From the NCBI RefSeq assembly GCF_900167565.1, contig NZ_FUZV01000001.1, positions 310,001-374,000 on the forward strand: 64,000 nucleotides of DNA. The letters are read 5' to 3'. The notes under the pieces are model-generated. The model was given only the letters and a program-made list of their open reading frames with translations, was not told the DNA's origin and did no database searches. A program made the position numbers and the translations under genes. Within the stretch, counting starts at the first letter, position 1. Every line of letters starts with the position of its first letter. Positions 1 to 64,000 of the stretch are shown piece after piece. The DNA comes from Pseudoxanthomonas indica. Its GTDB lineage: Bacteria > Pseudomonadota > Gammaproteobacteria > Xanthomonadales > Xanthomonadaceae.

Positions 1-378
1 GGCCTGGTCTGGTACAGCATCAATCTGGGCTTGTCCGTGCAGGTGGACAGCGGCGGCAACCAGGTCAGCAACAGCCGCAGCAATGAAGTCTCGGCCGACC
101 TGCCAGCGCCCACCATCGGCGGCAGCTGGCGTTGGACCCCTGCCGATCAATGGCGCGTCTCCGCCGACGTGGGCTACTTCTCGGCCAATGTCGAGAGTGT
201 CGACGCCGATGTGACCTTCGGCCGCGCCGGTGTGGAGTGGTATCCGTGGGAGCGCTTCGGCTTCAGCCTGGACTACACCATCAGCCATATCGATGCGCAG
301 GCGGAGAAGAACAACTTCCGCGGCAATTTCGATTTCCAGGATGCCGGCGTGCGTTTTGGCGTGGCCTATCGCTTCTAG
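1..378 (+). CDS. Outer-membrane beta-barrel protein, C-terminal fragment
   Basis: The open frame runs in from the left window edge, so the start is missing. The visible 125 residues alternate polar and hydrophobic residues in strand-like blocks rich in Tyr, Trp and Phe. The protein ends in Ala-Tyr-Arg-Phe, and a C-terminal aromatic residue is the usual recognition signal for outer-membrane barrel assembly. It is probably a porin or outer-membrane surface-antigen-type barrel. The specific family cannot be named from this fragment. A GC-rich hairpin follows the stop codon. Confidence 0.6.
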   Translation, partial: GLVWYSINLGLSVQVDSGGNQVSNSRSNEVSADLPAPTIGGSWRWTPADQWRVSADVGYFSANVESVDADVTFGRAGVEWYPWERFGFSLDYTISHIDAQAEKNNFRGNFDFQDAGVRFGVAYRF

Positions 379-392
379 CTGCGCCTGCGCGG

Positions 393-413
393 CCCGGCGA
401 CGCCGTCGCCGGG
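393..413 (+). terminator. GC-rich hairpin after the barrel gene
   Basis: A 9-bp perfect stem (CCCGGCGAC / GTCGCCGGG) with a 3-nt loop lies 15 bases after the stop codon. No T-run follows, so this may be a weak or Rho-assisted terminator, or only an mRNA 3' end stabiliser. Confidence 0.35.
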
Positions 414-459
414 TCGGCCGCTTTCACTCATTTGCCTTGTCCATCCCGCACAATGCGGC

Positions 460-2349
460 ATGGCCCAACGCGAACCTGCCGCCACGGATGACACGCGCGC
501 CCAGGCGGCGGCGCGCAGCAACAGCCTGCGCGAGCGCGTCGATGCGCTGCGCAACCTGCCACCGTTCCTGCGCCAGATCTGGAAGACCAGCCCCGGCTTG
601 ACCCTGGCCACGATGGGCCTGCGGCTGGTGCGCGCCTTCCTGCCCGTGGCCACGCTGTATGTGGGCAAGCTGATCATCGATGAGGCCGTGCGGCTGGTGG
701 GCGTGGGCGCCGGGTTTGCCGGAATCGAGGACGCCTGGCACAGCGGCCAGCTCGATACCCTCGCCGGCTTGCTGGCGCTGGAACTGGGCCTGGCCATCGG
801 TTCGGACTTGCTGGGCCGGCTGATCAGCTACGGCGACGGCCTGCTCTCCGAACTGTTCACCAACGCCACCAGCGTGCGCCTGATGGAGCATGCCGCGCGG
901 CTGGATCTGGAGGATTTCGAAGACCCGGATCTGCAGGACAAGCTGGATCGCGCGCGCCGCCAGACCATGGGCCGGATGAACCTGATGAGCCAGTTGTTTG
1001 GCCAGGTGCAGGATGCGATCACCGTGGTGACCTTTGCCGCCGGCCTGGTGATCTACGCGCCCTGGCTGATCCTGCTGCTGGCGGTGGCGTTGATTCCGGC
1101 CTTTGTCGGCGAAGCGCACTTCAATGCGTTGGGCTACTCGCTCAACTTCGCCTGGACTCCCGAACGCCGCCAGCTGGAATACGTGCGGCAGACCGGCGCC
1201 AGCGTGGAAACCGCCAAAGAGGTGAAGATCTTCAACCTCCACCGCTTCCTGATCGATCGCTACCGCCGCCTGGCCGACAAGTTCTACCTGGCCAACCGCG
1301 CGCTGGCGCGGCGGCGGGCATTGTGGGGCACCTTGCTGGCAGCGCTGGGCACATTGGGCTACTACGTGGCGTATGGCTACATCGCCTGGCGCACGGTGCG
1401 CGGCGACTTCAGCATCGGCGATCTAACCTTCCTGGCCGGCAGCTTCCTGCGCCTGCGCCAGTTGCTGGAAGGCCTGCTGGTCGGGTTTTCGCAGGTCGCG
1501 GGCCAAGCGTTGTATCTGGACGATCTGTTTTCGTTCTTCGAGATTGAGCCGGAGATCATTTCGCCTCCCAACCCGGTGCCGGTGCCCCGTCCGATCGCGC
1601 GCGGCTTCGTGTTCGAGAATGTCGGCTTCCGCTATCCGGGCGCGGAACGCTGGGCGGTGCGTGCGCTCGACTTCGAACTGCGTGCCAACGAGGTGCTGGC
1701 GCTGGTCGGCGAGAATGGCGCCGGCAAGACCACCCTGGTCAAGTTGCTCGCCCGCCTGTACGACCCCGACGAAGGCCGCATCCTGCTCGATGGCCGGGAT
1801 CTGCGCGAGTACGACATCGACGAGCTGCGCGCCAACATCGGCGTGATCTTCCAGGACTTCGTGCGCTACCACCTCACCGCCGGCGAAAACATCGGCGTGG
1901 GCCTGGTCGAGGCGATGGACGACAAGGAACGCATCCGCCATGCCGCGCAGCGCGCGATGGCCGATGAAGTGATCGCCACCCTGCCCCAGGGCTACGACCA
2001 GATCATCGGCCGGCGCTTCAAGAACGGCGTGGATCTGTCCGGCGGTCAATGGCAGAAGATCGCCATCGCCCGCGCCTACATGCGCGATGCGCAGGTGATG
2101 ATTCTGGATGAACCCACCGCGGCGCTGGATGCGCGATCGGAGTTCGAGGTCTTCCAGCGCTTCAAGGAACTGTCGGACAATCGCACCGCCGTGCTGATTT
2201 CGCACCGGTTCTCCAGCGTACGCATGGCCGATCGTATCCTTGTGCTCAATGAAGGCCGACTGGAAGCCAGCGGCACCCATGAGCAGCTGATGGCCGCAGG
2301 TGGCCGTTATGCGGAGCTGTTCGAATTGCAGGCGGCCGGTTACCGTTGA
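460..2349 (+). CDS. ABC transporter, fused membrane and ATPase domains
   Basis: A 629-residue half-transporter. Residues of roughly 40-340 form an ABC exporter-type membrane domain with about six helices. The ATPase domain follows, with Walker A GENGAGKTT near residue 417, signature LSGGQ near 525, Walker B VMILDEPTAALD near 545 and H-loop ISHRF near 580. This is the exporter class that works as a homodimer and drives small molecules, lipids or peptides out of the cytoplasm. The substrate cannot be told from sequence. The downstream sugar dehydrogenase starts 57 bases later, so they may be co-transcribed, but no functional link is evident. Confidence 0.85.
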   Translation: MAQREPAATDDTRAQAAARSNSLRERVDALRNLPPFLRQIWKTSPGLTLATMGLRLVRAFLPVATLYVGKLIIDEAVRLVGVGAGFAGIEDAWHSGQLDTLAGLLALELGLAIGSDLLGRLISYGDGLLSELFTNATSVRLMEHAARLDLEDFEDPDLQDKLDRARRQTMGRMNLMSQLFGQVQDAITVVTFAAGLVIYAPWLILLLAVALIPAFVGEAHFNALGYSLNFAWTPERRQLEYVRQTGASVETAKEVKIFNLHRFLIDRYRRLADKFYLANRALARRRALWGTLLAALGTLGYYVAYGYIAWRTVRGDFSIGDLTFLAGSFLRLRQLLEGLLVGFSQVAGQALYLDDLFSFFEIEPEIISPPNPVPVPRPIARGFVFENVGFRYPGAERWAVRALDFELRANEVLALVGENGAGKTTLVKLLARLYDPDEGRILLDGRDLREYDIDELRANIGVIFQDFVRYHLTAGENIGVGLVEAMDDKERIRHAAQRAMADEVIATLPQGYDQIIGRRFKNGVDLSGGQWQKIAIARAYMRDAQVMILDEPTAALDARSEFEVFQRFKELSDNRTAVLISHRFSSVRMADRILVLNEGRLEASGTHEQLMAAGGRYAELFELQAAGYR

Positions 2350-2406
2350 CCGGTCCGCTGGCTGTCCGGCAGCCGCCCCGTTGTCCCATTCCCCCAGGAG
2401 CTCCCG

Positions 2407-3666
2407 ATGCCCTTGAAGTCCCGTCTTGCCGTGGCCACCACCCTCGCCGTGTTGCTGGTCGCCTGCTCGCCCGCGCCCGAAGCCGCCACTCCGGCCGCAG
2501 CGCAGCCCGCACCCGCGCAACCGGTCGCTGCCAAGAGTCTGGCCAGCACCTTGGGCGCGATTGAAGTCCAGCAGATCGCGGCTGGCCTGGATCATCCGTG
2601 GTCGGTGGCGCTGCTGCCGGAGGGCGGCTTCCTGGTCACCGAGCGCAGCGGCCAGCTGCGCCACGTCGGCGCCGACGGCGCGATCTCCGCGCCGTACACC
2701 GGCGTGCCGGCGGTGTTCGCCGAAGGCCAGGGTGGCCTGCTCGACGTGGTGCTGGCGCCGGACTTCGCCAGCAGCAAGCGCATCTTCCTCAGCTATGCCG
2801 AAGCTGGCGACAAGGGCCTGGCCGGCACCGCCGTGGCCACGGCGATCCTGGGCGATGGCGCGCTCACCGAGGTCAAGCGCATTTACCAGCAACTGCCCAA
2901 GCTCGATGGTGAAGCGCATTTCGGCTCGCGGCTGGCCTTTGATGGCCAGGGTCATATCTTCATCAGCCAGGGCGAACGCAACCATCGCCCCACCTCGCAG
3001 GAGCTGGACAAGCTGCAGGGCAAGCTGGTGCGCCTGAACCTGGATGGCAGCGTGCCGCAGGACAATCCCTTCGTCGGCCAGGCCAACGCGCGTCCGGAAA
3101 TCTGGAGCTACGGCCACCGCAACATGCAGGGACTGGCATTCGATCCGCGCACCGGCACCTTGTGGGAATCCGAGCATGGCCCGCGCGGCGGCGACGAACT
3201 CAATCATCCGCAGCCGGGCAAGAATTACGGCTGGCCGATCATCACCTACGGCATCAACTACTCCGGTCTGCCGATTCCCGAAGCGCAGGGCCAGGTCAAG
3301 GAAGGCATGGAGCAGCCGTTCCATTACTGGGCCAAGTCGCCTGGCCTGAGCGGCATGGCGTTCTATACCGGGCATGCGGATTCGCCCTGGAACAACAGCC
3401 TGTTCCTGGGCTCGCTGGCGGAGAGCAATTTGATCCGCCTGAGTTTGGACGGCGACAAGATCGTCGGTGAAGAACGCCTGCTGAGCGAAAACAGCGAGCG
3501 CGTGCGTGATGTGCGCGTAGCCGCTGACGGTGCGATCTATGTGCTGACCGATGAGGACAACGGCAAGCTGCTGCGCATCCATCCGCCCAAGGCGCCCGCT
3601 GCGCCGGCAGCGCCGGCCGCCCCGTCGGCGCCTGCCGCTCCGGCGCCGGCCCAGGGTCAGCCGTGA
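2407..3666 (+). CDS. PQQ-dependent sugar dehydrogenase, lipoprotein
   Basis: A 419-residue protein of the glucose/sorbosone dehydrogenase beta-propeller family (soluble aldose dehydrogenase, YliI-like). The N-terminus is a lipoprotein signal with lipobox LLVAC, giving lipidated Cys20, followed by an Ala/Pro-rich linker. Family landmarks are HPWSVALLPEGGFLVTERSG, HRNMQGLAFDP, SEHGPRGGDELN and KNYGWPIITYG. The C-terminal 28 residues are an Ala/Pro-rich tail. Predicted role: periplasmic oxidation of aldose sugars with pyrroloquinoline quinone. No PQQ synthesis genes are in the window. The stop overlaps the start of the next gene. Confidence 0.85.
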   Translation: MPLKSRLAVATTLAVLLVACSPAPEAATPAAAQPAPAQPVAAKSLASTLGAIEVQQIAAGLDHPWSVALLPEGGFLVTERSGQLRHVGADGAISAPYTGVPAVFAEGQGGLLDVVLAPDFASSKRIFLSYAEAGDKGLAGTAVATAILGDGALTEVKRIYQQLPKLDGEAHFGSRLAFDGQGHIFISQGERNHRPTSQELDKLQGKLVRLNLDGSVPQDNPFVGQANARPEIWSYGHRNMQGLAFDPRTGTLWESEHGPRGGDELNHPQPGKNYGWPIITYGINYSGLPIPEAQGQVKEGMEQPFHYWAKSPGLSGMAFYTGHADSPWNNSLFLGSLAESNLIRLSLDGDKIVGEERLLSENSERVRDVRVAADGAIYVLTDEDNGKLLRIHPPKAPAAPAAPAAPSAPAAPAPAQGQP

Positions 3667-4079
3667 TGCGCATCGGCTTCACGTTGGCCGGCGCTGTCGT
3701 TGCCGCGCTGTTACTGGCGGTTGTCTTTGCACCATCTCGCGCGCTGGCGCAGGCCAGCACGTCAGTGGATTTCAACGCCGCCAAGCGTGCGGCCGATGCC
3801 GACGAAGCGACGCTGACCGTGACCCAACGCGCGAACATCCAGCAGGCGCAATCGCGCCAGCTGGACACCGCGGTTGCCGACTGCGCCAGCCCCAATCCGG
3901 ACACCACTGCCTTTGTGGTGGTGGCCGAGTTGGATGCGCGGGGCAAGATTGTCCGTACCTGGCGTCAGGGCGACACGGCCTTGGCGCAATGCGTGGAGCA
4001 CGAGTTGAGTGGTCGCTTCCTGGAGCCGCCGCCGCGCGCACCTTTCCATGTGTCCTTTGAGCTGAGCTTTACCCGATGA
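3666..4079 (+). CDS. Secreted protein of unknown function
   Basis: 137 residues from ATG 3666; a GTG three bases upstream is also possible. The first 30 residues form a clear signal peptide ending near ALAQA. The mature part has two Cys-containing stretches and ends in a hydrophobic patterned segment that resembles the C-terminal domain of energy-transducer or AgmX-type proteins (CVEHELSGRFLEPP). The start overlaps the stop of the sugar dehydrogenase, and the stop overlaps the start of the thioesterase, so the three genes are probably translated from one mRNA. I do not recognise a specific function. Confidence 0.6.
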   Translation: MRIGFTLAGAVVAALLLAVVFAPSRALAQASTSVDFNAAKRAADADEATLTVTQRANIQQAQSRQLDTAVADCASPNPDTTAFVVVAELDARGKIVRTWRQGDTALAQCVEHELSGRFLEPPPRAPFHVSFELSFTR

Positions 4080-4525
4080 GCGACGTGCCAGACATCAATG
4101 CCCTGCTCCGCGCGCGTCTGCCTGCCGGCGTGCCCCTGCAGATTCCGCCGCCCTGCCTGGTCGATATGCAAGGTGAGGTGCTGGAGTACATCGAAGGTCA
4201 GTCGTTACGCCTGCGTTTCCCGGTACTGAAGCGCTACCAGAATCCGATGGGGCATATGCAAGGCGGCTTCATCGTCGCGGCGCTGGACAACACCTTGGGT
4301 CCGTTCTCGTATCTGATTGCCCCGCCCAGCGTGACCACCGCTTTGAATACGCAGTACCTGCGTCCGGTCCCCCCGTCAGAAACCCACATCATCTGCACGG
4401 CCGAACTGGTCGAGCGCACGCGCAACCAGTTGCATCTGCGTGGCGAAGCGCGCAATGGCGAAGGCAAGGTGCTGACGCTGTGTCAGGCGGTCTGCCAGAT
4501 CCTGCCGGCCGTCAGCCCAGGGTGA
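4076..4525 (+). CDS. PaaI-family hotdog thioesterase
   Basis: 149 residues with the PaaI/YigI-type hotdog signature: GHMQGGFIVAALDNTLG, where the Gly-Gly and the following Asp are the usual catalytic region, then TALNTQYLRPVP as the second core strand. Members hydrolyse acyl- or aryl-CoA thioesters, but the substrate cannot be assigned. The start overlaps the preceding stop by four bases (ATGA). The 3' end overlaps the convergent amidase gene by 14 bases. Confidence 0.8.
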   Translation: MSDVPDINALLRARLPAGVPLQIPPPCLVDMQGEVLEYIEGQSLRLRFPVLKRYQNPMGHMQGGFIVAALDNTLGPFSYLIAPPSVTTALNTQYLRPVPPSETHIICTAELVERTRNQLHLRGEARNGEGKVLTLCQAVCQILPAVSPG

Positions 4526-5318
4526 AGCGATCCGCATCCAGCATCGCCGGGAAGCGCTCGCGATGCTGCTGCAAGGCCTCGGCGGAAATGACGCTGGTGC
4601 TGATGCCTTCGCCCGGCCCCAGCTCGGCCACGGGCTGACCGAGGAAATCGATCACCGCACTGTCACCCGAATAAGTCAGCTCGTTGCCATCGGTGCCGGC
4701 ACGATTGACCGCCGCCACATAGCAGAGGTTTTCAATCGCGCGCGCGCGCAACAAGGTGCGCCAGGCATGGGCCCGCGCCGCCGGCCAGTTGGCCACGAAG
4801 ATCTGCAGATCAAAATCCAGCTGGCCCGGCCGCTCCACATCGAAACGATTGCGGCAGAACACCGGAAAGCGCAGGTCGTAGCAGACCTGCGGATTGATTC
4901 GCCAGCCTTTCCATTCCACCGACAAACGCTCGCTGCCGGCGGCATAGCGCTTGTGTTCACCGGCGTAACGGAACAGATGGCGCTTGTCGTAGTACGCCAG
5001 CTCGCCATCGGGCGTGGCCCAGAGCAGACGATTGAACACGCCGCCTTCGGCACGCAGCTGCACGCTGCCGGTGACGGCGGCATCGAGCTGGCGCGCCTGC
5101 GCGCGAATCCAGGCGACGGTTTCGCCGTCCATGGTTTCGGCGCGATCGATGGCGTCATTGCTGAAGCCGCTGGTGAAGGTCTCCGGCAGGATCACCAGAT
5201 CCGTCTGCCCCGCCAGCGGTGCGATCAGGCCGGCGTAGTAGTCGCGGTTGCCGGACGGATCGTGCCAGCGGGTTTCGCCTTGGATGAGGGAGATGCGCAA
5301 ATCGTGCATGGTCGACAC
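4512..5318 (-). CDS. Nitrilase-superfamily omega-amidase (YafV-like)
   Basis: 268 residues with the nitrilase catalytic triad visible: Glu46 in VILPETFTSGF, Lys112 in YYDKRHLF and Cys146 in NPQVCYDLRFP. It resembles YafV/NIT2, which deamidate alpha-ketoglutaramate and alpha-ketosuccinamate. It lies 2 bases downstream of the methionine aminotransferase on the same strand. This is the expected pairing for glutamine transamination followed by omega-amidase (glutaminase II route, linked to methionine salvage). The 3' end overlaps the convergent thioesterase. Confidence 0.85.
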   Translation of the reverse strand: MSTMHDLRISLIQGETRWHDPSGNRDYYAGLIAPLAGQTDLVILPETFTSGFSNDAIDRAETMDGETVAWIRAQARQLDAAVTGSVQLRAEGGVFNRLLWATPDGELAYYDKRHLFRYAGEHKRYAAGSERLSVEWKGWRINPQVCYDLRFPVFCRNRFDVERPGQLDFDLQIFVANWPAARAHAWRTLLRARAIENLCYVAAVNRAGTDGNELTYSGDSAVIDFLGQPVAELGPGEGISTSVISAEALQQHRERFPAMLDADRFTLG

Positions 5319-5320
5319 CC

Positions 5321-6469
5321 CTACAGCTTCTTCAGGCGTTCAATGGCCGCGTCCAGCGTCGCCTGGTTCTTGGCGAAGCACAGCCGCGCCAGGCGTTGGC
5401 CCGGCGGCGGGTTGTCGTAGAACGGCGACAGCGGAATGGCGGTGACGCCGTGCTCGATAGTCAGCCAGCGCACGAACTCGATGTCCGGCAGATCGCTCAC
5501 CGCCGAATAATCCACCAGCTGGAAATAGCCGCCCGGCACCGGCAACGGCTTGAGCCGGGTGCCGAGCAACTGTGCGCGGAAGTGATCGCGCTTTTCCTGA
5601 TAGAACGCGCCCAGCTGCTCGTAGTGCTCCGGCTCGTCGCGGATCATCGCGGCAAACGCATGCTGGGCCGGGGAGAAGGTGCAGAACACGTTGTACTGGT
5701 GGACCTTGCGGAACTCGGCACTCAAGGCCGGCGGCGCAATCGCATAACCGATCTTCCAGCCGGTGCAGTGATAGGTCTTGCCGAAGCTGGACACCACGAA
5801 GGCGCGCTCGGCCAGTTCCGGATAACGCAGGGCCGACTCGTGGCGGCGGCCGTCAAACACGATGTGCTCGTAGACTTCGTCGGAGATCAGCACGATCTCG
5901 GTGCCGCGCAGGATTTCGATCAGCCGGCGCATGTCGGCTTCGGCGAGCATGGCGCCGGAGGGATTGTGCGGACTGTTGATGATCAGCACGCGGGTACGCG
6001 GGGTGATGGCCGCCTGCACCTGGTCCCAGTCGACCGCGAAGGTCTGCGGGTCCAGCGCCACGTGCACGGCTTTCGCGCCGGCCAGCTCGAACGCCGGCTC
6101 GTAGCTGTCGTAGGCCGGGTCCAGCACGATCACTTCCTCGCCCGGACGCACCACCGCGTGGATGGCGTTGAACAGCGCTTCGGTGGCGCCGCTGGTGATG
6201 GTGATCTCGGTATCGACATTGACCTGGCGGCCGTAGCAGCGCAGTTGCTTGTCGGCAATCGCCTGGCGCAGCACCGGCACGCCGGTCATCGGCGCGTACT
6301 GGTTGTGGCCGGCGCGCATGGCGCGGTCCAGTTCGTCGATCAGGCGCTGCGGTACCGCGAAATCCGGAAAGCCCTGGCCCAGGTTGACCGCGCCGTGTTC
6401 GGCGGCCAGCTGCGACATCACGGTGAAGATGGTGGTGCCCACCTTGGGCAATTTGGTCTGAAGGTGCAT
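5321..6469 (-). CDS. PLP-dependent methionine aminotransferase (YbdL-like)
   Basis: 382 residues from the ATG at 6469; a much longer open frame continues upstream but has no family similarity. Fold type I aminotransferase of the YbdL/kynurenine aminotransferase group. Landmarks are GFPDF near the N-terminus, NSPHNPSG for substrate and PLP contacts, SDEVYE, and the PLP lysine K231 in SSFGKTYHCTGWKIGY. It likely transfers the amino group between methionine or glutamine and 2-oxo acids, including ketomethylthiobutyrate. It forms an operon with the omega-amidase. Confidence 0.88.
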   Translation of the reverse strand: MHLQTKLPKVGTTIFTVMSQLAAEHGAVNLGQGFPDFAVPQRLIDELDRAMRAGHNQYAPMTGVPVLRQAIADKQLRCYGRQVNVDTEITITSGATEALFNAIHAVVRPGEEVIVLDPAYDSYEPAFELAGAKAVHVALDPQTFAVDWDQVQAAITPRTRVLIINSPHNPSGAMLAEADMRRLIEILRGTEIVLISDEVYEHIVFDGRRHESALRYPELAERAFVVSSFGKTYHCTGWKIGYAIAPPALSAEFRKVHQYNVFCTFSPAQHAFAAMIRDEPEHYEQLGAFYQEKRDHFRAQLLGTRLKPLPVPGGYFQLVDYSAVSDLPDIEFVRWLTIEHGVTAIPLSPFYDNPPPGQRLARLCFAKNQATLDAAIERLKKL

Positions 6470-6535
6470 CCGCCTTTCCGGCAACCACGGGGGACAGGGA
6501 GTGTACGCAATGCCGGTGCAAGGCGATGATGCGGC

Positions 6536-6991
6536 ATGCATCGCTACAGCGTTCCGCCCACGGAAAGACAGCGCCTGCAGGCCGCATGGCAGGCGGCCTG
6601 CTACCGCGTCCAGCTTGGTCGGCACGCCTGCACCCTGCAGGTGGACCGGCCCGCTCCCGACCTGGAGCGCCGTTGGCCGGGCAGCACCTATGCGCTGGTC
6701 ACCGCCTTCAATCCGCCACCGGGACAGGCCAGCGCGCACGAGAACGCGCTGGCCGCGCGGCGCCTGGAGCAGCTGTTGGACTGCCATGGCTGGCCCATCC
6801 GTCCGGCCGAGGCCAGCGATGATCAGGGTCGCTGGCGCGAACCCGGCTGGCTGATCCGCGACCTGAGCCTGAGCCAGGCCAGCGCGCTGGCGCGGCGTTT
6901 TCGCCAGGGCGGCCTGCTGTTCTGGCGCCGCCGGCTGCCGGTGGGCCTGCAGCTGTTGTGGCCCTTGTTTGATGCAGAAAGTCCGCATTGA
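6536..6991 (+). CDS. DUF3293 protein
   Basis: 151 residues matching the DUF3293 pattern: YALVTAFNPPP, then a conserved Glu-Asn (HENALAARRLEQLL), a Gly-Trp segment (DCHGWPIRP) and a C-terminal ARRFRQGGLLFWRR block. Function is unknown. It is transcribed divergently from the aminotransferase with 66 bases between the starts. The next gene, ccmA, begins 88 bases after its stop, so it could share an upstream promoter with the ccm operon, though it is not a known maturation factor. Confidence 0.7.
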   Translation: MHRYSVPPTERQRLQAAWQAACYRVQLGRHACTLQVDRPAPDLERRWPGSTYALVTAFNPPPGQASAHENALAARRLEQLLDCHGWPIRPAEASDDQGRWREPGWLIRDLSLSQASALARRFRQGGLLFWRRRLPVGLQLLWPLFDAESPH

Positions 6992-7078
6992 AGGCACCCA
7001 CCGGCCCGGCCGGGGGCCCCGCCCGCTTACAATGCGCGCTGTTGTGCCGCCCACTGCCGCCAGGCTTCTGCCGTTTCG

Positions 7079-7723
7079 ATGACCGATTTCAGCCACGCCC
7101 ATCCGCCCCTGCTTGCAGCGCGCGGCCTGACCTTCACGCGCAATGACGAACCGGTGTTCGGCCCGCTGGACTTCGCGGTGGACGCCGGTGAGGCGCTGTT
7201 GGTGCAGGGCGGCAACGGCGCCGGCAAGACCACGCTGTTGCGGGTGCTGGCCGGCCTGTTGCGCTCGGACCAGGGCGATATCGATATCGACGGACGCCCC
7301 GCCAATGCTTCGCAGCGCTCGCATGCGATTGCGTATCTGGGCCACCTGCCAGCCTTGAAGGCCGATCTGAGCACCTTGGAAAACCTGCACTTCCTCTGCG
7401 GCCTGCATGGTCGCCGCGCACGCCAGATGCCGGGCAACGCGCTGGCCATGGTCGGCCTGGGCGGTTACGAGGACAGCCTGGCGCGGCAGCTGTCGGCCGG
7501 CCAGAAGAAACGTCTTTCACTGGCCCGCCTGTGGCTGTCGCCTGCACCGCTGTGGTTGCTCGACGAGCCTTACGCCAACCTCGATCTGCAGGGCATCAAC
7601 CTGGTCAACCGGATGATTTCCGCGCATCTGCGCGGTGGCGGCGCGGCGCTGGTCACCACGCATGGCGCCTATGCGGCGCCGCCGGTGCAGACCCGCATGC
7701 TGCATCTGGGAGGTGAGGCATGA
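7079..7723 (+). CDS. ccmA: Cytochrome c maturation ATPase CcmA
   Basis: 214-residue ABC ATPase. Walker A is G45-NGAGKTT, the signature is [13 protein letters not shown] and Walker B is [12 protein letters not shown]. CcmA works with CcmB, and the CcmAB complex uses ATP to release haem-loaded CcmE from CcmC/CcmD. It is the first gene of the ccm operon, and its last codons overlap the ccmB start by four bases. Length is normal for the family. Confidence 0.95.
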
Positions 7724-8418
7724 ACGCGCCGATGTCCACCGCACCGGGTTTGTTCGGCGCCGCTGCGGCTTTGATCCTGCGCGACCTGCGCTTGTTGTGG
7801 CGGCGCCGCGGTGATGCCGCGCAGCCGGCCCTGTTTGCCCTGCTGGTGGTGGTGCTGTTTGCACTGGGATTGGGCGGAGAACCGCAGGCGCTGGCGAAGG
7901 TCGCGGCGGCGGTGCTGTGGGTGGCGGTGCTGCTGGCGGGCCTGCTGTCGCTGGACACCCTGTTCCGTGGCGATGCCGAAGACGGCTCGCTGGAGCAATG
8001 GATACTCGCTCCGGTGCCGCTGGCCTGGCTGGTGGCGGTGCGCGTGCTGACCCATTGGGCCACCACTGCATTGCCGCTGGTGCTGGTGACGCCGCTGCTG
8101 GGCGAACTGCTGCATCTGCCGCGCGCGCAATTGCCGATCCTGCTGGTCTCGCTGCTGCTGGGCACGCCGTTGTTGAGCCTGCTCGGCGCGGTGGTGGCCG
8201 CGCTGACCGTGGGCATGCGTCGCTCCGGCATCCTGGTGGCATTGCTGGCGCTGCCGCTGTACGTGCCGATCCTGGTGTTTGGCGCCGGCAGCGTTGCCGC
8301 CAGTGCCCAGGGCCTGGATGCAGGCGGCGCGTTGCTGCTGCTCGGCGCGGGTCTGGTGCTCGCGCTGGTGCTGGCGCCGCTGACGGCCGCCGCCGCCATC
8401 CGCATTGCATTGAACTGA
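7720..8418 (+). CDS. ccmB: Haem exporter membrane protein CcmB
   Basis: 232 residues with six hydrophobic helices and the CcmB N-terminal pattern [21 protein letters not shown]. It is the membrane partner of CcmA in the complex that releases holo-CcmE. The start overlaps ccmA (ATGA). A TetR gene begins only 4 bases after the stop, which breaks the usual ccmB-ccmC adjacency. Confidence 0.94.
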
Positions 8419-8422
8419 GCGC

Positions 8423-9091
8423 ATGACCGACGGATCCCCGGCGCTGCCGCGCCCTGCCCGCCCGCAACGCCCGCGCCCGGATTTCTATCGCCGCGGTGAG
8501 CAGCGGGTGGAGCGCTTCCTCGAAGCGGCCACCGAGGTGTTCCTGGAAAAAGGCTATCGCGATGCGCGGCTGACCGATGTGGTCGCCCGTTCGGGGGGCT
8601 CGCTCTCCACGCTGTACAGCGCCTACGGCGACAAGCAGGGTCTGGCGCTGGCGATCATGGATCGCAGCATCGCCGCCTTTGGCGCCAGCCTGGATCTGCT
8701 CGACGGCTCGCAGCTTCCGCCACCGCAAGCGCTGCCCGAAGCCGCCGAGCGGATGGTCGCCGAGACGCTTTCGCCCGGCCGGATCGTCACCCATCGCATC
8801 GTGATCGCCGAAGGGCTCAACTTCCCGGAGCTGCGCGACTGGTTCATGGAGCACGGCGTGGCGCCGGCCGAGCGCCGGCTCAGCGCCTGGTTCGAGCGCG
8901 AGCGCGTGGCCGGCCGGCTGGTGCTGGAACATGCCAGCGTGGCGGCCAACCGCTTCTACATGATGGTGTTCGGCGGCGTCATCCTGCGCTCGGTCAACGG
9001 CCAGATTGGCGCGGCCGATCTGCCACGCATCCAGCAGGAGGCGCGCGAAGCGGTCTCAATCTTCCTCGAAGGCGTGCTGCCACGCGCCTGA
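8423..9091 (+). CDS. TetR/AcrR-family regulator inside the ccm operon
   Basis: 222 residues. The N-terminal TetR helix-turn-helix covers roughly residues 30-75 (AATEVFLEKGYRDARL, then SGGSLSTLYSAYGDKQGLAL). The C-terminal ligand/dimer domain is AefR-like, with HRIVIAEG, FPELRDWF and FYMMVFGGVILR. It lies 4 bases after ccmB and 130 bases before ccmC on the same strand, so it is at least partly co-transcribed with the maturation genes. It is clearly related over most of its length to the regulator at 35721-36416. Target and ligand are unknown; it may regulate its own operon. Confidence 0.88.
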   Translation: MTDGSPALPRPARPQRPRPDFYRRGEQRVERFLEAATEVFLEKGYRDARLTDVVARSGGSLSTLYSAYGDKQGLALAIMDRSIAAFGASLDLLDGSQLPPPQALPEAAERMVAETLSPGRIVTHRIVIAEGLNFPELRDWFMEHGVAPAERRLSAWFERERVAGRLVLEHASVAANRFYMMVFGGVILRSVNGQIGAADLPRIQQEAREAVSIFLEGVLPRA

Positions 9092-9221
9092 ACCCGGCCA
9101 TTGCCCTGCGACGCTGGGTCGCAGCCCCGTGCTTGGCTCGGTCGCCCCAGTCTGGGAAAATGCGGCGGAATCCACAGAACAGAGCCGCGCCAGCATCCCA
9201 CTGGATGCCCCAACGCACGCC

Positions 9222-9971
9222 ATGAATCCCCTCGTCCGCTGGTTTCACCAACTCGGCTCGCCGCCCTACTTCGATCGCTTCGCCGCGCGCTGGACGCCCT
9301 GGTGCTACCTGGCGGCGCTGATCCTGCTCGGTCTGGGCCTGTGGCAGGGCCTGTTCGTGGCGCCGGCCGACTACCAGCAGGGTGACAGCTTCCGCATCCT
9401 CTACATCCATGTGCCGGCCGCGTGGATGAGCCTGTTCGTGTTCGGCCTGATGGCGTTCTATTCGGCCATCGCCCTGGTCTGGCGGATCAAGCTGTGCGAA
9501 ATCCTCGCCATGGCCTGCGCGCCGATCGGCGCGGCGTTCACCCTGATCACCCTGGCCACCGGTTCGATCTGGGGCAAGCCGATGTGGGGCACCTGGTGGG
9601 ACTGGGATCCGCGCCTGACCACCGAACTGATCCTGCTGTTCCTGTATCTGGGCGTCAGCGGCCTGTATGGCGCCATCGATGATCGCCGCGCCGCCGCGCG
9701 CGCCGCCGGCCTGCTGTCGATCGTGGGCGTGGCGCTGTTGCCGATCATCCGTTACTCGGTGGAATGGTGGAATTCGCTGCACCAGGGCCAGACCATCAGC
9801 CTGATGGGTGGCTCCAAGATGGATGCCAGCATGCTGCTGCCGCTGTGGTTGATGGTGGCGGCCACCAAGTTCTGGTTTGCCGGCTCGTTGCTGGCGCGCG
9901 CACGCGCTGACAACCTGCGGCGCGAACTGGGCAAGGACTGGGTGGCGCGGCTGGCCGGAGGCAAGCCATGA
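9222..9971 (+). CDS. ccmC: Haem lyase component CcmC
   Basis: 249 residues from ATG 9222; the longer frame upstream is non-homologous. It has six membrane helices and the haem-handling tryptophan-rich WWD motif GTWWDWDPRLTTELI on the periplasmic side. CcmC loads haem onto CcmE. It is followed by ccmD with a four-base overlap. The 130-base gap upstream could hold a secondary promoter after the inserted TetR gene. Confidence 0.94.
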   Translation: MNPLVRWFHQLGSPPYFDRFAARWTPWCYLAALILLGLGLWQGLFVAPADYQQGDSFRILYIHVPAAWMSLFVFGLMAFYSAIALVWRIKLCEILAMACAPIGAAFTLITLATGSIWGKPMWGTWWDWDPRLTTELILLFLYLGVSGLYGAIDDRRAAARAAGLLSIVGVALLPIIRYSVEWWNSLHQGQTISLMGGSKMDASMLLPLWLMVAATKFWFAGSLLARARADNLRRELGKDWVARLAGGKP

Positions 9972-10141
9972 ACTACCTGGGTTACGTGATCGGCGCCTAT
10001 GCCGTATTCGCCGCGGTGCTGCTGTGGGACGTCATCGTCCCGCAACTGCAGATCCGGCGTGAACTGCGTGCCGCGCGCCTGCGCGCCGCGCGCGATGCCA
10101 GGTCGGCGCCGCCGGCCGAGCCATTGGAGTTGAATCGATGA
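9968..10141 (+). CDS. ccmD: Small haem-maturation protein CcmD
   Basis: 57 residues: one N-terminal membrane helix ([20 protein letters not shown]) followed by a basic Arg/Ala-rich cytoplasmic tail, the normal CcmD layout. The start ATG overlaps the ccmC stop, and its TGA overlaps the ccmE start (ATGA at 10138). CcmD helps release holo-CcmE from the CcmC complex. Position, length and topology together support the call. Confidence 0.88.
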
Positions 10142-10614
10142 ATCCCACCCGCCGCCGCCGCCTGATCTGGGTGTTGCTGCTGGTGGTAGCTGCCGCTATC
10201 GCCGCCACCCTGATCGCCATGGCGCTGCAGCGCAACGTGGCCTACCTGTATACGCCGGCCGAAGTGCTGCGCGGCGAAGCCGGCGAACATGCGCGCTTCC
10301 GCCTGGGCGGCATGGTCGAAAAAGGATCGTTCAAGCGCGAGTCCGGTTCGCTGGAAGCGCATTTCCGCGTCACCGACGGCGACGCGCAGTTGCCGGTGGT
10401 GTACGACCGCATCCTGCCGGATCTGTTCCGCGAAGGTCAGGCGGTGGTGGCCACTGGTTCGATGAAGGACGGCGTGTTCGTGGCCGAGGACGTGCTGGCC
10501 AAGCACGATGAGACCTACATGCCCAAGGAAGTGGCGGACAAGATGGGCAAGGCGCACCAGAAGCACGATGTGCAGACGCCGGCGGATGCCGCGGCGTCGG
10601 GGTCGGCCAATTGA
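10138..10614 (+). CDS. ccmE: Haem chaperone CcmE
   Basis: 158 residues: a basic N-terminus, one membrane anchor (residues of about 9-28), then the OB-fold periplasmic domain with [11 protein letters not shown] and [20 protein letters not shown]. The covalent haem-binding histidine is His123 in AKHDETYMP, in the canonical HDExY context, with Tyr127 as haem ligand. It carries haem from CcmC to CcmF. Confidence 0.95.
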
Positions 10615-10707
10615 TTCGCCGCGGCGTCGCGCACAGGCCGGCGTCCGCTTTCCCGATGGTTCACTGCCCGGCGAGTGCGGGTCTCCCACTTTGGATGTAC
10701 TGAACGC

Positions 10708-12627
10708 ATGCTCCCCGAACTTGGCCAAATCACCCTGATCCTGGCGCTGCTGGTGGCCGCCGTGCAGGCCATCCTGCCGCTGGCCGGTGCGCATCGCGGC
10801 AAAAGCGACTGGATGGCATTGGCGCGACCGGCCGCTTACGGCCAGACCGTACTGCTGCTGCTGACCTTCGCCGTGCTGACCCACGCCTTCGTGGTGCAGG
10901 ATTTTTCGGTCAAGTACGTCGCCAGCAATTCCAACACCCTGCTGCCGATGATGTATCGCTACTCGGCGGTATGGGGTTCGCACGAAGGTTCGCTGTTGTT
11001 GTGGGTGCTGGTGCTGGCGCTGTGGACCACGGCAGTGGCGCTGTTCTCCGGCAAGCTGCCGCAGCCGGTGGTGGCGCGCGTGCTCGGCGTGATGGGCCTG
11101 GTCAGCCTGGGCTTCACCGCCTTCCTGCTGCTTACGTCCAATCCGTTCGAGCGCCTGTTGATGGTGCCGGCCGAAGGCCGCGACTTGAACCCGCTGCTGC
11201 AGGACCCCGGCCTGATCATCCACCCACCGATGCTCTACATGGGCTACGTCGGCTTCGTGGTGCCGTTCGCGTTCGCCATCGCCGCCCTGCTCGATGGTCA
11301 CGTCGATGCACGCTGGCTGCGCTGGACGCGCCCGTGGACGAATGTCGCGTGGGGCTTCCTCACCATCGGCATCGCCCTGGGCAGCTGGTGGGCGTATTAC
11401 GAACTGGGCTGGGGCGGCTGGTGGTTCTGGGATCCGGTGGAGAACGCCAGCTTCATGCCGTGGCTGGTGGGTGCGGCGCTGCTGCATTCGCAAGCGGTCA
11501 CTGAAAAGCGCGGCAGCTTTGCCGGTTGGACCCTGCTGCTTGCGATCGCCGCGTTCTCGCTGTCGCTGCTGGGCACCTTCCTGGTCCGTTCCGGCGTGAT
11601 CACCAGCGTGCATGCGTTTGCCGCGGATCCGTCGCGCGGTGTCTTCATCCTGGCCTTCCTGGGCATCGTGATTGGCGGCTCGCTGCTGCTGTACGTCTTG
11701 CGTGCGCCGCGCAGCGAAGGCGCGCCGTTCACCGCCAGTTCGCGCGAGACCCTGCTGCTGGCCAACAACGTGCTGCTGGCCGCGGCCTGCGGCATGGTGC
11801 TGCTGGGCACGCTGTATCCGCTGATTGCCGATGCACTGGATCTGGGCAAGATTTCCGTGGGCCCGCCCTACTTCGGCCTGCTGTTCCTGGTGTTGATGGC
11901 GCCGCTGGTGCTGCTGGTGCCGTTCGGCCCGCTGACCCGCTGGCAGCGCGAACAGGCCAGCAAGCCGCTGGCGATGCTCGCACCGTGGGCCGGCCTGGCC
12001 CTGCTGGTCGCGGTCGCCGCCTATTTCATGGCCCCGCAGGGCGCGTGGAAAACCGCAGCCGGTGCGCTTGGTGGTGCGTGGGTGGCGCTGGGCACGTTGC
12101 GATTCCTGTGGACGCGCCTGCGCAGCAATGGTCGGCTCACCCCGGAAATGCTCGGCATGATCCTGGCGCATCTGGGCATTGCGGTGTTCGTGGTCGGCGC
12201 GCTGCTGGTGGAAGCGCAGAACGTGCAGCGCGAACTGGCGCTCAAGCCGGGGCAGACGCTGGAGATGAGTGGCTACGCCTTCCGCTTTGAAGGCGTCGAC
12301 GAGACCCAGGGCCCCAACTACCTGTCCGATCGCGGCCATGTGCGCGTGCTGCGCGGCGATCGCGAGCTGGTGCTGCTGCACCCGGAAAAGCGTGCCTACG
12401 CCAGCGGTGGCCAGGTAATGTCCGAAGCCGGCATTCGCCCTGGCCTGTTCGGCGATGTCTACGTGGCGCTGGGCGAACCGCTGGGCAATGGCGCCTGGGC
12501 GGTACGCGTGCATATCAAGCCATTCGTGCGCTGGATCTGGCTGGGTGCATTGATGATGGCGCTGGGCGCCTTCATCACCGCTGCCGACAAGCGCTTCCGC
12601 CGCACACCGGAGACCCGCAGCGCATGA
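10708..12627 (+). CDS. ccmF: Cytochrome c haem lyase CcmF
   Basis: 639 residues from the ATG at 10708 (MLPELGQ, the typical family start); an in-frame codon 33 bases earlier is less likely. A large polytopic protein with the WWD haem motif WGGWWFWDPVENASFMPWL. It ligates haem from CcmE to the CXXCH motif of apocytochromes with CcmH. The stop overlaps the start of ccmG by four bases. The 93 bases after ccmE carry no gene. Confidence 0.95.
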   Translation: MLPELGQITLILALLVAAVQAILPLAGAHRGKSDWMALARPAAYGQTVLLLLTFAVLTHAFVVQDFSVKYVASNSNTLLPMMYRYSAVWGSHEGSLLLWVLVLALWTTAVALFSGKLPQPVVARVLGVMGLVSLGFTAFLLLTSNPFERLLMVPAEGRDLNPLLQDPGLIIHPPMLYMGYVGFVVPFAFAIAALLDGHVDARWLRWTRPWTNVAWGFLTIGIALGSWWAYYELGWGGWWFWDPVENASFMPWLVGAALLHSQAVTEKRGSFAGWTLLLAIAAFSLSLLGTFLVRSGVITSVHAFAADPSRGVFILAFLGIVIGGSLLLYVLRAPRSEGAPFTASSRETLLLANNVLLAAACGMVLLGTLYPLIADALDLGKISVGPPYFGLLFLVLMAPLVLLVPFGPLTRWQREQASKPLAMLAPWAGLALLVAVAAYFMAPQGAWKTAAGALGGAWVALGTLRFLWTRLRSNGRLTPEMLGMILAHLGIAVFVVGALLVEAQNVQRELALKPGQTLEMSGYAFRFEGVDETQGPNYLSDRGHVRVLRGDRELVLLHPEKRAYASGGQVMSEAGIRPGLFGDVYVALGEPLGNGAWAVRVHIKPFVRWIWLGALMMALGAFITAADKRFRRTPETRSA

Positions 12628-13238
12628 ACGATCCTTCGAACCCTTCTTCCAGCACGCCGCCTCCTGCCGTGCCGCCCAAGTCGCGTGGTGCGCTGGTGTT
12701 TGCCGCCGTCATCATCGGCCTGTTCTTTGTCGGCCTGATGGTGCTGCTGGCCTACGGCGTCAAGCAGTCCGGGCGCGCCGATCGCGAGTCGCTGCCGTCG
12801 CCGCTGATCGGCAAGTCCGCACCGGCCTTCAGCCTGCCGGTGCTGCACGATCCCAACGTGCGCATCAGCAACAAGGATCTCGCTGGCGCGCCCTACGTCA
12901 TGAATGTCTGGGGCAGCTGGTGTCCGGAATGCCGGGTCGAGCATCCGGTGCTGACCAAGTTCGCCCTGACCAAGCGCGTGCGCTTCATCGGCTACAACCT
13001 CAAGGATGAGCGCGGCGAAGCACTGCGCTGGCTGGAGCAGTTCGGCAATCCCTACATGCTGGTAATCGCCGATGAAGACGGCCGCACCGCCATCGACTGG
13101 GGCATCTATGGCGCGCCGGAAACCTTCCTGGTCGATGGCCAGGGCATCGTGCGCTGGAAGCATGTCGGCGCGGTCACCGATGACATCCTTGCCAACGAGC
13201 TGATTCCCGCGCTCGAGAAGGCCGAGGGCAAGCGATGA
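12624..13238 (+). CDS. ccmG: Thiol:disulfide oxidoreductase CcmG/DsbE
   Basis: 204 residues: N-terminal membrane anchor (about residues 27-48) and a periplasmic thioredoxin fold with active site WGSWCPEC, Cys100 and Cys103. The GAPETFLVDG segment carries the cis-proline region typical of DsbE. It reduces apocytochrome thiols before haem attachment. Overlapping ends with ccmF and ccmH point to translational coupling. Confidence 0.94.
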   Translation: MNDPSNPSSSTPPPAVPPKSRGALVFAAVIIGLFFVGLMVLLAYGVKQSGRADRESLPSPLIGKSAPAFSLPVLHDPNVRISNKDLAGAPYVMNVWGSWCPECRVEHPVLTKFALTKRVRFIGYNLKDERGEALRWLEQFGNPYMLVIADEDGRTAIDWGIYGAPETFLVDGQGIVRWKHVGAVTDDILANELIPALEKAEGKR

Positions 13239-13705
13239 TGTCGCCCGTTCGCGCGCAGGCGCACGCCTGGCTGGCCACCGGCCTGCTGGTTCTGGCCAGT
13301 GTGCTGGCCACCGGCGCGGTGCTGGCGCAGGCCAGCGACCCCACCCCGCTGGTGTTCCGCGATGATGCGGAAGAAGCGCACTTCCACCGGCTCACCGCCG
13401 AACTGCGTTGCGTGATGTGCCAGAACCAGTCACTGGCCGATTCCAATGCGCAGATCGCCCATGACCTGCGCCGCGAAGTGCTGGACCTGATGCGCCAGGG
13501 CAAGAACGATGCGCAGATCAAGCAGTTCCTGGTCGAGCGTTACGGCGAGTTCGTGCTGTACAAGCCCGATGTGGCGCCCGGCACCTGGCTGCTGTGGTTT
13601 GGTCCGGCCGCGCTGGTGCTGATTGGCGGCGTGGTGGTGGTCAACATCGTGCGCCGCCGCTCGCAACGCGAAGTTCCGCCCGCCAACGATGAGCAGGAGT
13701 GGTGA
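13235..13705 (+). CDS. ccmH: Cytochrome c maturation protein CcmH
   Basis: 156 residues with a signal peptide, the LRCVMCQNQ active site (Cys59 and Cys62 of the LRCxxCQN motif), the SNAQIAHDLRREV helix and a C-terminal membrane helix (about residues 119-141). This is the short CcmH (CycL-type) form, with the TPR part encoded separately next door as ccmI. CcmH reduces or holds apocytochrome c for CcmF. Confidence 0.94.
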   Translation: MMSPVRAQAHAWLATGLLVLASVLATGAVLAQASDPTPLVFRDDAEEAHFHRLTAELRCVMCQNQSLADSNAQIAHDLRREVLDLMRQGKNDAQIKQFLVERYGEFVLYKPDVAPGTWLLWFGPAALVLIGGVVVVNIVRRRSQREVPPANDEQEW

Positions 13706-14733
13706 TGAATCTGTTTGCTGCACTCGCCGCCCTGATCACGGTGGTCGCGCTGGTGGCCGTGCTGTTTCCGCTGTGGAAAAGCTCACGCCCGATTTTCCTG
13801 GCCGCGCTGGTCACCCTGGGACTGGGCGCCATTGCCCTGTATCGACTGGTCGGTACCCCGGCCGCCATGGACCTGCAGCCGCAATCCGCCACCGCGGAAA
13901 TGCCGCAGGACCTGGACACCGCGGTCAAGCAACTGGAAGACGCGCTCGCGCGTAATCCCAACGAGGTGGAAGGCTGGCGCCTGCTCGGTCGCACCTACCT
14001 GAGCATGGAGCGTTACGCCGATGCCCAGGCCGCCTTCGCCAAGGCGCTGAAGATCACGCCGGACGATGCCGACGTGCTGGTCGAGAATGCGCAGGCCCGC
14101 CTGTACGCGGATCCGCGCAAGCAGTTGGATGCCGAAGGCGTGGCCCTGCTCGAGCGCGCGCTCACCATCGCGCCGCAACACCAGCGCGCCCGCTGGTTCC
14201 TCGGCGTGGCGCAGCGTCAGCAAGGCAAGCCGGCCGAAGCGGCCAAGACCTGGGAGCCGCTGCTCGCCGGCGTCGATGGCAATACCGCCACCACCCTGCG
14301 CGCGCAGATCAACGAGGCCCGCGCCGAAGCCGGATTGCCGGCCCTGGCCGCGCCGCCGGTCGAAGCCATCGATGCCGCGACCGGCCCGGTGCTGCTGCGC
14401 GCACGCGTGGAAATCGCGCCGGAACTCAAGGACAAGGTCGGCGCCCAGGACACGGTCTTCGTGTTCGCCCGCCAGCGTGGTGGCCCGCCGATGCCGGTGG
14501 CGGCCAAGCGCCTGACGGCCAGCGAGTTGCCGGCCAGCGTCGCCCTGAGCGATGCCGACAGCCCGATGCCGACCCTCAAGCTGTCGCAGGTGCAGGAAGT
14601 GGAACTGGTGGCGCGGGTCTCCAAGGCCGGCGACGTGATGGCCAAGTCCGGTGACCTGGAAGCCTCGGCCATCGCGGTCAAGGCCGGCGACGCGGGCGAA
14701 GTCGTGCTGACGATTGATCGCATCGTCCCCTGA
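13705..14733 (+). CDS. ccmI: TPR-containing cytochrome c maturation protein CcmI
   Basis: 342 residues from the ATG that overlaps the ccmH stop by one base (TGATG). Two short N-terminal membrane helices precede tetratricopeptide repeats (for example NEVEGWRLLGRTYLSMERYADAQAAF, read here in two pieces: NEVEGWRLLGRTYL and SMERYADAQAAF). The C-terminal domain resembles the periplasmic part of CycH. CcmI presents apocytochrome tails to CcmF/CcmH. It is the last gene of the operon; a small hairpin follows at 14745-14764. Confidence 0.9.
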   Translation: MNLFAALAALITVVALVAVLFPLWKSSRPIFLAALVTLGLGAIALYRLVGTPAAMDLQPQSATAEMPQDLDTAVKQLEDALARNPNEVEGWRLLGRTYLSMERYADAQAAFAKALKITPDDADVLVENAQARLYADPRKQLDAEGVALLERALTIAPQHQRARWFLGVAQRQQGKPAEAAKTWEPLLAGVDGNTATTLRAQINEARAEAGLPALAAPPVEAIDAATGPVLLRARVEIAPELKDKVGAQDTVFVFARQRGGPPMPVAAKRLTASELPASVALSDADSPMPTLKLSQVQEVELVARVSKAGDVMAKSGDLEASAIAVKAGDAGEVVLTIDRIVP

Positions 14734-14744
14734 TGCCCGCCGCA

Positions 14745-14764
14745 CCGACGGCCCCTGCCGTCGG
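14745..14764 (+). terminator. Hairpin after the ccm operon
   Basis: A 7-bp stem CCGACGG / CCGTCGG with a 6-nt loop sits 11 bases after the ccmI stop. There is no T-run, so it is at most a weak terminator. Confidence 0.3.
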
Positions 14765-14834
14765 CCGCGCGCTCTGCACCGGGGCGTCGCCTTCGCGGCT
14801 CGCCAGCACCGCAGCCGCCCTCTAAACTGCCGCG

Positions 14835-15947
14835 ATGACTGAATTCATCCCGCCAGCCACGCTGTTCCATGCCCTGCCCTCGCCCTTCCCGATGAAGCGC
14901 GGCGGCGAACTGCACGGCGCGCGTGTCGCCTACGAAACCTGGGGCCAGCTCAACGCCGCGCGCGACAACGCGGTATTGATCGTCACCGGCCTGTCGCCCG
15001 ACGCGCACGCCGCGCGCAACGCCGGCAACGACGAGGAAGGCTGGTGGGAAGCCATGCTGGGTCCGGGCAAGGCGATTGATACGGATCGCTGGTTCGTGAT
15101 CTGCGTGAACTCGCTGGGCAGCTGCAAGGGCTCCACCGGCCCGGCGTCGATCAATCCGCAGACCGGGGCGCTGTATCAGCTCGACTTCCCCGAACTGTCG
15201 GTGGAAGACGGCGCCCGCGCCGCGCATGCCGTGGTGCAGGCGCTGGGCATCGAGACTCTGGCCTGCATCATCGGCAACTCGATGGGCGGCATGACCGCGC
15301 TGGCCTACCTGTTGCTGCATCCCGGCGCGGCGCGTTCGCACATCAACATCTCCGGCAGCGCGCAGGCGTTGCCGTTCTCGATCGCCATCCGTTCGCTGCA
15401 GCGCGAAGCCATCCGCCTGGATCCGGCCTGGAACCACGGCCACTACGACGACGACCACTATCCCGAGTCCGGCATGCGGATGGCGCGCAAGCTCGGCGTC
15501 ATCACCTACCGCTCGGCGCTGGAATGGGATGGCCGCTTTGGCCGGGTGCGGCTGGAATCGGACCGTCCGGACGAAGAGCCCTTCGGCCTGGAGTTCCAGG
15601 TGGAAAGCTACCTGGAAGGCCATGCGCGGCGGTTCGTGCGCCGCTTCGATCCCAATTGCTACCTGTACCTGAGCCGCTCGATGGACTGGTTCGACCTGGC
15701 CGAGTACGCCGGCGGCGACGTCATGCAGGGGCTGGCGAAGATCCGGGTGGAACGGGCGCTGGCCATCGGCGCGGTCACCGACATCCTGTTCCCGCTGCAG
15801 CAGCAGGAGCAGATTGCCCAGGGCCTGGCGTTGGGTGGCGCGCAGACGGAGTTCGTACCGCTGGAATCGCCGCAGGGGCATGACGCCTTCCTGGTCGACT
15901 TCGAGCGCTTTGCCCCGGCGGTGGCGGGATTCCTGGCGAAGCTGTGA
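14835..15947 (+). CDS. metX: MetX-family O-acyltransferase (homoserine or serine O-succinyltransferase)
   Basis: 370 residues, alpha/beta-hydrolase fold. The catalytic triad is visible: nucleophile Ser149 in IIGNSMGGM, Asp316 in VTDILFP and His349 in QGHDAF. The N-terminal block GELHGARVAYETWG is typical. The family includes homoserine O-acetyl- and O-succinyltransferases. A subgroup described in Xanthomonadaceae acylates serine with succinyl-CoA for cysteine synthesis. The neighbouring cysteine dioxygenase fits a cysteine link, but substrate cannot be decided by reading alone. Confidence 0.82.
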   Translation: MTEFIPPATLFHALPSPFPMKRGGELHGARVAYETWGQLNAARDNAVLIVTGLSPDAHAARNAGNDEEGWWEAMLGPGKAIDTDRWFVICVNSLGSCKGSTGPASINPQTGALYQLDFPELSVEDGARAAHAVVQALGIETLACIIGNSMGGMTALAYLLLHPGAARSHINISGSAQALPFSIAIRSLQREAIRLDPAWNHGHYDDDHYPESGMRMARKLGVITYRSALEWDGRFGRVRLESDRPDEEPFGLEFQVESYLEGHARRFVRRFDPNCYLYLSRSMDWFDLAEYAGGDVMQGLAKIRVERALAIGAVTDILFPLQQQEQIAQGLALGGAQTEFVPLESPQGHDAFLVDFERFAPAVAGFLAKL

Positions 15948-16041
15948 CCGGATCGGCGCGACTGCCCTGTTCAGGCGGTCGGCGCTTCGCGCTTGGGCCC
16001 GGCGCACTTAGAATGAGCGCACTCACTTCTGGATTGCGTCC

Positions 16042-16632
16042 ATGTCCCTCGATTTTCCCGGCCAGGAAAAACTGATCGCCTCGATCGATGCCGCCGTCGC
16101 CCTGGGCGATGACCGCGCCATCACCGACGCCCTGCGCAAGTCGCTGTGCTCGCTGATCTGCGACGAATCGGTCTCCCTGCCCGGCTGCGTGCTGGAGCCG
16201 ATTGCCGATCACTACGCCCGCCGCGAGATCTACACCAGCCCCGAGCATGGCTACAGCGTGATCGCCATGACCTGGGGCCCCGGCCAGGGCACCAAGATCC
16301 ATGACCATTCGGGCATGTGGTGCGTGGAAGGCGTCTGGCGCGGTCGCCTGGAAATCACCCAGTACGAGCTGGCCGAACACGACGATCAGCGTTACCGCTT
16401 TGTCGCCGCCGGCACCATCGAAGCCGGCACCGGCTCGGCCGGCAGCCTGATTCCGCCGCACGAGTACCACACCATCCGCAATCCCAGCGACAACGCCATC
16501 GCGGTGTCGCTGCATGTCTACCAGCGCACCATGGTCCGCTGCGGCATCTACACGCCGGAAGAAGGCCTGCCCGGCGGCAACGGCTGGCAGACGCGCGGCG
16601 AGCGCCTGCTCGGCACCGATCGCGTGGTCTGA
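16042..16632 (+). CDS. Cysteine dioxygenase family protein
   Basis: 196-residue cupin. The iron-binding histidines are in KIHDHSGMWCVEGVW (His-x-His, plus the Cys of the CDO cofactor region) and the second cupin motif is PHEYHTIRNPSDNAIAVSLH. The family oxidises the thiol of cysteine, or 3-mercaptopropionate in some bacterial members, to a sulfinate. It follows the MetX-family gene on the same strand after 94 bases. A related thiol substrate is the main alternative. Confidence 0.82.
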   Translation: MSLDFPGQEKLIASIDAAVALGDDRAITDALRKSLCSLICDESVSLPGCVLEPIADHYARREIYTSPEHGYSVIAMTWGPGQGTKIHDHSGMWCVEGVWRGRLEITQYELAEHDDQRYRFVAAGTIEAGTGSAGSLIPPHEYHTIRNPSDNAIAVSLHVYQRTMVRCGIYTPEEGLPGGNGWQTRGERLLGTDRVV

Positions 16633-16674
16633 GGCTGTCCTGCGGGCATCGGCTCGGCTATACTCCCCGACCTT

Positions 16675-16760
16675 GCCGAAGTGGCGGAATGGTAGACGCA
16701 GCGGACTCAAAATCCGCCGCCCTTAAAAGCGTGTGGGTTCGAGTCCCACCTTCGGCACCA
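16675..16760 (+). tRNA. tRNA-Leu (anticodon CAA)
   Basis: An 86-base class II tRNA: acceptor arms GCCGAAG and CTTCGGC, anticodon stem GCGGA/TCCGC with loop CTCAAAA (anticodon CAA at 16708-16710, reading TTG codons), long variable arm, T-arm GTGGG-TTCGAGT-CCCAC, and encoded CCA at 16758-16760. Confidence 0.96.
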
Positions 16761-16763
16761 GAT

Positions 16764-16796
16764 AAAGAAAACCCCGGCTTGTCGGGGTTTTTCTTT
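16764..16796 (+). terminator. Intrinsic terminator shared by tRNA-Leu and acr3
   Basis: The stem AAAACCCCG / CGGGGTTTT is flanked by A-rich sequence on the left and T-rich on the right, so it works in both directions. It ends the tRNA transcript and overlaps the TAA stop of the convergent acr3 gene. Confidence 0.85.
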
Positions 16797-17853
16797 ATGC
16801 GGCTGCCGACCTCCCGGCTTCGTACCAGCCCCGGCTCCGGTTCACTACCTGCACCACCGACAGCATCACCGGCACTTCAATCAGCACGCCCACCACCGTG
16901 GCCAGCGCGGCGCCGGAGTGCACGCCGAACAGGCTGATCGATGCGGCCACCGCCAACTCGAAGAAATTGCTGGCGCCAATCAACGCCGATGGCCCTGCCA
17001 CTGCGTGTTCAACCCCCAGCTTCCTGCTCAACAGGTAAGCCAGGCCGGAGTTGAAGTACACCTGCAGCAGGATCGGCACGGCCAGCAACGCGATCACCAG
17101 CGGCTGTTCGATGATCTGCTTTCCCTGGAATCCGAACAGCAACACCAGCGTCAGCAACAACGCCGCCATCGAGACGGGTTGCAGCGAGGCGAGCACATGA
17201 TCGAGTCCAGCCACGCCCGCCTTGGCCAGCAGCAAGCGGCGTAGCACGCTCGCCACAATCACCGGCACCACGATGTACAGGCCCACCGACAGCGCCAAGG
17301 TCGCCCACGGCACCGAAATCGACGACAGCCCCAGCAACAACGCGACAATGGGCGCGAACGCCACCACCATGATCACGTCGTTCAATGCCACCTGGCTCAG
17401 GGTGAAGTTGGCATCGCCGCGGCACAGGTGACTCCAGACGAACACCATCGCCGTGCACGGCGCCGCCGCCAGCAGGATCAGCCCGGCCACGTAGGAATCG
17501 ATTTGATCCGCGGGCAGCCAATCGACGAACACGTGGCGCAGGAAGATCCATGCCAGCAGCGCCATCGAGAACGGCTTGATCGCCCAGTTGATGAAGAGCG
17601 TGACGCCGATGCCGCGCCAGTGCCGGCCGACATCGCGCATGGCGCCGAAGTCCACGCGCAACAACATCGGCAGGATCATCGCCCAGATCAGCACGGCCAT
17701 CGGCAAGTTGACCTGCGCCACTTCCATCGCGCCCAAACGGGCGAACGCGGCTGGCGCCACATGACCGAGCGCGATGCCGCCGGCCATGCACAGCGCGACC
17801 CACAGGGTCAGGTACTTTTCAAAAATTCCGATCGAGCCCGGCTCATGCGACAC
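16795..17853 (-). CDS. acr3: Arsenite efflux permease Acr3
   Basis: 352 residues with about ten membrane helices. Acr3-family landmarks: APCTAMVFVWSHLCRGDANF, which contains the conserved functional cysteines, and VALNDVIMVVAFAPIV. It expels arsenite using the membrane potential or proton gradient. It starts at GTG 17853, overlapping the end of arsC by 11 bases, so the two are co-translated in the order arsR-arsC-acr3. Its stop lies inside the shared terminator. Confidence 0.92.
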   Translation of the reverse strand: MSHEPGSIGIFEKYLTLWVALCMAGGIALGHVAPAAFARLGAMEVAQVNLPMAVLIWAMILPMLLRVDFGAMRDVGRHWRGIGVTLFINWAIKPFSMALLAWIFLRHVFVDWLPADQIDSYVAGLILLAAAPCTAMVFVWSHLCRGDANFTLSQVALNDVIMVVAFAPIVALLLGLSSISVPWATLALSVGLYIVVPVIVASVLRRLLLAKAGVAGLDHVLASLQPVSMAALLLTLVLLFGFQGKQIIEQPLVIALLAVPILLQVYFNSGLAYLLSRKLGVEHAVAGPSALIGASNFFELAVAASISLFGVHSGAALATVVGVLIEVPVMLSVVQVVNRSRGWYEAGRSAAA

Positions 17854-18355
17854 GCTCGTCCTCCGGCTCGACGAAACCCACCTTGTCCAATGCGGCCTTC
17901 AAGGCAGCGCGGTCGTCCCACACGTCAGCCGGTATCGCCAGGAACGCCAGCAAGCGCGCCTGGATGATGCGATGAGCCTGGCGGAAGGCGTCCGCCTTCG
18001 CCACCGCATCGCCTTGCACATCGGCCGGATCAAACAATCCCCAATGGGCGCGGATGAAGTCGCCGAACACCACCGGGCAGGTCTCAGCCGCCGCCGCGTC
18101 GCAAACCGTGATCACCAGATCCAGCGGCTTTGCGTCCGCGTCTGCGAACTCGTCCCAGGACTTGCTGCGCAGGTTTGCTGTCGCAATGCCTTCGGCAGCC
18201 AGTTGGTCCAGCGCGAACGGATTGATTTGGCCGGTGGGCTTGCTGCCGGCGCTGAAGACTTCGAATCGGTGGCCGGCCCAGGCTCGCAAGGTCGCCTCGG
18301 CCAATACGCTACGGGCGGAATTGCCCGTGCAGAGGAAAAGCACTCGTCGCTTCAT
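17843..18355 (-). CDS. arsC: Arsenate reductase, low-molecular-weight phosphatase type
   Basis: 170 residues. The P-loop is C9-TGNSAR-S (CX5R), as in the thioredoxin-coupled arsenate reductase family. Two further cysteines in VITVCDAAAAETCPVVF match the disulfide-cascade pair of the staphylococcal-type enzyme. It reduces arsenate to arsenite for export by the adjacent Acr3. It lies 18 bases after arsR on the same strand. Confidence 0.92.
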   Translation of the reverse strand: MKRRVLFLCTGNSARSVLAEATLRAWAGHRFEVFSAGSKPTGQINPFALDQLAAEGIATANLRSKSWDEFADADAKPLDLVITVCDAAAAETCPVVFGDFIRAHWGLFDPADVQGDAVAKADAFRQAHRIIQARLLAFLAIPADVWDDRAALKAALDKVGFVEPEDERVA

Positions 18356-18373
18356 GGGGATTCCTGTGGGCGC

Positions 18374-18703
18374 TCAGCAGGCGCAGTCGATGGCTCGGGT
18401 CGGTTCGCAGTCGGCTTGCTCGCCGCCGCAGCAGTTGTGGGTCAGGTACTGCACCAGGCCGTTCATTGCCGCGTAGTTGGCGCGGTAGCAGACGTTGCGC
18501 CCCCGGCTTTCCGATTCCACCAGCCCGGCCAGCACCAGTTCCTTCAGGTGGAAGGACAGCGTCGCGCCCGGCACCGACAGCGCCTCGGCGATTTCGCCAG
18601 CCATGCGGCCGTTGCTGCCCGCTTCGACCAACAAGCGGTACGCGGACAAGCGGGTGACGTGACCGAGGGCGGTGAGTGCGGTGATTGCCTGATTCGTTTC
18701 CAT
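18374..18703 (-). CDS. arsR: ArsR-family arsenic-responsive repressor
   Basis: 109 residues from ATG 18703; the open frame continues upstream only as antisense of arsH. Winged helix with ALSVPGATLSFHLKELVLAGLV as recognition region (kept in the usual position). The metal site is at the C-terminus: Cys91-Cys92 and Cys99 in HNCCGGEQADC, the pattern of Acidithiobacillus-type ArsR, plus two more cysteines at 107 and 109. It represses the ars genes until arsenite binds. Confidence 0.92.
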   Translation of the reverse strand: METNQAITALTALGHVTRLSAYRLLVEAGSNGRMAGEIAEALSVPGATLSFHLKELVLAGLVESESRGRNVCYRANYAAMNGLVQYLTHNCCGGEQADCEPTRAIDCAC

Positions 18704-18720
18704 AGTTCTAGAATAATCGA
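18704..18720. promoter_or_regulatory. arsR/arsH divergent operator region
   Basis: Only 17 bases separate the two start codons. They contain the palindrome TTCTAGAA at 18706-18713 within an A/T-rich stretch, unusual for this GC-rich window. Inference: ArsR operator overlapping one or both promoters. The -35 elements would have to lie inside the opposing coding starts, or one of the annotated starts is too far upstream. Confidence 0.5.
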
Positions 18721-19455
18721 ATGGATACGAACCCACAACCGCCCTCACCCCTCCTGCCGAACCTGGACCCGGACCTGCTGCCCGGCCCCTGTCACGAGTT
18801 ACTCGCTGCCACTGACCACGACACCCCCGTACGCATCCTGCTGCTGTATGGCTCGCTGCGCCCGCAGTCCTACAGCAGGAAACTGGCGCTCGAAGCCGAG
18901 CGCATTCTGCGTCGGCTCGGCGCAGAGACGCGGATGTTCGATCCGCATGAGCTGCCCATGCTGGACAGCGTCGGCAAGGATCATCCCAAGGTGCGGGAAC
19001 TGCGCGAGCTGGCGCTGTGGGCCGACGGCCACGTCTGGGTTTCACCCGAACGCCACGGCGCGATCACCGGCGTGTTCAAGAACCAGATTGACTGGTTGCC
19101 GCTGGAAGAAGGCAGTGTTCGACCGACCCAAGGCAAGACCCTGGCGGTGATGCAGGTCAGTGGCGGTTCGCAATCCTTCAACGTGGTCAACACGCTGCGC
19201 TTGCTTGGCCGTTGGATGCGCATGCTGACGATCCCCAACCAGTCGTCCGTGCCGAAAGCGTGGCAGGAATTCGACGACGACGGTCGCATGCGGCCTTCGC
19301 CTTTTTACGACCGCGTGGTGGATGTCATGGAGGAACTGGTGAAGTTCACCCTGCTCGTGCGTGGCCGATCCGACTATCTTGTGGATCGCTACAGCGAACG
19401 CAAAGGCACAGCTGCGGCGAAAGCGTTGTCGGCGCGCGCTGGTGTGGTGGAGTAA
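18721..19455 (+). CDS. arsH: ArsH, NADPH-dependent FMN reductase / organoarsenical oxidase
   Basis: 244 residues, flavodoxin-like. The FMN-binding loop is [19 protein letters not shown] and the conserved core includes PEWHG-like [20 protein letters not shown]. ArsH oxidises trivalent organoarsenicals and reduces FMN or quinones. It is divergent from arsR-arsC-acr3 and completes the arsenic cluster. An earlier methionine choice is not possible because arsR starts 17 bases away; a start a few codons later would leave more room for a promoter. Confidence 0.9.
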
Positions 19456-19569
19456 CCACATCTGCCGATTTTCCTTCTCCGCATGAAGCGACGAAACCGC
19501 CGCCCGCGCTTCACACCCGCCTAACGCTGCTGGCCCTTATGTAATCGCGCCGCGGTCAGGCCCAGGGTC

Positions 19570-21582
19570 ATGGACGGCGCACTCCGATCATTAGCGTGGT
19601 GCCTTGCAGCGGCGACCGGGTGGGTTGCCCCGCTCGCTTGGGCGGACGAAACCGGCGTGTCGCAGCTCATGCAGGAAGGTCGTTCGGCGCTGCGCGATGA
19701 CGACCGCTATCTGGCCCTGAAGAAATTCGCGCTTGCACACGCGCGCGAACCCGCCAATCGCGAAGCCAGCAACGCGTTGGCCGATGTGCTGATGCAGCTC
19801 GGCGCGCCGCAGGCTGCCGCAAACGTGCTGGAAACCCCGGGATTCCCCGTGCGCGGCGGGCAAGCTGCCGAGCGGGTGCGCTGGGGTGCACAGGTGGAAG
19901 AACCCGATCCGACGCAACCGTTCGCGCAAACCGACGCCGCCATCGCGCTCCTGCAACGCCTGGCCACGGAAGCACGCAGCGCCACGCCCCCCGACCGTGA
20001 AGCCGAACGACGGTCGCTATGCGATCTGGTGGTGGCGCTGCGCAATCGCGAACGCTGGTCCGAAGCGTTGGCGCTGGCCGAAGATTTGCAACGCGCCGCG
20101 CCGCTGCCGGCCTATGTCCGGCTGGCGCAAGCCGATGCGCAGCTTGCGCTGGAACGGCCGGAACAGGCACTCGCCAGCTATCTCGCCGTACTCGAAGCGG
20201 ATCCGGCCAATCGCCAGGCACGCGTGGGCCTGGTCTATGCGCAGGTGGAAACCGAAGACTTTGCCGCTGCCTTCGCCACCGCAGATGCGCTGGCGGCCGA
20301 AGGCGCGCCGCGCAAGCGTGTCGGCGCCAGTACGGCCACCCAACCGGATGCGGATTGGCTCGACGCACAGCTGCTGGCCGCGCAGGTCCGCCGCTACGCC
20401 GACATGCCACTGGAGGCGTGGCAACGGGTACGCCCGCTGCTGGATGCCGCACCTGCCTCACCGTCGCTGCGATGGGAGATGAGCGCAATCGCCGCGGCCC
20501 GCGGCTGGCCCCGGCAAGCACACCACGAGGCGTTGGTGGCATGGAGCCTGGCGCCGGCCGACCCGACGGCGCAGTTCGAGCTGGCGAACGCGGAGTGGCG
20601 GCGCGGGTACTGGGCGTCGGCGGCGGCGCGGATCGAACGCATGGCGCTAGCGCGGCCGACGCACTCGCAGGTGCGGCGGCTGCAGGACGAGGTCAGCGCG
20701 CACAACGACGCGCAGGTGCTGCTGTCGTTTGCGCCACGACGTGCAGAAGGCGGCGGCAGCACGGCCCCCGGCAGCGGCATGACCGGTGCGCTGCGGCTGT
20801 ACTCGCCGCCCTTGCGCGAGAACTGGCGATTGCTGGCCGCCGCCGAGCGCGAGGTGGACAAACCGGACCACGAAACCCTGACCCGCAATCGCTACGGCGC
20901 AGGCATCGAAGGACGTTGGTCCGACCTGTCTTTCGAACTGATTGGTTGGTCCAATCAGGGCCTGCTCGAGCACGGCGGTGCCGACGCCAGCGTGCAATGG
21001 CAACCGGATGATCACTGGACCCTGGCTGCGGATCTGCAACGGTTCTCCGCCGACACGCCGTTGCGCGCTATCCAGGCCGGCGTGCGCGCAGATGCCTACG
21101 GCGTGCGCATCGCCCATGCCTGGGACGATCAGCACGTCGCATCGTTCTCAACCGCCCTGCTGGACTTCAGTGATGGCAACCGCCGCTGGCAGGCGACGGC
21201 CGACTATCTCGGCAGAATCGTGAACCAGCCAGGCCTGGACGTGTTGCTGCATCCGACCTTGTACGCCTCGCGCAATTCCCTGCGCGATACCGCCTATTTC
21301 AATCCCGAACGCGATGCGTCCTTCAGCCTCGGTGTCGACGTGAGGCACCTGATCTGGCGGCGTTACCAGCGCAGCCTGCGGCAACGAGTGCTGGCGAACT
21401 ACGGGCGCTACTGGCAGTCCGGCTTCGGCAGTGGCGATGTGGGAGGCGTGGAGTATTCGCAGACCTACAGCCACGATCCGCGCACGGCCTGGGAATACGG
21501 GTTTGCCTGGGCCAGGCATATTTACGACGGCGACGCCGAGCGCTCGCTCACCGCCTTCATCCGTTTCGAGCAGCGGTTCTAG
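19570..21582 (+). CDS. pgaA: Poly-beta-1,6-GlcNAc export porin PgaA
   Basis: 670 residues: signal peptide (ending near PLAWA), a periplasmic tetratricopeptide-repeat half (residues of about 30-390; for example EPANREASNALADVLMQLG), then an outer-membrane barrel of about 280 residues with aromatic-rich strands, ending FEQRF. The Phe end is the barrel assembly signal. It exports de-N-acetylated PNAG. First gene of a tight four-gene operon; pgaB starts 2 bases after its stop. Confidence 0.9.
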   Translation: MDGALRSLAWCLAAATGWVAPLAWADETGVSQLMQEGRSALRDDDRYLALKKFALAHAREPANREASNALADVLMQLGAPQAAANVLETPGFPVRGGQAAERVRWGAQVEEPDPTQPFAQTDAAIALLQRLATEARSATPPDREAERRSLCDLVVALRNRERWSEALALAEDLQRAAPLPAYVRLAQADAQLALERPEQALASYLAVLEADPANRQARVGLVYAQVETEDFAAAFATADALAAEGAPRKRVGASTATQPDADWLDAQLLAAQVRRYADMPLEAWQRVRPLLDAAPASPSLRWEMSAIAAARGWPRQAHHEALVAWSLAPADPTAQFELANAEWRRGYWASAAARIERMALARPTHSQVRRLQDEVSAHNDAQVLLSFAPRRAEGGGSTAPGSGMTGALRLYSPPLRENWRLLAAAEREVDKPDHETLTRNRYGAGIEGRWSDLSFELIGWSNQGLLEHGGADASVQWQPDDHWTLAADLQRFSADTPLRAIQAGVRADAYGVRIAHAWDDQHVASFSTALLDFSDGNRRWQATADYLGRIVNQPGLDVLLHPTLYASRNSLRDTAYFNPERDASFSLGVDVRHLIWRRYQRSLRQRVLANYGRYWQSGFGSGDVGGVEYSQTYSHDPRTAWEYGFAWARHIYDGDAERSLTAFIRFEQRF

Positions 21583-21584
21583 CC

Positions 21585-23321
21585 ATGGTCCGAACGCACT
21601 CTGCCCTGTTGCTGATTGCCTTGCTGCTGGCAACGTTGATGGCCGGCAAAGTCGCCGCACATCCCCCCGCGCCGCAGCGTTTCGTCGCCATCGCCCTGCA
21701 TGACGTGGTGGACAATCCGGCCGAGCTCGACGACGACGGCGTCACCAGCGATCAGTTGGGCGGGTTCTTCGAATGGCTGGCCGGCAACGACTGGACCGCG
21801 ATTTCGCTCGACGACATCGAACGCGCCCGACGCGGTCTGCAGCCGTTGCCGCCACGCGCGGTGCTGCTGACCGTGGACGACGGCTATCGCAGCCTCTACA
21901 CGCGGGTGTATCCGCTGGCGCTGGCTTACCGGACGCCCGTCGTGGCCGCGCTGGTGGGTGACTGGATGGACACCCCGGCGGGCGACAGTGTCGAGTATGG
22001 GCAGCAGCGTGTGCCACGTTCCCATTTCATCACCTGGGCGCAGGCGCGCGAGATGCAGGCCTCCGGCCTGATCGAGTTCGCCTCGCACAGCCAGGGTCTG
22101 CATGCATTGTTGCCGGCCAATCCGCAGGGAAACCTGTTGCCTGCCGCGCAGACACGGCAGTACGCGCACGGCCGTTACGAGACCGACGCGCAATTCCGCG
22201 CGCGCATCCGCGCCGACCTGGTCCGTGCACGCACCCGCATGCAGCAGGAACTTGGCAGGGCGCCGCGTGCGCTGGTATGGCCCTACGGCCGCTACAACCA
22301 GGCGGCGCTGGAGGAGGCATCAAGCCTCGGATTCCAGTTCGCACTGACGCTGGCGCGCGGGCCCGCCGACGCCGCGCACCCACTGCACATCAGTCGATTC
22401 ATGCCGGCCGGGGACAAGAATCTGGGCTTGATGATCCACGACCTGCGCATGGCCGAACCGTGGCCACCGGCGCGGCGACTGGTCGAAGTGGATCCGCAAA
22501 GCTTCGTCGGCGCCGATGCCGAGGCCACCAATCAAAAGCTGGGCCAGTTGATTGAACAGCTGGTCGCCCTGGGCGCCACCCATGTCCTGCTGGACGCGGT
22601 GAGCCTGTCCAACGATGGCCGCGTGCAAAGCGCCTGGTTCCCGACGTCGCAGGTACCCGTGGAGCAGGACCTGCTGTCCCGCTTCAGCGCGCAGATGAGC
22701 GCACGAGCCGGCGTGCAGATCGTGGCGAGGCTGCCACATGCCGCGGCGCTGGCCACGCTCGGCGATTCCCGGCAGGTACTGGCGTTGTATGCGGACCTGG
22801 CCAGCCATGTGCCCTTCGACGCCTTGTTGCTGGAAGGCATGCAGGCACCTGTCCTGTATCCGGCGCGCCCGGACGATGCACCCTGGGACGTGCGCGAACG
22901 CCGCGACGCGATTGCGCAGGTCGAAGGCGTTGGCGGCGATGCGCTGGCGCTGCAGGCATTCCGCCTCGCCGAGCGCGCACGGCCCGGGCTGGAACTGTTC
23001 TGGCTGGCGCCGGACACGGCAGCGCAGCTGCCCGCGTCCGGCATCGCCGAACTTACCCTGGTGGCACGTCGGCTGCAGGCGCCAGGCCGCTCGCCTGCGT
23101 TCGTGCTGGATGCTCCGCTGTCGCGCCGCACCGGCATCCTGTGGAGCGCCGACTCACCGGCTGCTCCCGCGCTTTTCGTGCGGTCCATCCGTGCGTTCCA
23201 GGCGCAGGGCGGCACGGAGTTTGGCTGGCAGGCCGACTATCCTCACTCAGGCCTGCCTCCCCTCTCCATCGCACCCGAATTTTCCGCTCGCGACTCGCTC
23301 CCGCCGGGGTATGCGCCATGA
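21585..23321 (+). CDS. pgaB: Poly-beta-1,6-GlcNAc N-deacetylase PgaB
   Basis: 578 residues. After a signal peptide comes the CE4 deacetylase domain with the metal/base Asp pair Asp98-Asp99 in LLTVDDGYRS and histidines His168 and His173 in FASHSQGLHAL. The second half (about residues 290-578) corresponds to the C-terminal glycoside-hydrolase-like domain that binds the polymer. The signal has no lipobox cysteine (it ends MAGKVAAHP), so it is likely soluble rather than lipid-anchored as in E. coli. The stop overlaps pgaC (ATGA). Confidence 0.9.
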   Translation: MVRTHSALLLIALLLATLMAGKVAAHPPAPQRFVAIALHDVVDNPAELDDDGVTSDQLGGFFEWLAGNDWTAISLDDIERARRGLQPLPPRAVLLTVDDGYRSLYTRVYPLALAYRTPVVAALVGDWMDTPAGDSVEYGQQRVPRSHFITWAQAREMQASGLIEFASHSQGLHALLPANPQGNLLPAAQTRQYAHGRYETDAQFRARIRADLVRARTRMQQELGRAPRALVWPYGRYNQAALEEASSLGFQFALTLARGPADAAHPLHISRFMPAGDKNLGLMIHDLRMAEPWPPARRLVEVDPQSFVGADAEATNQKLGQLIEQLVALGATHVLLDAVSLSNDGRVQSAWFPTSQVPVEQDLLSRFSAQMSARAGVQIVARLPHAAALATLGDSRQVLALYADLASHVPFDALLLEGMQAPVLYPARPDDAPWDVRERRDAIAQVEGVGGDALALQAFRLAERARPGLELFWLAPDTAAQLPASGIAELTLVARRLQAPGRSPAFVLDAPLSRRTGILWSADSPAAPALFVRSIRAFQAQGGTEFGWQADYPHSGLPPLSIAPEFSARDSLPPGYAP

Positions 23322-24574
23322 GCTGGAAAGACGCCGAGCTGATCATCGACCTGCTCTGCTTCGGCTATCCGTTCGTGATGGCCTGGTACTGGGCGATCGG
23401 CGCGATCCTGTTCCACCTGCTGCGCGAGCGCGGCGAGCCTTCGTTTGCCACGCCGCCACCGCTGCAACGCAGTCCGCCCGTGTCCATCCTGGTACCGTGC
23501 TTCAACGAACAGGATCAGGTGGAAGAGACCTTCAGTGCGCTGGCGCGCGTGGCCTATCCCGACTTCGAAGTCATCGCCATCAACGATGGTTCCCGTGACA
23601 ACACCGGCCCCTGCCTGGAAGCCGCCGCCGCGCGCTTTCCGCAGATGCGCGTGGTGCACCTGGCGCGCAACGGCGGCAAGGCCAGCGCGATGAACGCCGG
23701 CGCTGTGGTGGCCCGGCACGAAATTCTGGTCTGCATCGACGGCGACACCCTGCTGGATCCACATGCGCTCACCTGGTTCATCCGCCGCTTCCAGAACGAT
23801 GCGCGCATTGGCGGCATCACCGGCAATCCGCGCATCCGCAACCGCACCACCCTGCTCGGCCAGCTGCAGGTCGGCGAGTTCTCCAGCATCGTCGGCTTGA
23901 TCAAGCGCGCGCAGAGCATCTACGGCGCGCTGTTCACCGCCTCGGGCGCGGTGTGCGCCTATCGCAAGCGCGCCTTGCACGACGCGGGCTGGTGGTCGGT
24001 CGATTCGATCACCGACGACGTCGACCTCAGCTGGCGCCTGCAGATGGCGGGTTGGCACATGGCCTTCGAGCCCAAGGCCTTGGCCTGGATCCTGACGCCG
24101 GAGACTTTGCGCGGCCTGTGGCGACAGCGGCTGCGCTGGAGCGAAGGTGGCGCCGGCGTGGCGTTGCGCGCGTTGCCCCGGATGCTGCGCGGTCACGGCA
24201 GCCGCATGTGGCCGATCTGGATCAACTGGGCGGTCTCGATTGTGTGGGCCTATGCCACGCTGATTGCGCTGCTCGCGGCCCTGGTGCATTCGTTCGGGGT
24301 TGGCAGTTGGGTCGGCCTGCATGGCATTGGCTTCCTGCCGGGCCAGTTCGGCTTGATCCTGGCCATCCACTACCTGCTGCAGGCCGGTGTCGCCGCAGCG
24401 CTGGATCGCCGCTTCGAGCCCGGCATCATGCGCAAGCTGTTCTGGATCGTGTGGTATCCGCTGGTGTTCTGGGTGCTGCAGGCACTGGCTGCGATCGTCG
24501 GCCTGCCGCTGGCGCTGCTGCGCCGCCGCCAGGGCGGACGCTGGATCAGTCCGGACCGGGGGTTGCGCGAATGA
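23318..24574 (+). CDS. pgaC: PNAG synthase PgaC, family 2 glycosyltransferase
   Basis: 418 residues from ATG 23318; the longer frame is only pgaB read in another frame. It has an N-terminal membrane segment, a GT2 domain with Asp141/Asp143 in CIDGDTLLDP, the DDVDLSWRL motif and the processive QxxRW motif Q270-RLR-W274, then four C-terminal membrane helices. It polymerises UDP-GlcNAc at the inner membrane with PgaD. Confidence 0.93.
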   Translation: MSWKDAELIIDLLCFGYPFVMAWYWAIGAILFHLLRERGEPSFATPPPLQRSPPVSILVPCFNEQDQVEETFSALARVAYPDFEVIAINDGSRDNTGPCLEAAAARFPQMRVVHLARNGGKASAMNAGAVVARHEILVCIDGDTLLDPHALTWFIRRFQNDARIGGITGNPRIRNRTTLLGQLQVGEFSSIVGLIKRAQSIYGALFTASGAVCAYRKRALHDAGWWSVDSITDDVDLSWRLQMAGWHMAFEPKALAWILTPETLRGLWRQRLRWSEGGAGVALRALPRMLRGHGSRMWPIWINWAVSIVWAYATLIALLAALVHSFGVGSWVGLHGIGFLPGQFGLILAIHYLLQAGVAAALDRRFEPGIMRKLFWIVWYPLVFWVLQALAAIVGLPLALLRRRQGGRWISPDRGLRE

Positions 24575-25023
24575 AATGGCCTCCACTGATTGAAGGCGCA
24601 CCGACACCATGGACGATCAGATTGCGCGACGTCGCCCTGACCGTATTGGCCTGGCTCTACCTGCTGTATCTGCTGCGCTTGCTGGGGCTGGCCCTGCTGT
24701 ATGCCGCGCTGGACGGGCTGGGGGTCGCGCATGCGCCGCCGCCCTGGCCCAAGGGTGAGCTGGTCCGCGACATTGTGCCCTTCCTGTCGGTCGTGCTGCT
24801 GCTGGTGGCCTGGCTGGTCACCTTCGCCCTGGCGCGTTGGAACCTGCTGCGGGATACGCGCGATGCAACCTCGCAACCCGCACCATTGGATCGGGCAGTG
24901 CACGATCAGCACTGCGGCATTTCGCCTTCGCAACGCAGCGCCATGGACGAGTCGACGATTCTCATCGTGGACGTGGCCGACACGGGCCAGGTCGTGAGCG
25001 TGGAGTGCCGCCGCCAGGTGTAA
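24571..25023 (+). CDS. pgaD: PNAG synthase accessory protein PgaD
   Basis: 150 residues. Two membrane helices (about residues 20-48 and 65-88) frame a short loop, followed by a soluble tail, the PgaD arrangement. ATG 24571 overlaps the pgaC stop by four bases. In E. coli, PgaD and PgaC together bind cyclic di-GMP to activate synthesis. Sequence similarity of PgaD is always weak, so the call relies on position and topology. Confidence 0.82.
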   Translation: MKWPPLIEGAPTPWTIRLRDVALTVLAWLYLLYLLRLLGLALLYAALDGLGVAHAPPPWPKGELVRDIVPFLSVVLLLVAWLVTFALARWNLLRDTRDATSQPAPLDRAVHDQHCGISPSQRSAMDESTILIVDVADTGQVVSVECRRQV

Positions 25024-25107
25024 GCCCACCCGACCTGCAACACCGCTGTCATACCGATGCCCTAGCCTCGCCGGATCGTTTGCCTGCGGGGTCTCGGGGA
25101 AAGCTGG

Positions 25108-25749
25108 GTGTCGGAATCGTCGGCTGTTGGGAGCAACAGCAAAACCGTTGTGGATGACGCTGCACGGACACACTGGTTCCTGCGCCACATCCTGCCGCAC
25201 GAACCCGCCCTGCGTGGCTGGTTGGCGCATCGGCGCGCGCAGGCCGCGTTCGACATCGATGATCTGGTGCAGGAAAGCTACGCGGTGCTGGCCGAGCGCG
25301 ACAGCGTCGAGGACATCCTCAATCCGCGCGCCTACCTGTTCCAGGTGGCGCATTCGCTGCTGGTGCGCAACATCCGGCGGGCACGCATCGTGCCGATCCT
25401 GGCAGTGGAGGATCTGGGCCGGATCGAATTTGCCGATGCCGCCGCCACTCCAGAGCAGAGCGCCATCGCCCATGACGAGCTGCGCCGGCTGGGCGAAGTG
25501 ATCGCCAGCATGCCGGGACAGACGCGCGAGGCCTTCGTGCTGCGCCGGGTGCACGGCCTGGCCCAGCGCGACATCGCCGAACGCATGGGACTGTCGGAGA
25601 ACACCGTGGAGAAACATATCGTCCGCGGCATCCGCTGGTTGGGAGATTGGTTCGCCAGTGGCGGAAACCCACCCGCCAAAACCTCTAAACAGCTGGAGCG
25701 GGAAAAAAGGCGTGCCAATGGAAGAGCGCGAAACCAGCCGGGACATTGA
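25108..25749 (+). CDS. ECF sigma factor, FecI-like
   Basis: 213 residues from GTG 25108. Region 2 is FDIDDLVQESYAVLAERD followed by NPRAYLFQVAHSLLVRNI; region 4 is QRDIAERMGLSENTVEKHIVRG with the helix-turn-helix. This is the FecI group, normally held inactive by a FecR partner and released when a TonB receptor senses its substrate. The fecR-like gene starts within its last codons (ATG 25718), so the pair is translationally coupled. Confidence 0.9.
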   Translation: MSESSAVGSNSKTVVDDAARTHWFLRHILPHEPALRGWLAHRRAQAAFDIDDLVQESYAVLAERDSVEDILNPRAYLFQVAHSLLVRNIRRARIVPILAVEDLGRIEFADAAATPEQSAIAHDELRRLGEVIASMPGQTREAFVLRRVHGLAQRDIAERMGLSENTVEKHIVRGIRWLGDWFASGGNPPAKTSKQLEREKRRANGRARNQPGH

Positions 25750-26707
25750 TCGGATCGCAGCGCAGTGGGTGGCGCGGCTGGACCGTGCGCCGCCTTCGGC
25801 CAGCGATACCGAACAGCTCAACGCATGGCTGGCGGGCGACCGTCGCCGTCGCGGCGCCTACCTGCGTGCGAAGGCGCTGTGGCTGCGCAGCGAATCGGCG
25901 CAGGCGCTGGGGCCACGGTTCGACCCGGCCGGTTTTCAAGCCGCCATGACGACTACGACGCCACAACCCAGGCCGCGCGAGCGTCGCAGCTGGGTGCCGT
26001 GGGGCGGCGCCATCGCGGCATCGCTGCTGACCGCGGTGACCTTGCTGGCCACACTGCAGATGCCCACCGCCTACGCCACCGCCAAGGGCGAGATGCGCAC
26101 GGTACCGCTGGGCCATGGCACCACGGTGACACTCAACACCGACAGCCGCATCCAGGTGTTCGAAGACGAAGGCGAGCGGCGCATCCGCATCCTGCGCGGC
26201 GAAGTGCTCGTCGAGCGCAGCAGCACCGCCCTGCCCACCTCGGTGGAAGTGGACGGCCGGCGCATGCAGGCTGATTCGGCCACCTTCCTCATCCGCAAGC
26301 TGGCGCACCAGCCCACCCAGATCCTGGTGCAGCGTGGCCAGCTGTTGCTGGCGGCGGCGCCCTCGTTGCCGCTGCCCCTGTCCTCCAACACCGGCGTCTC
26401 GCTGCCGGCCAACGCGGCACAGGCATGGAGCGTCAGTCCGCTGGGCAGCAGCCAGATGGGCCGCGAACTGGCCTGGCGCGAAGGCAAGATCGCGCTGCAA
26501 GGCGAAACCCTGGCGCAGGCGGCCGATATCTTCGCGCGTTACAGCGATACCCCGATCGTGATCACCGATCCGCAGTTGGCCAAATTGCACGTCGCCGGTT
26601 TGTTCGCCGCCAACAATCCACTCGGCTTCAGCCACGCCATTGCCGACGTCTTCGATGCCGACGTGCGTCAGGATGGCGAACGCATCGTGCTCGAGCGCAA
26701 ACATTAA
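25718..26707 (+). CDS. FecR-family anti-sigma / signal transducer
   Basis: 329 residues from ATG 25718. Layout: cytoplasmic N-terminal DUF4880-type segment (AAQWVARLDRAPPSASDTEQ, then LNAWLAGDRRRRGAYLRAKA), one membrane helix near residues 93-112 (AIAASLLTAVTLLATL), FecR beta domain (VPLGHGTTVTLNTDSRIQVF, RRIRILRGEVLVE), and a C-terminal STN-like part. It passes the receptor signal through the inner membrane to the upstream sigma factor. Confidence 0.9.
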   Translation: MEERETSRDIDRIAAQWVARLDRAPPSASDTEQLNAWLAGDRRRRGAYLRAKALWLRSESAQALGPRFDPAGFQAAMTTTTPQPRPRERRSWVPWGGAIAASLLTAVTLLATLQMPTAYATAKGEMRTVPLGHGTTVTLNTDSRIQVFEDEGERRIRILRGEVLVERSSTALPTSVEVDGRRMQADSATFLIRKLAHQPTQILVQRGQLLLAAAPSLPLPLSSNTGVSLPANAAQAWSVSPLGSSQMGRELAWREGKIALQGETLAQAADIFARYSDTPIVITDPQLAKLHVAGLFAANNPLGFSHAIADVFDADVRQDGERIVLERKH

Positions 26708-26792
26708 ATTTTTTTGACGGATAGCGGAGCCTACCTCCGCCACGCCTCTTGGTTCTCAGTGCTGTCACTTTCCGCTTACGAGAACCCACGCC

Positions 26793-29700
26793 ATGAATGC
26801 TTGCAAGAGAGCCCTGCTGGTCACCGCCATCGCGTCCGTGCTGGCGACACCGGCCATCGCCCAGCAACGTAGCTTCAACGTGCCCGCGCAACCCGCGGTG
26901 ACGGCCATCCCCGAACTGGCCCGCCAGGCGCAACTGCAAATCGTCGCACCGGCCGAATCGCTGCAAGGTCTGCAGACCCCGGCAATCGTCGGCGAGATGG
27001 ATGCACGCCAGGCGCTGGCCACCTTGCTGCAGGGCACGGGCCTGAGCATCGGCTCGGACGAGAACGACGTCATCCTGCTGCAGAGCGCCAGCGGCGCCGC
27101 CGCACGCAGCACCAGCGCGCAGCAGACCAGCACCGGCGGTGTGCGCGGGCGCGTGCTCAACACCGCCACCGGCGAATACGTGCGCAATGCCGAGATCCGC
27201 GTGGAAGGCACGGCCATCGTCGCCTACTCCAGCGATGGCGGCGTGTTTCGCCTGAGTGGCGTGCCGGCGGGCACGGTCACGATCGTGGTCAAGTACACCG
27301 GCCTGCAGGAGGCGCGCAGCGTGGCCAACGTGGTGGCCGGCCAGATCACCACGCTTGATGTCGCGCTCAAGGTGCCCGCCTACAGCGGCCCCGCCGCCGG
27401 CAGTGGCGATGCCACCGAGATGGACATGATCCAGGTCACCGCCAAGCGCGAAGGCACTGCCAGCGCCTTGATGGAACGCCGCGCCGCGATGAACGCCAAG
27501 AACGTGGTGGCCGCCGACAACTACGGCGCGCTGACCATGGGCGATGTCGGCGAGTTCATGAAATCCATGCCGGGCATCTCGCTGGACTACACCGAAGTGG
27601 ACGCCACCGCCGTGCGCATCGGCGGCCTCGATCCCAAGTACTCCACCTTCACCATCGATGGCGCGCGCATGGCCACCGCCACCTCCAACAACAACTCCGG
27701 CCGGCAGAACTCGTTCGAGCAGATGTCGATCACCGGCATCGAGTCGATCGAACTCAACAACACCTTGATGGCCAGCATGGACGCCGACTCGCCGGGTGGG
27801 CAAATCAACCTGCGCAGCAAGTACGCGTTCAATCGCACCGGCCGCCAGCTGGTGTTCCAGCTGGGCGCCGTGGGCACCTCCGACTCGACCCTGTCGCGCA
27901 AGTATTTCCCCGACGACAAGAAGCACTCCACGATCTATCCCTCCGGTCAGTTCGGCTATGCCGACGTGTTCCTGGACGGCCGGTTCGGCGTGGAGTTCAA
28001 CACCAGCTACAACGCCAACTACGTGCAGCAGGATCGCATCCAGACCGACTGGTCCTACCTGGCCGATGGCCGCGTGCTGCCGTATCGCGTCATGTGGCGC
28101 CCCGGTCCGAAGATGACCAGCCGCACCGCCGCCAACCTGAGCACCGACTTCCAGCTGACCGACGAGCTGGTGTTGTCGCTGCGCAGCACCTATTCGTTCT
28201 ACGACGTGGAGTACTTCAACCAGTACCAGTACCTGTACTTCGGTACCGCCACCACGTCCTACGCCACGCCGGATTCCACGCCCACCCATATCGTGGTCAA
28301 TCCCAACGGCACCAACACCCGCATCCGCACCGAGTACTCGCACCGCTACGCCGGCACGCCCACCTACACGCTGGCGCCCAAGCTGGAGTTCAAGAGCGAC
28401 ACCTTGGAAGCCACGTTGCGTGGCAGCTACTCCAGTTCGGAATTCAATTTCCGCGACAACAGCAAGGGTTTTTTCCAGCGCACCGACAGCTGGCTGACCG
28501 GCATCGGCTTCACCCTGGATCGGCCCAACGAATCGTCCAATGCCTGGCAGCTGACCCAGACCGCCGGCCGGCCCTGGGGTGATCCGAGCAACTTCAACCT
28601 CGACGCGGACATCGGCAACAACATCCGCACCGCCGAGTCGGACGCCAAGAACGAGCAATATGGCGGCTACCTGGATCTGAAGAAGCAGCTGACCGTCCAG
28701 GATTTGCCGGTGACCCTGATGGGTGGCCTGGGCAGCCGCAAGAACGACTGGCGCACCAACGAAGGTTCGTACCAGCAGTTCCAGTACGTGGGCCCGAACG
28801 GTGATCTGAGCCAGCGTGATCCGGCGGCGGTGATCCCGTGGACCCACAACTACCAGTTCGGCATCATCGGCTTCAACGCCGGCAACATGAACCAGCAGAA
28901 CTGGCGTGCCGACAGCCACTACGCCATGTACGACATCTACCGGGATCACCCGGAGTATTTCGTGCCGGACACGGTGGGCAACCTCAAGCGCCAGTTCGAC
29001 AACAACAAGCGCATCCAGGAACAGGTGGATGCCGGCTACCTGCAGGCGCAGACCCGCATCGGCGACGCCCGCTTCGACCTGGGCGTGCGCTACGAGAAAA
29101 CCCAGACCGCCGCGCGCATCGCCATGGTGCGCCCGGTCAGCGAAGTCACCGCCGCCGGCCTGTCGGTCAGCACCGTCGAAGGCCTGATGTACCAGTACCA
29201 CAACGGCCAGACCTCGACCCGCCATGGCGAGTACGCGGACTGGTTCTACAGCGGCGGCGTCAAGTACGACTTCACCGACAAGCTGGTGGGCCAGCTGGCC
29301 TTCAGCGATTCCATCCTGCGCCCGGACTACGGCAACCTGGGCGGCGTGGTCTCGGTCAATGACGACACCCAGATCGTCACCGTGCCCAATCCCGAGCTCA
29401 AGCCCGAGCATTCCACCAAGTACTACGCCAGCCTGCAGTACTACCTGGAGCCGTCGGGCATTGTCGGCCTGTCGTACTACAAGCTGGACATGACCGACAT
29501 GCAGGTCACCGGCATCACGGTCGATCCGGAAGACGTCGGCTTCGATCCGGACGAGTACGCCGGCTACACCTTTCGTAGCGCGCAGAACGTGCCGGGCAAG
29601 AGCACCAATGAAGGCCTGACCCTGGAATACAGCCAGCAGCTGACCTTCCTGCCGGGCGCGTTGCGTGGTTTGAGCTTGTATGGTTCGTTCACTTCGGTGC

Positions 29701-30050
29701 GACCGGATGGCGAACGCCAGAACGTGCCCGAGCAGATCGCCAACTGGGGCGTGCGCTACAACTATGGCCGCTTCGATCTGCAGATCAACGGCAACCGCCA
29801 GGGCGACTACCGGGTCAGCGCGCTCAGCAACACGCCCACCACCGCCAACAACGGCATCCTGTACCACACCTCGCGCGAGCTCTGGAACATCAGCGCCAGC
29901 TACAAGCTGAGCAAGAACGTCGAACTGCAGTTGGCCGGCCGCAACATCTTCAACGAGCCGGACATCATCTACTCCAACGTAAAGAGCCGCGTGCAGCAGT
30001 ACACGGTGTACGGCTCGATGTGGAATCTCGGCATCAAGGCGAGCTTCTGA
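26793..30050 (+). CDS. TonB-dependent receptor with N-terminal signalling domain
   Basis: 1085 residues. Signal peptide (ends AIAQQ); STN signalling domain at about 25-105 (FNVPAQPAVTAIPELARQAQ); carboxypeptidase-regulatory-like beta domain at about 115-200; plug with GDVGEFMKSMPGISLDY and VRIGGLDPKYSTFTIDGARM; then a 22-strand-type barrel ending IKASF. The STN domain is what contacts FecR-type partners, which sit directly upstream. The downstream gene is a PhoD phosphatase, so a phosphorylated or phosphodiester compound is the best guess for the substrate. Confidence 0.9.
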   Translation: MNACKRALLVTAIASVLATPAIAQQRSFNVPAQPAVTAIPELARQAQLQIVAPAESLQGLQTPAIVGEMDARQALATLLQGTGLSIGSDENDVILLQSASGAAARSTSAQQTSTGGVRGRVLNTATGEYVRNAEIRVEGTAIVAYSSDGGVFRLSGVPAGTVTIVVKYTGLQEARSVANVVAGQITTLDVALKVPAYSGPAAGSGDATEMDMIQVTAKREGTASALMERRAAMNAKNVVAADNYGALTMGDVGEFMKSMPGISLDYTEVDATAVRIGGLDPKYSTFTIDGARMATATSNNNSGRQNSFEQMSITGIESIELNNTLMASMDADSPGGQINLRSKYAFNRTGRQLVFQLGAVGTSDSTLSRKYFPDDKKHSTIYPSGQFGYADVFLDGRFGVEFNTSYNANYVQQDRIQTDWSYLADGRVLPYRVMWRPGPKMTSRTAANLSTDFQLTDELVLSLRSTYSFYDVEYFNQYQYLYFGTATTSYATPDSTPTHIVVNPNGTNTRIRTEYSHRYAGTPTYTLAPKLEFKSDTLEATLRGSYSSSEFNFRDNSKGFFQRTDSWLTGIGFTLDRPNESSNAWQLTQTAGRPWGDPSNFNLDADIGNNIRTAESDAKNEQYGGYLDLKKQLTVQDLPVTLMGGLGSRKNDWRTNEGSYQQFQYVGPNGDLSQRDPAAVIPWTHNYQFGIIGFNAGNMNQQNWRADSHYAMYDIYRDHPEYFVPDTVGNLKRQFDNNKRIQEQVDAGYLQAQTRIGDARFDLGVRYEKTQTAARIAMVRPVSEVTAAGLSVSTVEGLMYQYHNGQTSTRHGEYADWFYSGGVKYDFTDKLVGQLAFSDSILRPDYGNLGGVVSVNDDTQIVTVPNPELKPEHSTKYYASLQYYLEPSGIVGLSYYKLDMTDMQVTGITVDPEDVGFDPDEYAGYTFRSAQNVPGKSTNEGLTLEYSQQLTFLPGALRGLSLYGSFTSVRPDGERQNVPEQIANWGVRYNYGRFDLQINGNRQGDYRVSALSNTPTTANNGILYHTSRELWNISASYKLSKNVELQLAGRNIFNEPDIIYSNVKSRVQQYTVYGSMWNLGIKASF

Positions 30051-30052
30051 AC

Positions 30053-31261
30053 ATGGCCACCTCTTACTGGTGGCAACGGCGCCGCAGTGTCGGCGCGGGA
30101 TGGCAGGCGCGCATGGGCATGCCGAGGCTGCTCGTCGGGGTCATGCTCGCTTGCGCGCCGGTGGTCCCTGCCTACGCCGGACAATCTACGACGCCGGCGC
30201 TGCCCCTGGTCCAGGAGGCAGGCAGCTGGGACGCCGGCCACGTGCAGGGCATCGCCGTGGATGAGCGCAACGGCTTTGTCTACTACTCCTTCACCACGCT
30301 GCTGGCCAAGGTCGCCTTCGACGGCACGCTGGTCGGCACGCTGCAAGGGTGGACGGGGCACCTGGGCGATCTGGACTTCAACGCCGCCGACGGCAAGGTC
30401 TACGGCTCGCTGGAATACAAGGACGACCAGGCCTTCTACATCGCCGTCATCGATGTGTCGCGCATCGACCGCATCGGCATGCAGGCCAGCCGCAGCGATC
30501 TGATGCAGACGGTCTACCTGGCCGAAGTGGCCAAGGACTACACCGCCGATGTCGATGGTGATGGTCGCTTCGACGGCAACGTCGCCGACACCGCGGATCA
30601 CCGCTACGGCTGCTCGGGCATCGATGGCGTTGGCTTCGGCCCGGCATTTGGTCGCACGGATGGCCCGCGCTATCTGACCGTCGCCTACGGCATCTATGCC
30701 AACACCGCACGCAGCGACAACGATCACCAGGTGCTGTTGCAGTACGACGTCAGCGACTGGGGCAAATTCGCTCAGCCATTGACGGAAGCCTCGCCCCATC
30801 ACAGTGGGCCGGTGGATCTGCGCGGCAAGTATTTCCTGCATACGGGCAATACCAGTTACGGCGTGCAGACCTTGGCCTACGACGATGCACGGCAGCGCTG
30901 GTGGCTGGGCGTGTATCGCGGCAAGAAGGCAGCGTTCCCCAATTACGGCCTGTTTGCGGTCGATGCCCGCATCCCGCCGCGCGCGGCCGATTTGCCGGGC
31001 GTGCCTGCCGCTAACGGCTCCGGCTGGGAGCAGGCCAGCGTGCTGAGCCTGGCCGATGACGGTCTGCATGACGCCGCGACCGGCATTCGCGGTTGGCAGC
31101 AGAAGGCCGATGTCGGCTTCCAACCCGTGGGCCCGGGCCAGTACCTGCTGGCAACCAACACCGGCGGCAAAGGCGCGCACGGCGCGGTGCTGCAGTTGAT
31201 GCGCTGGAGTGGCGATGCCTCGCACCCCTTCGTGCCCGTCGCGGCGGAGGCCAAGCCATGA
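30053..31261 (+). CDS. Secreted protein of unknown function in the receptor-PhoD unit
   Basis: 402 residues from ATG 30053, two bases after the receptor stop. N-terminal signal peptide ending VPAYAGQS. The mature protein has repeated blade-like segments (GIAVDERNGFVYYSFTT, LGDLDFNAADGKVYGSLEYK, RYLTVAYGIYANTARSDN) and an Asp-rich DVDGDGRFDGN loop that looks like a calcium site. This suggests a beta-propeller, but I recognise no named family. It may bind or process the substrate before uptake. The stop overlaps the phoD start by four bases. Confidence 0.65.
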   Translation: MATSYWWQRRRSVGAGWQARMGMPRLLVGVMLACAPVVPAYAGQSTTPALPLVQEAGSWDAGHVQGIAVDERNGFVYYSFTTLLAKVAFDGTLVGTLQGWTGHLGDLDFNAADGKVYGSLEYKDDQAFYIAVIDVSRIDRIGMQASRSDLMQTVYLAEVAKDYTADVDGDGRFDGNVADTADHRYGCSGIDGVGFGPAFGRTDGPRYLTVAYGIYANTARSDNDHQVLLQYDVSDWGKFAQPLTEASPHHSGPVDLRGKYFLHTGNTSYGVQTLAYDDARQRWWLGVYRGKKAAFPNYGLFAVDARIPPRAADLPGVPAANGSGWEQASVLSLADDGLHDAATGIRGWQQKADVGFQPVGPGQYLLATNTGGKGAHGAVLQLMRWSGDASHPFVPVAAEAKP

Positions 31262-32901
31262 GCCTCAAACTGGATCGTCGCCGCCTGATCATCGGCGGCA
31301 GCATCGGCCTGGGCGCGCTGATGCTGCCGCTCGGCCGCAGCATCGCCGCCGACGTTTTTGCCGCCAAGGGCTACACCCACAACGTGGCCAGTGGCGAACC
31401 CGCCGCCGACGCCATGCTGCTATGGACGCGCTACGTGCCTGCCGCAGGCGTGGACGAAGTGGATCTGCGTGCGGAAATCGCGCTGGATGCCGGCTTTACC
31501 CGCGTGGTTGCCGGCGGCAGCGTGCGCACCGGCGGCTGGCGTGACTGGACCGCCAAGATCCGGCTGGCGGATTTGCAACCGGGCACGCGCTACTTCTATC
31601 GCTTCATCGCGCCGGATGGATCGATGTCGCCGGTCGGCCGCACCCGCACCCTGCCAGTGGGCCAGGTGGATCGCTTCGGCCTGGCGGTGTTTTCCTGTTC
31701 CAACCTGCCGATGGGCTGGTTCAACGCCTACGCGCATGCGGCGGCCCGCGAGGATCTGGATCTGTGGCTGCACGTCGGCGACTACATTTACGAATACGGC
31801 ATCGGTGCGTACAAGGACAAGGATCGCGTCGCCGCGCGCCAGGTTTTGCCGGCGCACGATCACGAGATGATCAGCCTGCTCGACTACCGCCTGCGCTTCG
31901 CCTGCTATCGCGCTGATCCGGACCTGCAGAAGCTGCACCAGCTGGCGCCGATGGTCGCGCTGTGGGACGACCACGAGATCACCAACGACAGCTGGGAAGG
32001 CGGCGCGCAGAACCACCAGCCCGATGCCGATGGCGACTGGAATACCCGCCGCGCGGCGGCGGTGCAGGCCTATCGCGAATGGCTGCCCGTATCGGAAGAA
32101 CCGTGGAAGGCCTATCCGATCGGCAGCCTCGCGACCCTGTACCGCACCGAGTCGCGGCTGTTGGCGCGTACCCGCCCACCCGGCGCGGAGTTGGCCGCCG
32201 CCCATCAGGCCGGCAATCCGGACGTGGCGCTGGCACAGTTCCGTGATGGCGTCTGGCAGGATCCCGCCGCCACCATGCTCGGCAGCGAGCAGGAGCTGTG
32301 GCTGGCGCAGGCACTGCGCGACAACGCGCGTACCTCCACATGGCAACTGCTCGGCATGGCCACGATCATCGGGCGCACCCTGATGCCTGCGTCCCTGCCC
32401 GACTGGGTGCGGCCGGAAGCGGGCGAGAAGACCGTCGCCAAGTTCAAGCGCGATGTGCGCGCGTCCAAACTCGGTGTGCCGATGTGGATGGATCGCTGGG
32501 ATGGCTACCCGCAGGCGCGCTCACGCCTGCTGCGCGCCGCGCAACAGGCCGATGCCGATCTGGTGATGCTGTCGGGCGACAGCCACAACGCCTGGGCGTA
32601 TTCGTTGCAGGAGGACGGGCAACCGGCAGGCGTCGAGTTCGCCGGTCATGCGGTGACGTCCAACGGCATGGAGGGATCCATCGGCGCGGATCCCGCGCGC
32701 GTCGCCCGCGCCTTCGTGGAAGCCAATCCGGAACTGGTCTGGGCCGACACCAGCCGGCGCGGTTACATGATGGTCGACGTGACGCCGCAGAAGGTCAGCA
32801 GCGAATGGTTGTTCCTGCGGACGGTGAAGGCACGCAGCATCGACCTGGCGGGCCGTCACCGGATGGAAGCGGCGCGGGGGCGACGCAGCTTGCGCGGGTG
32901 A
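31258..32901 (+). CDS. phoD: PhoD-type alkaline phosphatase / phosphodiesterase
   Basis: 547 residues from ATG 31258. Twin-arginine signal RRRLIIGGS, so exported folded. A PhoD N-terminal beta domain (GYTHNVASGEPAADAMLLWT) precedes the metallophosphatase domain with His172-VG-Asp175 (HVGDYIYEYG), WDDHEITND (Asp237, Asp238, His239) and SGDSHN (Asp441, His443). Family members use calcium and iron to release phosphate from mono- and diesters. It is the last gene of the sigma-FecR-receptor unit, so its expression probably follows substrate sensing by the receptor. Confidence 0.9.
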   Translation: MSLKLDRRRLIIGGSIGLGALMLPLGRSIAADVFAAKGYTHNVASGEPAADAMLLWTRYVPAAGVDEVDLRAEIALDAGFTRVVAGGSVRTGGWRDWTAKIRLADLQPGTRYFYRFIAPDGSMSPVGRTRTLPVGQVDRFGLAVFSCSNLPMGWFNAYAHAAAREDLDLWLHVGDYIYEYGIGAYKDKDRVAARQVLPAHDHEMISLLDYRLRFACYRADPDLQKLHQLAPMVALWDDHEITNDSWEGGAQNHQPDADGDWNTRRAAAVQAYREWLPVSEEPWKAYPIGSLATLYRTESRLLARTRPPGAELAAAHQAGNPDVALAQFRDGVWQDPAATMLGSEQELWLAQALRDNARTSTWQLLGMATIIGRTLMPASLPDWVRPEAGEKTVAKFKRDVRASKLGVPMWMDRWDGYPQARSRLLRAAQQADADLVMLSGDSHNAWAYSLQEDGQPAGVEFAGHAVTSNGMEGSIGADPARVARAFVEANPELVWADTSRRGYMMVDVTPQKVSSEWLFLRTVKARSIDLAGRHRMEAARGRRSLRG

Positions 32902-32910
32902 CGGGTGAGC

Positions 32911-33387
32911 CTATTGGGCCGGCCCATGGTCATAGCTCAACACCCGGTGCATCTGCCACGCGCCGTCCTTGAGCTTGAACAGCGTGGTGAAGCGCGCCTG
33001 CCCATCCAGGCGTTCGGGCTTGCCGGTTTCCAACACGTAAAAACGATGCGTGCCGGACAGCAGGCCGTAACCGCCGTTGAGGTGATGGAATTCAAGGCTG
33101 CCTTCCACCAGCTCGCGACGCAGGTGGAAGTCCGGGTTGGAACACAGGTTGTTGCGGATGGAATCGACCAGCGCCTTGCGGCCCAGGGTCAGCCCGCCCT
33201 TGTCGTGGTAGAACTCCACGTCCTGCGAGATCAGCGGGTCCATCGCAGCGGTGTCGCAGGCGTTGTAGGCCCGCCAGAACTGCGCATCGGCGCTGCGGAT
33301 CTGTTCGCCTTCCTCCGCGGGCGTGGCGGCATGCGCGGGCAACGCAGCAAGTGCTAGCAGGGTGAAGGCGTATCGGGCCAGGGCCAT
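32911..33387 (-). CDS. Secreted NTF2-like (DUF4440-type) protein
   Basis: 158 residues with a signal peptide ending LPAHAA. The mature part has the SnoaL/DUF4440 pattern: IRSADAQFWRAYNACDTAAM, LISQDVEFYHDKGGLTLGR and the C-terminal strand GAWQMHRVLSYDHG. Proteins of this fold are small cone-shaped enzymes or binding proteins of varied function, and a role cannot be given. It converges on phoD with 9 bases between the stops. Confidence 0.75.
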   Translation of the reverse strand: MALARYAFTLLALAALPAHAATPAEEGEQIRSADAQFWRAYNACDTAAMDPLISQDVEFYHDKGGLTLGRKALVDSIRNNLCSNPDFHLRRELVEGSLEFHHLNGGYGLLSGTHRFYVLETGKPERLDGQARFTTLFKLKDGAWQMHRVLSYDHGPAQ

Positions 33388-33531
33388 GGCGATGCTCCGG
33401 GAAGGCAGGCTGCATTGGAACGCCGGGCCTGCCCGCTGTCACCGCCCGGAAGTCACGGCCCCGCCGCTGCGACGGGATTCTGCCTGGGGCATCGACGTGT
33501 CCGGATGCAGGTCGATGGCGCCGGTCGCACC

Positions 33532-33948
33532 TCAGTCCGCCTGTGCCAGCAGTACCTCGGTCTGGTGGTCAGGTCCGGGGAGTTTTCCCAGCGCCGAGGC
33601 GAACACCGATTCCGGATTCGAAGCGCGCGCAAACAAGGTCATGCACGAGACGAACTTCAGGTAATCGACATCGCCGAAAATCTCGCGCGGGGCCACGCCC
33701 GAACGCACCACCGCGCGCGTGATTTCTTCCAACCTGGCGCCCAGCACCGGATGCGCGAGATAGTCCCTGGCTTCCTGCAGATCGCGGATGCCGTACGTGT
33801 GCGCCATCGCGCTGCGACCCAGCCCACGCAACTGCGGGAAGATGTACCACATCCAGTGCGTGCGCTTGCGGCCCTGCCCGACTTCGCTCAAGGCGACCGG
33901 ATACACCTGCTGCTGTGCCTCGACAAAGCGTTGCAGATCATCGTGCAT
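33532..33948 (-). CDS. DUF1810 protein
   Basis: 138 residues with the strong DUF1810 signature: LQRFVEAQQQVYPVALSEV, GRKRTHWMWYIFPQLRGLG and LAHPVLGARLEEITRAV. The family is widespread and has no firmly established function that I know of. It is 27 bases downstream of arr on the same strand and likely co-transcribed. Confidence 0.85.
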   Translation of the reverse strand: MHDDLQRFVEAQQQVYPVALSEVGQGRKRTHWMWYIFPQLRGLGRSAMAHTYGIRDLQEARDYLAHPVLGARLEEITRAVVRSGVAPREIFGDVDYLKFVSCMTLFARASNPESVFASALGKLPGPDHQTEVLLAQAD

Positions 33949-33975
33949 GGGCCGGAGTTCCTCAATGGGTGGAAG

Positions 33976-34377
33976 TCAGTCCTCGATGGCCTCGATGCCC
34001 TGCTCTTTCAAGACCGCCAGGCGATCATGCATTTCCTGCAACCGTTCCGGGCTGTGGCCTTGCCATTCCTTCACCTCGCCGACCACGCGGAAGGGCTGAC
34101 GCGAACGGTACGACAAGGTGGGATTGCCGGGATAGCGTTGGTTGGTCAGATTGGGATCGTCTTCGATTTCGCCGGTCGGCTCGACGATGTAGATGCGCCC
34201 GCGCCCGCTGCCCACGGCGAGTTCCGCGCCCCAGATGGCCGCATCCAGGGTCGCGGTCAGGTAGACGAATCTGGCCTGGTTGCGCTTGCCGAAGTTGGAG
34301 GCATGGCCGGCCGTGATCAGATCGCCCGGCTGCAGATCGGCCCGGGTGCCGTGGTAGTAGATCGGCTCTTGCGTCAT
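33976..34377 (-). CDS. arr: Rifamycin ADP-ribosyltransferase Arr
   Basis: 133 residues from ATG 34377. Matches the Arr family over its whole length: YYHGTRADLQPGDLI, SNFGKRNQARFVYLTATLDA, AIWGAELAVGSGRGRIYIVE, EDDPNLTNQRYPGNPT and VVGEVKEWQGHSPE. Arr transfers ADP-ribose from NAD to the C23 hydroxyl of rifamycins and inactivates them. No integron or transposase is nearby, so this looks like a resident chromosomal copy. It is followed by a DUF1810 gene. Confidence 0.93.
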   Translation of the reverse strand: MTQEPIYYHGTRADLQPGDLITAGHASNFGKRNQARFVYLTATLDAAIWGAELAVGSGRGRIYIVEPTGEIEDDPNLTNQRYPGNPTLSYRSRQPFRVVGEVKEWQGHSPERLQEMHDRLAVLKEQGIEAIED

Positions 34378-34438
34378 TGCATTACTCCGCTTGGCTGCCT
34401 TGGCGACAGGCCGGCGATGCTGCATCACGCGCCGGGGC

Positions 34439-34467
34439 TTGCTGCAAGCCCCCCGGCGTTATATACA
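34439..34467 (+). promoter_or_regulatory. Candidate promoter upstream of the DUF4239-like gene
   Basis: TTGCTG (34439-34444) and TATACA (34462-34467) are separated by 17 bases. The A/T-rich -10 stands out in GC-rich surroundings. An expected start near 34474 would fall immediately before the hairpin at 34477. Confidence 0.4.
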
Positions 34468-34476
34468 TTGAGGGTG

Positions 34477-34502
34477 GGAGGCGCGGCGCGCCTCCTTTTT
34501 TT
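34477..34502 (+). terminator. Intrinsic terminator with no gene upstream on its strand
   Basis: Perfect 8-bp stem GGAGGCGC / GCGCCTCC, 3-nt loop, then seven T residues. The only flanking genes are arr (minus strand, reading away) and the DUF4239-like gene (plus strand, starting 105 bases later). It therefore terminates either a short RNA or the leader of the next gene. A second hairpin with arms around 34431-34457 lies just upstream. Confidence 0.7.
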
Positions 34503-34607
34503 GTCCAGTACATTTACTGAGCACTGATGCCGCGCCCTTTCGCTAACGTTGCGATCGGCGCGGCGGCATCGACCTGGCCGGCGCCGCATCTGCCCAGGAG
34601 GCCCGCC

Positions 34608-35399
34608 GTGTCGCTGACGTCCTTCGACTTCCTTTCCATGCCGCTGTGGCTGATCGGCGTGCTGTTGTTCATCGCCCTGGTGGCGGCGCGCGAAGTCGGC
34701 TACGTGGCCCGGCGCAGGCTCAAGCCGAGCCGCGAGGAAAATGACGACACCTTCGCGATGAACTCGGTGCTGGGCATGCTGGCGCTGCTGATTGGGTTTT
34801 CCTTTTCCATCGCCTTGAACCGCTACGAGAGCCGCCGGCAGCTGGTGGTGCAGGAAGCCAATGCGATTGGCACGACCTGGCTGCGGACCGACCTCCTCGC
34901 GCAGCAGGACCGCGCGCAGATGCAGGCGCTCCTGATCCGCTACGTGGACGCCCGTATCCAATACGGCGAGGGCGCCAGCGGGTGGGCCGAGAACGCGGAA
35001 TTCGCCAAGACCGAGGTGCTGCAGGGCGAGCTGTGGTCATTGCTGATGCGGGTAGTGGCGCCCTATGGCGATTCGCCGCGCGGTTCCCTGCTCGTCACCA
35101 CCACCAACGAGGCCATCGACCTGGCCGCCGCCCGCCACGCCGAACGCCAGGCGCACATCCCGGCCCGCATCCTGCGGATGCTGCTGCTGTTTGCCCTGAT
35201 CGCGGCGGCCCTGGTGGGCTACGAGCGGGGCTCGCAACGGCGCGCGACCACCTTGCTGCTGCTCTTGATCGCGCTGGCCGGCACCCTGGTCCTGGACCTG
35301 GACCGGCCCAGCACCGGGCTGATCACCGTGCCGCAGGAACCCCTGCACGACCTGCGCCGGTCGATCTCGGCGATTCCGGTCCAGCCGCCCCCGGCATGA
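34608..35399 (+). CDS. DUF4239 / bestrophin-like membrane protein
   Basis: 263 residues from GTG 34608, chosen because CAGGAGG sits correctly upstream; an in-frame start 81 bases earlier is possible. Two N-terminal helices (MPLWLIGVLLFIALVAA and MLALLIGFSFSIALNRY), a soluble middle with QLVVQEANAIGTTWLRTDLL, and two C-terminal helices (ILRMLLLFALIAAALVGYE and TTLLLLLIALAGTLVLDLD). The pattern matches DUF4239, thought to be bestrophin-like channels. Role unknown. Confidence 0.7.
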   Translation: MSLTSFDFLSMPLWLIGVLLFIALVAAREVGYVARRRLKPSREENDDTFAMNSVLGMLALLIGFSFSIALNRYESRRQLVVQEANAIGTTWLRTDLLAQQDRAQMQALLIRYVDARIQYGEGASGWAENAEFAKTEVLQGELWSLLMRVVAPYGDSPRGSLLVTTTNEAIDLAAARHAERQAHIPARILRMLLLFALIAAALVGYERGSQRRATTLLLLLIALAGTLVLDLDRPSTGLITVPQEPLHDLRRSISAIPVQPPPA

Positions 35400-35558
35400 C
35401 CTCCGGACGGAGGCTTCCGGGGGATGGACCGGCACCGGCCAGCCCCCAAAACTATCGCAACCCCATCGGCCGGCCGATAGCGCTAACCCCAAACCGGGCA
35501 CGATCCGACGAGATGAATACGGGATTCCGTCGATTTGAGGCCCAAAGTAAAAAAAATA

Positions 35559-35588
35559 TTGGGTGTCCCCGAAAAGTTGTGCTATACC
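35559..35588 (+). promoter_or_regulatory. Candidate promoter for the second TetR gene
   Basis: TTGGGT (35559-35564) and TATACC (35583-35588) with an 18-base spacer and a TGC extension before the -10. This region, from 35400 to 35720, carries no confident gene and includes an A-rich run at 35548-35560 and the palindromic TGCCAAATGGCA downstream. Confidence 0.35.
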
Positions 35589-35616
35589 TGAATCGAATCA
35601 GTACGAGACGAAACGA

Positions 35617-35724
35617 ATGTGGGTCATGCCTGCCAAATGGCAGTTGACAACGAGGGGACACATTCGGGCGGTTGACCATTGGCCCTGCGGGGCTCCAGCC
35701 AACTACCACCGGTACAGCCAGTGA
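35617..35724 (+). other. Possible 35-codon leader ORF overlapping the TetR start
   Basis: An ATG at 35617 opens 35 codons that end in a TGA at 35722, overlapping the GTG start of the TetR gene (GTGA). It lies downstream of the candidate promoter. The peptide is unrecognised and Trp-containing (MWVMPAKWQ start). The overlap is suggestive of coupling, but a frame this short may be chance. Confidence 0.25.
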
Positions 35725-36416
35725 GCACATCTACCGATTTTCGCGGCACCACAGCATCACGTCTCATCAGTTCCAGCACCGTCCTGCGCAGCAGGCGCAA
35801 CATCGAACTCTGCAAACGCGGAGAGATGCGCGCCGAACGCTTCCTGGACGCAGCCACCGAAGTTTTCGCCGAGAAGGGCTACCAGCACGCCAAGCTCAGC
35901 GAGATTGTCGCCCGCGCCGGCGGCTCCCTGGCCACCTTGTACCGGATTTTCGGTGACAAGGAAGGCCTGGCCCACGCCATCCTTGAACGCCGTCTCGACA
36001 GCCACGTCGGCATCCTGCGCGACATGAACCTGGCGGACATGCCCCCGGAAAAAGCCCTGCGCGAAATTGCCCTGCGCATCGCCGTGTCCATGGGCAAGAC
36101 CGAATCGCGGGTGGTCTATCGCATCGTGATTGGCGAGGGCGAGTCGTTCCCGGGCCTGCGCGACTGGTTCTTCGAGCAGTCCGTGGCCGAAGTGCGCGGT
36201 ATCCTGACCACCTACTTCCAGCAACAGATGGACGCCGGTCGCCTGCAGTTGGCTTCTGCCGATGCCGCGGCCAGCGTGTTCTACATGATGATGTTCGGCA
36301 ACGTGATCATCCGCATCGCCAGTGGCTTCGTGGATCATGTAGACGCCGATGAGCTGAAGGCGCAGGCGCTGATGTCGGTCGACCTGTTCCTGCAGGGCGC
36401 TTTGCCGCGCCCATGA
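35721..36416 (+). CDS. TetR/AcrR-family regulator (paralogue of the ccm one)
   Basis: 231 residues from GTG 35721; the exact start is uncertain and could be as late as the methionine in RGEMRAERF. Helix-turn-helix: AATEVFAEKGYQHAKLSEIV then AGGSLATLYRIFGDKEGLA. The C-terminal domain has YRIVIGEG, FPGLRDWFFEQ and FYMMMFGNVIIR, matching block by block the regulator at 8423-9091. Members of this AefR-like group often repress efflux or membrane-lipid genes. The target here is unknown; the downstream oxidoreductase, 52 bases on, is the nearest candidate. Confidence 0.88.
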   Translation: MSTSTDFRGTTASRLISSSTVLRSRRNIELCKRGEMRAERFLDAATEVFAEKGYQHAKLSEIVARAGGSLATLYRIFGDKEGLAHAILERRLDSHVGILRDMNLADMPPEKALREIALRIAVSMGKTESRVVYRIVIGEGESFPGLRDWFFEQSVAEVRGILTTYFQQQMDAGRLQLASADAAASVFYMMMFGNVIIRIASGFVDHVDADELKAQALMSVDLFLQGALPRP

Positions 36417-36468
36417 GTCAACACGCCGCCCCACGCGGCGTGTCCAGCGCAAGGCGGGGAGCCCGCGC

Positions 36469-37686
36469 TTGGATCTGAAAAGTGGTTACCCCTGGTGGGC
36501 CGTCAAGAACGGCCTGATGCGCGCGTTTCCCGTGCTCGACCAGGATCGCGACTGCGACATCGCCATACTCGGCGGGGGCATCACCGGGGCACTGATCGCC
36601 GACCATCTGCAGAATGCCGGCCATGACGTGCTGGTGTTGGAGCAGCGCGACATCGGCTGGGGCAGTACCGCCGCCAGCACGGCGCTGCTGCAATACGAAA
36701 TCGATACCCACCTGATCGATCTGATCAAGCAGTACGGCCAAGCCGATGGCGCCCTCGCCTACCTGGCCTGCGCCGATGCTGTCAGCGAACTGGGCGTGCT
36801 CGCGCGCGAGCTGCGTGACGTCGGTTACCAGCGCGCCGACAGCCTGTACCTGGCTAGCCGCTGGCGCCATGCGCGCGTGCTCGCGCAGGAACATGCCGCG
36901 CGCCGCGACATCGGGCTGAAGCTCGAATACCTGCCCGGAGATGCCGTGCGCGATCGCTTCGGCCTCAATGCCCCGGCGGCCTTGCTGAGCAGCCAGGCCG
37001 CCTGGGTCGACCCTTACCGCTTGGCCCATCGCCTGCTGCAGCGGGTGGCCGAACGCGGCGGCGGCGTCTTTGACCGCAGCGCGATGGTGCGCCTGCAGGC
37101 GCAACCGCGCCACGTACTGCTGTGGACCGAACAGGGCCAGCGAGTACGCGCCAAACAGGTGGTGGTGGCGGCCGGCTATGCCAGCCAACAGTGGCTCGAC
37201 CGCAAGGTCGCGCAGAATCGAAGCAGCTATGCTTTTGTCACCGACCCGCAGGATCCGGCGGCCCTGGATTTCCTGAAGCGCACGATGGTCTGGGAGTCCG
37301 CCCGCCCGTACATCTACCTGCGCAGCACCAGCGACCACCGCATCGTGGTGGGCGGCGAGGACGACGCCGTCGACGTGCCTGCGCGGCGCGATGCACGGGT
37401 CAAGAAGAAAGCGGCCAAGCTCGCCACCCGCGTGCTGGAACTGTTCCCGCAGCTGGACATGCGCCCGGCGTTTGCCTGGGCCGGCACGTTCGCCGAAACC
37501 AGGGACGGCCTGCCGTTCTTCGGCCCGCACCCACAACACGGATCGCGCGTGCACTTCGCGATGGCCTACGGCGGCAATGGCATCACCTACAGCCAGATCG
37601 GCGCCGGACTGTTGCGCGCCAGGATCGAACGCCGTGCGCATCCGCTGGCGAAGCTGTTCTCCTTCGATCGCCTCGACAAACGCTGA
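36469..37686 (+). CDS. FAD-dependent oxidoreductase, DAO family
   Basis: 405 residues from a TTG start preceded by AAGGCGGGGA. Dinucleotide-binding motif AILGGGITGALIADHL near residue 27, then GWGSTAASTALLQYEID. The C-terminal FAD contact is FAMAYGGNGITYSQIG. It belongs to the glycine-oxidase / sarcosine-oxidase / DadA group that oxidises amines or amino acids. The substrate cannot be named. It follows the second TetR gene on the same strand. Confidence 0.8.
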   Translation: MDLKSGYPWWAVKNGLMRAFPVLDQDRDCDIAILGGGITGALIADHLQNAGHDVLVLEQRDIGWGSTAASTALLQYEIDTHLIDLIKQYGQADGALAYLACADAVSELGVLARELRDVGYQRADSLYLASRWRHARVLAQEHAARRDIGLKLEYLPGDAVRDRFGLNAPAALLSSQAAWVDPYRLAHRLLQRVAERGGGVFDRSAMVRLQAQPRHVLLWTEQGQRVRAKQVVVAAGYASQQWLDRKVAQNRSSYAFVTDPQDPAALDFLKRTMVWESARPYIYLRSTSDHRIVVGGEDDAVDVPARRDARVKKKAAKLATRVLELFPQLDMRPAFAWAGTFAETRDGLPFFGPHPQHGSRVHFAMAYGGNGITYSQIGAGLLRARIERRAHPLAKLFSFDRLDKR

Positions 37687-37755
37687 TCTCTTCATCCTGC
37701 AGCGACGGCGCGGCGACTAAGTTCGGCCCACCGTCAGCAGAATGCGGAGGCTCCC

Positions 37756-38208
37756 ATGCCACGTGGTGACAAATCGTCCTACTCGGACAAACAGAAGCGC
37801 CAGGCCGAACACATCGAGGAAAGCGAGCGCAAGGAAGGTCGTTCGGAAGAAGCCGCCGAGCGCATTGCCTGGGCCACGGTGAACAAGCAGGACGGCGGCG
37901 CCAAGGGCAGCGGCCGCAAGTCGACCCGGAAGACCACCAAGAAGACCGCCAAGAAGGCCACGAAGAAGGCAGCCAAGAAGACTGCGCGCAAGTCACCAGC
38001 CAGGAAGGCCACCAAGAAGGCGGCCAGGAAGACCGCGCGCAAGTCACCTGCGAAGAAGGCCACGAAGAAGGCGGCCAGGAAGACCGCGCGCAAGTCACCA
38101 GCCAGGAAGGCCACGAAGAAAGCGGCCAAGAAGACCGCGCGCAAATCGCCAGCAAAGAAAGCGGTGAAAAAGGCGACCCGCAAGACGGCACGTAAACGCG
38201 CCAGCTGA
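37756..38208 (+). CDS. Histone H1-like Lys/Ala-rich DNA-binding protein
   Basis: 150 residues. The first 55 are a compact charged domain (RGDKSSYSDKQKRQAEHIEE, then EEAAERIAWATVNKQDGG) often annotated as plasmid stabilisation protein in relatives. The rest is Lys/Ala/Arg repeats built on KKAARKTARKSPAK-type units. Such tails bind DNA non-specifically and compact the nucleoid. The repeat units are also visible as near-identical DNA of about 60 bp, so the copy number may vary between strains. Confidence 0.8.
   Translation: MPRGDKSSYSDKQKRQAEHIEESERKEGRSEEAAERIAWATVNKQDGGAKGSGRKSTRKTTKKTAKKATKKAAKKTARKSPARKATKKAARKTARKSPAKKATKKAARKTARKSPARKATKKAAKKTARKSPAKKAVKKATRKTARKRAS
37960..38165 (+). repeat. 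In-gene tandem repeats coding Lys/Ala-rich units
   Basis: Three to four imperfect units of roughly 60 bp, each carrying a variant of AAGAAGGC then ACCGCGCGCAAGTCACC. They code the basic tail of the H1-like protein and could change number by slippage. Confidence 0.7.
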
Positions 38209-38252
38209 CCCTCTGCGCGCCGCCGGGTCTGCTGGCGGCGCCCAAAATGCAG

Positions 38253-38295
38253 AAGGCCCAGTCATTCCGGGAATGCTCCCGGAGGGCTGGGCCTT
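38253..38295. terminator. Long hairpin between convergent genes
   Basis: Outer stem AAGGCCCAG (38253-38261) pairs with CTGGGCCTT (38287-38295), and an inner stem CCGGGA / TCCCGG caps it. It lies between the stop of the H1-like gene and the stop of the convergent gene at 38406. It is a likely bidirectional transcription end. Confidence 0.6.
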
Positions 38296-38405
38296 CCTTC
38301 GTCGGTTCGTTCCGGTCATTGGCCGTAGGAACCTTCGACACGTGCAGGTTATGCCCTGCGCTGCGAGCAGGATGTGAAAAGCAACAGCCGGTCAGCCAAT
38401 CAGCC

Positions 38406-38843
38406 TCAGCCCGGCCACCAGCCGCGCCCGGTCAGCGCGTAACGATCCGCCGCGCGCTCGAACGGATTGCGTGCGCTCACTCCTCCAAAGGCCAGGTACA
38501 CCGGCAGGAACAGCGGCCCCAGCACCATGTACTGGAACACATGCGCGCGCTCGTGATCGCCAATGCGGATCGGCGCCAGCGTGCAACCCTCATCGGGCGA
38601 CAGGTAGGGTTTGCAGGGCGTATCCAGACTGGCGCCCGTATGCAGGATGCTGTTGCCGAAGGTGATCGCCCCGCCCGGCCCCCACGGAAACGAATGAAAC
38701 ACCAGGGCGCATTCGCGCCGACTCCAGCGCACCCGCGCGCCGAATGGCAGGGCCAGGCTGCCGGCGACGAGGCCAATCAGGGTGTTGGGCAATGCCCACA
38801 GCGCGCCGACGATCGCCAGGGGCCAACGCAGGACAGGCCGCAT
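38406..38843 (-). CDS. Small membrane protein with a zincin motif (HExxH)
   Basis: 145 residues. Two N-terminal hydrophobic segments (WPLAIVGALWALPNTLIGLV, then AGSLALPFG) precede a compact domain with the metal motif H97-ERA-H101 (GDHERAHVFQYM) and, about 30 residues on, FERAADRYAL, whose Glu could be the third ligand, as in gluzincin-like peptidases. I do not recognise a named family. It starts 3 bases after the PspC-like gene and closes the phaE-phaC transcription unit. Confidence 0.6.
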   Translation of the reverse strand: MRPVLRWPLAIVGALWALPNTLIGLVAGSLALPFGARVRWSRRECALVFHSFPWGPGGAITFGNSILHTGASLDTPCKPYLSPDEGCTLAPIRIGDHERAHVFQYMVLGPLFLPVYLAFGGVSARNPFERAADRYALTGRGWWPG

Positions 38844-38846
38844 CGC

Positions 38847-39050
38847 TCAATCCGCTTCGTTGGGCATCAGCAGCCAGAGAATCAGGTAGACCAGGATGCC
38901 CGGGAAGGCCGCCGACGCAATCGAGACAATCACGAACACCACGCGCAGCAGGGTCGAATTCCAGCCGAAGCGGTGGGCGATACCGCCCATGACCCCGGCC
39001 AGCATGCGGTCGTTCAAGGAACGGGCGAAGGGTTTGGTCACGGCATTCAT
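38847..39050 (-). CDS. PspC-domain membrane protein
   Basis: 67 residues: ARSLNDRMLAGVMGGIAHRF followed by GWNSTLLRVVFVIVSIAS, the single PspC domain, with a membrane helix and an LILWLLMP end. Short PspC proteins respond to or buffer envelope stress, but the function of stand-alone forms is not established. The long open frame upstream is not part of it. It lies 38 bases after the DUF5329 gene on the same strand. Confidence 0.82.
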   Translation of the reverse strand: MNAVTKPFARSLNDRMLAGVMGGIAHRFGWNSTLLRVVFVIVSIASAAFPGILVYLILWLLMPNEAD

Positions 39051-39088
39051 CGCATGGCTCCCCGGGGTGGTCGCCGGCAGTCTACGCT

Positions 39089-39472
39089 TCAGTGCGCCGC
39101 GCCGCCTGAATCCCGCAACGCCTTCAGGCGTCCGCCAAACCAGCTGGCGGCATCCACCTCGGCCTGGCCCGGACAGCGCACCCGGTAGGCCTTGCCACTC
39201 ATGCTGCTGCGGCTGGCGGCGCGATCGATGAACTGCTCGGCGGTGTCGACCAGGTCGCGCTTGAGCAGGTAATCGTACTTGCGCTGCAGATGCGCGCGCG
39301 CCTTGTCGGCGGGATACCAGCTGCCATTGCGCTGAAAGCTGCACTGCGACTGCGACAACGCATCCATCAGCCCGCGGATTTCGCGCTGGGCCTGGGCTGA
39401 CGGGGCCGCATCGGCCAGCAGGGGCCACAGCAGCCACAGACAGGACGTCGCAAGCAGGCGCATGGGTGACAT
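39089..39472 (-). CDS. DUF5329-type secreted protein
   Basis: 127 residues from ATG 39472; ATG 39463 is equally possible. Signal peptide ending LLADAA. The mature part has the DUF5329 pattern: SQCSFQRNGSWYPADKARAH, LQRKYDYLL, AEQFIDRAASRSSMSGKAY and one further Cys, so a disulfide between the two cysteines is likely. Function unknown. It starts 5 bases after the phaC stop. Confidence 0.72.
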   Translation of the reverse strand: MSPMRLLATSCLWLLWPLLADAAPSAQAQREIRGLMDALSQSQCSFQRNGSWYPADKARAHLQRKYDYLLKRDLVDTAEQFIDRAASRSSMSGKAYRVRCPGQAEVDAASWFGGRLKALRDSGGAAH

Positions 39473-39477
39473 GATCC

Positions 39478-40548
39478 TCAACGCGCGCGTTCGGCCAGCC
39501 ACTGGTGGATCGCGCTGGGCACTTCGCGTTGCGCGCGGCTGGAGACATAGATGCCGATGTGCCCCCCCTTGAAGCTCAACTCGGTGTAGTCGTCGGTGCC
39601 CACCAGCCGCGCCAGTGCGCGCGAGGCATCCGGCGGCACCAGGTGATCCTGCTCGGCAAAGATGTTCAGCACCGGCATGGTCACTTCGGCCAGATGCACC
39701 GCCTCACCGTCAATCTCGATGCCGCCGTTGACGAAGCCGTTGCGCTGGTAGAACTGGGTGATGAACTGCCTGAAGGCTTCGCCGGCCAGATCCGGGGAGT
39801 CGAAAATCCACTTCTCCATCCGCAGGAAATCCTCGATTCCCTTGCGGTCATCCAGCAGATCCACCAGGCCCACGTACTTCTGCAGGTTGAGCCTGAACGG
39901 TTTGAGCATCAGGTAGCAGGCATTCATCATGTCGGCCGGCACGTTGCCCATTGCCTGCACGAACAGATCCACATCCATCTCGCGGGTCCAGTGCGAGAGC
40001 ATGTTGTCCGGGGTATGGAAATCCACCGGCGTGACCATGGTGATCAGGTTCTTGATCTTGTCCGGGTTCAAGGCCGCATGGCACAGCGAAAACGCGCCGC
40101 CCTGGCAGATGCCGAGCACGTTGATGGCGTCGCGATCGAACTGTTCGCGCAGGTAATCCACGGCGCCGTCGATGTAGCGCTGGATGTAGTCGCCCAACTC
40201 CAGGAAACGATCCGAACGATCCGGGTAGCCCCAGTCCAGCACGTACACGTCCTCGCCCAGTGCCAGCAGGCCTTTGACCAGCGATCGATCCTCCTGCAGG
40301 TCGACCATGTAGGGACGATTGACCAGCGCATACACGATCAGCAGCGGCACTTTGGCGGTGGCTGGCTTTTCACCGATGAAGCGATACAGCACCACCTTGC
40401 CGTCGCGCCAGACTTCCTGCTTGGCGGTGGCGCCGTAGTGGACGTCTTCCACTTCCGGCAGCGTCTTCAGGCCGGCGGCCAGCTTGTGCTGGGTGGTCAG
40501 GGCTTCCTGCGCCAGTTCGTCGACGCTGATGTTCAAGGGGCTTCTCAT
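39478..40548 (-). CDS. phaC: Class III polyhydroxyalkanoate synthase subunit PhaC
   Basis: 356 residues, the short class III length. The lipase-box-like active site is C148 in INVLGICQGGAFSL; the catalytic Asp301 is in EQDHLVPPDAS and His330 in FKGGHIGIYVS. It polymerises 3-hydroxybutyryl-CoA into PHB. It overlaps phaE by four bases (ATGA), as expected because the two subunits form one enzyme. No phaA or phaB is in the window. Confidence 0.95.
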   Translation of the reverse strand: MRSPLNISVDELAQEALTTQHKLAAGLKTLPEVEDVHYGATAKQEVWRDGKVVLYRFIGEKPATAKVPLLIVYALVNRPYMVDLQEDRSLVKGLLALGEDVYVLDWGYPDRSDRFLELGDYIQRYIDGAVDYLREQFDRDAINVLGICQGGAFSLCHAALNPDKIKNLITMVTPVDFHTPDNMLSHWTREMDVDLFVQAMGNVPADMMNACYLMLKPFRLNLQKYVGLVDLLDDRKGIEDFLRMEKWIFDSPDLAGEAFRQFITQFYQRNGFVNGGIEIDGEAVHLAEVTMPVLNIFAEQDHLVPPDASRALARLVGTDDYTELSFKGGHIGIYVSSRAQREVPSAIHQWLAERAR

Positions 40549-41855
40549 TTACGGCGTCCCTGCTTCTTGCCTGCCTGCTTCTTGTCTTCGTCGCCGGCAT
40601 AACGCGCCACCCAGTCTTTCATCGACACCACCGGCGCGGACTTGCCGGGTTTGGCGGTCGTGGCGGGTTTAGCCACCTTGCCCGGCTTTGCTTCGGCGAC
40701 CGGCGCCGTTGCGGTCCTGCTGGCCGGAGCAGCCGAACGTGCAGCCACGCGCGCTTTGCCGGTGTTCGGCTTCGCTTTGGAGACTTTGACGGCGGCCTTG
40801 CGTTTGTCCGCTGTAGCGCGACGCGGCGCGGCCGTGCGTTTGACGCTGGCCGCGACCCGCTCGCCGGAATCCGCTTCCACCGGACGCTGGCGCGGCGATT
40901 CCTGCACGGGTGCCGCGGCTTTGCGCGCCGGCGCCGCATTGGCCTGCCGCGTTGCCGCTTCCGCCTTGCCGCGCCGCTCCATCCGATGCAGGCGACGTTC
41001 CAGATCGGCAATCTTGCGATAGGCCGAATCCACCTCGGTACGCGTGGGCATGCCCAGCTGCAGGCAGATCTGTTCGATCTCGGTGGTCACCGCCAGGCGC
41101 AGCTGCATCTGCGCATTGGTCAGCGCTCCGTAAACGCGGCGGAACTCGGGCGACAGCGCCACTTCGGCATAGGCCTGCTCGGCAGCGTCAATCCACAGGT
41201 CGAACAGCGCGCGTGCGCTGGTGACCTGCTGGCCCGGCTCGGCGCGCGCGGCCAGCAGACTTTCGAAGCGCGCCAAGGCCAGCTGCGCCACATGCAGCAT
41301 GGTCTGTTCGTAATCGAGCAGGCTGCGCTGGTAATCCTGCTGCGCCTGCGCCAGGCCCTGCCAGCGCTCCTGGTGTTCGCGCATCGGCCCAAAGGTGGGC
41401 AGATGCATCCAGCGCTCGGCTTCGCGCTGCAGGTTGTCGATGTAGGGGCGCACCTGCCGGTACCAGCTGTCGAAACCGCCGCTGCCGCCGCCTTGCAGGC
41501 CGCCGAGGAAATCGCGCCAAGGGCCATGGCCCAGGTCCACGCCCAGCATCTGCTTCCAGGCTTGGGCGACGTCGGCGGCCGAAGCGTCCTGGCCGGCGAA
41601 GCGCGCCGCCAGCTGCTGCATCTGCCCGAACCAGTCGCCACTCTGATGGCGGAAGCGCTGCACGACATCGTCCACACCCGGCGCGCCGCCGGGCACGAGC
41701 TTGGACCACCAGTCCAAGGCCTGTTGCCAGCCTGGCGCCGGGGTGGGCGCAGGCGCGCCGCCACTCCACTGGCGCAGGGCGTCGCCCCAGAGGTTCCAGT
41801 ACTGCCGGGCCATCGCATCGAAATCGCCGGCGCCGGGGGGTGCGTAATCGGCCAT
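40545..41855 (-). CDS. phaE: Class III PHA synthase subunit PhaE with basic tail
   Basis: 436 residues. The first 290 are the PhaE domain (FDAMARQYWNLWGDALRQWS; helical, with EFRRVYGALTNAQMQLRLAV and a coiled-coil-like end at IADLERRLHRMERR). The last 145 are Lys/Ala/Pro-rich and lack hydrophobic structure, ending KKQAGKKQGRRK. PhaE is required for PhaC activity and shapes the granule. The tail resembles histone-H1-like, PhaF-type DNA-binding regions; most PhaE proteins I know of are shorter. Confidence 0.9.
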   Translation of the reverse strand: MADYAPPGAGDFDAMARQYWNLWGDALRQWSGGAPAPTPAPGWQQALDWWSKLVPGGAPGVDDVVQRFRHQSGDWFGQMQQLAARFAGQDASAADVAQAWKQMLGVDLGHGPWRDFLGGLQGGGSGGFDSWYRQVRPYIDNLQREAERWMHLPTFGPMREHQERWQGLAQAQQDYQRSLLDYEQTMLHVAQLALARFESLLAARAEPGQQVTSARALFDLWIDAAEQAYAEVALSPEFRRVYGALTNAQMQLRLAVTTEIEQICLQLGMPTRTEVDSAYRKIADLERRLHRMERRGKAEAATRQANAAPARKAAAPVQESPRQRPVEADSGERVAASVKRTAAPRRATADKRKAAVKVSKAKPNTGKARVAARSAAPASRTATAPVAEAKPGKVAKPATTAKPGKSAPVVSMKDWVARYAGDEDKKQAGKKQGRRK

Positions 41856-41915
41856 GTGTCCTCCGTTTCAACGGATTCTAGCCAGCCCCGGCGTTGCTTG
41901 CATGACGCTGGCGCG

Positions 41916-42530
41916 TCAGGGCTTGGGAATATGCAGGGTCTTGCTGATCATCAGCGTGCCCGACAGCGCATACAGCAGCACCAGCGGATGCAGCAGCCAC
42001 GGCCCCAGGCGCCAGCCGCCCAGCCAGAGTTCGGGGCCGATATGGCCCAGGTACGCGGCCACTGCCAGCACCACCACCAGCAGCAGGCTGGTCGGGATCG
42101 GCGTGCCCTCGAAGTATTTGACCTTGCTGTCCTCGCCGGACAGCGACTCGGCGGTGACGTTGTAGCGCGCCAGGCGGCTGACGCCACACGCCACGAAGTA
42201 GGACAGCACCAGCCAGTCCCAACCGCCCTGCATGCCGCAGGCATAGGCCAGCGCGGCAGGAGCGACACCAAAGGAAATGACATCGGCCAGCGAATCCAGC
42301 TCGCGCCCCAGCACCGAGGCCTGGTTGCGCCAGCGCGCCACGCGCCCGTCGAGCGCATCGAAGATGAAAGCCAGCGGGATCAGCGCCATGCCGATCATCA
42401 GGTCGCGGATGATCCCTTCCTGCAGGAAGCGCATCGCCGCGAACACCGCACCGGTGCCGCAGAACGCGTTGCCGAGGGTGAACCAGTCGGCCAGCTGGAA
42501 ATCGCGGAGCATCGAGAAGTGGCGCGCCAT
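41916..42530 (-). CDS. pssA: CDP-diacylglycerol-serine O-phosphatidyltransferase
   Basis: 204 residues from ATG 42530; GTG 42557 is also possible. CDP-alcohol phosphotransferase motif D-G-x2-A-R-x8-G-x3-D-x3-D is met by FDALDGRVARWRNQ and LGRELDSLADVISFGVAPA. It has about six membrane helices. It makes phosphatidylserine, the precursor of phosphatidylethanolamine. It is upstream of phaE on the same strand with 60 bases between; whether they share a transcript is unclear. Confidence 0.85.
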   Translation of the reverse strand: MARHFSMLRDFQLADWFTLGNAFCGTGAVFAAMRFLQEGIIRDLMIGMALIPLAFIFDALDGRVARWRNQASVLGRELDSLADVISFGVAPAALAYACGMQGGWDWLVLSYFVACGVSRLARYNVTAESLSGEDSKVKYFEGTPIPTSLLLVVVLAVAAYLGHIGPELWLGGWRLGPWLLHPLVLLYALSGTLMISKTLHIPKP

Positions 42531-42625
42531 GACCTTGCCTGCGGATGAGCTGCCCACAGGGTAAGCGCTGGCGGGTGAAGGGTGAAGCGTCGTGGCAGGC
42601 AGGCGCCCTGCGCCCGCCCGCGCGG

Positions 42626-44440
42626 TCAGCGAGGCAGCTGCAGCTGCTCGGCGCTCACCGCACCGGCGCCACGCGGCTGCGCGGCGATCTCGCGATCGCT
42701 GGCCGCGCCCTGCCCGTCCAGCTGCGCGCTGACGCGATCCAGCGCGGCGTACACGTACGGCAGCAACGGCACGTAGCGCGCGCCATACGCCGGCAGCGCA
42801 AGGAAGCCATCGAAGTGCTGCGCGTGCTGCACCTGCCAGTAGCTCACGGCACTGCCCGCCGCCTTGGCCTGGGCCACATAGGGATCGCTGGTGAAAGCCG
42901 GCGGAATCAAACCGTCATCGCGGCCATGCACCACGATGATCGGCAAGCCCTTGCGCGGCATGCCGGCACGCACCTGCGCGATGCCCTGCTGGACGCGACG
43001 TGCCGCGTCATCGCTGCCGCTGTTGAGCGCACGCAGGCACTGCAGGCCGTTGAAGGTGAAATCCGGCGCCGACAATTTGCCGTCGATCAGGCCCACGCCG
43101 GCACCCGGCGGAATGCCCGAGCCATCGGACCACCAGACGCTGCGTTCGGCCGGGGTGGCCGCGCGCGCGCGGGTGTCCGCATTCTGTGCGGCAAAGGAGA
43201 AGCCACACGGATGCTCGGCCACGCCGAAGCGTCCGTAGGCCGACGCGTAGGTCACCGCGATCGCACGCCACAGATCGAAACCGGTACTGAGCGCGCCCGC
43301 GGTGAGTGCGGCGTCGGTCCAGCCTTTGGCGCGCATCAGTTCGTAAGCCGAAGCGGCCTGCGCCTGGGGGGAATCACCGCTGATCAGGCCTGCCGACTTC
43401 AGCGACGCGCAGCGCGCCGTCCAGAACGGTTCCACCTGCGCACGCAGCGGCGGCTGTGGCAGCGCATCGGCCGGCAGATGCAGCTGCGCACACGGCATCA
43501 GCAAGGCCGCTTCGGTGGTGTAGTCATACAGCGAAGGCGCGCCTTCCACCTGCACGTTCGGCTCGCCCGCCACCACCGCATCCAGCCAGTCGCCTTCCAG
43601 TTCGGCCGCGCGCAGCACCGCGCCACCGCCATTGGAAATGCCGACCGCAATCACCCGGGTATTGTCGAAGCGGAACGGCGCCGCCTGCGGATAGGCCTGT
43701 GCGAGCATGGCCAGGCCGAACTCGGCCGCCTGCTTGATATGCCGGCCCCAGTCGGCCTCGGGATTGTCCTGCGAATGCGCATGCTTGAACGCCACGCCGC
43801 TGGCGCCGACCGGCGCATCCGGCGCGAACGCCAGCTCACCCTGCTCCAGCGCGACGCTGCGACCGTCTTCGCCCACACCCACCTGCGCATCCAGATCGAA
43901 GTAGTCGGTGCCGGCGCCCTTGTCGGTGTACACCACCGCACAGCCCTTCGGCAGCGCCCACGCCCCGGCCACGGCAATGGCGCCGTACACGCCACGCGAG
44001 CCGGACGACGCCGTCACCACCAGGCAACGCTTGCCCGTGTCGAAGTTGTCCGGCGCCTGCAGCACCACCCGGTGCGGCTGCCGGGCCTGCGGCAAGCGCA
44101 GCAAGGCACTGTATTCGCGGCCCGGCGCGCCGGCCACGCTGCCATAGACCTGGCCGTAACCGCCGGTGAGCGAAAGATCGGCGATGCCACGCCAGTTGTT
44201 CCAGATCGCGCGCCGGCGCAGTTCCAGCGCAGTCGGCGCGGCCGCATCGGCAAACGCGGGCGGGGTCATCGCGCGCAAGCCGTCCAGCCCCAGTCCGGCG
44301 CTGAGCAGATCGTCACTGCCGCGATGCTCGGTGATGCGCTGTGCTTGATACACGGTCTGCTCCTGCGGGGTCCGCGACGGCATGCTGCTGCAGGCCGCCA
44401 ATGCCAGGGCCAGCGTGGCCATCAGGCTGTTGCGCATCAT
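42626..44440 (-). CDS. D-3-hydroxybutyrate oligomer hydrolase, lipoprotein
   Basis: 604 residues. Lipoprotein signal with lipobox LALAAC (Cys17). The family pattern is RGIADLSLTGGYGQVYGSV, LVVTASSGSRGVYGAI, VVYTDKGAGTDYFDLD and the nucleophile region VGISNGGGAVL (Ser269). It cleaves soluble 3-hydroxybutyrate oligomers to monomers after depolymerase action. The signal suggests an extracytoplasmic position. It is divergent from 3-hydroxybutyrate dehydrogenase, with a shared control region of 151 bases. Confidence 0.9.
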   Translation of the reverse strand: MMRNSLMATLALALAACSSMPSRTPQEQTVYQAQRITEHRGSDDLLSAGLGLDGLRAMTPPAFADAAAPTALELRRRAIWNNWRGIADLSLTGGYGQVYGSVAGAPGREYSALLRLPQARQPHRVVLQAPDNFDTGKRCLVVTASSGSRGVYGAIAVAGAWALPKGCAVVYTDKGAGTDYFDLDAQVGVGEDGRSVALEQGELAFAPDAPVGASGVAFKHAHSQDNPEADWGRHIKQAAEFGLAMLAQAYPQAAPFRFDNTRVIAVGISNGGGAVLRAAELEGDWLDAVVAGEPNVQVEGAPSLYDYTTEAALLMPCAQLHLPADALPQPPLRAQVEPFWTARCASLKSAGLISGDSPQAQAASAYELMRAKGWTDAALTAGALSTGFDLWRAIAVTYASAYGRFGVAEHPCGFSFAAQNADTRARAATPAERSVWWSDGSGIPPGAGVGLIDGKLSAPDFTFNGLQCLRALNSGSDDAARRVQQGIAQVRAGMPRKGLPIIVVHGRDDGLIPPAFTSDPYVAQAKAAGSAVSYWQVQHAQHFDGFLALPAYGARYVPLLPYVYAALDRVSAQLDGQGAASDREIAAQPRGAGAVSAEQLQLPR

Positions 44441-44499
44441 CGTCTGTCCTGGATCTGTCCGCAGAATGCCGTGACGTTAGCCTGTGCCCCTGCCAGCGT

Positions 44500-44515
44500 C
44501 ATCGTACTTTGGTAC
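44500..44515. promoter_or_regulatory. GTAC-N4-GTAC motif upstream of bdhA
   Basis: CATCGTACTTTGGTAC. Two GTAC half-sites 8 bases apart start-to-start, 76 bases before the bdhA ATG and 59 bases before the oligomer hydrolase ATG on the other strand. The same motif with the same flank occurs at 53235. It is the probable binding site of the LuxR-type regulator encoded at 45362. Confidence 0.6.
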
Positions 44516-44591
44516 CAAGTGGTCCGGGCCCGGCCTTGCTACGCTAGTCGCCGTGCCTGCGCACCCCACCCGCACGGCTTCCGGAGACATC

Positions 44592-45356
44592 ATGCAGACC
44601 CATTCCATCCTCATCACCGGCGCAGCCAGCGGCATCGGCGCCGGCGTGGCCAGCTTGCTGGCCGAATCCGGCCGCCACGTGATCATCAGCGATCTCAACC
44701 TGGACGCCGCGCAGGCGGTGGCCGCGAAGATCGTCGCCGACGGCGGCTCGGCCGAGGCGGTGCAACTGGACGTCAGCTCGGAAGCCAGCATCACCGCCGC
44801 GCTGGCGGCGATCTCGCGCCCGGTCGACGTGCTGGTCAACAACGCCGGCCTGCAACATGTCTCGCCGCTGGAAGACTTCCCGATGGAGAAATGGGACTTC
44901 CTGATCCAGGTGATGCTGGTCGGCGTGGCGCGCCTGACCCGGGCCCTGCTGCCGGGCATGCGCCAGCGCGGCTTTGGCCGGATCATCAACATCGGCAGCA
45001 TCCATGCGCTGGTGGCCAGCCCGTACAAGAGCGCCTACGTGGCGGCCAAGCATGGCCTGGTCGGCTTTTCCAAAGTGATCGCGCTGGAAACCGCCGACAG
45101 CGACATCACCATCAACACCATCTGCCCCAGCTACGTGAAGACACCGCTGGTGGACAAGCAGATCGCCGATCAGGCGCGCACCCGCGGCATTCCCGAAGCC
45201 GAAGTGGTCAGCCAGATCATGCTCAAGCCGATGCCCAAGGGCGTGTTCATCGAAATGGACGAACTGGCCGGCATCACCGCCTTCCTGTCCTCGCCGGCCG
45301 CGCGCAACATCACCGGCCAGACGATCGTGGTCGACGGCGGCTGGACCGTACAGTAA
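44592..45356 (+). CDS. bdhA: 3-hydroxybutyrate dehydrogenase
   Basis: 254-residue classical short-chain dehydrogenase from ATG 44592. NAD motif TGAASGIGAG, NNAGLQHVSPLEDF, catalytic Ser136 (NIGSIHAL), Tyr149 and Lys153 (YVAAK), and the 3HBDH-type QHVSPLEDFP substrate loop. It oxidises D-3-hydroxybutyrate to acetoacetate with NAD, the step after oligomer hydrolysis. It is followed after 5 bases by the response regulator gene. Confidence 0.93.
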   Translation: MQTHSILITGAASGIGAGVASLLAESGRHVIISDLNLDAAQAVAAKIVADGGSAEAVQLDVSSEASITAALAAISRPVDVLVNNAGLQHVSPLEDFPMEKWDFLIQVMLVGVARLTRALLPGMRQRGFGRIINIGSIHALVASPYKSAYVAAKHGLVGFSKVIALETADSDITINTICPSYVKTPLVDKQIADQARTRGIPEAEVVSQIMLKPMPKGVFIEMDELAGITAFLSSPAARNITGQTIVVDGGWTVQ

Positions 45357-45361
45357 GCCTG

Positions 45362-46030
45362 ATGCCGACCCTGCTGATTGCCGACGACCATCCGCTGTTC
45401 CGCGCCGCCCTGCGTGGCGCCGCGGCCGACGCCGTGGCGGCGCTGAAGGTGCTGGAAGCCGAATCGCTGGACGGCGTGCTCGCCGCGCTGGAAGCGCATG
45501 ACGACATCGACCTGGTGCTGCTGGATCTGCACATGCCCGGCAACCACGGCCTGGCCGGGCTGGCGGCAATCCGCGCGCAGTTCCCGGCGGTGGCGGTGGT
45601 GGTGGTCTCGGCCAACGACGACCCGCGCGTGGTCCGCCGCGCCCTCGACCATGGCGCCGCCGGCTACCTGCCCAAGAGCGCCGGCCTGGACGACCTGCGC
45701 GACGCCATCCGCAGCGTGCTCGCCTGCGAACAATGGCTGCCGGCCTCGTTGCGCGCCACGGTGGCACGCGCGCAATCCTCGCAACACGACGCCGACCTGG
45801 CCGCGCGCCTGGCCAGCCTGTCGCCGCAGCAGTTCCGGGTACTGACCCTGGTCGCCCAGGGCCTGTTGAACAAACAGATTGCCGATCGCCTGGACGTGCA
45901 GGAGCGCACGGTCAAGGCGCATCTGTCGGCCATTTTCGATCGCCTGAGCGTACGCAACCGCACCCAGGCCAGCGTGATCCTGCGCGAGCTGGAACTCAGC
46001 GACCCGGCGCGTCAGATCGAAGCCCTGTAA
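45362..46030 (+). CDS. LuxR-type response regulator (CrbR/ErdR-like)
   Basis: 222 residues from ATG 45362. Receiver domain with phospho-acceptor Asp55 in LVLLDLHMPG, acidic pair ADD at 7-9 and Lys105 in GYLPKSAG. The C-terminal LuxR helix-turn-helix is LSPQQFRVLTLVAQGLLNKQ then IADRLDVQERTVKAHLS. The partner kinase is most likely the SSS-domain hybrid kinase at 47375. It is co-oriented with bdhA and only 5 bases after it. Confidence 0.9.
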   Translation: MPTLLIADDHPLFRAALRGAAADAVAALKVLEAESLDGVLAALEAHDDIDLVLLDLHMPGNHGLAGLAAIRAQFPAVAVVVVSANDDPRVVRRALDHGAAGYLPKSAGLDDLRDAIRSVLACEQWLPASLRATVARAQSSQHDADLAARLASLSPQQFRVLTLVAQGLLNKQIADRLDVQERTVKAHLSAIFDRLSVRNRTQASVILRELELSDPARQIEAL

Positions 46031-46109
46031 AGCGACGCTCCGGCGCCCATGCCGGTGGCGCGACCCGGGTGCTTGCCAGAGGAAGCTGACTGCCCTGACC
46101 CGCCGGTCT

Positions 46110-46372
46110 ACTTGTCCACACGGCATGTGGATGGAAATTCGACAAACATGTGGATAACCATCGGCAGCCTTTGCGGCACAAGGCTGTCAACAAGGTTGGC
46201 GAATTTTTCACCATAGTGTCATCAATGCAGTTCCACGCGGTGGAACCTGTTTGTGACAGCGAAAGCAGGGTTTTCCACAGCCCATGTGGATGCTTGTTGG
46301 GCAAACATGTGGATAAGCATGGAATCGCCAACGGCGACAAGCCTGTCAAGCGGGTTGGCTAGTTTTTGACCA
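46110..46372. repeat. 104-bp direct duplication carrying six DnaA-box-like sites
   Basis: Copies at 46110-46213 and 46269-46372, period 159. Each copy has, in order, a forward box (TTGTCCACA at 46112; TTTTCCACA at 46271), an inverted box (TGTGGATGG at 46126; TGTGGATGC at 46285) and a perfect inverted box TGTGGATAA (46149; 46308), then a conserved CTGTCAA and GGTTGGC tail. A palindrome GTTCCAC-GCG-GTGGAAC sits between them at 46230-46246. The 417-base gap 46031-46447 lies between two convergent stops and holds no supported gene. Confidence 0.75.
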
Positions 46373-46447
46373 GAACAAAATCGCTTGACGTAATGCCGAA
46401 GTGCACGCTCCGGTTGCATCGCTCGCACGCGACGCCCGCCGCCGGAC

Positions 46448-46936
46448 TCAGATCCGCGAGTACTGCCAGGACACCATCTTGCCGTCGCGGTACGGCATGA
46501 CGCCGTGGAAGCCGCGGGCATCGTCATCAAAGACCAGCGGAAGGAAGTGGCGATCACCGTCCCACAGGGGCAGTTCGAGAATCCTGTCCACCGGCACCCA
46601 TTCGAGGGTGCCTTCGGGATTGCTTTGGTAGGGGGTGCCGGTCCATTCGGTGATGAGGAAGATGAAGCCGAGCCAGTCTTCGCCGTGCTTGCCGAAGCCG
46701 GGCCAGCTGATGGTGCCGCGCAGGGTCAGCTCAGTGCAGTCGATGCCGGCTTCTTCCTGGATCTCCCTGCGCATGCCGGCCACCACGTCTTCGTCGGCTT
46801 CCAGTTTTCCGCCCAGGCCGTTGTACTTGCCCAGGTGCAGGTCGCCCGGGCGTGCGTTGCGGTGAATCAGCAGGGCTTGTTGGCGATCTTTGGAGAGGAT
46901 GTAGCCGAGGGTGGCGACGATGGGGGTGTAGGGCAT
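46448..46936 (-). CDS. NUDIX hydrolase, MutT-like
   Basis: 162 residues with a complete Nudix box: GGKLEADEDVVAGMRREIQE then EAGI. The C-terminal part (EGTLEWVPVDRILELPLW, GDRHFLPLVF) resembles 8-oxo-dGTP diphosphatase of the NUDT1/MutT group, which cleans oxidised nucleotides. The exact substrate is not decided. It is convergent with the response regulator gene. Confidence 0.85.
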   Translation of the reverse strand: MPYTPIVATLGYILSKDRQQALLIHRNARPGDLHLGKYNGLGGKLEADEDVVAGMRREIQEEAGIDCTELTLRGTISWPGFGKHGEDWLGFIFLITEWTGTPYQSNPEGTLEWVPVDRILELPLWDGDRHFLPLVFDDDARGFHGVMPYRDGKMVSWQYSRI

Positions 46937-47017
46937 TTTCTTGGTAACCGAGCGCTGGAGTTTGCGTGTGGATCTGCATTGTGACGCGAAATGCTTAAGC
47001 GGGTTGGTGGCTTGGGG

Positions 47018-47122
47018 GCGGGGTCAGGCCCCTCGAAACAGGGCCTGGAATCCACATGGCCTCTACCGGACACTCTCCTGGTAAGGGCTCCAGTCCCTGT
47101 TTCGAGGGGCCTGACCCCGCCA
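47018..47122. repeat. Palindromic repeat, copy R1
   Basis: Perfect 27-bp stem with arms 47018-47044 and 47096-47122, and a 51-base interior that starts CCTGGAATCCACATGGCCTC and ends GGGCTCCAG. It is the first half of a composite repeat in the 438-base gap 46937-47374. No gene is supported in that gap. Confidence 0.85.
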
Positions 47123-47221
47123 GGACAGAACACCTTCGTTCCATTGAAAGCAGGTGGTCTGCTTGTCGCTTTTGCCATGGCTCGGCTTGTGCTGTTCGAT
47201 CAGCCCGCAAGATTTGTCGAG

Positions 47222-47328
47222 AGTGGGAGCAGACCCTGCGCAACCGGGACTGGAGCCCTTACACGTTGAGTTTCAGATCGAGGCCATGTGGATTCCAGGC
47301 GCGGTTGCGCAGGGTCTGGTCCCACTCA
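47222..47328. repeat. Palindromic repeat, copy R2 (inverted relative to R1)
   Basis: 26-bp arms (47222-47247 and 47303-47328) with one mismatch. The interior reads the R1 interior on the other strand (GGACTGGAGCCCTTA ... GGCCATGTGGATTCCAGG). The arm sequence differs from R1 but is still self-complementary. Confidence 0.85.
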
Positions 47329-47374
47329 CAAGCAGCCCAGAGCCCTGCGCTCTTCGCCTTGACCTGAAGAGCAC

Positions 47375-50300
47375 TCACCGCACAGAAGCCATCATCCGGT
47401 CCAGCACCGACTTCAAAGCCAACGGACGCACCGGCTTGGCGAGCAACGACAGTTCCGCATCCAGCACCGCACGACGAACGACATCCGTCTGGTCGGCGGT
47501 GAGAATCAGCGTCGGCCGCGCGCCAAAGCGATCACTCAAACGCTGCCACAACGCCACCCCCGTATCACCATCATCCAGGTGGTAATCGAACAGCCAGACA
47601 TCGGCGGCCTGCTCGCCATGAGCGTGATCCGCGGCCACACCCTCGCCCACCGCGACGACATCGCAGCCCCACCCTTCCAGCGTGCTGCGCAAAGCGGACA
47701 ACGCCAACGGATCATTGTCCACCGCCAGCACCCGGCGCCCAGCCAGACCCGCGCGCGCCAGGCCCGGGGTGGGTGCGGCAGCATGCTGGAGCGGTGTCTG
47801 TGCGCGCTTCAGGCTGACACTGAAGTTGGAACCGCGCCCAGGCTGGCTGCGCAGATCCAACGGCGCCTGCAGCAGGCATGCAATGCGATCCGCGATCGAC
47901 AAGCCCAGCCCCAGGCCTTGCCCGCCCGCGTCTTCGCCACGACGGAATTCCTCGAAGATCACCTGGCGATCCTGCTCGGCGATCCCCGGCCCCGTATCCA
48001 GCACCTCCACGCGCAGCCGCCCGCCTTCCCGGCGCACGCCCAGCACCACGCTGCCCTGCGCGGTATAGCGGATCGCATTGGCGAGGAAGTTCTGCAGGAT
48101 GCGCCGCAACAGTTGCGGATCGCTGTGCACCCACGCGCGGGTCGGACGCAGACGCAGGCGCAGGCCGTGTTCGGCGGCCAGCACGCCGAATTCCGAGGCC
48201 AGCGGTTCCAGCACTTCGGCCAGGGGAAAATCGCGCGGCTCGGGCACCAGGCCACCGGCTTCCAGCCGCGACATGTCGAGCAGTCCCGACAGCAGATCCG
48301 AGGTGGAATCCAGCGCGCCGCGGATCTGCCGCAGACCGTCGCGCTGATGCGCGTCGGGCAGCTGCTGCGCCAGCGCGTCGGTGAACAGATGCGCGGCATG
48401 CAGGGGTTGCAGCAGATCGTGGCCGACCGCGGTCAGGAAGCGGCTCTTGGCATCGTTGGCGTGTTCGGCTTCGCGCTTGGCGGTTTCCAGCAGTTCGGTG
48501 CGTTCGGCGACGCGCTGCTCCAGGGTTTCGTTGGCGCGCATCAGGTCGCGCTCGGCATGGCGCGAAGCGGTCACGTCGGTGTAGGTGGCGACGAAGCCAC
48601 CGCCGGGCATCGGATTGCCGCGAATTTCCACGATGCTGCCGTCGGGAAACACGCGCTCGGTCAGGTGCGCCGTGCCGGCGCGCATGTAAGCCAGGCGCCG
48701 TTCGAGCGCGCGTTCGTCATGGCCACGGTGCGGCATGCGCTGCAGCGCCCAGCGGGTCAGATCGGCGATCGGCCGGCCCACTTGCAGGAACTCGTCGGGG
48801 AAGCCGAACAACTCCACGTAGCGCCGGTTCCAGGCGACCAGGCGTTGTTCGCGATCGACCACGCTGATGCCCTGGCTCATGTTCTGCAAGGCCGCGCCGA
48901 GCACCTGCTGGTTGAAGCGCAGATCCTGCGAGGCCTCGCCGACAATCGCCGCCACCGTTTCCAGATCCGCGTTCTCGCGGCGCGCGGCGTCCAACAGCAG
49001 ACGCGCCGAGGCCGAACCGAGCACCGCCGCCAGTTCGCGCTCCAACTGCGCTTCAATCGGCAACGGCACCGGACCCACGCGCGGCGCGCCGGCCAGCACT
49101 TCATCCACCCGTTCGCGCGGCAGGAAGCGGCGACCGGCGTCCCACAGGCTCTGCCGATCCAGATTGCGCAGGCTGCGATACGGCGTATCGCGACGCCAGG
49201 CCATCGCCAGCAGGGTCACCACGGTGCCCACGAACAGGCTCACCCCGACTGCCCGCGCCAGCGGACTCCAGCCGCTGAGGCCGAACAGGTTGAGCGGCGA
49301 CAGCCAGGCCAGGCCGAACGGTCCTTCGCGCAGCCAGATCGGATCCAGCTGGTTGGCACTGAGCAGGGTCGGCACCAGGATCACCCACGCCCACGCCAGG
49401 AACGCGGCGACCACGCCCAGGGTGGCGGCACGTGGCGGCGTCTGTGGTCGCCACACGGCAAATGCCAGCACCGGCGCCAGCGTGCCCAGCGCCGAAAACG
49501 ACACCGCGCCCACGTCGGCCAGCGCGTCGTTGGTGGTCACCAGCCGGCTGTAGGCCCAGGCGAACAGCATGATCACGGCGATGCCGCCGCGCCGCAGCGC
49601 CAGCAGCGCGCCGCGTTGATCGCCGCCATCGCGACGCGACCACACGCCGCGCAGCAGGCCGGGGGCAAACCAGTGATTGCCGATCATCAGACTCAGGGTG
49701 AGTGTGCTGACCACCACCATGCCGGTGGCCGCACTCAAGCCACCCAGAAAAGCGAACAGGGCCAGGCCCTGGTGCCCTTGCGCGAACGGCAGCGCCAGCG
49801 CGTACATGTCGGAAGGAACGCTGTCGCCGAGCAGTGCGCTGCCGGCGCGCGCCAACGGCAGGCCGGGCAGCGCGATCAGGATCAGGTACAGCGGAAACAG
49901 CCAGCGCGCCGTGCGCACGTGGCTTTCATCGCGGCATTCGACCACGCCGACGTGGAACTGATGCGGCAGGATGAACATCGCCAGCGCGCCCAGCAGCACC
50001 AGCGGCGCGAAGCCGCCGGCTGAAGGCGGCGTCGGCAGCGGCGGCAGCGCCGGCATGGCGCGTACTTCCAGCCAGACGAACAGGCCCAGCGCCAGCATCG
50101 CCGCCAGCTTGAACAGCGACTCGAACGCCATCGCCAGCACCAGCCCGCGGTTGTGTTCGGCCGCGCTGGCCCGGCGGGTGCCGAACAACATCGCGAACAA
50201 GGCCATCGCCAGCGCCACGTACAGGCCGCTGTCGCGCCAGATCGGCTGCAGGCCGTCGCTGCCCTGCGTGCTCGAGGTGAGCATCGCAAAGCTCATCGTC

Positions 50301-50710
50301 ACCGCCTTGAGCTGCAGTGCGATGTACGGAATCAGGCCCAGCGCGGCGACCAGGGTGACGGTGGCGGCCAGGCGCACATCCTTGCCCAGCCGCGTGGCGA
50401 TCAGATCCGCCAGCGAGGTGGCGTTGGTCTCGCGCGCCAGTCGCACCAGCCGCATCATGAAGGCGACCGCCAGCGCATAGAACAGGATCGCGCCGAGGAA
50501 CGTGGGCGGCAGCGGCCAGCCATAGCGTGCGGCCTGGGTCACCGTGCCGTAGAAGGTCCACGACGTGCAGTGCACCGCCAGCGACAGGGCGTAGATGTGG
50601 CGCCAGTGTTGCGCCAGCACCGCCGGACGGCGCTCGCCATGCAGGGCGATGCCGAACATCAGGCCCAGCCAGGCCAGGCTGGCAAGCGCGACCAGCCAGA
50701 AGTTCAGCAT
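47375..50710 (-). CDS. Hybrid sensor kinase with symporter-like domain (CrbS/MxtR-like)
   Basis: 1111 residues. About 1-560 is a sodium/solute-symporter-type membrane region with some 13 helices; a PAS domain lies near 605-710 (QNMSQGISVVDREQRLVAWN); HisKA with His764 in AVGHDLLQPLHA; HATPase near 865-975 (GGQGLGLGLSIADRIA); C-terminal receiver with Asp1042 in WLFDYHLDDGD. CrbS-type kinases with this layout control acetate/short-chain carbon use through a LuxR-type partner. The partner candidate is at 45362. The position inside the PHB module suggests it senses hydroxybutyrate or acetate status. Confidence 0.88.
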   Translation of the reverse strand: MLNFWLVALASLAWLGLMFGIALHGERRPAVLAQHWRHIYALSLAVHCTSWTFYGTVTQAARYGWPLPPTFLGAILFYALAVAFMMRLVRLARETNATSLADLIATRLGKDVRLAATVTLVAALGLIPYIALQLKAVTMSFAMLTSSTQGSDGLQPIWRDSGLYVALAMALFAMLFGTRRASAAEHNRGLVLAMAFESLFKLAAMLALGLFVWLEVRAMPALPPLPTPPSAGGFAPLVLLGALAMFILPHQFHVGVVECRDESHVRTARWLFPLYLILIALPGLPLARAGSALLGDSVPSDMYALALPFAQGHQGLALFAFLGGLSAATGMVVVSTLTLSLMIGNHWFAPGLLRGVWSRRDGGDQRGALLALRRGGIAVIMLFAWAYSRLVTTNDALADVGAVSFSALGTLAPVLAFAVWRPQTPPRAATLGVVAAFLAWAWVILVPTLLSANQLDPIWLREGPFGLAWLSPLNLFGLSGWSPLARAVGVSLFVGTVVTLLAMAWRRDTPYRSLRNLDRQSLWDAGRRFLPRERVDEVLAGAPRVGPVPLPIEAQLERELAAVLGSASARLLLDAARRENADLETVAAIVGEASQDLRFNQQVLGAALQNMSQGISVVDREQRLVAWNRRYVELFGFPDEFLQVGRPIADLTRWALQRMPHRGHDERALERRLAYMRAGTAHLTERVFPDGSIVEIRGNPMPGGGFVATYTDVTASRHAERDLMRANETLEQRVAERTELLETAKREAEHANDAKSRFLTAVGHDLLQPLHAAHLFTDALAQQLPDAHQRDGLRQIRGALDSTSDLLSGLLDMSRLEAGGLVPEPRDFPLAEVLEPLASEFGVLAAEHGLRLRLRPTRAWVHSDPQLLRRILQNFLANAIRYTAQGSVVLGVRREGGRLRVEVLDTGPGIAEQDRQVIFEEFRRGEDAGGQGLGLGLSIADRIACLLQAPLDLRSQPGRGSNFSVSLKRAQTPLQHAAAPTPGLARAGLAGRRVLAVDNDPLALSALRSTLEGWGCDVVAVGEGVAADHAHGEQAADVWLFDYHLDDGDTGVALWQRLSDRFGARPTLILTADQTDVVRRAVLDAELSLLAKPVRPLALKSVLDRMMASVR

Positions 50711-50828
50711 ACGAACCGGACGCCGACGGGCGTGTGCTCAATGCTGCGAAGTTTGTCGCCAATCCCCATCGCCGAAGGATAAATCAAAGTGCGAAAGTTC
50801 TTGCGGGGGCAAGGAGTCCACGTCAGCT

Positions 50829-50937
50829 CCCTCCCCCGCGCGCGGGGGAGGGTTGGGGTGGGGGCCGGCCGAAGACAGGATCTCCACGGCGTTGTGTCCT
50901 GCGCCGAGGGCGCCCTCATCCGGCGCTGCGCGCCACC
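50829..50937. repeat. REP-like palindromic repeat pair
   Basis: Perfect 24-bp palindrome CCCTCCCCCGCG / CGCGGGGGAGGG at 50829-50852, followed by GTTGGGGTGGGGG, then near the end CCCTCATCCGGCGCTGCGCG and CACCTTCTC. This is the widely dispersed type of repeat seen in Xanthomonadaceae intergenic regions. It sits between the divergently ended receptor gene stop (50941) and the kinase start. Confidence 0.7.
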
Positions 50938-50940
50938 TTC

Positions 50941-53148
50941 TCAGAAATCCCAGCGTGCCGTCAGCGACACCTGGCGCGGCGGACCATAGAAGCCGGTCAG
51001 CACGCCATAGGCCGGGATGTTGTAACCGGTGGTGCGGAATTCCTTGTCGGCCAGGTTGGTGCCCTGCAGCGACAGCGACCAGGCATTGTCGATCTTCCAG
51101 ATCACGCCGGCGTTGACCAGGCCATAGCCGTCCTGCTTGATCGCCGGGCTCAGATCCGTGGTCGGCCACACTTCGCTCTGGTAGGCGTAGCTGACGCGCG
51201 CGGACAGGTTGCCGCCACTGGCCAGGTCGGTGCGGTATTCCAGGTTGAGCGCACCGGAGAAATCCGGGGCGTTGGTGAACTTCTGGGTGTCGGCGATATC
51301 GACCCCGCTGCTGATGAACTCGTCGTACTTGGCGTCCAGCCAGGCCAGGTTGCCGCTGATCATCCAGTTGCGCGTCGGCAGGTACTGGTACTCCACTTCC
51401 AGGCCTTCCACGTGGCCCTTGCCGGCGTTGGTGAAGTCGCCGAAGAAGCTCTGGCTGCCATTGGGAAGCGTGTAGCTGGTGAATACCGACAGCTGGATAT
51501 CTTCGTATTTGTTGTAGAAGTAGGCCAGGTTGAGGAACATCCGCTGATCCAGCAGCGACATCTTGCTGCCGATCTCGTAGCTGTCGACCTGCTCGTCATC
51601 GAACGGCTCGCCCGAACGCGGCACCGCGGTGGTGTTGGCGCGGATGTTGTAGCCGCCGGACTTGAAGCCGCGCGTGGCCAGCGCGTAGACCATGATGTCG
51701 GGCGTGATCTGGTAGTCGATGGAGACCTTCGGCGAGAAGTTCTTGAAGTTCACCGTCTTGTCGAAATTGGCCGCCGTGCCCCAGCTCGTGCTGTAGCTCA
51801 GGTCGGTGTAGAAGCGGTTGAGCGCGATGGCGTGCTTGTCTTCGTCGGTATAGCGCGCACCGACGTCGAGCTTCCACTTCTCGGCCAGATCGAAGGTCCA
51901 GTCGGCATAGACCGCATAGCTCTTGGTGTTGACCACGCCCTGGGTATCGCCGTACAGCGGGTTGGTCAGCGCCGGCGGCAGTGCCGGATTCCAGAAATGG
52001 TTGAGCACCTGGCCACCGGCATCGCCATCGAATGCGTACAGGCCCATCACGCCACGCGCGCGACCGCCGCCGTCGTAGTTGACCTGTAGTTCGTTGCTGA
52101 GCTGGTTGTCGTTGTAGAACGCACGCACGTCGACCAGGGTCAGCGGGGTGGTGTCGAAGTCGATGTTGGTCTCGGTATCGGACTCGCGCTTGGCCAGCAC
52201 GTACTTCAAGGTCCAGTCCTCGCTGGCGCGCCAGTTGACGGTGACCGAGCCGCCCTTCATGTCGGTGTCGTTGACATTGCGCATGCCGCTGCGGATGTCG
52301 TAGCGATCCGACAGCGGCGGATAGGCCGGCGCCAGCGGATTGGCCGCCAGCATCTGCGCGCCGCGCATGCCGGACTTGTCACCCATCCAGTCGAAGGCGA
52401 ACTGCACGTCGACGTTGTCGCCGGCATAGGCGCCCAGTTGCAGGCGGGCGGCGTTGATTTCCTTGTCGCTGACTTCCTGGCCGTTGGTGGTGTTCTCACC
52501 GTAGCCGTCGCGATTCATGCTGGCCACCGCCACGCGCGCACGCAGGCCGCTGTCGGCGCCGCCAATCGCACCGCCCAGACCGGCCTTGACGTCGAGCTGG
52601 TTGTAGCTGCCGACCGTCACCGAGGCGAAGCCTTCGGGTTCGGTGCCCAGGCCGCGCGAGACGTACTTGATGGCGCCGCCGATGGTGTTCTTGCCGTACA
52701 GCGTGCCCTGCGGGCCGCGCAGCACTTCGATGCGCTCGACATCGAACACATCGAGCAGGGCGCCCTGCGGACGGGCGATGTAGACGTCATCCAGGTAGAT
52801 GCCCACGCCCGGATCGACGCCCCACAGCGGATCGGCCTGGCCGATGCCGCGCAGGTAGGCGGTGACCGTGCTGGTGGAACCGCGCGCGGCGTAGATGGTC
52901 AGGTTGGGCACCTGCGTATCCAGATCGCCCAGGTCGCGCACATTCAACTTGTCCAGCGCCTCGGAGGTGAACGCGGTCACCGCCACCGGCACGTCCTGCA
53001 GGGTTTCCTCGCGCTTGCGCGCAGTCACCGTGACCGAGTCCAGCGTGGTGGCTTGCGTGCCGGTGGTGGCGGCTTCCTGCGACCAAACCGGTGCGGTGGT
53101 GGCCAACAAGACAACGGCAATGGCCGTGCTCAAAGACTTGCGCTTCAT
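50941..53148 (-). CDS. TonB-dependent receptor
   Basis: 735 residues from ATG 53148. Signal peptide ending PVWSQEA; TonB-box-like TLDSVTVTARKREETLQDVP; plug with RGPQGTLYGKNTIGGAIKYV and the PDVGIYLDDVYIARP-like segment; barrel ending SLTARWDF with terminal Phe. No STN domain, so it is a simple transporter. It is divergent from the GntP permease and shares its control region, suggesting a role in taking up hydroxybutyrate oligomers or related compounds. Confidence 0.9.
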   Translation of the reverse strand: MKRKSLSTAIAVVLLATTAPVWSQEAATTGTQATTLDSVTVTARKREETLQDVPVAVTAFTSEALDKLNVRDLGDLDTQVPNLTIYAARGSTSTVTAYLRGIGQADPLWGVDPGVGIYLDDVYIARPQGALLDVFDVERIEVLRGPQGTLYGKNTIGGAIKYVSRGLGTEPEGFASVTVGSYNQLDVKAGLGGAIGGADSGLRARVAVASMNRDGYGENTTNGQEVSDKEINAARLQLGAYAGDNVDVQFAFDWMGDKSGMRGAQMLAANPLAPAYPPLSDRYDIRSGMRNVNDTDMKGGSVTVNWRASEDWTLKYVLAKRESDTETNIDFDTTPLTLVDVRAFYNDNQLSNELQVNYDGGGRARGVMGLYAFDGDAGGQVLNHFWNPALPPALTNPLYGDTQGVVNTKSYAVYADWTFDLAEKWKLDVGARYTDEDKHAIALNRFYTDLSYSTSWGTAANFDKTVNFKNFSPKVSIDYQITPDIMVYALATRGFKSGGYNIRANTTAVPRSGEPFDDEQVDSYEIGSKMSLLDQRMFLNLAYFYNKYEDIQLSVFTSYTLPNGSQSFFGDFTNAGKGHVEGLEVEYQYLPTRNWMISGNLAWLDAKYDEFISSGVDIADTQKFTNAPDFSGALNLEYRTDLASGGNLSARVSYAYQSEVWPTTDLSPAIKQDGYGLVNAGVIWKIDNAWSLSLQGTNLADKEFRTTGYNIPAYGVLTGFYGPPRQVSLTARWDF

Positions 53149-53234
53149 GGGTCTCCCCTCCCTCAAGGAATGACGCGAAGGCGGACACATGCCGCCGATG
53201 CTGGGGAAGGCTATGGGGACCGCGAACGAAGCGG

Positions 53235-53250
53235 CATCGTACCTTCGTAC
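53235..53250. promoter_or_regulatory. GTAC-N4-GTAC motif between receptor and permease genes
   Basis: CATCGTACCTTCGTAC, followed by AGTGG as at 44516-44523 (CAAGTGG). It is 95 bases before the permease ATG and 86 bases before the receptor ATG on the other strand. Same motif as at 44500. Confidence 0.6.
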
Positions 53251-53345
53251 AGTGGGAGCGTGGAAAGCCGCTGCGGAATACTCGCCGCACCTGATCCGGC
53301 CCGGCCGGACGCACCCCTACCCGGCGCCAGGCCGAGGAGCGTTGG

Positions 53346-54743
53346 ATGTCTTTCCTGATCGTGTTGGCCGCGCTGTGCTTCCTGATGTTCGTGGCCTACC
53401 GCGGCTACAGCGTGATCCTGTTCGCGCCGATCGCGGCGCTGGGCGCGGTGCTGCTGACCGATCCTTCGCTGGTGGCGCCGATGTTCACCGGCTTGTTCAT
53501 GGACAAGATGGTCGGCTTCCTGAAGCTGTATTTCCCGGTGTTTTTGCTGGGCGCGGTGTTCGGCAAGCTGATTGAGATCTCCGGCTTCTCCAAGGCCATT
53601 GTGGCCGGCACCATCCGCCTGGTCGGCCGGCAGCGGGCGATGCTGTCGATCGTGCTGGTGTGCGCGCTGCTGACCTATGGCGGGGTGTCGCTGTTCGTGG
53701 TGGTGTTTGCGGTGTATCCGTTTGCCGCGGAAATGTTCCGCCAGAGCGATATTCCCAAGCGGCTGATCCCGGGCACCATCGCGCTGGGTGCGTTTACCTT
53801 CACCATGGATGCGCTGCCGGGTACGCCGCAGATCCAGAACATCATCCCCACCTCGTTCTTCGGCACCACTGCCTGGGCCGCGCCGGTGCTGGGTGTGGTG
53901 GGCGCAGTCTTTATCCTGTTGCTGGGCCTGAGCTATCTGGAATGGCGGCGCCGGGTGGCATTGCGGGTGGGCGAAGGCTACGGCGGTGAGCTGCGCAACG
54001 AACCCGAGCCCTTCCGCGGCGACAAGCTCGCGCATCCGTTGATTGCACTGCTGCCGCTGGTGTTGGTGGGGGTGGCGAACTTCCTGCTGGGCCGGTGGAT
54101 TCCGGGGTGGTATGGCGAGAGCCACGCGTTCGTGCCGGCGGTGATCGGCAACCCGGCGCCGGTGACGCAGGAAGTGTCCAAGGTCGCGGCGATCTGGGCG
54201 GTGCAAGGCGCGTTGTTGATCGGCATCGCCAGTGTGCTGCTGTTTGCGTGGAAGCCGGTGGTGGCCAGTTTTGCCGAGGGCACGCGCAATGCGATTGGTG
54301 GCGCGCTCCTGGCGTCGATGAATACCGCTTCGGAGTATGGCTTTGGCGCGGTGATTGCCGCCCTGCCCGGCTTCCTGGTGGTGGCTAATGCCTTGCAGGC
54401 GATCCCCAATCCGCTGGTCAACGAGGCGATCTCGGTGACGGCGCTGGCGGGTATTACGGGCTCGGCCTCGGGCGGTATGAGCATTGCGTTGGCGGCGATG
54501 GCCGAGAGTTTCATCGCCAATGCGCAGGCGGCGGGGATTCCGATGGAGGTGTTGCATCGGGTCGCTTCGATGGCCTCGGGCGGCATGGATACGTTGCCGC
54601 ATAACGGAGCGGTGATTACGCTATTGGCGGTCACTGGTTTGAGTCATCGGCAGTCTTACAAGGACATTTTTGCCATTACGGTGATCAAGACCTTGGCGGT
54701 GTTTGTGGTGATCGGGCTGTTTTATGCGACCGGGTGGGTTTGA
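53346..54743 (+). CDS. GntP-family permease, probable hydroxybutyrate transporter
   Basis: 465 residues, about 12-14 membrane helices. GntP landmarks are GGVSLFVVVFAVYPFAAEMF, TMDALPGTPQIQNIIPTSFF and the late ASGGMDTLPHNGAVITLL. The family moves gluconate and other small organic acids with protons; members in PHB contexts are annotated as D-beta-hydroxybutyrate permeases. The bdhA-type enzyme and the shared motif upstream support hydroxybutyrate as substrate. This is inference. Confidence 0.82.
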   Translation: MSFLIVLAALCFLMFVAYRGYSVILFAPIAALGAVLLTDPSLVAPMFTGLFMDKMVGFLKLYFPVFLLGAVFGKLIEISGFSKAIVAGTIRLVGRQRAMLSIVLVCALLTYGGVSLFVVVFAVYPFAAEMFRQSDIPKRLIPGTIALGAFTFTMDALPGTPQIQNIIPTSFFGTTAWAAPVLGVVGAVFILLLGLSYLEWRRRVALRVGEGYGGELRNEPEPFRGDKLAHPLIALLPLVLVGVANFLLGRWIPGWYGESHAFVPAVIGNPAPVTQEVSKVAAIWAVQGALLIGIASVLLFAWKPVVASFAEGTRNAIGGALLASMNTASEYGFGAVIAALPGFLVVANALQAIPNPLVNEAISVTALAGITGSASGGMSIALAAMAESFIANAQAAGIPMEVLHRVASMASGGMDTLPHNGAVITLLAVTGLSHRQSYKDIFAITVIKTLAVFVVIGLFYATGWV

Positions 54744-54766
54744 TATCGCGGGATGCATTGCTTGTT

Positions 54767-54871
54767 AGCGGGAGCAGGCCCTGCGAAACAGGGCCTGGAA
54801 TCCACATGGCCTCGAGCTGAGACTCTACGAGTAAGGGCTCCAGTCCCTGTTTCGCAGGGCCTGCTCCCGCT
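54767..54871. repeat. Palindromic repeat, copy R3
   Basis: Perfect 27-bp stem (arms 54767-54793 and 54845-54871). The interior CCTGGAATCCACATGGCCTC ... GTAAGGGCTCCAG matches R1. It lies 24 bases after the permease stop and may also act as its transcription end. Confidence 0.85.
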
Positions 54872-55001
54872 CTCTACAAATCTCGTCGCCTGATCGAAAA
54901 GCAAAAGCGAAGCCAAGCACAGCAAAGCCGAAGCCGAGGCAAACCGAGCCGAAGCCGGCAAACAAACCACCTGCTTTTGATGGACTAAAGGTGGCCTCTC
55001 A

Positions 55002-55109
55002 GAGCGGGGGCAGGTTCCTGCTGATCGGGACTGGAGCCCTTACTCGTAGAGTTTCAAATCGAGGCCATGTGGATTCCAGGCCCGATCAGCAGGGACCTGG
55101 CCCCGGCTC
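55002..55109. repeat. Palindromic repeat, copy R4 (inverted relative to R3)
   Basis: Arms 55002-55029 and 55081-55109 pair along most of their length. The interior is the R2 type (ACTGGAGCCCTTACTCGTAG ... GGCCATGTGGATTCCAGG). The 486-base gap 54744-55229 holds R3, an A-rich spacer with repeated AAGCCGAAGCC units, and R4. No gene is supported in it. Confidence 0.85.
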
Positions 55110-55229
55110 ACGCGCCCAACGAGTCGGGCCCCGGTTTTTGGCGCCAACCCCACACCGTGCACCAGTTCGCAGTCAGCGGACTCGGCTTGGCGAATACTGC
55201 GCGGGATTGGGGAATCCCGGATATCGCGC

Positions 55230-57071
55230 ATGACTCGTCGAACCACACCGGTCCGTCGGACCGCTTACCGCAGCCGTGCTTCACTGGCCGGCCATCCGAA
55301 CCCTCGCCGCGCCGACGGGGAAACCAGCGCGCCGCTCCCGCGCCACGCGGTGATGGCCGCCGCCCGCGCGCGCCAGCAGGATCTTTACGGCGGACGCAAT
55401 GCGCCGGCCTTCGCACCCCGCATCGACTCCGCCCACCCCGACGAGGGTCAACGGGCGGAAGACCTCAGCCAGCCGAGGATGTTCAAACTGGCAGCGCCGC
55501 CGTTTGCCGTGCGCGTGCTCAATCGACTGAGCTATGGCGTGACCCCTACGAGCTTGGCCGAGTTCAATGCGCTGGGCACGAGCGACAAGCAGCGGCTGGC
55601 CAATTGGGTCGACTGGCAGCTGGACTGGAACGCCATCGATGACAGCGCCACCGAAACCCGCCTGACCACTGCCGGCTACAGCACGCTGGGCAAGTCGTTG
55701 CAGCAGTTGTGGGCCGATCACGTGGCGCCGGATCCGGAATACAACGTGCGCATGCGCCCGGCCAACGAAGTGCAGCGCTCGGCGTTCGTGCGTGCGACTT
55801 ACTCGCGCCGGCAGTTGCGCGAGCTGCTGGTCAATTTCTGGCATGACCACTTCAATGTGCTGGGGACCGAATTCAGCGCCGGGCCGGTGTATCCGCACTA
55901 CACGCGCGATGTGATCCGCGCCAATGCCAAGGGCAATTTCCGCAGCATGCTCGAAGCCGTGGCCAAGAGCACGGCGATGCTCTACTTCCTCGACAACCTC
56001 AACAACTCGCGCTCCGGCCCCAACGAGAACTTCGCCCGCGAGTTGCTGGAGCTGCACACCTTTGGCGCGGAGAACTACCTGGGCTTCACCGATCCCTTCC
56101 AGGTGCCGCCCTGCCCGGAAGACCCCAACTACCCGATTGGCTACACCGATATCGACGTGTACGAGACCTCGGCCGCGTTCACCGGTTGGTCGGCGAAGAA
56201 CGGGCACTGGGAATTTCCCACCGAGAACGACGGCACCTTCGTCTATCGCCAGTCCTGGCACGACGCCGGACCCAAGTTTCTGCTGGGCATGTTGATCTAT
56301 CCCGAACAGCCGGCGATGAAAGACGGGCGCGACGTGCTGGATCGGCTGGCCAGCCATCCGCGGGTGGCCAAGTTCATCTGCAAGAAGCTGATCCGCCGCT
56401 TTGTCAGCGACACCCCCAAGCAGGCCTTGATCGACAGCGCGGCGGTGATCTTCCGCGCCAACTGGCAGCAGCCGGATCAGATTGAACGGGTGCTGCGGCA
56501 TATCCTCAATTCCGAGGACTTCCTCAACAGCTGGGGCTTGAAGAACCGGCGTCCGTTCGAAGCCACCGTGGCCGCCATGCGCGCGCTCGGCCTGGACTGG
56601 ACGGTGGCGGTCGGCGACGGCAAGAGCGATGACCTGATGTGGCGCTTCGGTTTCACCGGCCACGTGCCGTACAACTGGCCCGCACCCAATGGCTATCCCG
56701 ACACCGCGCAGGCGTGGTCGGGCGCCAATTCGTATGCGATGACGTGGAAGCTGCTCAACTGGATGACCGAGACCAGCAATGGCAGCAGCCCGCTGAGTCC
56801 GATCCTCGCCACCACCCGCAGCGGGGTGAGTTCGTGGACGGCCAACAACCTGGTGACCTTCTGGTGCAATCGCCTGCTCGGCTACCAGCCGGACGCCGCG
56901 CGCAAGCAGACGCTGGTGAATTTCATGGCGCAGAACGGTAACGCGGGCAGCTATGTGATTGCCGATACCGATGCCTGGGCCGGCAATGACCTGAAAGCGC
57001 ACTACAACCAGCAGCGCCTGCGCAGCATGGTCTCGTTGATCCTGATGTCCCCCGAATTCATGAGCCGCTGA
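55230..57071 (+). CDS. DUF1800 protein
   Basis: 613 residues. The DUF1800 core begins near residue 95 (RVLNRLSYGVTPTSLAEF) and shows WADHVAPDPEYNVRMRPANE, VNFWHDHFNV, NENFARELLELHTFG and KFICKKLIRRFVSD. The first 80 residues are Arg-rich and poorly conserved, so a later start is possible. The function is not established; DUF1800 proteins are nearly always paired with DUF1501 proteins, as here (10-base gap). Confidence 0.85.
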   Translation: MTRRTTPVRRTAYRSRASLAGHPNPRRADGETSAPLPRHAVMAAARARQQDLYGGRNAPAFAPRIDSAHPDEGQRAEDLSQPRMFKLAAPPFAVRVLNRLSYGVTPTSLAEFNALGTSDKQRLANWVDWQLDWNAIDDSATETRLTTAGYSTLGKSLQQLWADHVAPDPEYNVRMRPANEVQRSAFVRATYSRRQLRELLVNFWHDHFNVLGTEFSAGPVYPHYTRDVIRANAKGNFRSMLEAVAKSTAMLYFLDNLNNSRSGPNENFARELLELHTFGAENYLGFTDPFQVPPCPEDPNYPIGYTDIDVYETSAAFTGWSAKNGHWEFPTENDGTFVYRQSWHDAGPKFLLGMLIYPEQPAMKDGRDVLDRLASHPRVAKFICKKLIRRFVSDTPKQALIDSAAVIFRANWQQPDQIERVLRHILNSEDFLNSWGLKNRRPFEATVAAMRALGLDWTVAVGDGKSDDLMWRFGFTGHVPYNWPAPNGYPDTAQAWSGANSYAMTWKLLNWMTETSNGSSPLSPILATTRSGVSSWTANNLVTFWCNRLLGYQPDAARKQTLVNFMAQNGNAGSYVIADTDAWAGNDLKAHYNQQRLRSMVSLILMSPEFMSR

Positions 57072-57081
57072 GGTCATCGCG

Positions 57082-58575
57082 ATGAGCCGATTCACCCTGA
57101 CCCGTCGTGAGTTCGTCAAAGGCTGTGGCGCCGCCGCCGTAGTCGGCGCGACCGGCTCGACGATGCTGTTTTCCGAAGACGCCGCCGCAGCCGTCAATCC
57201 CTACGACACCGTCGTGCATCTGTTCCTGCGCGGTGGTATGGACGGCCTGAACCTGGTGGTGCCGATCAGCGGCGATGACCGTACGTTCTACGAGCAGGCA
57301 CGGCCGGATCTGGCGATTGCAGCCTCGGGCACTTACGGCGCCCTGCCGCTGACCCTGAGCACCAATGCGGCCACCGGTTTCGGCCTGCATCCCTCGGCCA
57401 CCGGCCTGCGCGATCTCTGGAACAGCGGTCGCCTGGCCATCGTGCACGCGGCCGGCATGAGCACCACGGTGACGCGCAGTCATTTCGATGCGCAGTTGTC
57501 GATCGATCTGGGCACGCCCGGCAAGTTCGGCACCGGCAGTGGCTGGATGACGCGCGCCTGGGACAGTCGTCCGGCCGGCACGCCGGCGGCGACGATGCCG
57601 GCGCTGGGCATCAGTGGCACGCAACCGGCCGGTTTGATGGCCTCCACCGCCGCGCTGACGATGAGCAGCGCCTCGGACTTCCAGCTCAATGCCGGCGCCT
57701 GGGGCTGGCAGATGACGCGGCCGGATTCGCCAGCCGGCCTGCGCGGCGTCAACGAGACGCTGGCGAGCCTGTGGATGGGCAATTCGGCGCTGGAGAAGAA
57801 TGGCAATCGCGCCGATGCGGCCTTGCGCCTGATCAAGCAGCAGACCTATGGCGCGCTGCCCGCGGCCTGGCCGACCGGCAGCTTCGCCCAGCAGTTGTGG
57901 ACGATTGCGCAGTCGATCCGCTTCAACCTGGGCCTGCGTTACGCCACCCTCGATCTGGGCGGCTGGGATACGCACGAGGGCCAGGGCACGGCCGGCAGCG
58001 GCTATCACTACTACCAGAACAAGATTGCCGAGCTGTCGCAGGCGCTGACCGCGTTCTTCAATGATTTGAATGCCGGCGGCGAGATGGCGCGGGTGACGGT
58101 GATCGTGCAGTCCGAGTTCGGTCGCCGCGTGCGCGCCAATGCCAACGGCGGCACCGATCATGGCTATGGCAATCCCTTGCTGGTGCTGGGTGGTCCGGTC
58201 AACGGCCGGCGTTTCTACGGCACCTGGCCGGGGCTGAATCCGGAAACCCTATCGCCCACCTTTGGCGATGTGCCGGTGACCACCGACTATCGGCGGGTGT
58301 TCTCCGAGATCCTGGTGCGGCGGATGGGCAATCTGAACCTCAGCACGGTGTTCCCGGCCTACAGTGGCTACAGCCCGCTGGGGATCGTGCAGGGCACGGA
58401 TCTGGCGGTGAACATGGCGGCGGCGCAGAGCCTGCCGATGACGGCGGCAAGCGGCGCATCAGCGGCGATGGTGGCGCAGGCCGCTGAAGCTTCGTCGCAT
58501 CAAGCAGCGACGCAGACACCTGACTGGCAGCGGCGCGGGCCGGTGGATCGGATGATCACACGTCGCGAGCGCTGA
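57082..58575 (+). CDS. DUF1501 protein, Tat-exported
   Basis: 497 residues. Twin-arginine signal TRREFVKGCGAAAVVG. The family pattern includes LFLRGGMDGLNLVVPI, ATGFGLHPSATGLRDLW, LGGWDTHEGQ and EFGRRVRANANGGTDHGYGN, which resemble sulfatase/alkaline-phosphatase-fold metal sites (Asp, His). Activity is unknown. It forms a two-gene unit with the DUF1800 gene. Confidence 0.87.
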   Translation: MSRFTLTRREFVKGCGAAAVVGATGSTMLFSEDAAAAVNPYDTVVHLFLRGGMDGLNLVVPISGDDRTFYEQARPDLAIAASGTYGALPLTLSTNAATGFGLHPSATGLRDLWNSGRLAIVHAAGMSTTVTRSHFDAQLSIDLGTPGKFGTGSGWMTRAWDSRPAGTPAATMPALGISGTQPAGLMASTAALTMSSASDFQLNAGAWGWQMTRPDSPAGLRGVNETLASLWMGNSALEKNGNRADAALRLIKQQTYGALPAAWPTGSFAQQLWTIAQSIRFNLGLRYATLDLGGWDTHEGQGTAGSGYHYYQNKIAELSQALTAFFNDLNAGGEMARVTVIVQSEFGRRVRANANGGTDHGYGNPLLVLGGPVNGRRFYGTWPGLNPETLSPTFGDVPVTTDYRRVFSEILVRRMGNLNLSTVFPAYSGYSPLGIVQGTDLAVNMAAAQSLPMTAASGASAAMVAQAAEASSHQAATQTPDWQRRGPVDRMITRRER

Positions 58576-58578
58576 CCG

Positions 58579-58665
58579 AAAAACAGGGGTCAGAGTGCCA
58601 ATTTCCCACGATGACCCACGATGATCTTGGACCTGGGAAATTGGCACTCTGACCCCTGTTTTTTT
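58579..58665. repeat. Perfect 30-bp inverted repeat, terminator-like
   Basis: Arms 58579-58608 and 58634-58663 are exact reverse complements and contain CAGGGGTCAGAGTGCCAATT. The loop is 25 bases with a doubled CCACGATGA. The right arm ends in a T-run, so it can terminate transcription of the DUF1501 gene, and the left A-run allows the same from the other side. The arm sequence looks like a mobile-type dispersed repeat. Confidence 0.8.
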
Positions 58666-58755
58666 CCCCAGTTTGCAACGTGCGTTGACACGCATGGGAG
58701 CGAGTTACAAGACTCGATGGCGCAACCTGCCTCGTTGCGCCTCTCAAGGAAGTCC

Positions 58756-58986
58756 ATGTCATCGCAGTCCCGCAATTCCACCGCCGCCTACGCGCTCAGT
58801 CCGGCCGGCTACCAGGCCTTGGTGCGCCTGATCGCGCAGCTCAACTTTTATGCGGCGCTGGCCCAGGTCGAGTTTTCCGATGCGCGCGACATCGAAATAT
58901 CGCGCGCTACGATTTCCGCCTGCTTCGCCGAGTTGGCCGATCAGGCCGGCCGGGTGTTGGCCGAGATGCGGCTTGTCGAGCACTGA
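58756..58986 (+). CDS. Small XAC0095-like protein
   Basis: 76 residues from ATG 58756, preceded by AAGGA at good spacing; a start at 58717 is an alternative. Helical, with AYALSPAGYQALVRLIAQLN then FYAALAQVEF. It resembles small conserved Xanthomonas proteins of the XAC0095 type, whose function is unknown. It is convergent with the epimerase-like gene (8-base gap). The family call is tentative. Confidence 0.5.
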   Translation: MSSQSRNSTAAYALSPAGYQALVRLIAQLNFYAALAQVEFSDARDIEISRATISACFAELADQAGRVLAEMRLVEH

Positions 58987-58994
58987 GTCCCGGA

Positions 58995-60140
58995 TTACGC
59001 CTTCCTGGCGTGCCAGGCTTTCAGCAGCTCGGCTTCGCGCTCGCGGGTGATGCCCGCACGCAGCTTGGCCTGGCGATCGGCGGGCTGGCTGCGGAACCAG
59101 GTCATCAAATCCGCCACGGTCACCGCGTAGGGGCGATAGGTCAGGCCCGCCGCGATGGCGCGCGCGTTGCTGACCTGGCCATAGCCGGCGTACGGGCCGG
59201 CCTGGCGCGGCACCCAGATCGGCAGTTCTTCACCGACCTTCTGCTCTTCCAGGAATTCCGGGGTGACGTGGGTGTAGGTCGGCTTGCCACCGACGACTTT
59301 CTCGCTCTCGCGCAGCATCGTGTCCATCGGCAGCAGATCCTTCGGGCCCACGGCGTTGAACACGCCATAGGTCTTGGCTTCGGCGAGGCGGATCATCCAT
59401 TCGCCCAGATCGCGGCCGTCGATGATCTGCACCGGGTCCTGGCCGTCACCGGGGACCAGCATTTCGCCGCCCTGGGCGATGCGATGCGGCCAGTAGGTGA
59501 AGCGATCGGTTTCATCGCGCGGACCGACGATGTAGCCCGGCCGCACGATGGTGACGTTCTTGCCGAACTGCTTGTGCGCTTCGGCTTCGCTCAGCGCCTT
59601 CAGCGGGCCGTACAGGTTTTCGATGTCGGCGCGCAGGTTTTCCTGCGTCTCGGCCATCGCATCCTTGCCCTTGTACTGGGCCAGCGGCGCGTCTTCATTG
59701 ATGCCGGGCTTGGAGCCATCGGCGTAGACGGAAATCGTGGAGATGAAGAGGTAGTGGTCGACGTTGCCTTTGAGCACCTGGCCGGCGTCACGCACCCAGA
59801 ACGGCAGGCTGGTCGGATTGTCGATGCAGACATCCCACTTGCGCCCTGCCAGCGACTTCAGATCGCCGGTGTTGCGGTCGCCGTGCAGCTGCTCCACTTC
59901 ACCCGGCCATTCCGGCGAGGGCCGCTTGCCGCGGTTGAACAAGGTGATCTTGTGTCCGCGCTTGAGCGCGTAATCGACCTGGAACGGTCCGGTGAAGCCG
60001 GTGCCGCCGAGGATCAGGATGTTCAGCGGCTTGTCCGCCTTGGCGACCGGGCCGGGCTTGGAGGCCCAGGCCAGCGGCGGGAATGCCGCGGCAGCGGCGG
60101 CGATGGCGGAGAGTTTGATCAGGTCACGGCGGGTGGTCAT
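58995..60140 (-). CDS. Tat-exported NAD-dependent epimerase/dehydratase-like protein
   Basis: 381 residues from ATG 60140. Twin-arginine signal TTRRDLIKLSAIAAAAAAF then PPLAWAS, followed by a Rossmann motif LNILILGGTGFTGPF, NRGKRPSPEW, HYLFISTISVYADGS and IVRPGYIVGPRDETDRF. It resembles isoflavone-reductase/epimerase-type SDRs with an atypical active site. Export of a nucleotide-dependent SDR is unusual, because NAD is scarce in the periplasm; the cofactor may be carried with the folded protein. Substrate unknown. Confidence 0.8.
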   Translation of the reverse strand: MTTRRDLIKLSAIAAAAAAFPPLAWASKPGPVAKADKPLNILILGGTGFTGPFQVDYALKRGHKITLFNRGKRPSPEWPGEVEQLHGDRNTGDLKSLAGRKWDVCIDNPTSLPFWVRDAGQVLKGNVDHYLFISTISVYADGSKPGINEDAPLAQYKGKDAMAETQENLRADIENLYGPLKALSEAEAHKQFGKNVTIVRPGYIVGPRDETDRFTYWPHRIAQGGEMLVPGDGQDPVQIIDGRDLGEWMIRLAEAKTYGVFNAVGPKDLLPMDTMLRESEKVVGGKPTYTHVTPEFLEEQKVGEELPIWVPRQAGPYAGYGQVSNARAIAAGLTYRPYAVTVADLMTWFRSQPADRQAKLRAGITREREAELLKAWHARKA

Positions 60141-60371
60141 GGCAGGCTCCTGGCGGGTGGTGGTACCGCAGCCCTGCTTCATACCACCCGATCCGGTCCG
60201 GGCGCCCATGGCGAAAGTCGTGGCTGTTTTCCTGCAATGCAGCAGAACGGTGCCCCAACGGGTTCGCCTGAACCTATAATTGTGCGTTGATTCCCACGCG
60301 ATCCAATCACTAGGTTCACCGGCTGGCGACGGTTGCCGTCGCATCCGCCGTGTCAAACCGAGGCCGTATCC

Positions 60372-60581
60372 GTGATCCGCTCCATCCTGGGAATTATTGT
60401 TGGCGTACTCCTGGTTGCCGTCTGCTGGCAACTGAGTGCCTTGATCACTGCCCCTCCCGGCCAAGCGCTGGGCATGGGCGGCTTGCTGATGTTGGGGCTG
60501 TTGGGCACTGGCTGGCTTGGCTTGATGCTGGTCGCCACGTGCGTGCTTCTTCGTCGCCCCGATCAGGCGTGGCGTCCCTGA
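60372..60581 (+). CDS. Small membrane protein of unknown function
   Basis: 69 residues from GTG 60372; a TTG start 39 bases upstream is possible. Two helices: ILGIIVGVLLVAVCWQLSAL and GLLMLGLLGTGWLGLMLVAT, joined by a short Pro/Gly loop. No family recognised. A 7-bp hairpin at 60326-60342 precedes it. It ends at the terminator shared with pnp. Confidence 0.5.
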   Translation: MIRSILGIIVGVLLVAVCWQLSALITAPPGQALGMGGLLMLGLLGTGWLGLMLVATCVLLRRPDQAWRP

Positions 60582-60599
60582 CAGGCGCCATGCTGGAAT

Positions 60600-60629
60600 A
60601 AAAAAAGCGGGCCGAAGCCCGCTTTTTTT
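60600..60629. terminator. Bidirectional intrinsic terminator
   Basis: Stem AGCGGGC / GCCCGCT with loop CGAA, an A-run before it and seven T residues after it. It ends both the small membrane protein gene and pnp, which are convergent. Confidence 0.92.
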
Positions 60630-60651
60630 GTGTCGCCTGGGAGTGCGTGGC

Positions 60652-62757
<2,106 letters not shown>

Positions 62758-62825
62758 GAGGATGAATTCCTTGACTATTGCCTATCGGATGTTGGGCCGT
62801 CCACAGCCCTTGCCGCGGACGGATG

Positions 62826-62841
62826 GACCGGAGAACCGGTC
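62826..62841 (-). promoter_or_regulatory. pnp leader hairpin
   Basis: Six-base-pair stem GACCGG / CCGGTC with a 4-base loop, 68 bases upstream of the pnp start. In other bacteria the pnp leader stem is cut by RNase III and then autoregulated by PNPase. A similar role here is inference. Confidence 0.35.
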
Positions 62842-62896
62842 AGGTTGCTTCTATGGAACTTGCAGAAGGGAAACTTTTGCTTCCCTCAAATGCAAA

Positions 62897-62920
62897 CCGC
62901 GGCGCATTGCTGCGCCGCGG
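62897..62920 (-). terminator. rpsO terminator
   Basis: Ten-base-pair perfect stem CCGCGGCGCA / TGCGCCGCGG with a 4-nt loop, 12 bases after the rpsO stop, followed on the minus strand by a short T stretch (TTTGCATTT). Likely partial, allowing read-through to pnp. Confidence 0.7.
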
Positions 62921-62932
62921 TGGGGACTTGCA

Positions 62933-63193
62933 TCAGCGACGCAGACCGAGCTTTTCGATCAGGGCCTTGTAGCGCTCGTTGTCTTTCTTCTTGAGATAGT
63001 CGAGCAGGCTACGGCGACGGTTGACCAACTGCAGGAGGCCGCGACGGCTGTGGTGATCTTTCTTGTGGGTCTTGAAGTGACCGCTCAGCTGTTCGATGCG
63101 GCCGGTCAACAGGGCGACCTGGACTTCCGGCGAACCGGTGTCGGCGGGGCCGCGCTTGTTGTCTTCAATGATTTTCTGGGTATCGATGGACAT
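62933..63193 (-). CDS. rpsO: 30S ribosomal protein S15
   Basis: 86 residues, with the S15 patterns [40 protein letters not shown] and [20 protein letters not shown]. It binds 16S rRNA in the central domain and represses its own mRNA in many bacteria. It lies between truB and pnp, the standard order. Confidence 0.97.
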
Positions 63194-63340
63194 GCTTATT
63201 CTCTGGAGATGCGGGGCCTGCAGGAACGCCGGGGGATACCGAAGTAAACCGGAGCACCGCGTGGCTCGCCGTGAACGAAAGGAATGCCGGTGTAAAACCG
63301 GCGACGAAGTGTAGCCGCCAAGGCCTTTTGAAACAAGGTT
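63194..63340 (-). promoter_or_regulatory. rpsO leader region
   Basis: 147 bases between the truB stop and the rpsO ATG. A 6-bp stem GCCGGT / ACCGGC at 63286-63302 is visible. S15 autoregulation through its leader RNA is known in several bacteria; whether this structure does so is not shown. Confidence 0.3.
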
Positions 63341-64000
63341 TTATTCGCCGTGCAGCGCTTTGGACGGGCGGACGACGGCCCAGGTGAACAAGCGCTGCGG
63401 CACCAGCGAACCGCCTTCATCTATCTGCGCCAGCCCCAAGGCACGCCGATCCGGGGCCAATACGGTGACCAGGTCGCAGGCCGCGCCACGCTGGTGCAGG
63501 CGCTGGCCCATGCCGAAGCGGCGGGCCTCGTCGGCGCTCAGCACGACGCTGGGAAAGTCGCTCAGGCCCTGCTCCACCGGCAGCAGGCAGGCCAGCAAGG
63601 CCTCGTCTCCCTGGCCGGCGATACGCACCAGATCCTGCAGGGTGTACATCGTCGGCTGCCGGAACGGCTCCACCCACAGCCGCCGCAGCACCGCCACATG
63701 CGCGCCACAGCCCAGGGTCTCGCCCAAATCGCGGACCAGGCTGCGCACGTAGGTGCCGGAGCCGCATTCCACCCGCAGCCGCAGCAGCGGCCGGGCCGGG
63801 TCGGTCATGTCCAGATCCATCAGTTCCAGCCGATGCACGTGGACATCGCGCACCGGCGCCTCGATGTCGTCGCCCCGGCGGGCCTTGGCGTACAGCGGCT
63901 CGCCCCCCTGCTTGAGCGCCGAATAGATGGGCGCACGCTGGCGGATGGCGCCGCGCAACGGTGCCAGTGCGGCCTCGATGAGGCCGGCGTCCAGCGTGGG
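63341..64000 (-). CDS. truB: tRNA pseudouridine synthase B, 3' part
   Basis: 219 residues visible; the gene runs past the right edge, so the N-terminal catalytic Asp block is missing. Recognisable: IRQRAPIYSALKQGGEPLYA, VECGSGTYVRSLVRDLGETL and the C-terminal PUA-like end VLAPDRRALGLAQ. TruB makes pseudouridine 55 in the T-loop of tRNAs. Context truB-rpsO-pnp confirms it. Confidence 0.95.
   Translation of the reverse strand, partial: PTLDAGLIEAALAPLRGAIRQRAPIYSALKQGGEPLYAKARRGDDIEAPVRDVHVHRLELMDLDMTDPARPLLRLRVECGSGTYVRSLVRDLGETLGCGAHVAVLRRLWVEPFRQPTMYTLQDLVRIAGQGDEALLACLLPVEQGLSDFPSVVLSADEARRFGMGQRLHQRGAACDLVTVLAPDRRALGLAQIDEGGSLVPQRLFTWAVVRPSKALHGE

Follow-up and report, generated by a model that had tools for sequence, protein, structure and literature searches.

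A two-component system of Pseudoxanthomonas indica very probably controls two divergent promoter pairs of a 3-hydroxybutyrate module through one short site

In the window, the 64,000-nucleotide stretch of Pseudoxanthomonas indica DNA that was analysed, a response regulator very probably acts through one short site to control two divergent promoter pairs. We consider it likely that this regulator (45362-46030), paired with a hybrid kinase (47375-50710), binds an inverted repeat, GTAC-N4-GTAC, in both divergent spacers. From there, directly upstream of the -35 slot, it would activate all four flanking promoters of a 3-hydroxybutyrate (3HB) module. Through site A, it would govern a 3HB-oligomer hydrolase and a 3HB dehydrogenase, and through site B, an outer-membrane receptor and a permease. 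Phosphorylation by the kinase would be the switch, and 3HB or a product of it the probable ligand. The regulon would also hold the regulator itself, whose gene begins 5 bases beyond bdhA. The kinase, encoded downstream of the receptor gene, would probably belong to it too, so that the two would form a positive loop. The features are as follows.

39478-40548, minus strand: phaC, class III PHA synthase subunit (TIGR01836)
40545-41855, minus strand: phaE, class III PHA synthase subunit (TIGR01834)
41916-42557, minus strand: CDP-alcohol phosphatidyltransferase-like gene, between the hydrolase gene and phaE (PF01066)
42626-44440, minus strand: 3HB-oligomer hydrolase, 604 aa (PF10605, 443.8 bits)
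44474-44479, minus strand: predicted -10-like element TAACGT toward the hydrolase, 25 bases from the 12-mer (TANNNT at that offset in 21 of 24 sites)
44500-44515, plus strand: site A, predicted operator CATCGTACTTTGGTAC, with the 12-mer core GTACTTTGGTAC at 44504-44515, between the hydrolase gene and bdhA
44540-44545, plus strand: predicted -10-like element TACGCT toward bdhA, 25 bases after the 12-mer (TANNNT at that offset in 9 of 24 sites)
44592-45356, plus strand: bdhA, 3-hydroxybutyrate dehydrogenase (TIGR01963, 350.8 bits against a cut-off of 307.05)
45362-46030, plus strand: LuxR/NarL-type response regulator (PF00072 and PF00196)
47375-50710, minus strand: hybrid histidine kinase (SLC5-type N-terminus, PAS, HisKA, HATPase, receiver)
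50941-53190, minus strand: TonB-dependent receptor (PF00593, PF07715), on the strand of the kinase gene and 230 bases upstream of it
53208-53213, minus strand: predicted -10-like element TAGCCT toward the TonB receptor, 26 bases from the 12-mer (9 of the 14 sites have TANNNT at that offset)
53235-53250, plus strand: site B, predicted operator CATCGTACCTTCGTAC, with the 12-mer core GTACCTTCGTAC at 53239-53250, between the TonB receptor and GntP-type permease genes
53277-53282, plus strand: predicted -10-like element AATACT toward gntP, 27 bases after the 12-mer (6 of the 14 sites have ATACT at that offset)
53346-54743, plus strand: permease, called GntP family in near relatives (names as given in the source)

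Both 16-base motifs of the original prediction are present, and they end 76 (bdhA) and 95 (gntP) bases before the start codons, as it had said. The AGTGG continuation that it had seen at both is not conserved in relatives at site A, whereas AGTG or AATG is common directly after site B. The window holds no match to the motif within 2 mismatches besides sites A and B, and two matches arose in 0/100 shuffles. Genome-wide, sites A and B are the only perfect matches to the 16-mer pattern CATCGTACNTTSGTAC, with four others at 2 mismatches; as there is no third perfect match, we reject the idea that the strict motif serves many further promoters in this genome. The genome scan proposed with the original prediction gave no enrichment: the bare palindrome GTAC-N4-GTAC, with 18 places in the 3.96 Mb genome, is rarer than its reversed control, with 64. 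CGTAC-N4-GTAC is found at 11 places, two of which are the window sites; the other nine all lie beneath some open reading frame, which is uninformative because real sites also lie under open frames in this GC-rich genome.

Comparison with relatives bore out the idea of one motif serving two divergent promoter pairs and tied to the response regulator. Of 34 Xanthomonadales-type loci, 26 allowed a scan for site A, which recurs at the same promoter with at most one mismatch in 24 of these 26 (18 exact); in locus L063, the scan found no site A. Site B recurs likewise in 14 of 15 scanned loci (5 exact). In distant, marine-type loci, the site accompanies the regulator in 12/12 cases, 11 of them exact, despite a rearranged gene order. 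The sites recur at the same promoters across families. Among 149 genomes of the family, a 15-mer of the site occurs in 75 and its reversed control in 1. The regulator is present at E <= 1e-66 in 73 of these 75, and in the remaining two a relative (58%) adjoins the site; the full counts (site and regulator 73, site only 2, regulator only 27, neither 47) were put to a Fisher test, which ignores shared ancestry. The named loci overlap in part with the 149-genome set, and counts from the two are not independent. In relative G117 (locus L218), a third 15-mer lies inside two overlapping open frames.

Among the 27 regulator-only genomes, the promoter of the hydrolase or of the regulator has the exact 12-mer in 8, one mismatch in 10 and two mismatches in 4, although two-mismatch matches carry little weight because 25% of random windows of 150 bases yield one. 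Less favourably to our reading, five of the 27 have the regulator away from a hydrolase and no site upstream of the regulator; two of these five encode the hydrolase elsewhere, with only a two-mismatch match there. Eleven genomes have the hydrolase and no regulator at threshold (G135 was left out, and G007 ends inside the gene). In support of the tie, one relative that has lost the regulator and kinase and kept the hydrolase and bdhA carries a site decayed in place.

The resemblance of the two sequences is practically certain not to be fortuitous: the bare palindrome does occur at 18 genome places, but chance is excluded by the conservation counts, the shuffles, the 15-mer against its reversed control and the co-occurrence with the regulator. 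It is very unlikely that a different protein binds the site and that the response regulator is a mere neighbour. Binding by the window regulator is predicted from sequence, and genomes G022 and G067 have an exact site at the hydrolase with no regulator beside it, their regulator match being elsewhere in the genome. However, G060 and G028 have lost site and regulator together while sisters of the same genus retain both, the site tracks the regulator through rearranged and distant loci, and site form and regulator group shift together when set against acs and CrbR. That the operators are read correctly and the module is not for 3HB, with, for example, a receptor for an iron chelate or another short acid as signal, seems rather unlikely to us. 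The best NCBIfam model of the TonB receptor is a siderophore type, below its cut-off (187 of 223.5 bits), and locus L052 of Stenotrophomonas maltophilia has a regulator of this kind divergent from an AMP-binding enzyme, no hydrolase being found within that locus. Against this, in most loci the regulator is accompanied by the hydrolase, bdhA and permease, and a hydroxybutyrate role fits both gene content and synteny.

Promoter geometry bears on the sense of regulation. Across the aligned sites, -10-like elements lie at a fixed spacing of 25-26 bases from the 12-mer; on the permease-facing side, no TANNNT peak was found among the 14 sites B. These offsets come from the window plus 23 of 26 loci for site A (all but L061, L063 and L064) and 13 of 15 for site B (all but L046 and L066). 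Repressors too use divergent shared operators, and activation is the sense that we infer; a regulator that mainly represses at sites A and B until relieved by a signal is nevertheless unlikely. Counted from the predicted start, the 12-mer covers about -48 to -37, next to the -35 slot, and the sequences in these slots bear no resemblance to TTGACA. CrbR activates from almost the same place, its published site at -52 to -36 being required for activation (PMC5715377, in the excerpts available). We therefore favour activation by the window regulator at all four promoters.

The original prediction took the pair for a CrbS/CrbR-like system, the acetate switch of Vibrio and Pseudomonas also called MxtR/ErdR, extended to PHB genes. 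The likeness covers the order of kinase domains, a NarL/LuxR-type regulator and an inverted-repeat operator directly upstream of the core promoter, near -40 (excerpts of PMC5715377). The best NCBIfam model for the window regulator is ErdR, at 217 bits (236 for the acs-linked paralogue; the cut-off of 390 is above both). Yet it is highly improbable that this is the acetate switch itself. In the same genome, a second, CrbR-type regulator, 51% identical to the window regulator, lies directly downstream of acs, which bears an ACTU-type site, and a related kinase is encoded elsewhere. GTAC-N4-GTAC had been expected at acs; among 30 acs places with a locus, out of 40 listed in the family, GAC-N4-GTC was found upstream in 26 and TAC-N4-GTA in none. 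Sites A and B have the TAC-N4-GTA form, one symmetric base pair off the ACTU type, and their predicted targets are 3HB genes rather than acs; on sequence, control of acs by this pair and a need for it in growth on acetate are improbable. In an unrooted tree of 85 regulators, 8 of them acs-linked (L049, L062, L065, L109 and L096, which has a stop, were left out), 42 hydroxybutyrate-type rows split from 43 CrbR or other rows with support 99/97, the window regulator standing apart from the acs-linked CrbR, and the hydroxybutyrate regulators carry two diagnostic recognition-helix residues, at positions 180 and 182.

The window pair looks like an ancient copy of the acetate switch, and, given the slightly different DNA word, acetate and 3HB switches could coexist side by side in one cell. 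A plausible but still tentative proposal is that the duplication predates the split between Xanthomonadales and Alteromonas/Idiomarina-type bacteria, or was passed between them by transfer, and gave a dedicated sensor for 3HB or its oligomers. The paralogues would stay insulated because two recognition-helix changes (S-E-A to Q-E-R or Q-E-T) shifted the operator from GAC to TAC, a single symmetric base pair; the TonB receptor would import 3HB oligomers, and the locus would therefore serve utilisation of a bacterial polyester.

On its domains, the pair is filed as a putative member of the SLC5/STAC two-component kind, with a membrane domain of SLC5 type fused to a histidine kinase and a LuxR-type regulator encoded nearby. 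Kinase residues 7-449 match the solved chain 10ed_A, named 'histidine kinase' (E 4.3e-41; profile E 5.4e-102). Pfam recognised the kinase domains and gave no match for the symporter-like domain, and the STAC domain expected between the two was matched by no model for STAC. Identity to the CrbS-type kinases compared is 37-41%. The CbrA/CbrB system of Pseudomonas differs in regulator type and role. A second SLC5/STAC pair beside CrbS/R in one genome has a precedent in the pyruvate system RpuS/RpuR of Sinorhizobium fredii, which has its own carbon source and motif and reportedly little crosstalk, and whose regulator requires an imperfect direct repeat upstream of mctP, unlike the inverted repeat at 3HB genes here (PMC9100948, in the excerpts available). 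The kinase of CbrA/CbrB is likewise of the SLC5 type (named in excerpts of PMC9100948 and PMC5715377). In listings of the open-licence literature, we found no report of a two-component system for 3HB or of this operator.

If correct, our reading would give a regulator, an operator and a regulon for 3-hydroxybutyrate use in a large bacterial group. The genome would also provide two natural paralogues with near-identical DNA words and two candidate specificity residues, so that two-component insulation at the DNA level could be tested directly. Should the TonB receptor import oligomers, this would identify a path across the outer membrane for fragments of a biodegradable polyester.

Strand and spacing suggest that the CDP-alcohol phosphatidyltransferase-like gene may belong to the regulon, and phaE and phaC are possibly the distal part of the same minus-strand run from site A, if co-transcribed. 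The N-terminus of the hydrolase is presumably lipoprotein-like, and the permease gave no Pfam or NCBIfam match. A plasmid search returned distant relatives only, and a class-wide search found the hydrolase in 5 of 185 genomes, two of the five outside the family.

Two copies of the 16-base motif, which contains the palindrome GTAC-N4-GTAC (the 12-mer), were found exactly where the original prediction had placed them, and scanning the window for the motif returned no further match within two mismatches; the observation was confirmed. The features involved are as follows.

42626-44440, minus strand: 3-hydroxybutyrate (3HB)-oligomer hydrolase (PF10605)
44500-44515: site A, between the hydrolase and bdhA
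44592-45356, plus strand: bdhA (TIGR01963, above cut-off)
45362-46030, plus strand: LuxR/NarL-type response regulator, starting 5 bases 3' of bdhA
47375-50710, minus strand: SLC5-type hybrid histidine kinase, co-directional with the receptor gene and 230 bases beyond it
50941-53190, minus strand: TonB-dependent receptor
53235-53250: site B, between the receptor and the permease
53346-54743, plus strand: permease

The permease had no Pfam or NCBIfam match at the thresholds used, despite thousands of close relatives; source records call its near relatives GntP family, and most of the relatives with names belong to Pseudoxanthomonas. If the runs are co-transcribed, as we presume, both two-component halves would lie downstream of their own sites. 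The hydrolase, a CDP-alcohol phosphatidyltransferase-like gene, phaE, and phaC also lie head to tail on the minus strand (39478-44440), and because the gaps are small, site A might drive the PHA synthase genes too.

Relatives of the regulator were collected from named genomes, the best 80 were kept, and homologues of the window's proteins were then sought in their loci. Loci of Lysobacteraceae and Rhodanobacteraceae repeat the order hydrolase, bdhA or regulator, kinase, receptor, permease. In loci of Alteromonadaceae, Idiomarinaceae, and Pseudohongiellaceae, divergent permease and receptor genes adjoin the regulator. Site A, scannable in 26 of 34 Xanthomonadales-type loci, was exact in 18, had one mismatch in 6 and two in 1 (L064), and was absent from 1 (L063). 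Site B was exact in 5 of 15 loci scanned, with one mismatch in 9 and two in 1, and the site of the 12 distant, marine-type loci was exact in 11, with one mismatch in the other. Windows of 150 bases drawn at random from these loci, without excluding the real sites, gave rates of 0.5% (exact), 2.7% (at most one mismatch), and 25% (at most two). Spacer sequence outside the sites was much more weakly conserved. GGAC replaces GTAC in one half of site B in eight loci (L035, L037, L039, L044, L045, L048, L050, and L066), and at site A one half reads GTCC in several genera; this weakening of one half-site looks regular by lineage.

The 15-mer ATCGTACNTTSGTAC occurred at 80 places in 75 of 149 family genomes, its reversed control once, and 75 of the 80 places were within 12 kb of a regulator. 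With the regulator called at E <= 1e-66 (100/149 genomes), 73 genomes had both, 2 the 15-mer alone, 27 the regulator alone, and 47 neither (Fisher p 5e-17, shared ancestry ignored). In the two 15-mer-only genomes, a 58% relative adjoins the site (L181 in G041, L221 in G033); G022 and G067 have an exact site at the hydrolase and a regulator match (61%) elsewhere. Inspection of all 27 regulator-only genomes found the 12-mer at the hydrolase or regulator promoter, exact in 8, with one mismatch in 10 and two in 4. The remaining 5 had no hydrolase beside the regulator in the stretch examined and no site upstream of the regulator; two of them (G088, G114) have a hydrolase elsewhere, with a two-mismatch match only.

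As a control for regulator loss, the hydrolase was called at E <= 1e-40 in 107 of the 149 genomes, 11 of them without the regulator at its threshold. Among these 11, the 58% relative beside the site accounts for G033 and G041, and in G009, G086, and G112 a 53-54% regulator goes with a one-mismatch site. G060 retains the hydrolase and bdhA, with no regulator or kinase beside them or, at threshold, anywhere in the genome; aligned with three same-genus sisters, one half of its site is destroyed and the other has one base changed, while nearby bases are kept. G028 has the hydrolase with neither regulator nor site, both of which four same-genus sisters have; G073 likewise lacks both, and in the incomplete G120 there is a two-mismatch match but a regulator was not found. 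G007, which ends inside the gene, and G135 were left out. No exact site was found at five other hydrolases, namely second copies in G033, G100, and G126 with no regulator adjoining and those of G164 and G179, from other families. Two of them, L311 and L314, show one-mismatch matches; L311, whose genome has the regulator elsewhere, may be a weak target. Weighing all these cases, the site tracks the regulator, not the hydrolase.

Of 24 promoters facing the hydrolase, 21 have TANNNT 25 bases beyond the 12-mer and 3 more have it at 26; facing bdhA or the regulator, it lies at 25 in 9 of 24, at 26 in 2, and at 36 in 5. On the receptor side, TANNNT is at 26 in 9 of 14 B sites and all 12 marine-type sites, and at 27 in 3 more B sites. 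No TANNNT peak was seen facing the permease at either set; ATACT lies at 27 in 6 of 14 B sites, and ACAAT at a similar place in marine-type sites by eye. Taking the -10 element as -12 to -7, the 12-mer spans about -48 to -37, close to the CrbR site at P. fluorescens acs (-52 to -36 in the available part of PMC5715377). The -35 slots in the window (AAGTGG, GTGGGA, ATGACG, ATGCCG) are unlike TTGACA. We infer that the regulator acts by activation.

The original prediction likened the pair to CrbS/CrbR (MxtR/ErdR), and this identity had to be corrected. The same genome encodes a second regulator, 51% identical, immediately downstream of acs; another kinase, 43-46% identical, lies a few kilobases away. 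The acs upstream region of this genome carries TTTACGACCAAGGTCTAAGC, of the ACTU type. Across 30 family acs upstream regions, GAC-N4-GTC was present in 26 and TAC-N4-GTA in none. An unrooted tree of 85 regulators split 42 of the window regulator's group (hydroxybutyrate type) from 43 CrbR-type and other rows (support 99/97). Residue 180 is Q in 40/42 of the former versus S in 42/43 of the latter, and at residue 182, R or T is found in 41/42 versus A in 43/43. By NarL alignment, both lie where the recognition helix presumably begins, and we hypothesize that they determine the operator difference. The pair is thus an acetate-switch paralogue with its own operator. That a single operator would serve the 3HB module, as predicted, is strongly supported by genome comparison, from which we infer binding itself.

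Studied SLC5/STAC systems named in the available text of PMC9100948 are CrbS/R, CbrA/B, PrlS/R, and RpuS/R. Of these, RpuS/R, a pyruvate system, is the precedent for an additional pair using its own motif, in that case a direct repeat. Available portions of PMC8402216, PMC9927353, and PMC5436829 do not mention hydroxybutyrate, and searches for 3-hydroxybutyrate together with SLC5/STAC-type systems found no such report among the entries listed. A case against a simple rule is reported in the accessible part of PMC8402216, where ErdR does not bind the P. putida acsA-I promoter, which has no ACTU motif.

In one Stenotrophomonas maltophilia locus (L052:8225-10657), where no hydrolase was found, the palindrome GTACCTAGGTAC separates a hydroxybutyrate-group regulator from a divergent gene for an AMP-binding enzyme. 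This may be a branch of the system that has been retargeted; GTACCTAGGTAC also precedes the regulator in L053, L242, and L247. Finally, the window spacer 3' of the regulator gene (46149-46317) holds two TGTGGATAA strings and one TTTTCCACA, which we take to resemble DnaA boxes, and the Nudix-kinase spacer (47015-47330) contains long repeats that by eye look inverted (GGGGTCAGGCCCCTCGAAACAGGG with its complement).
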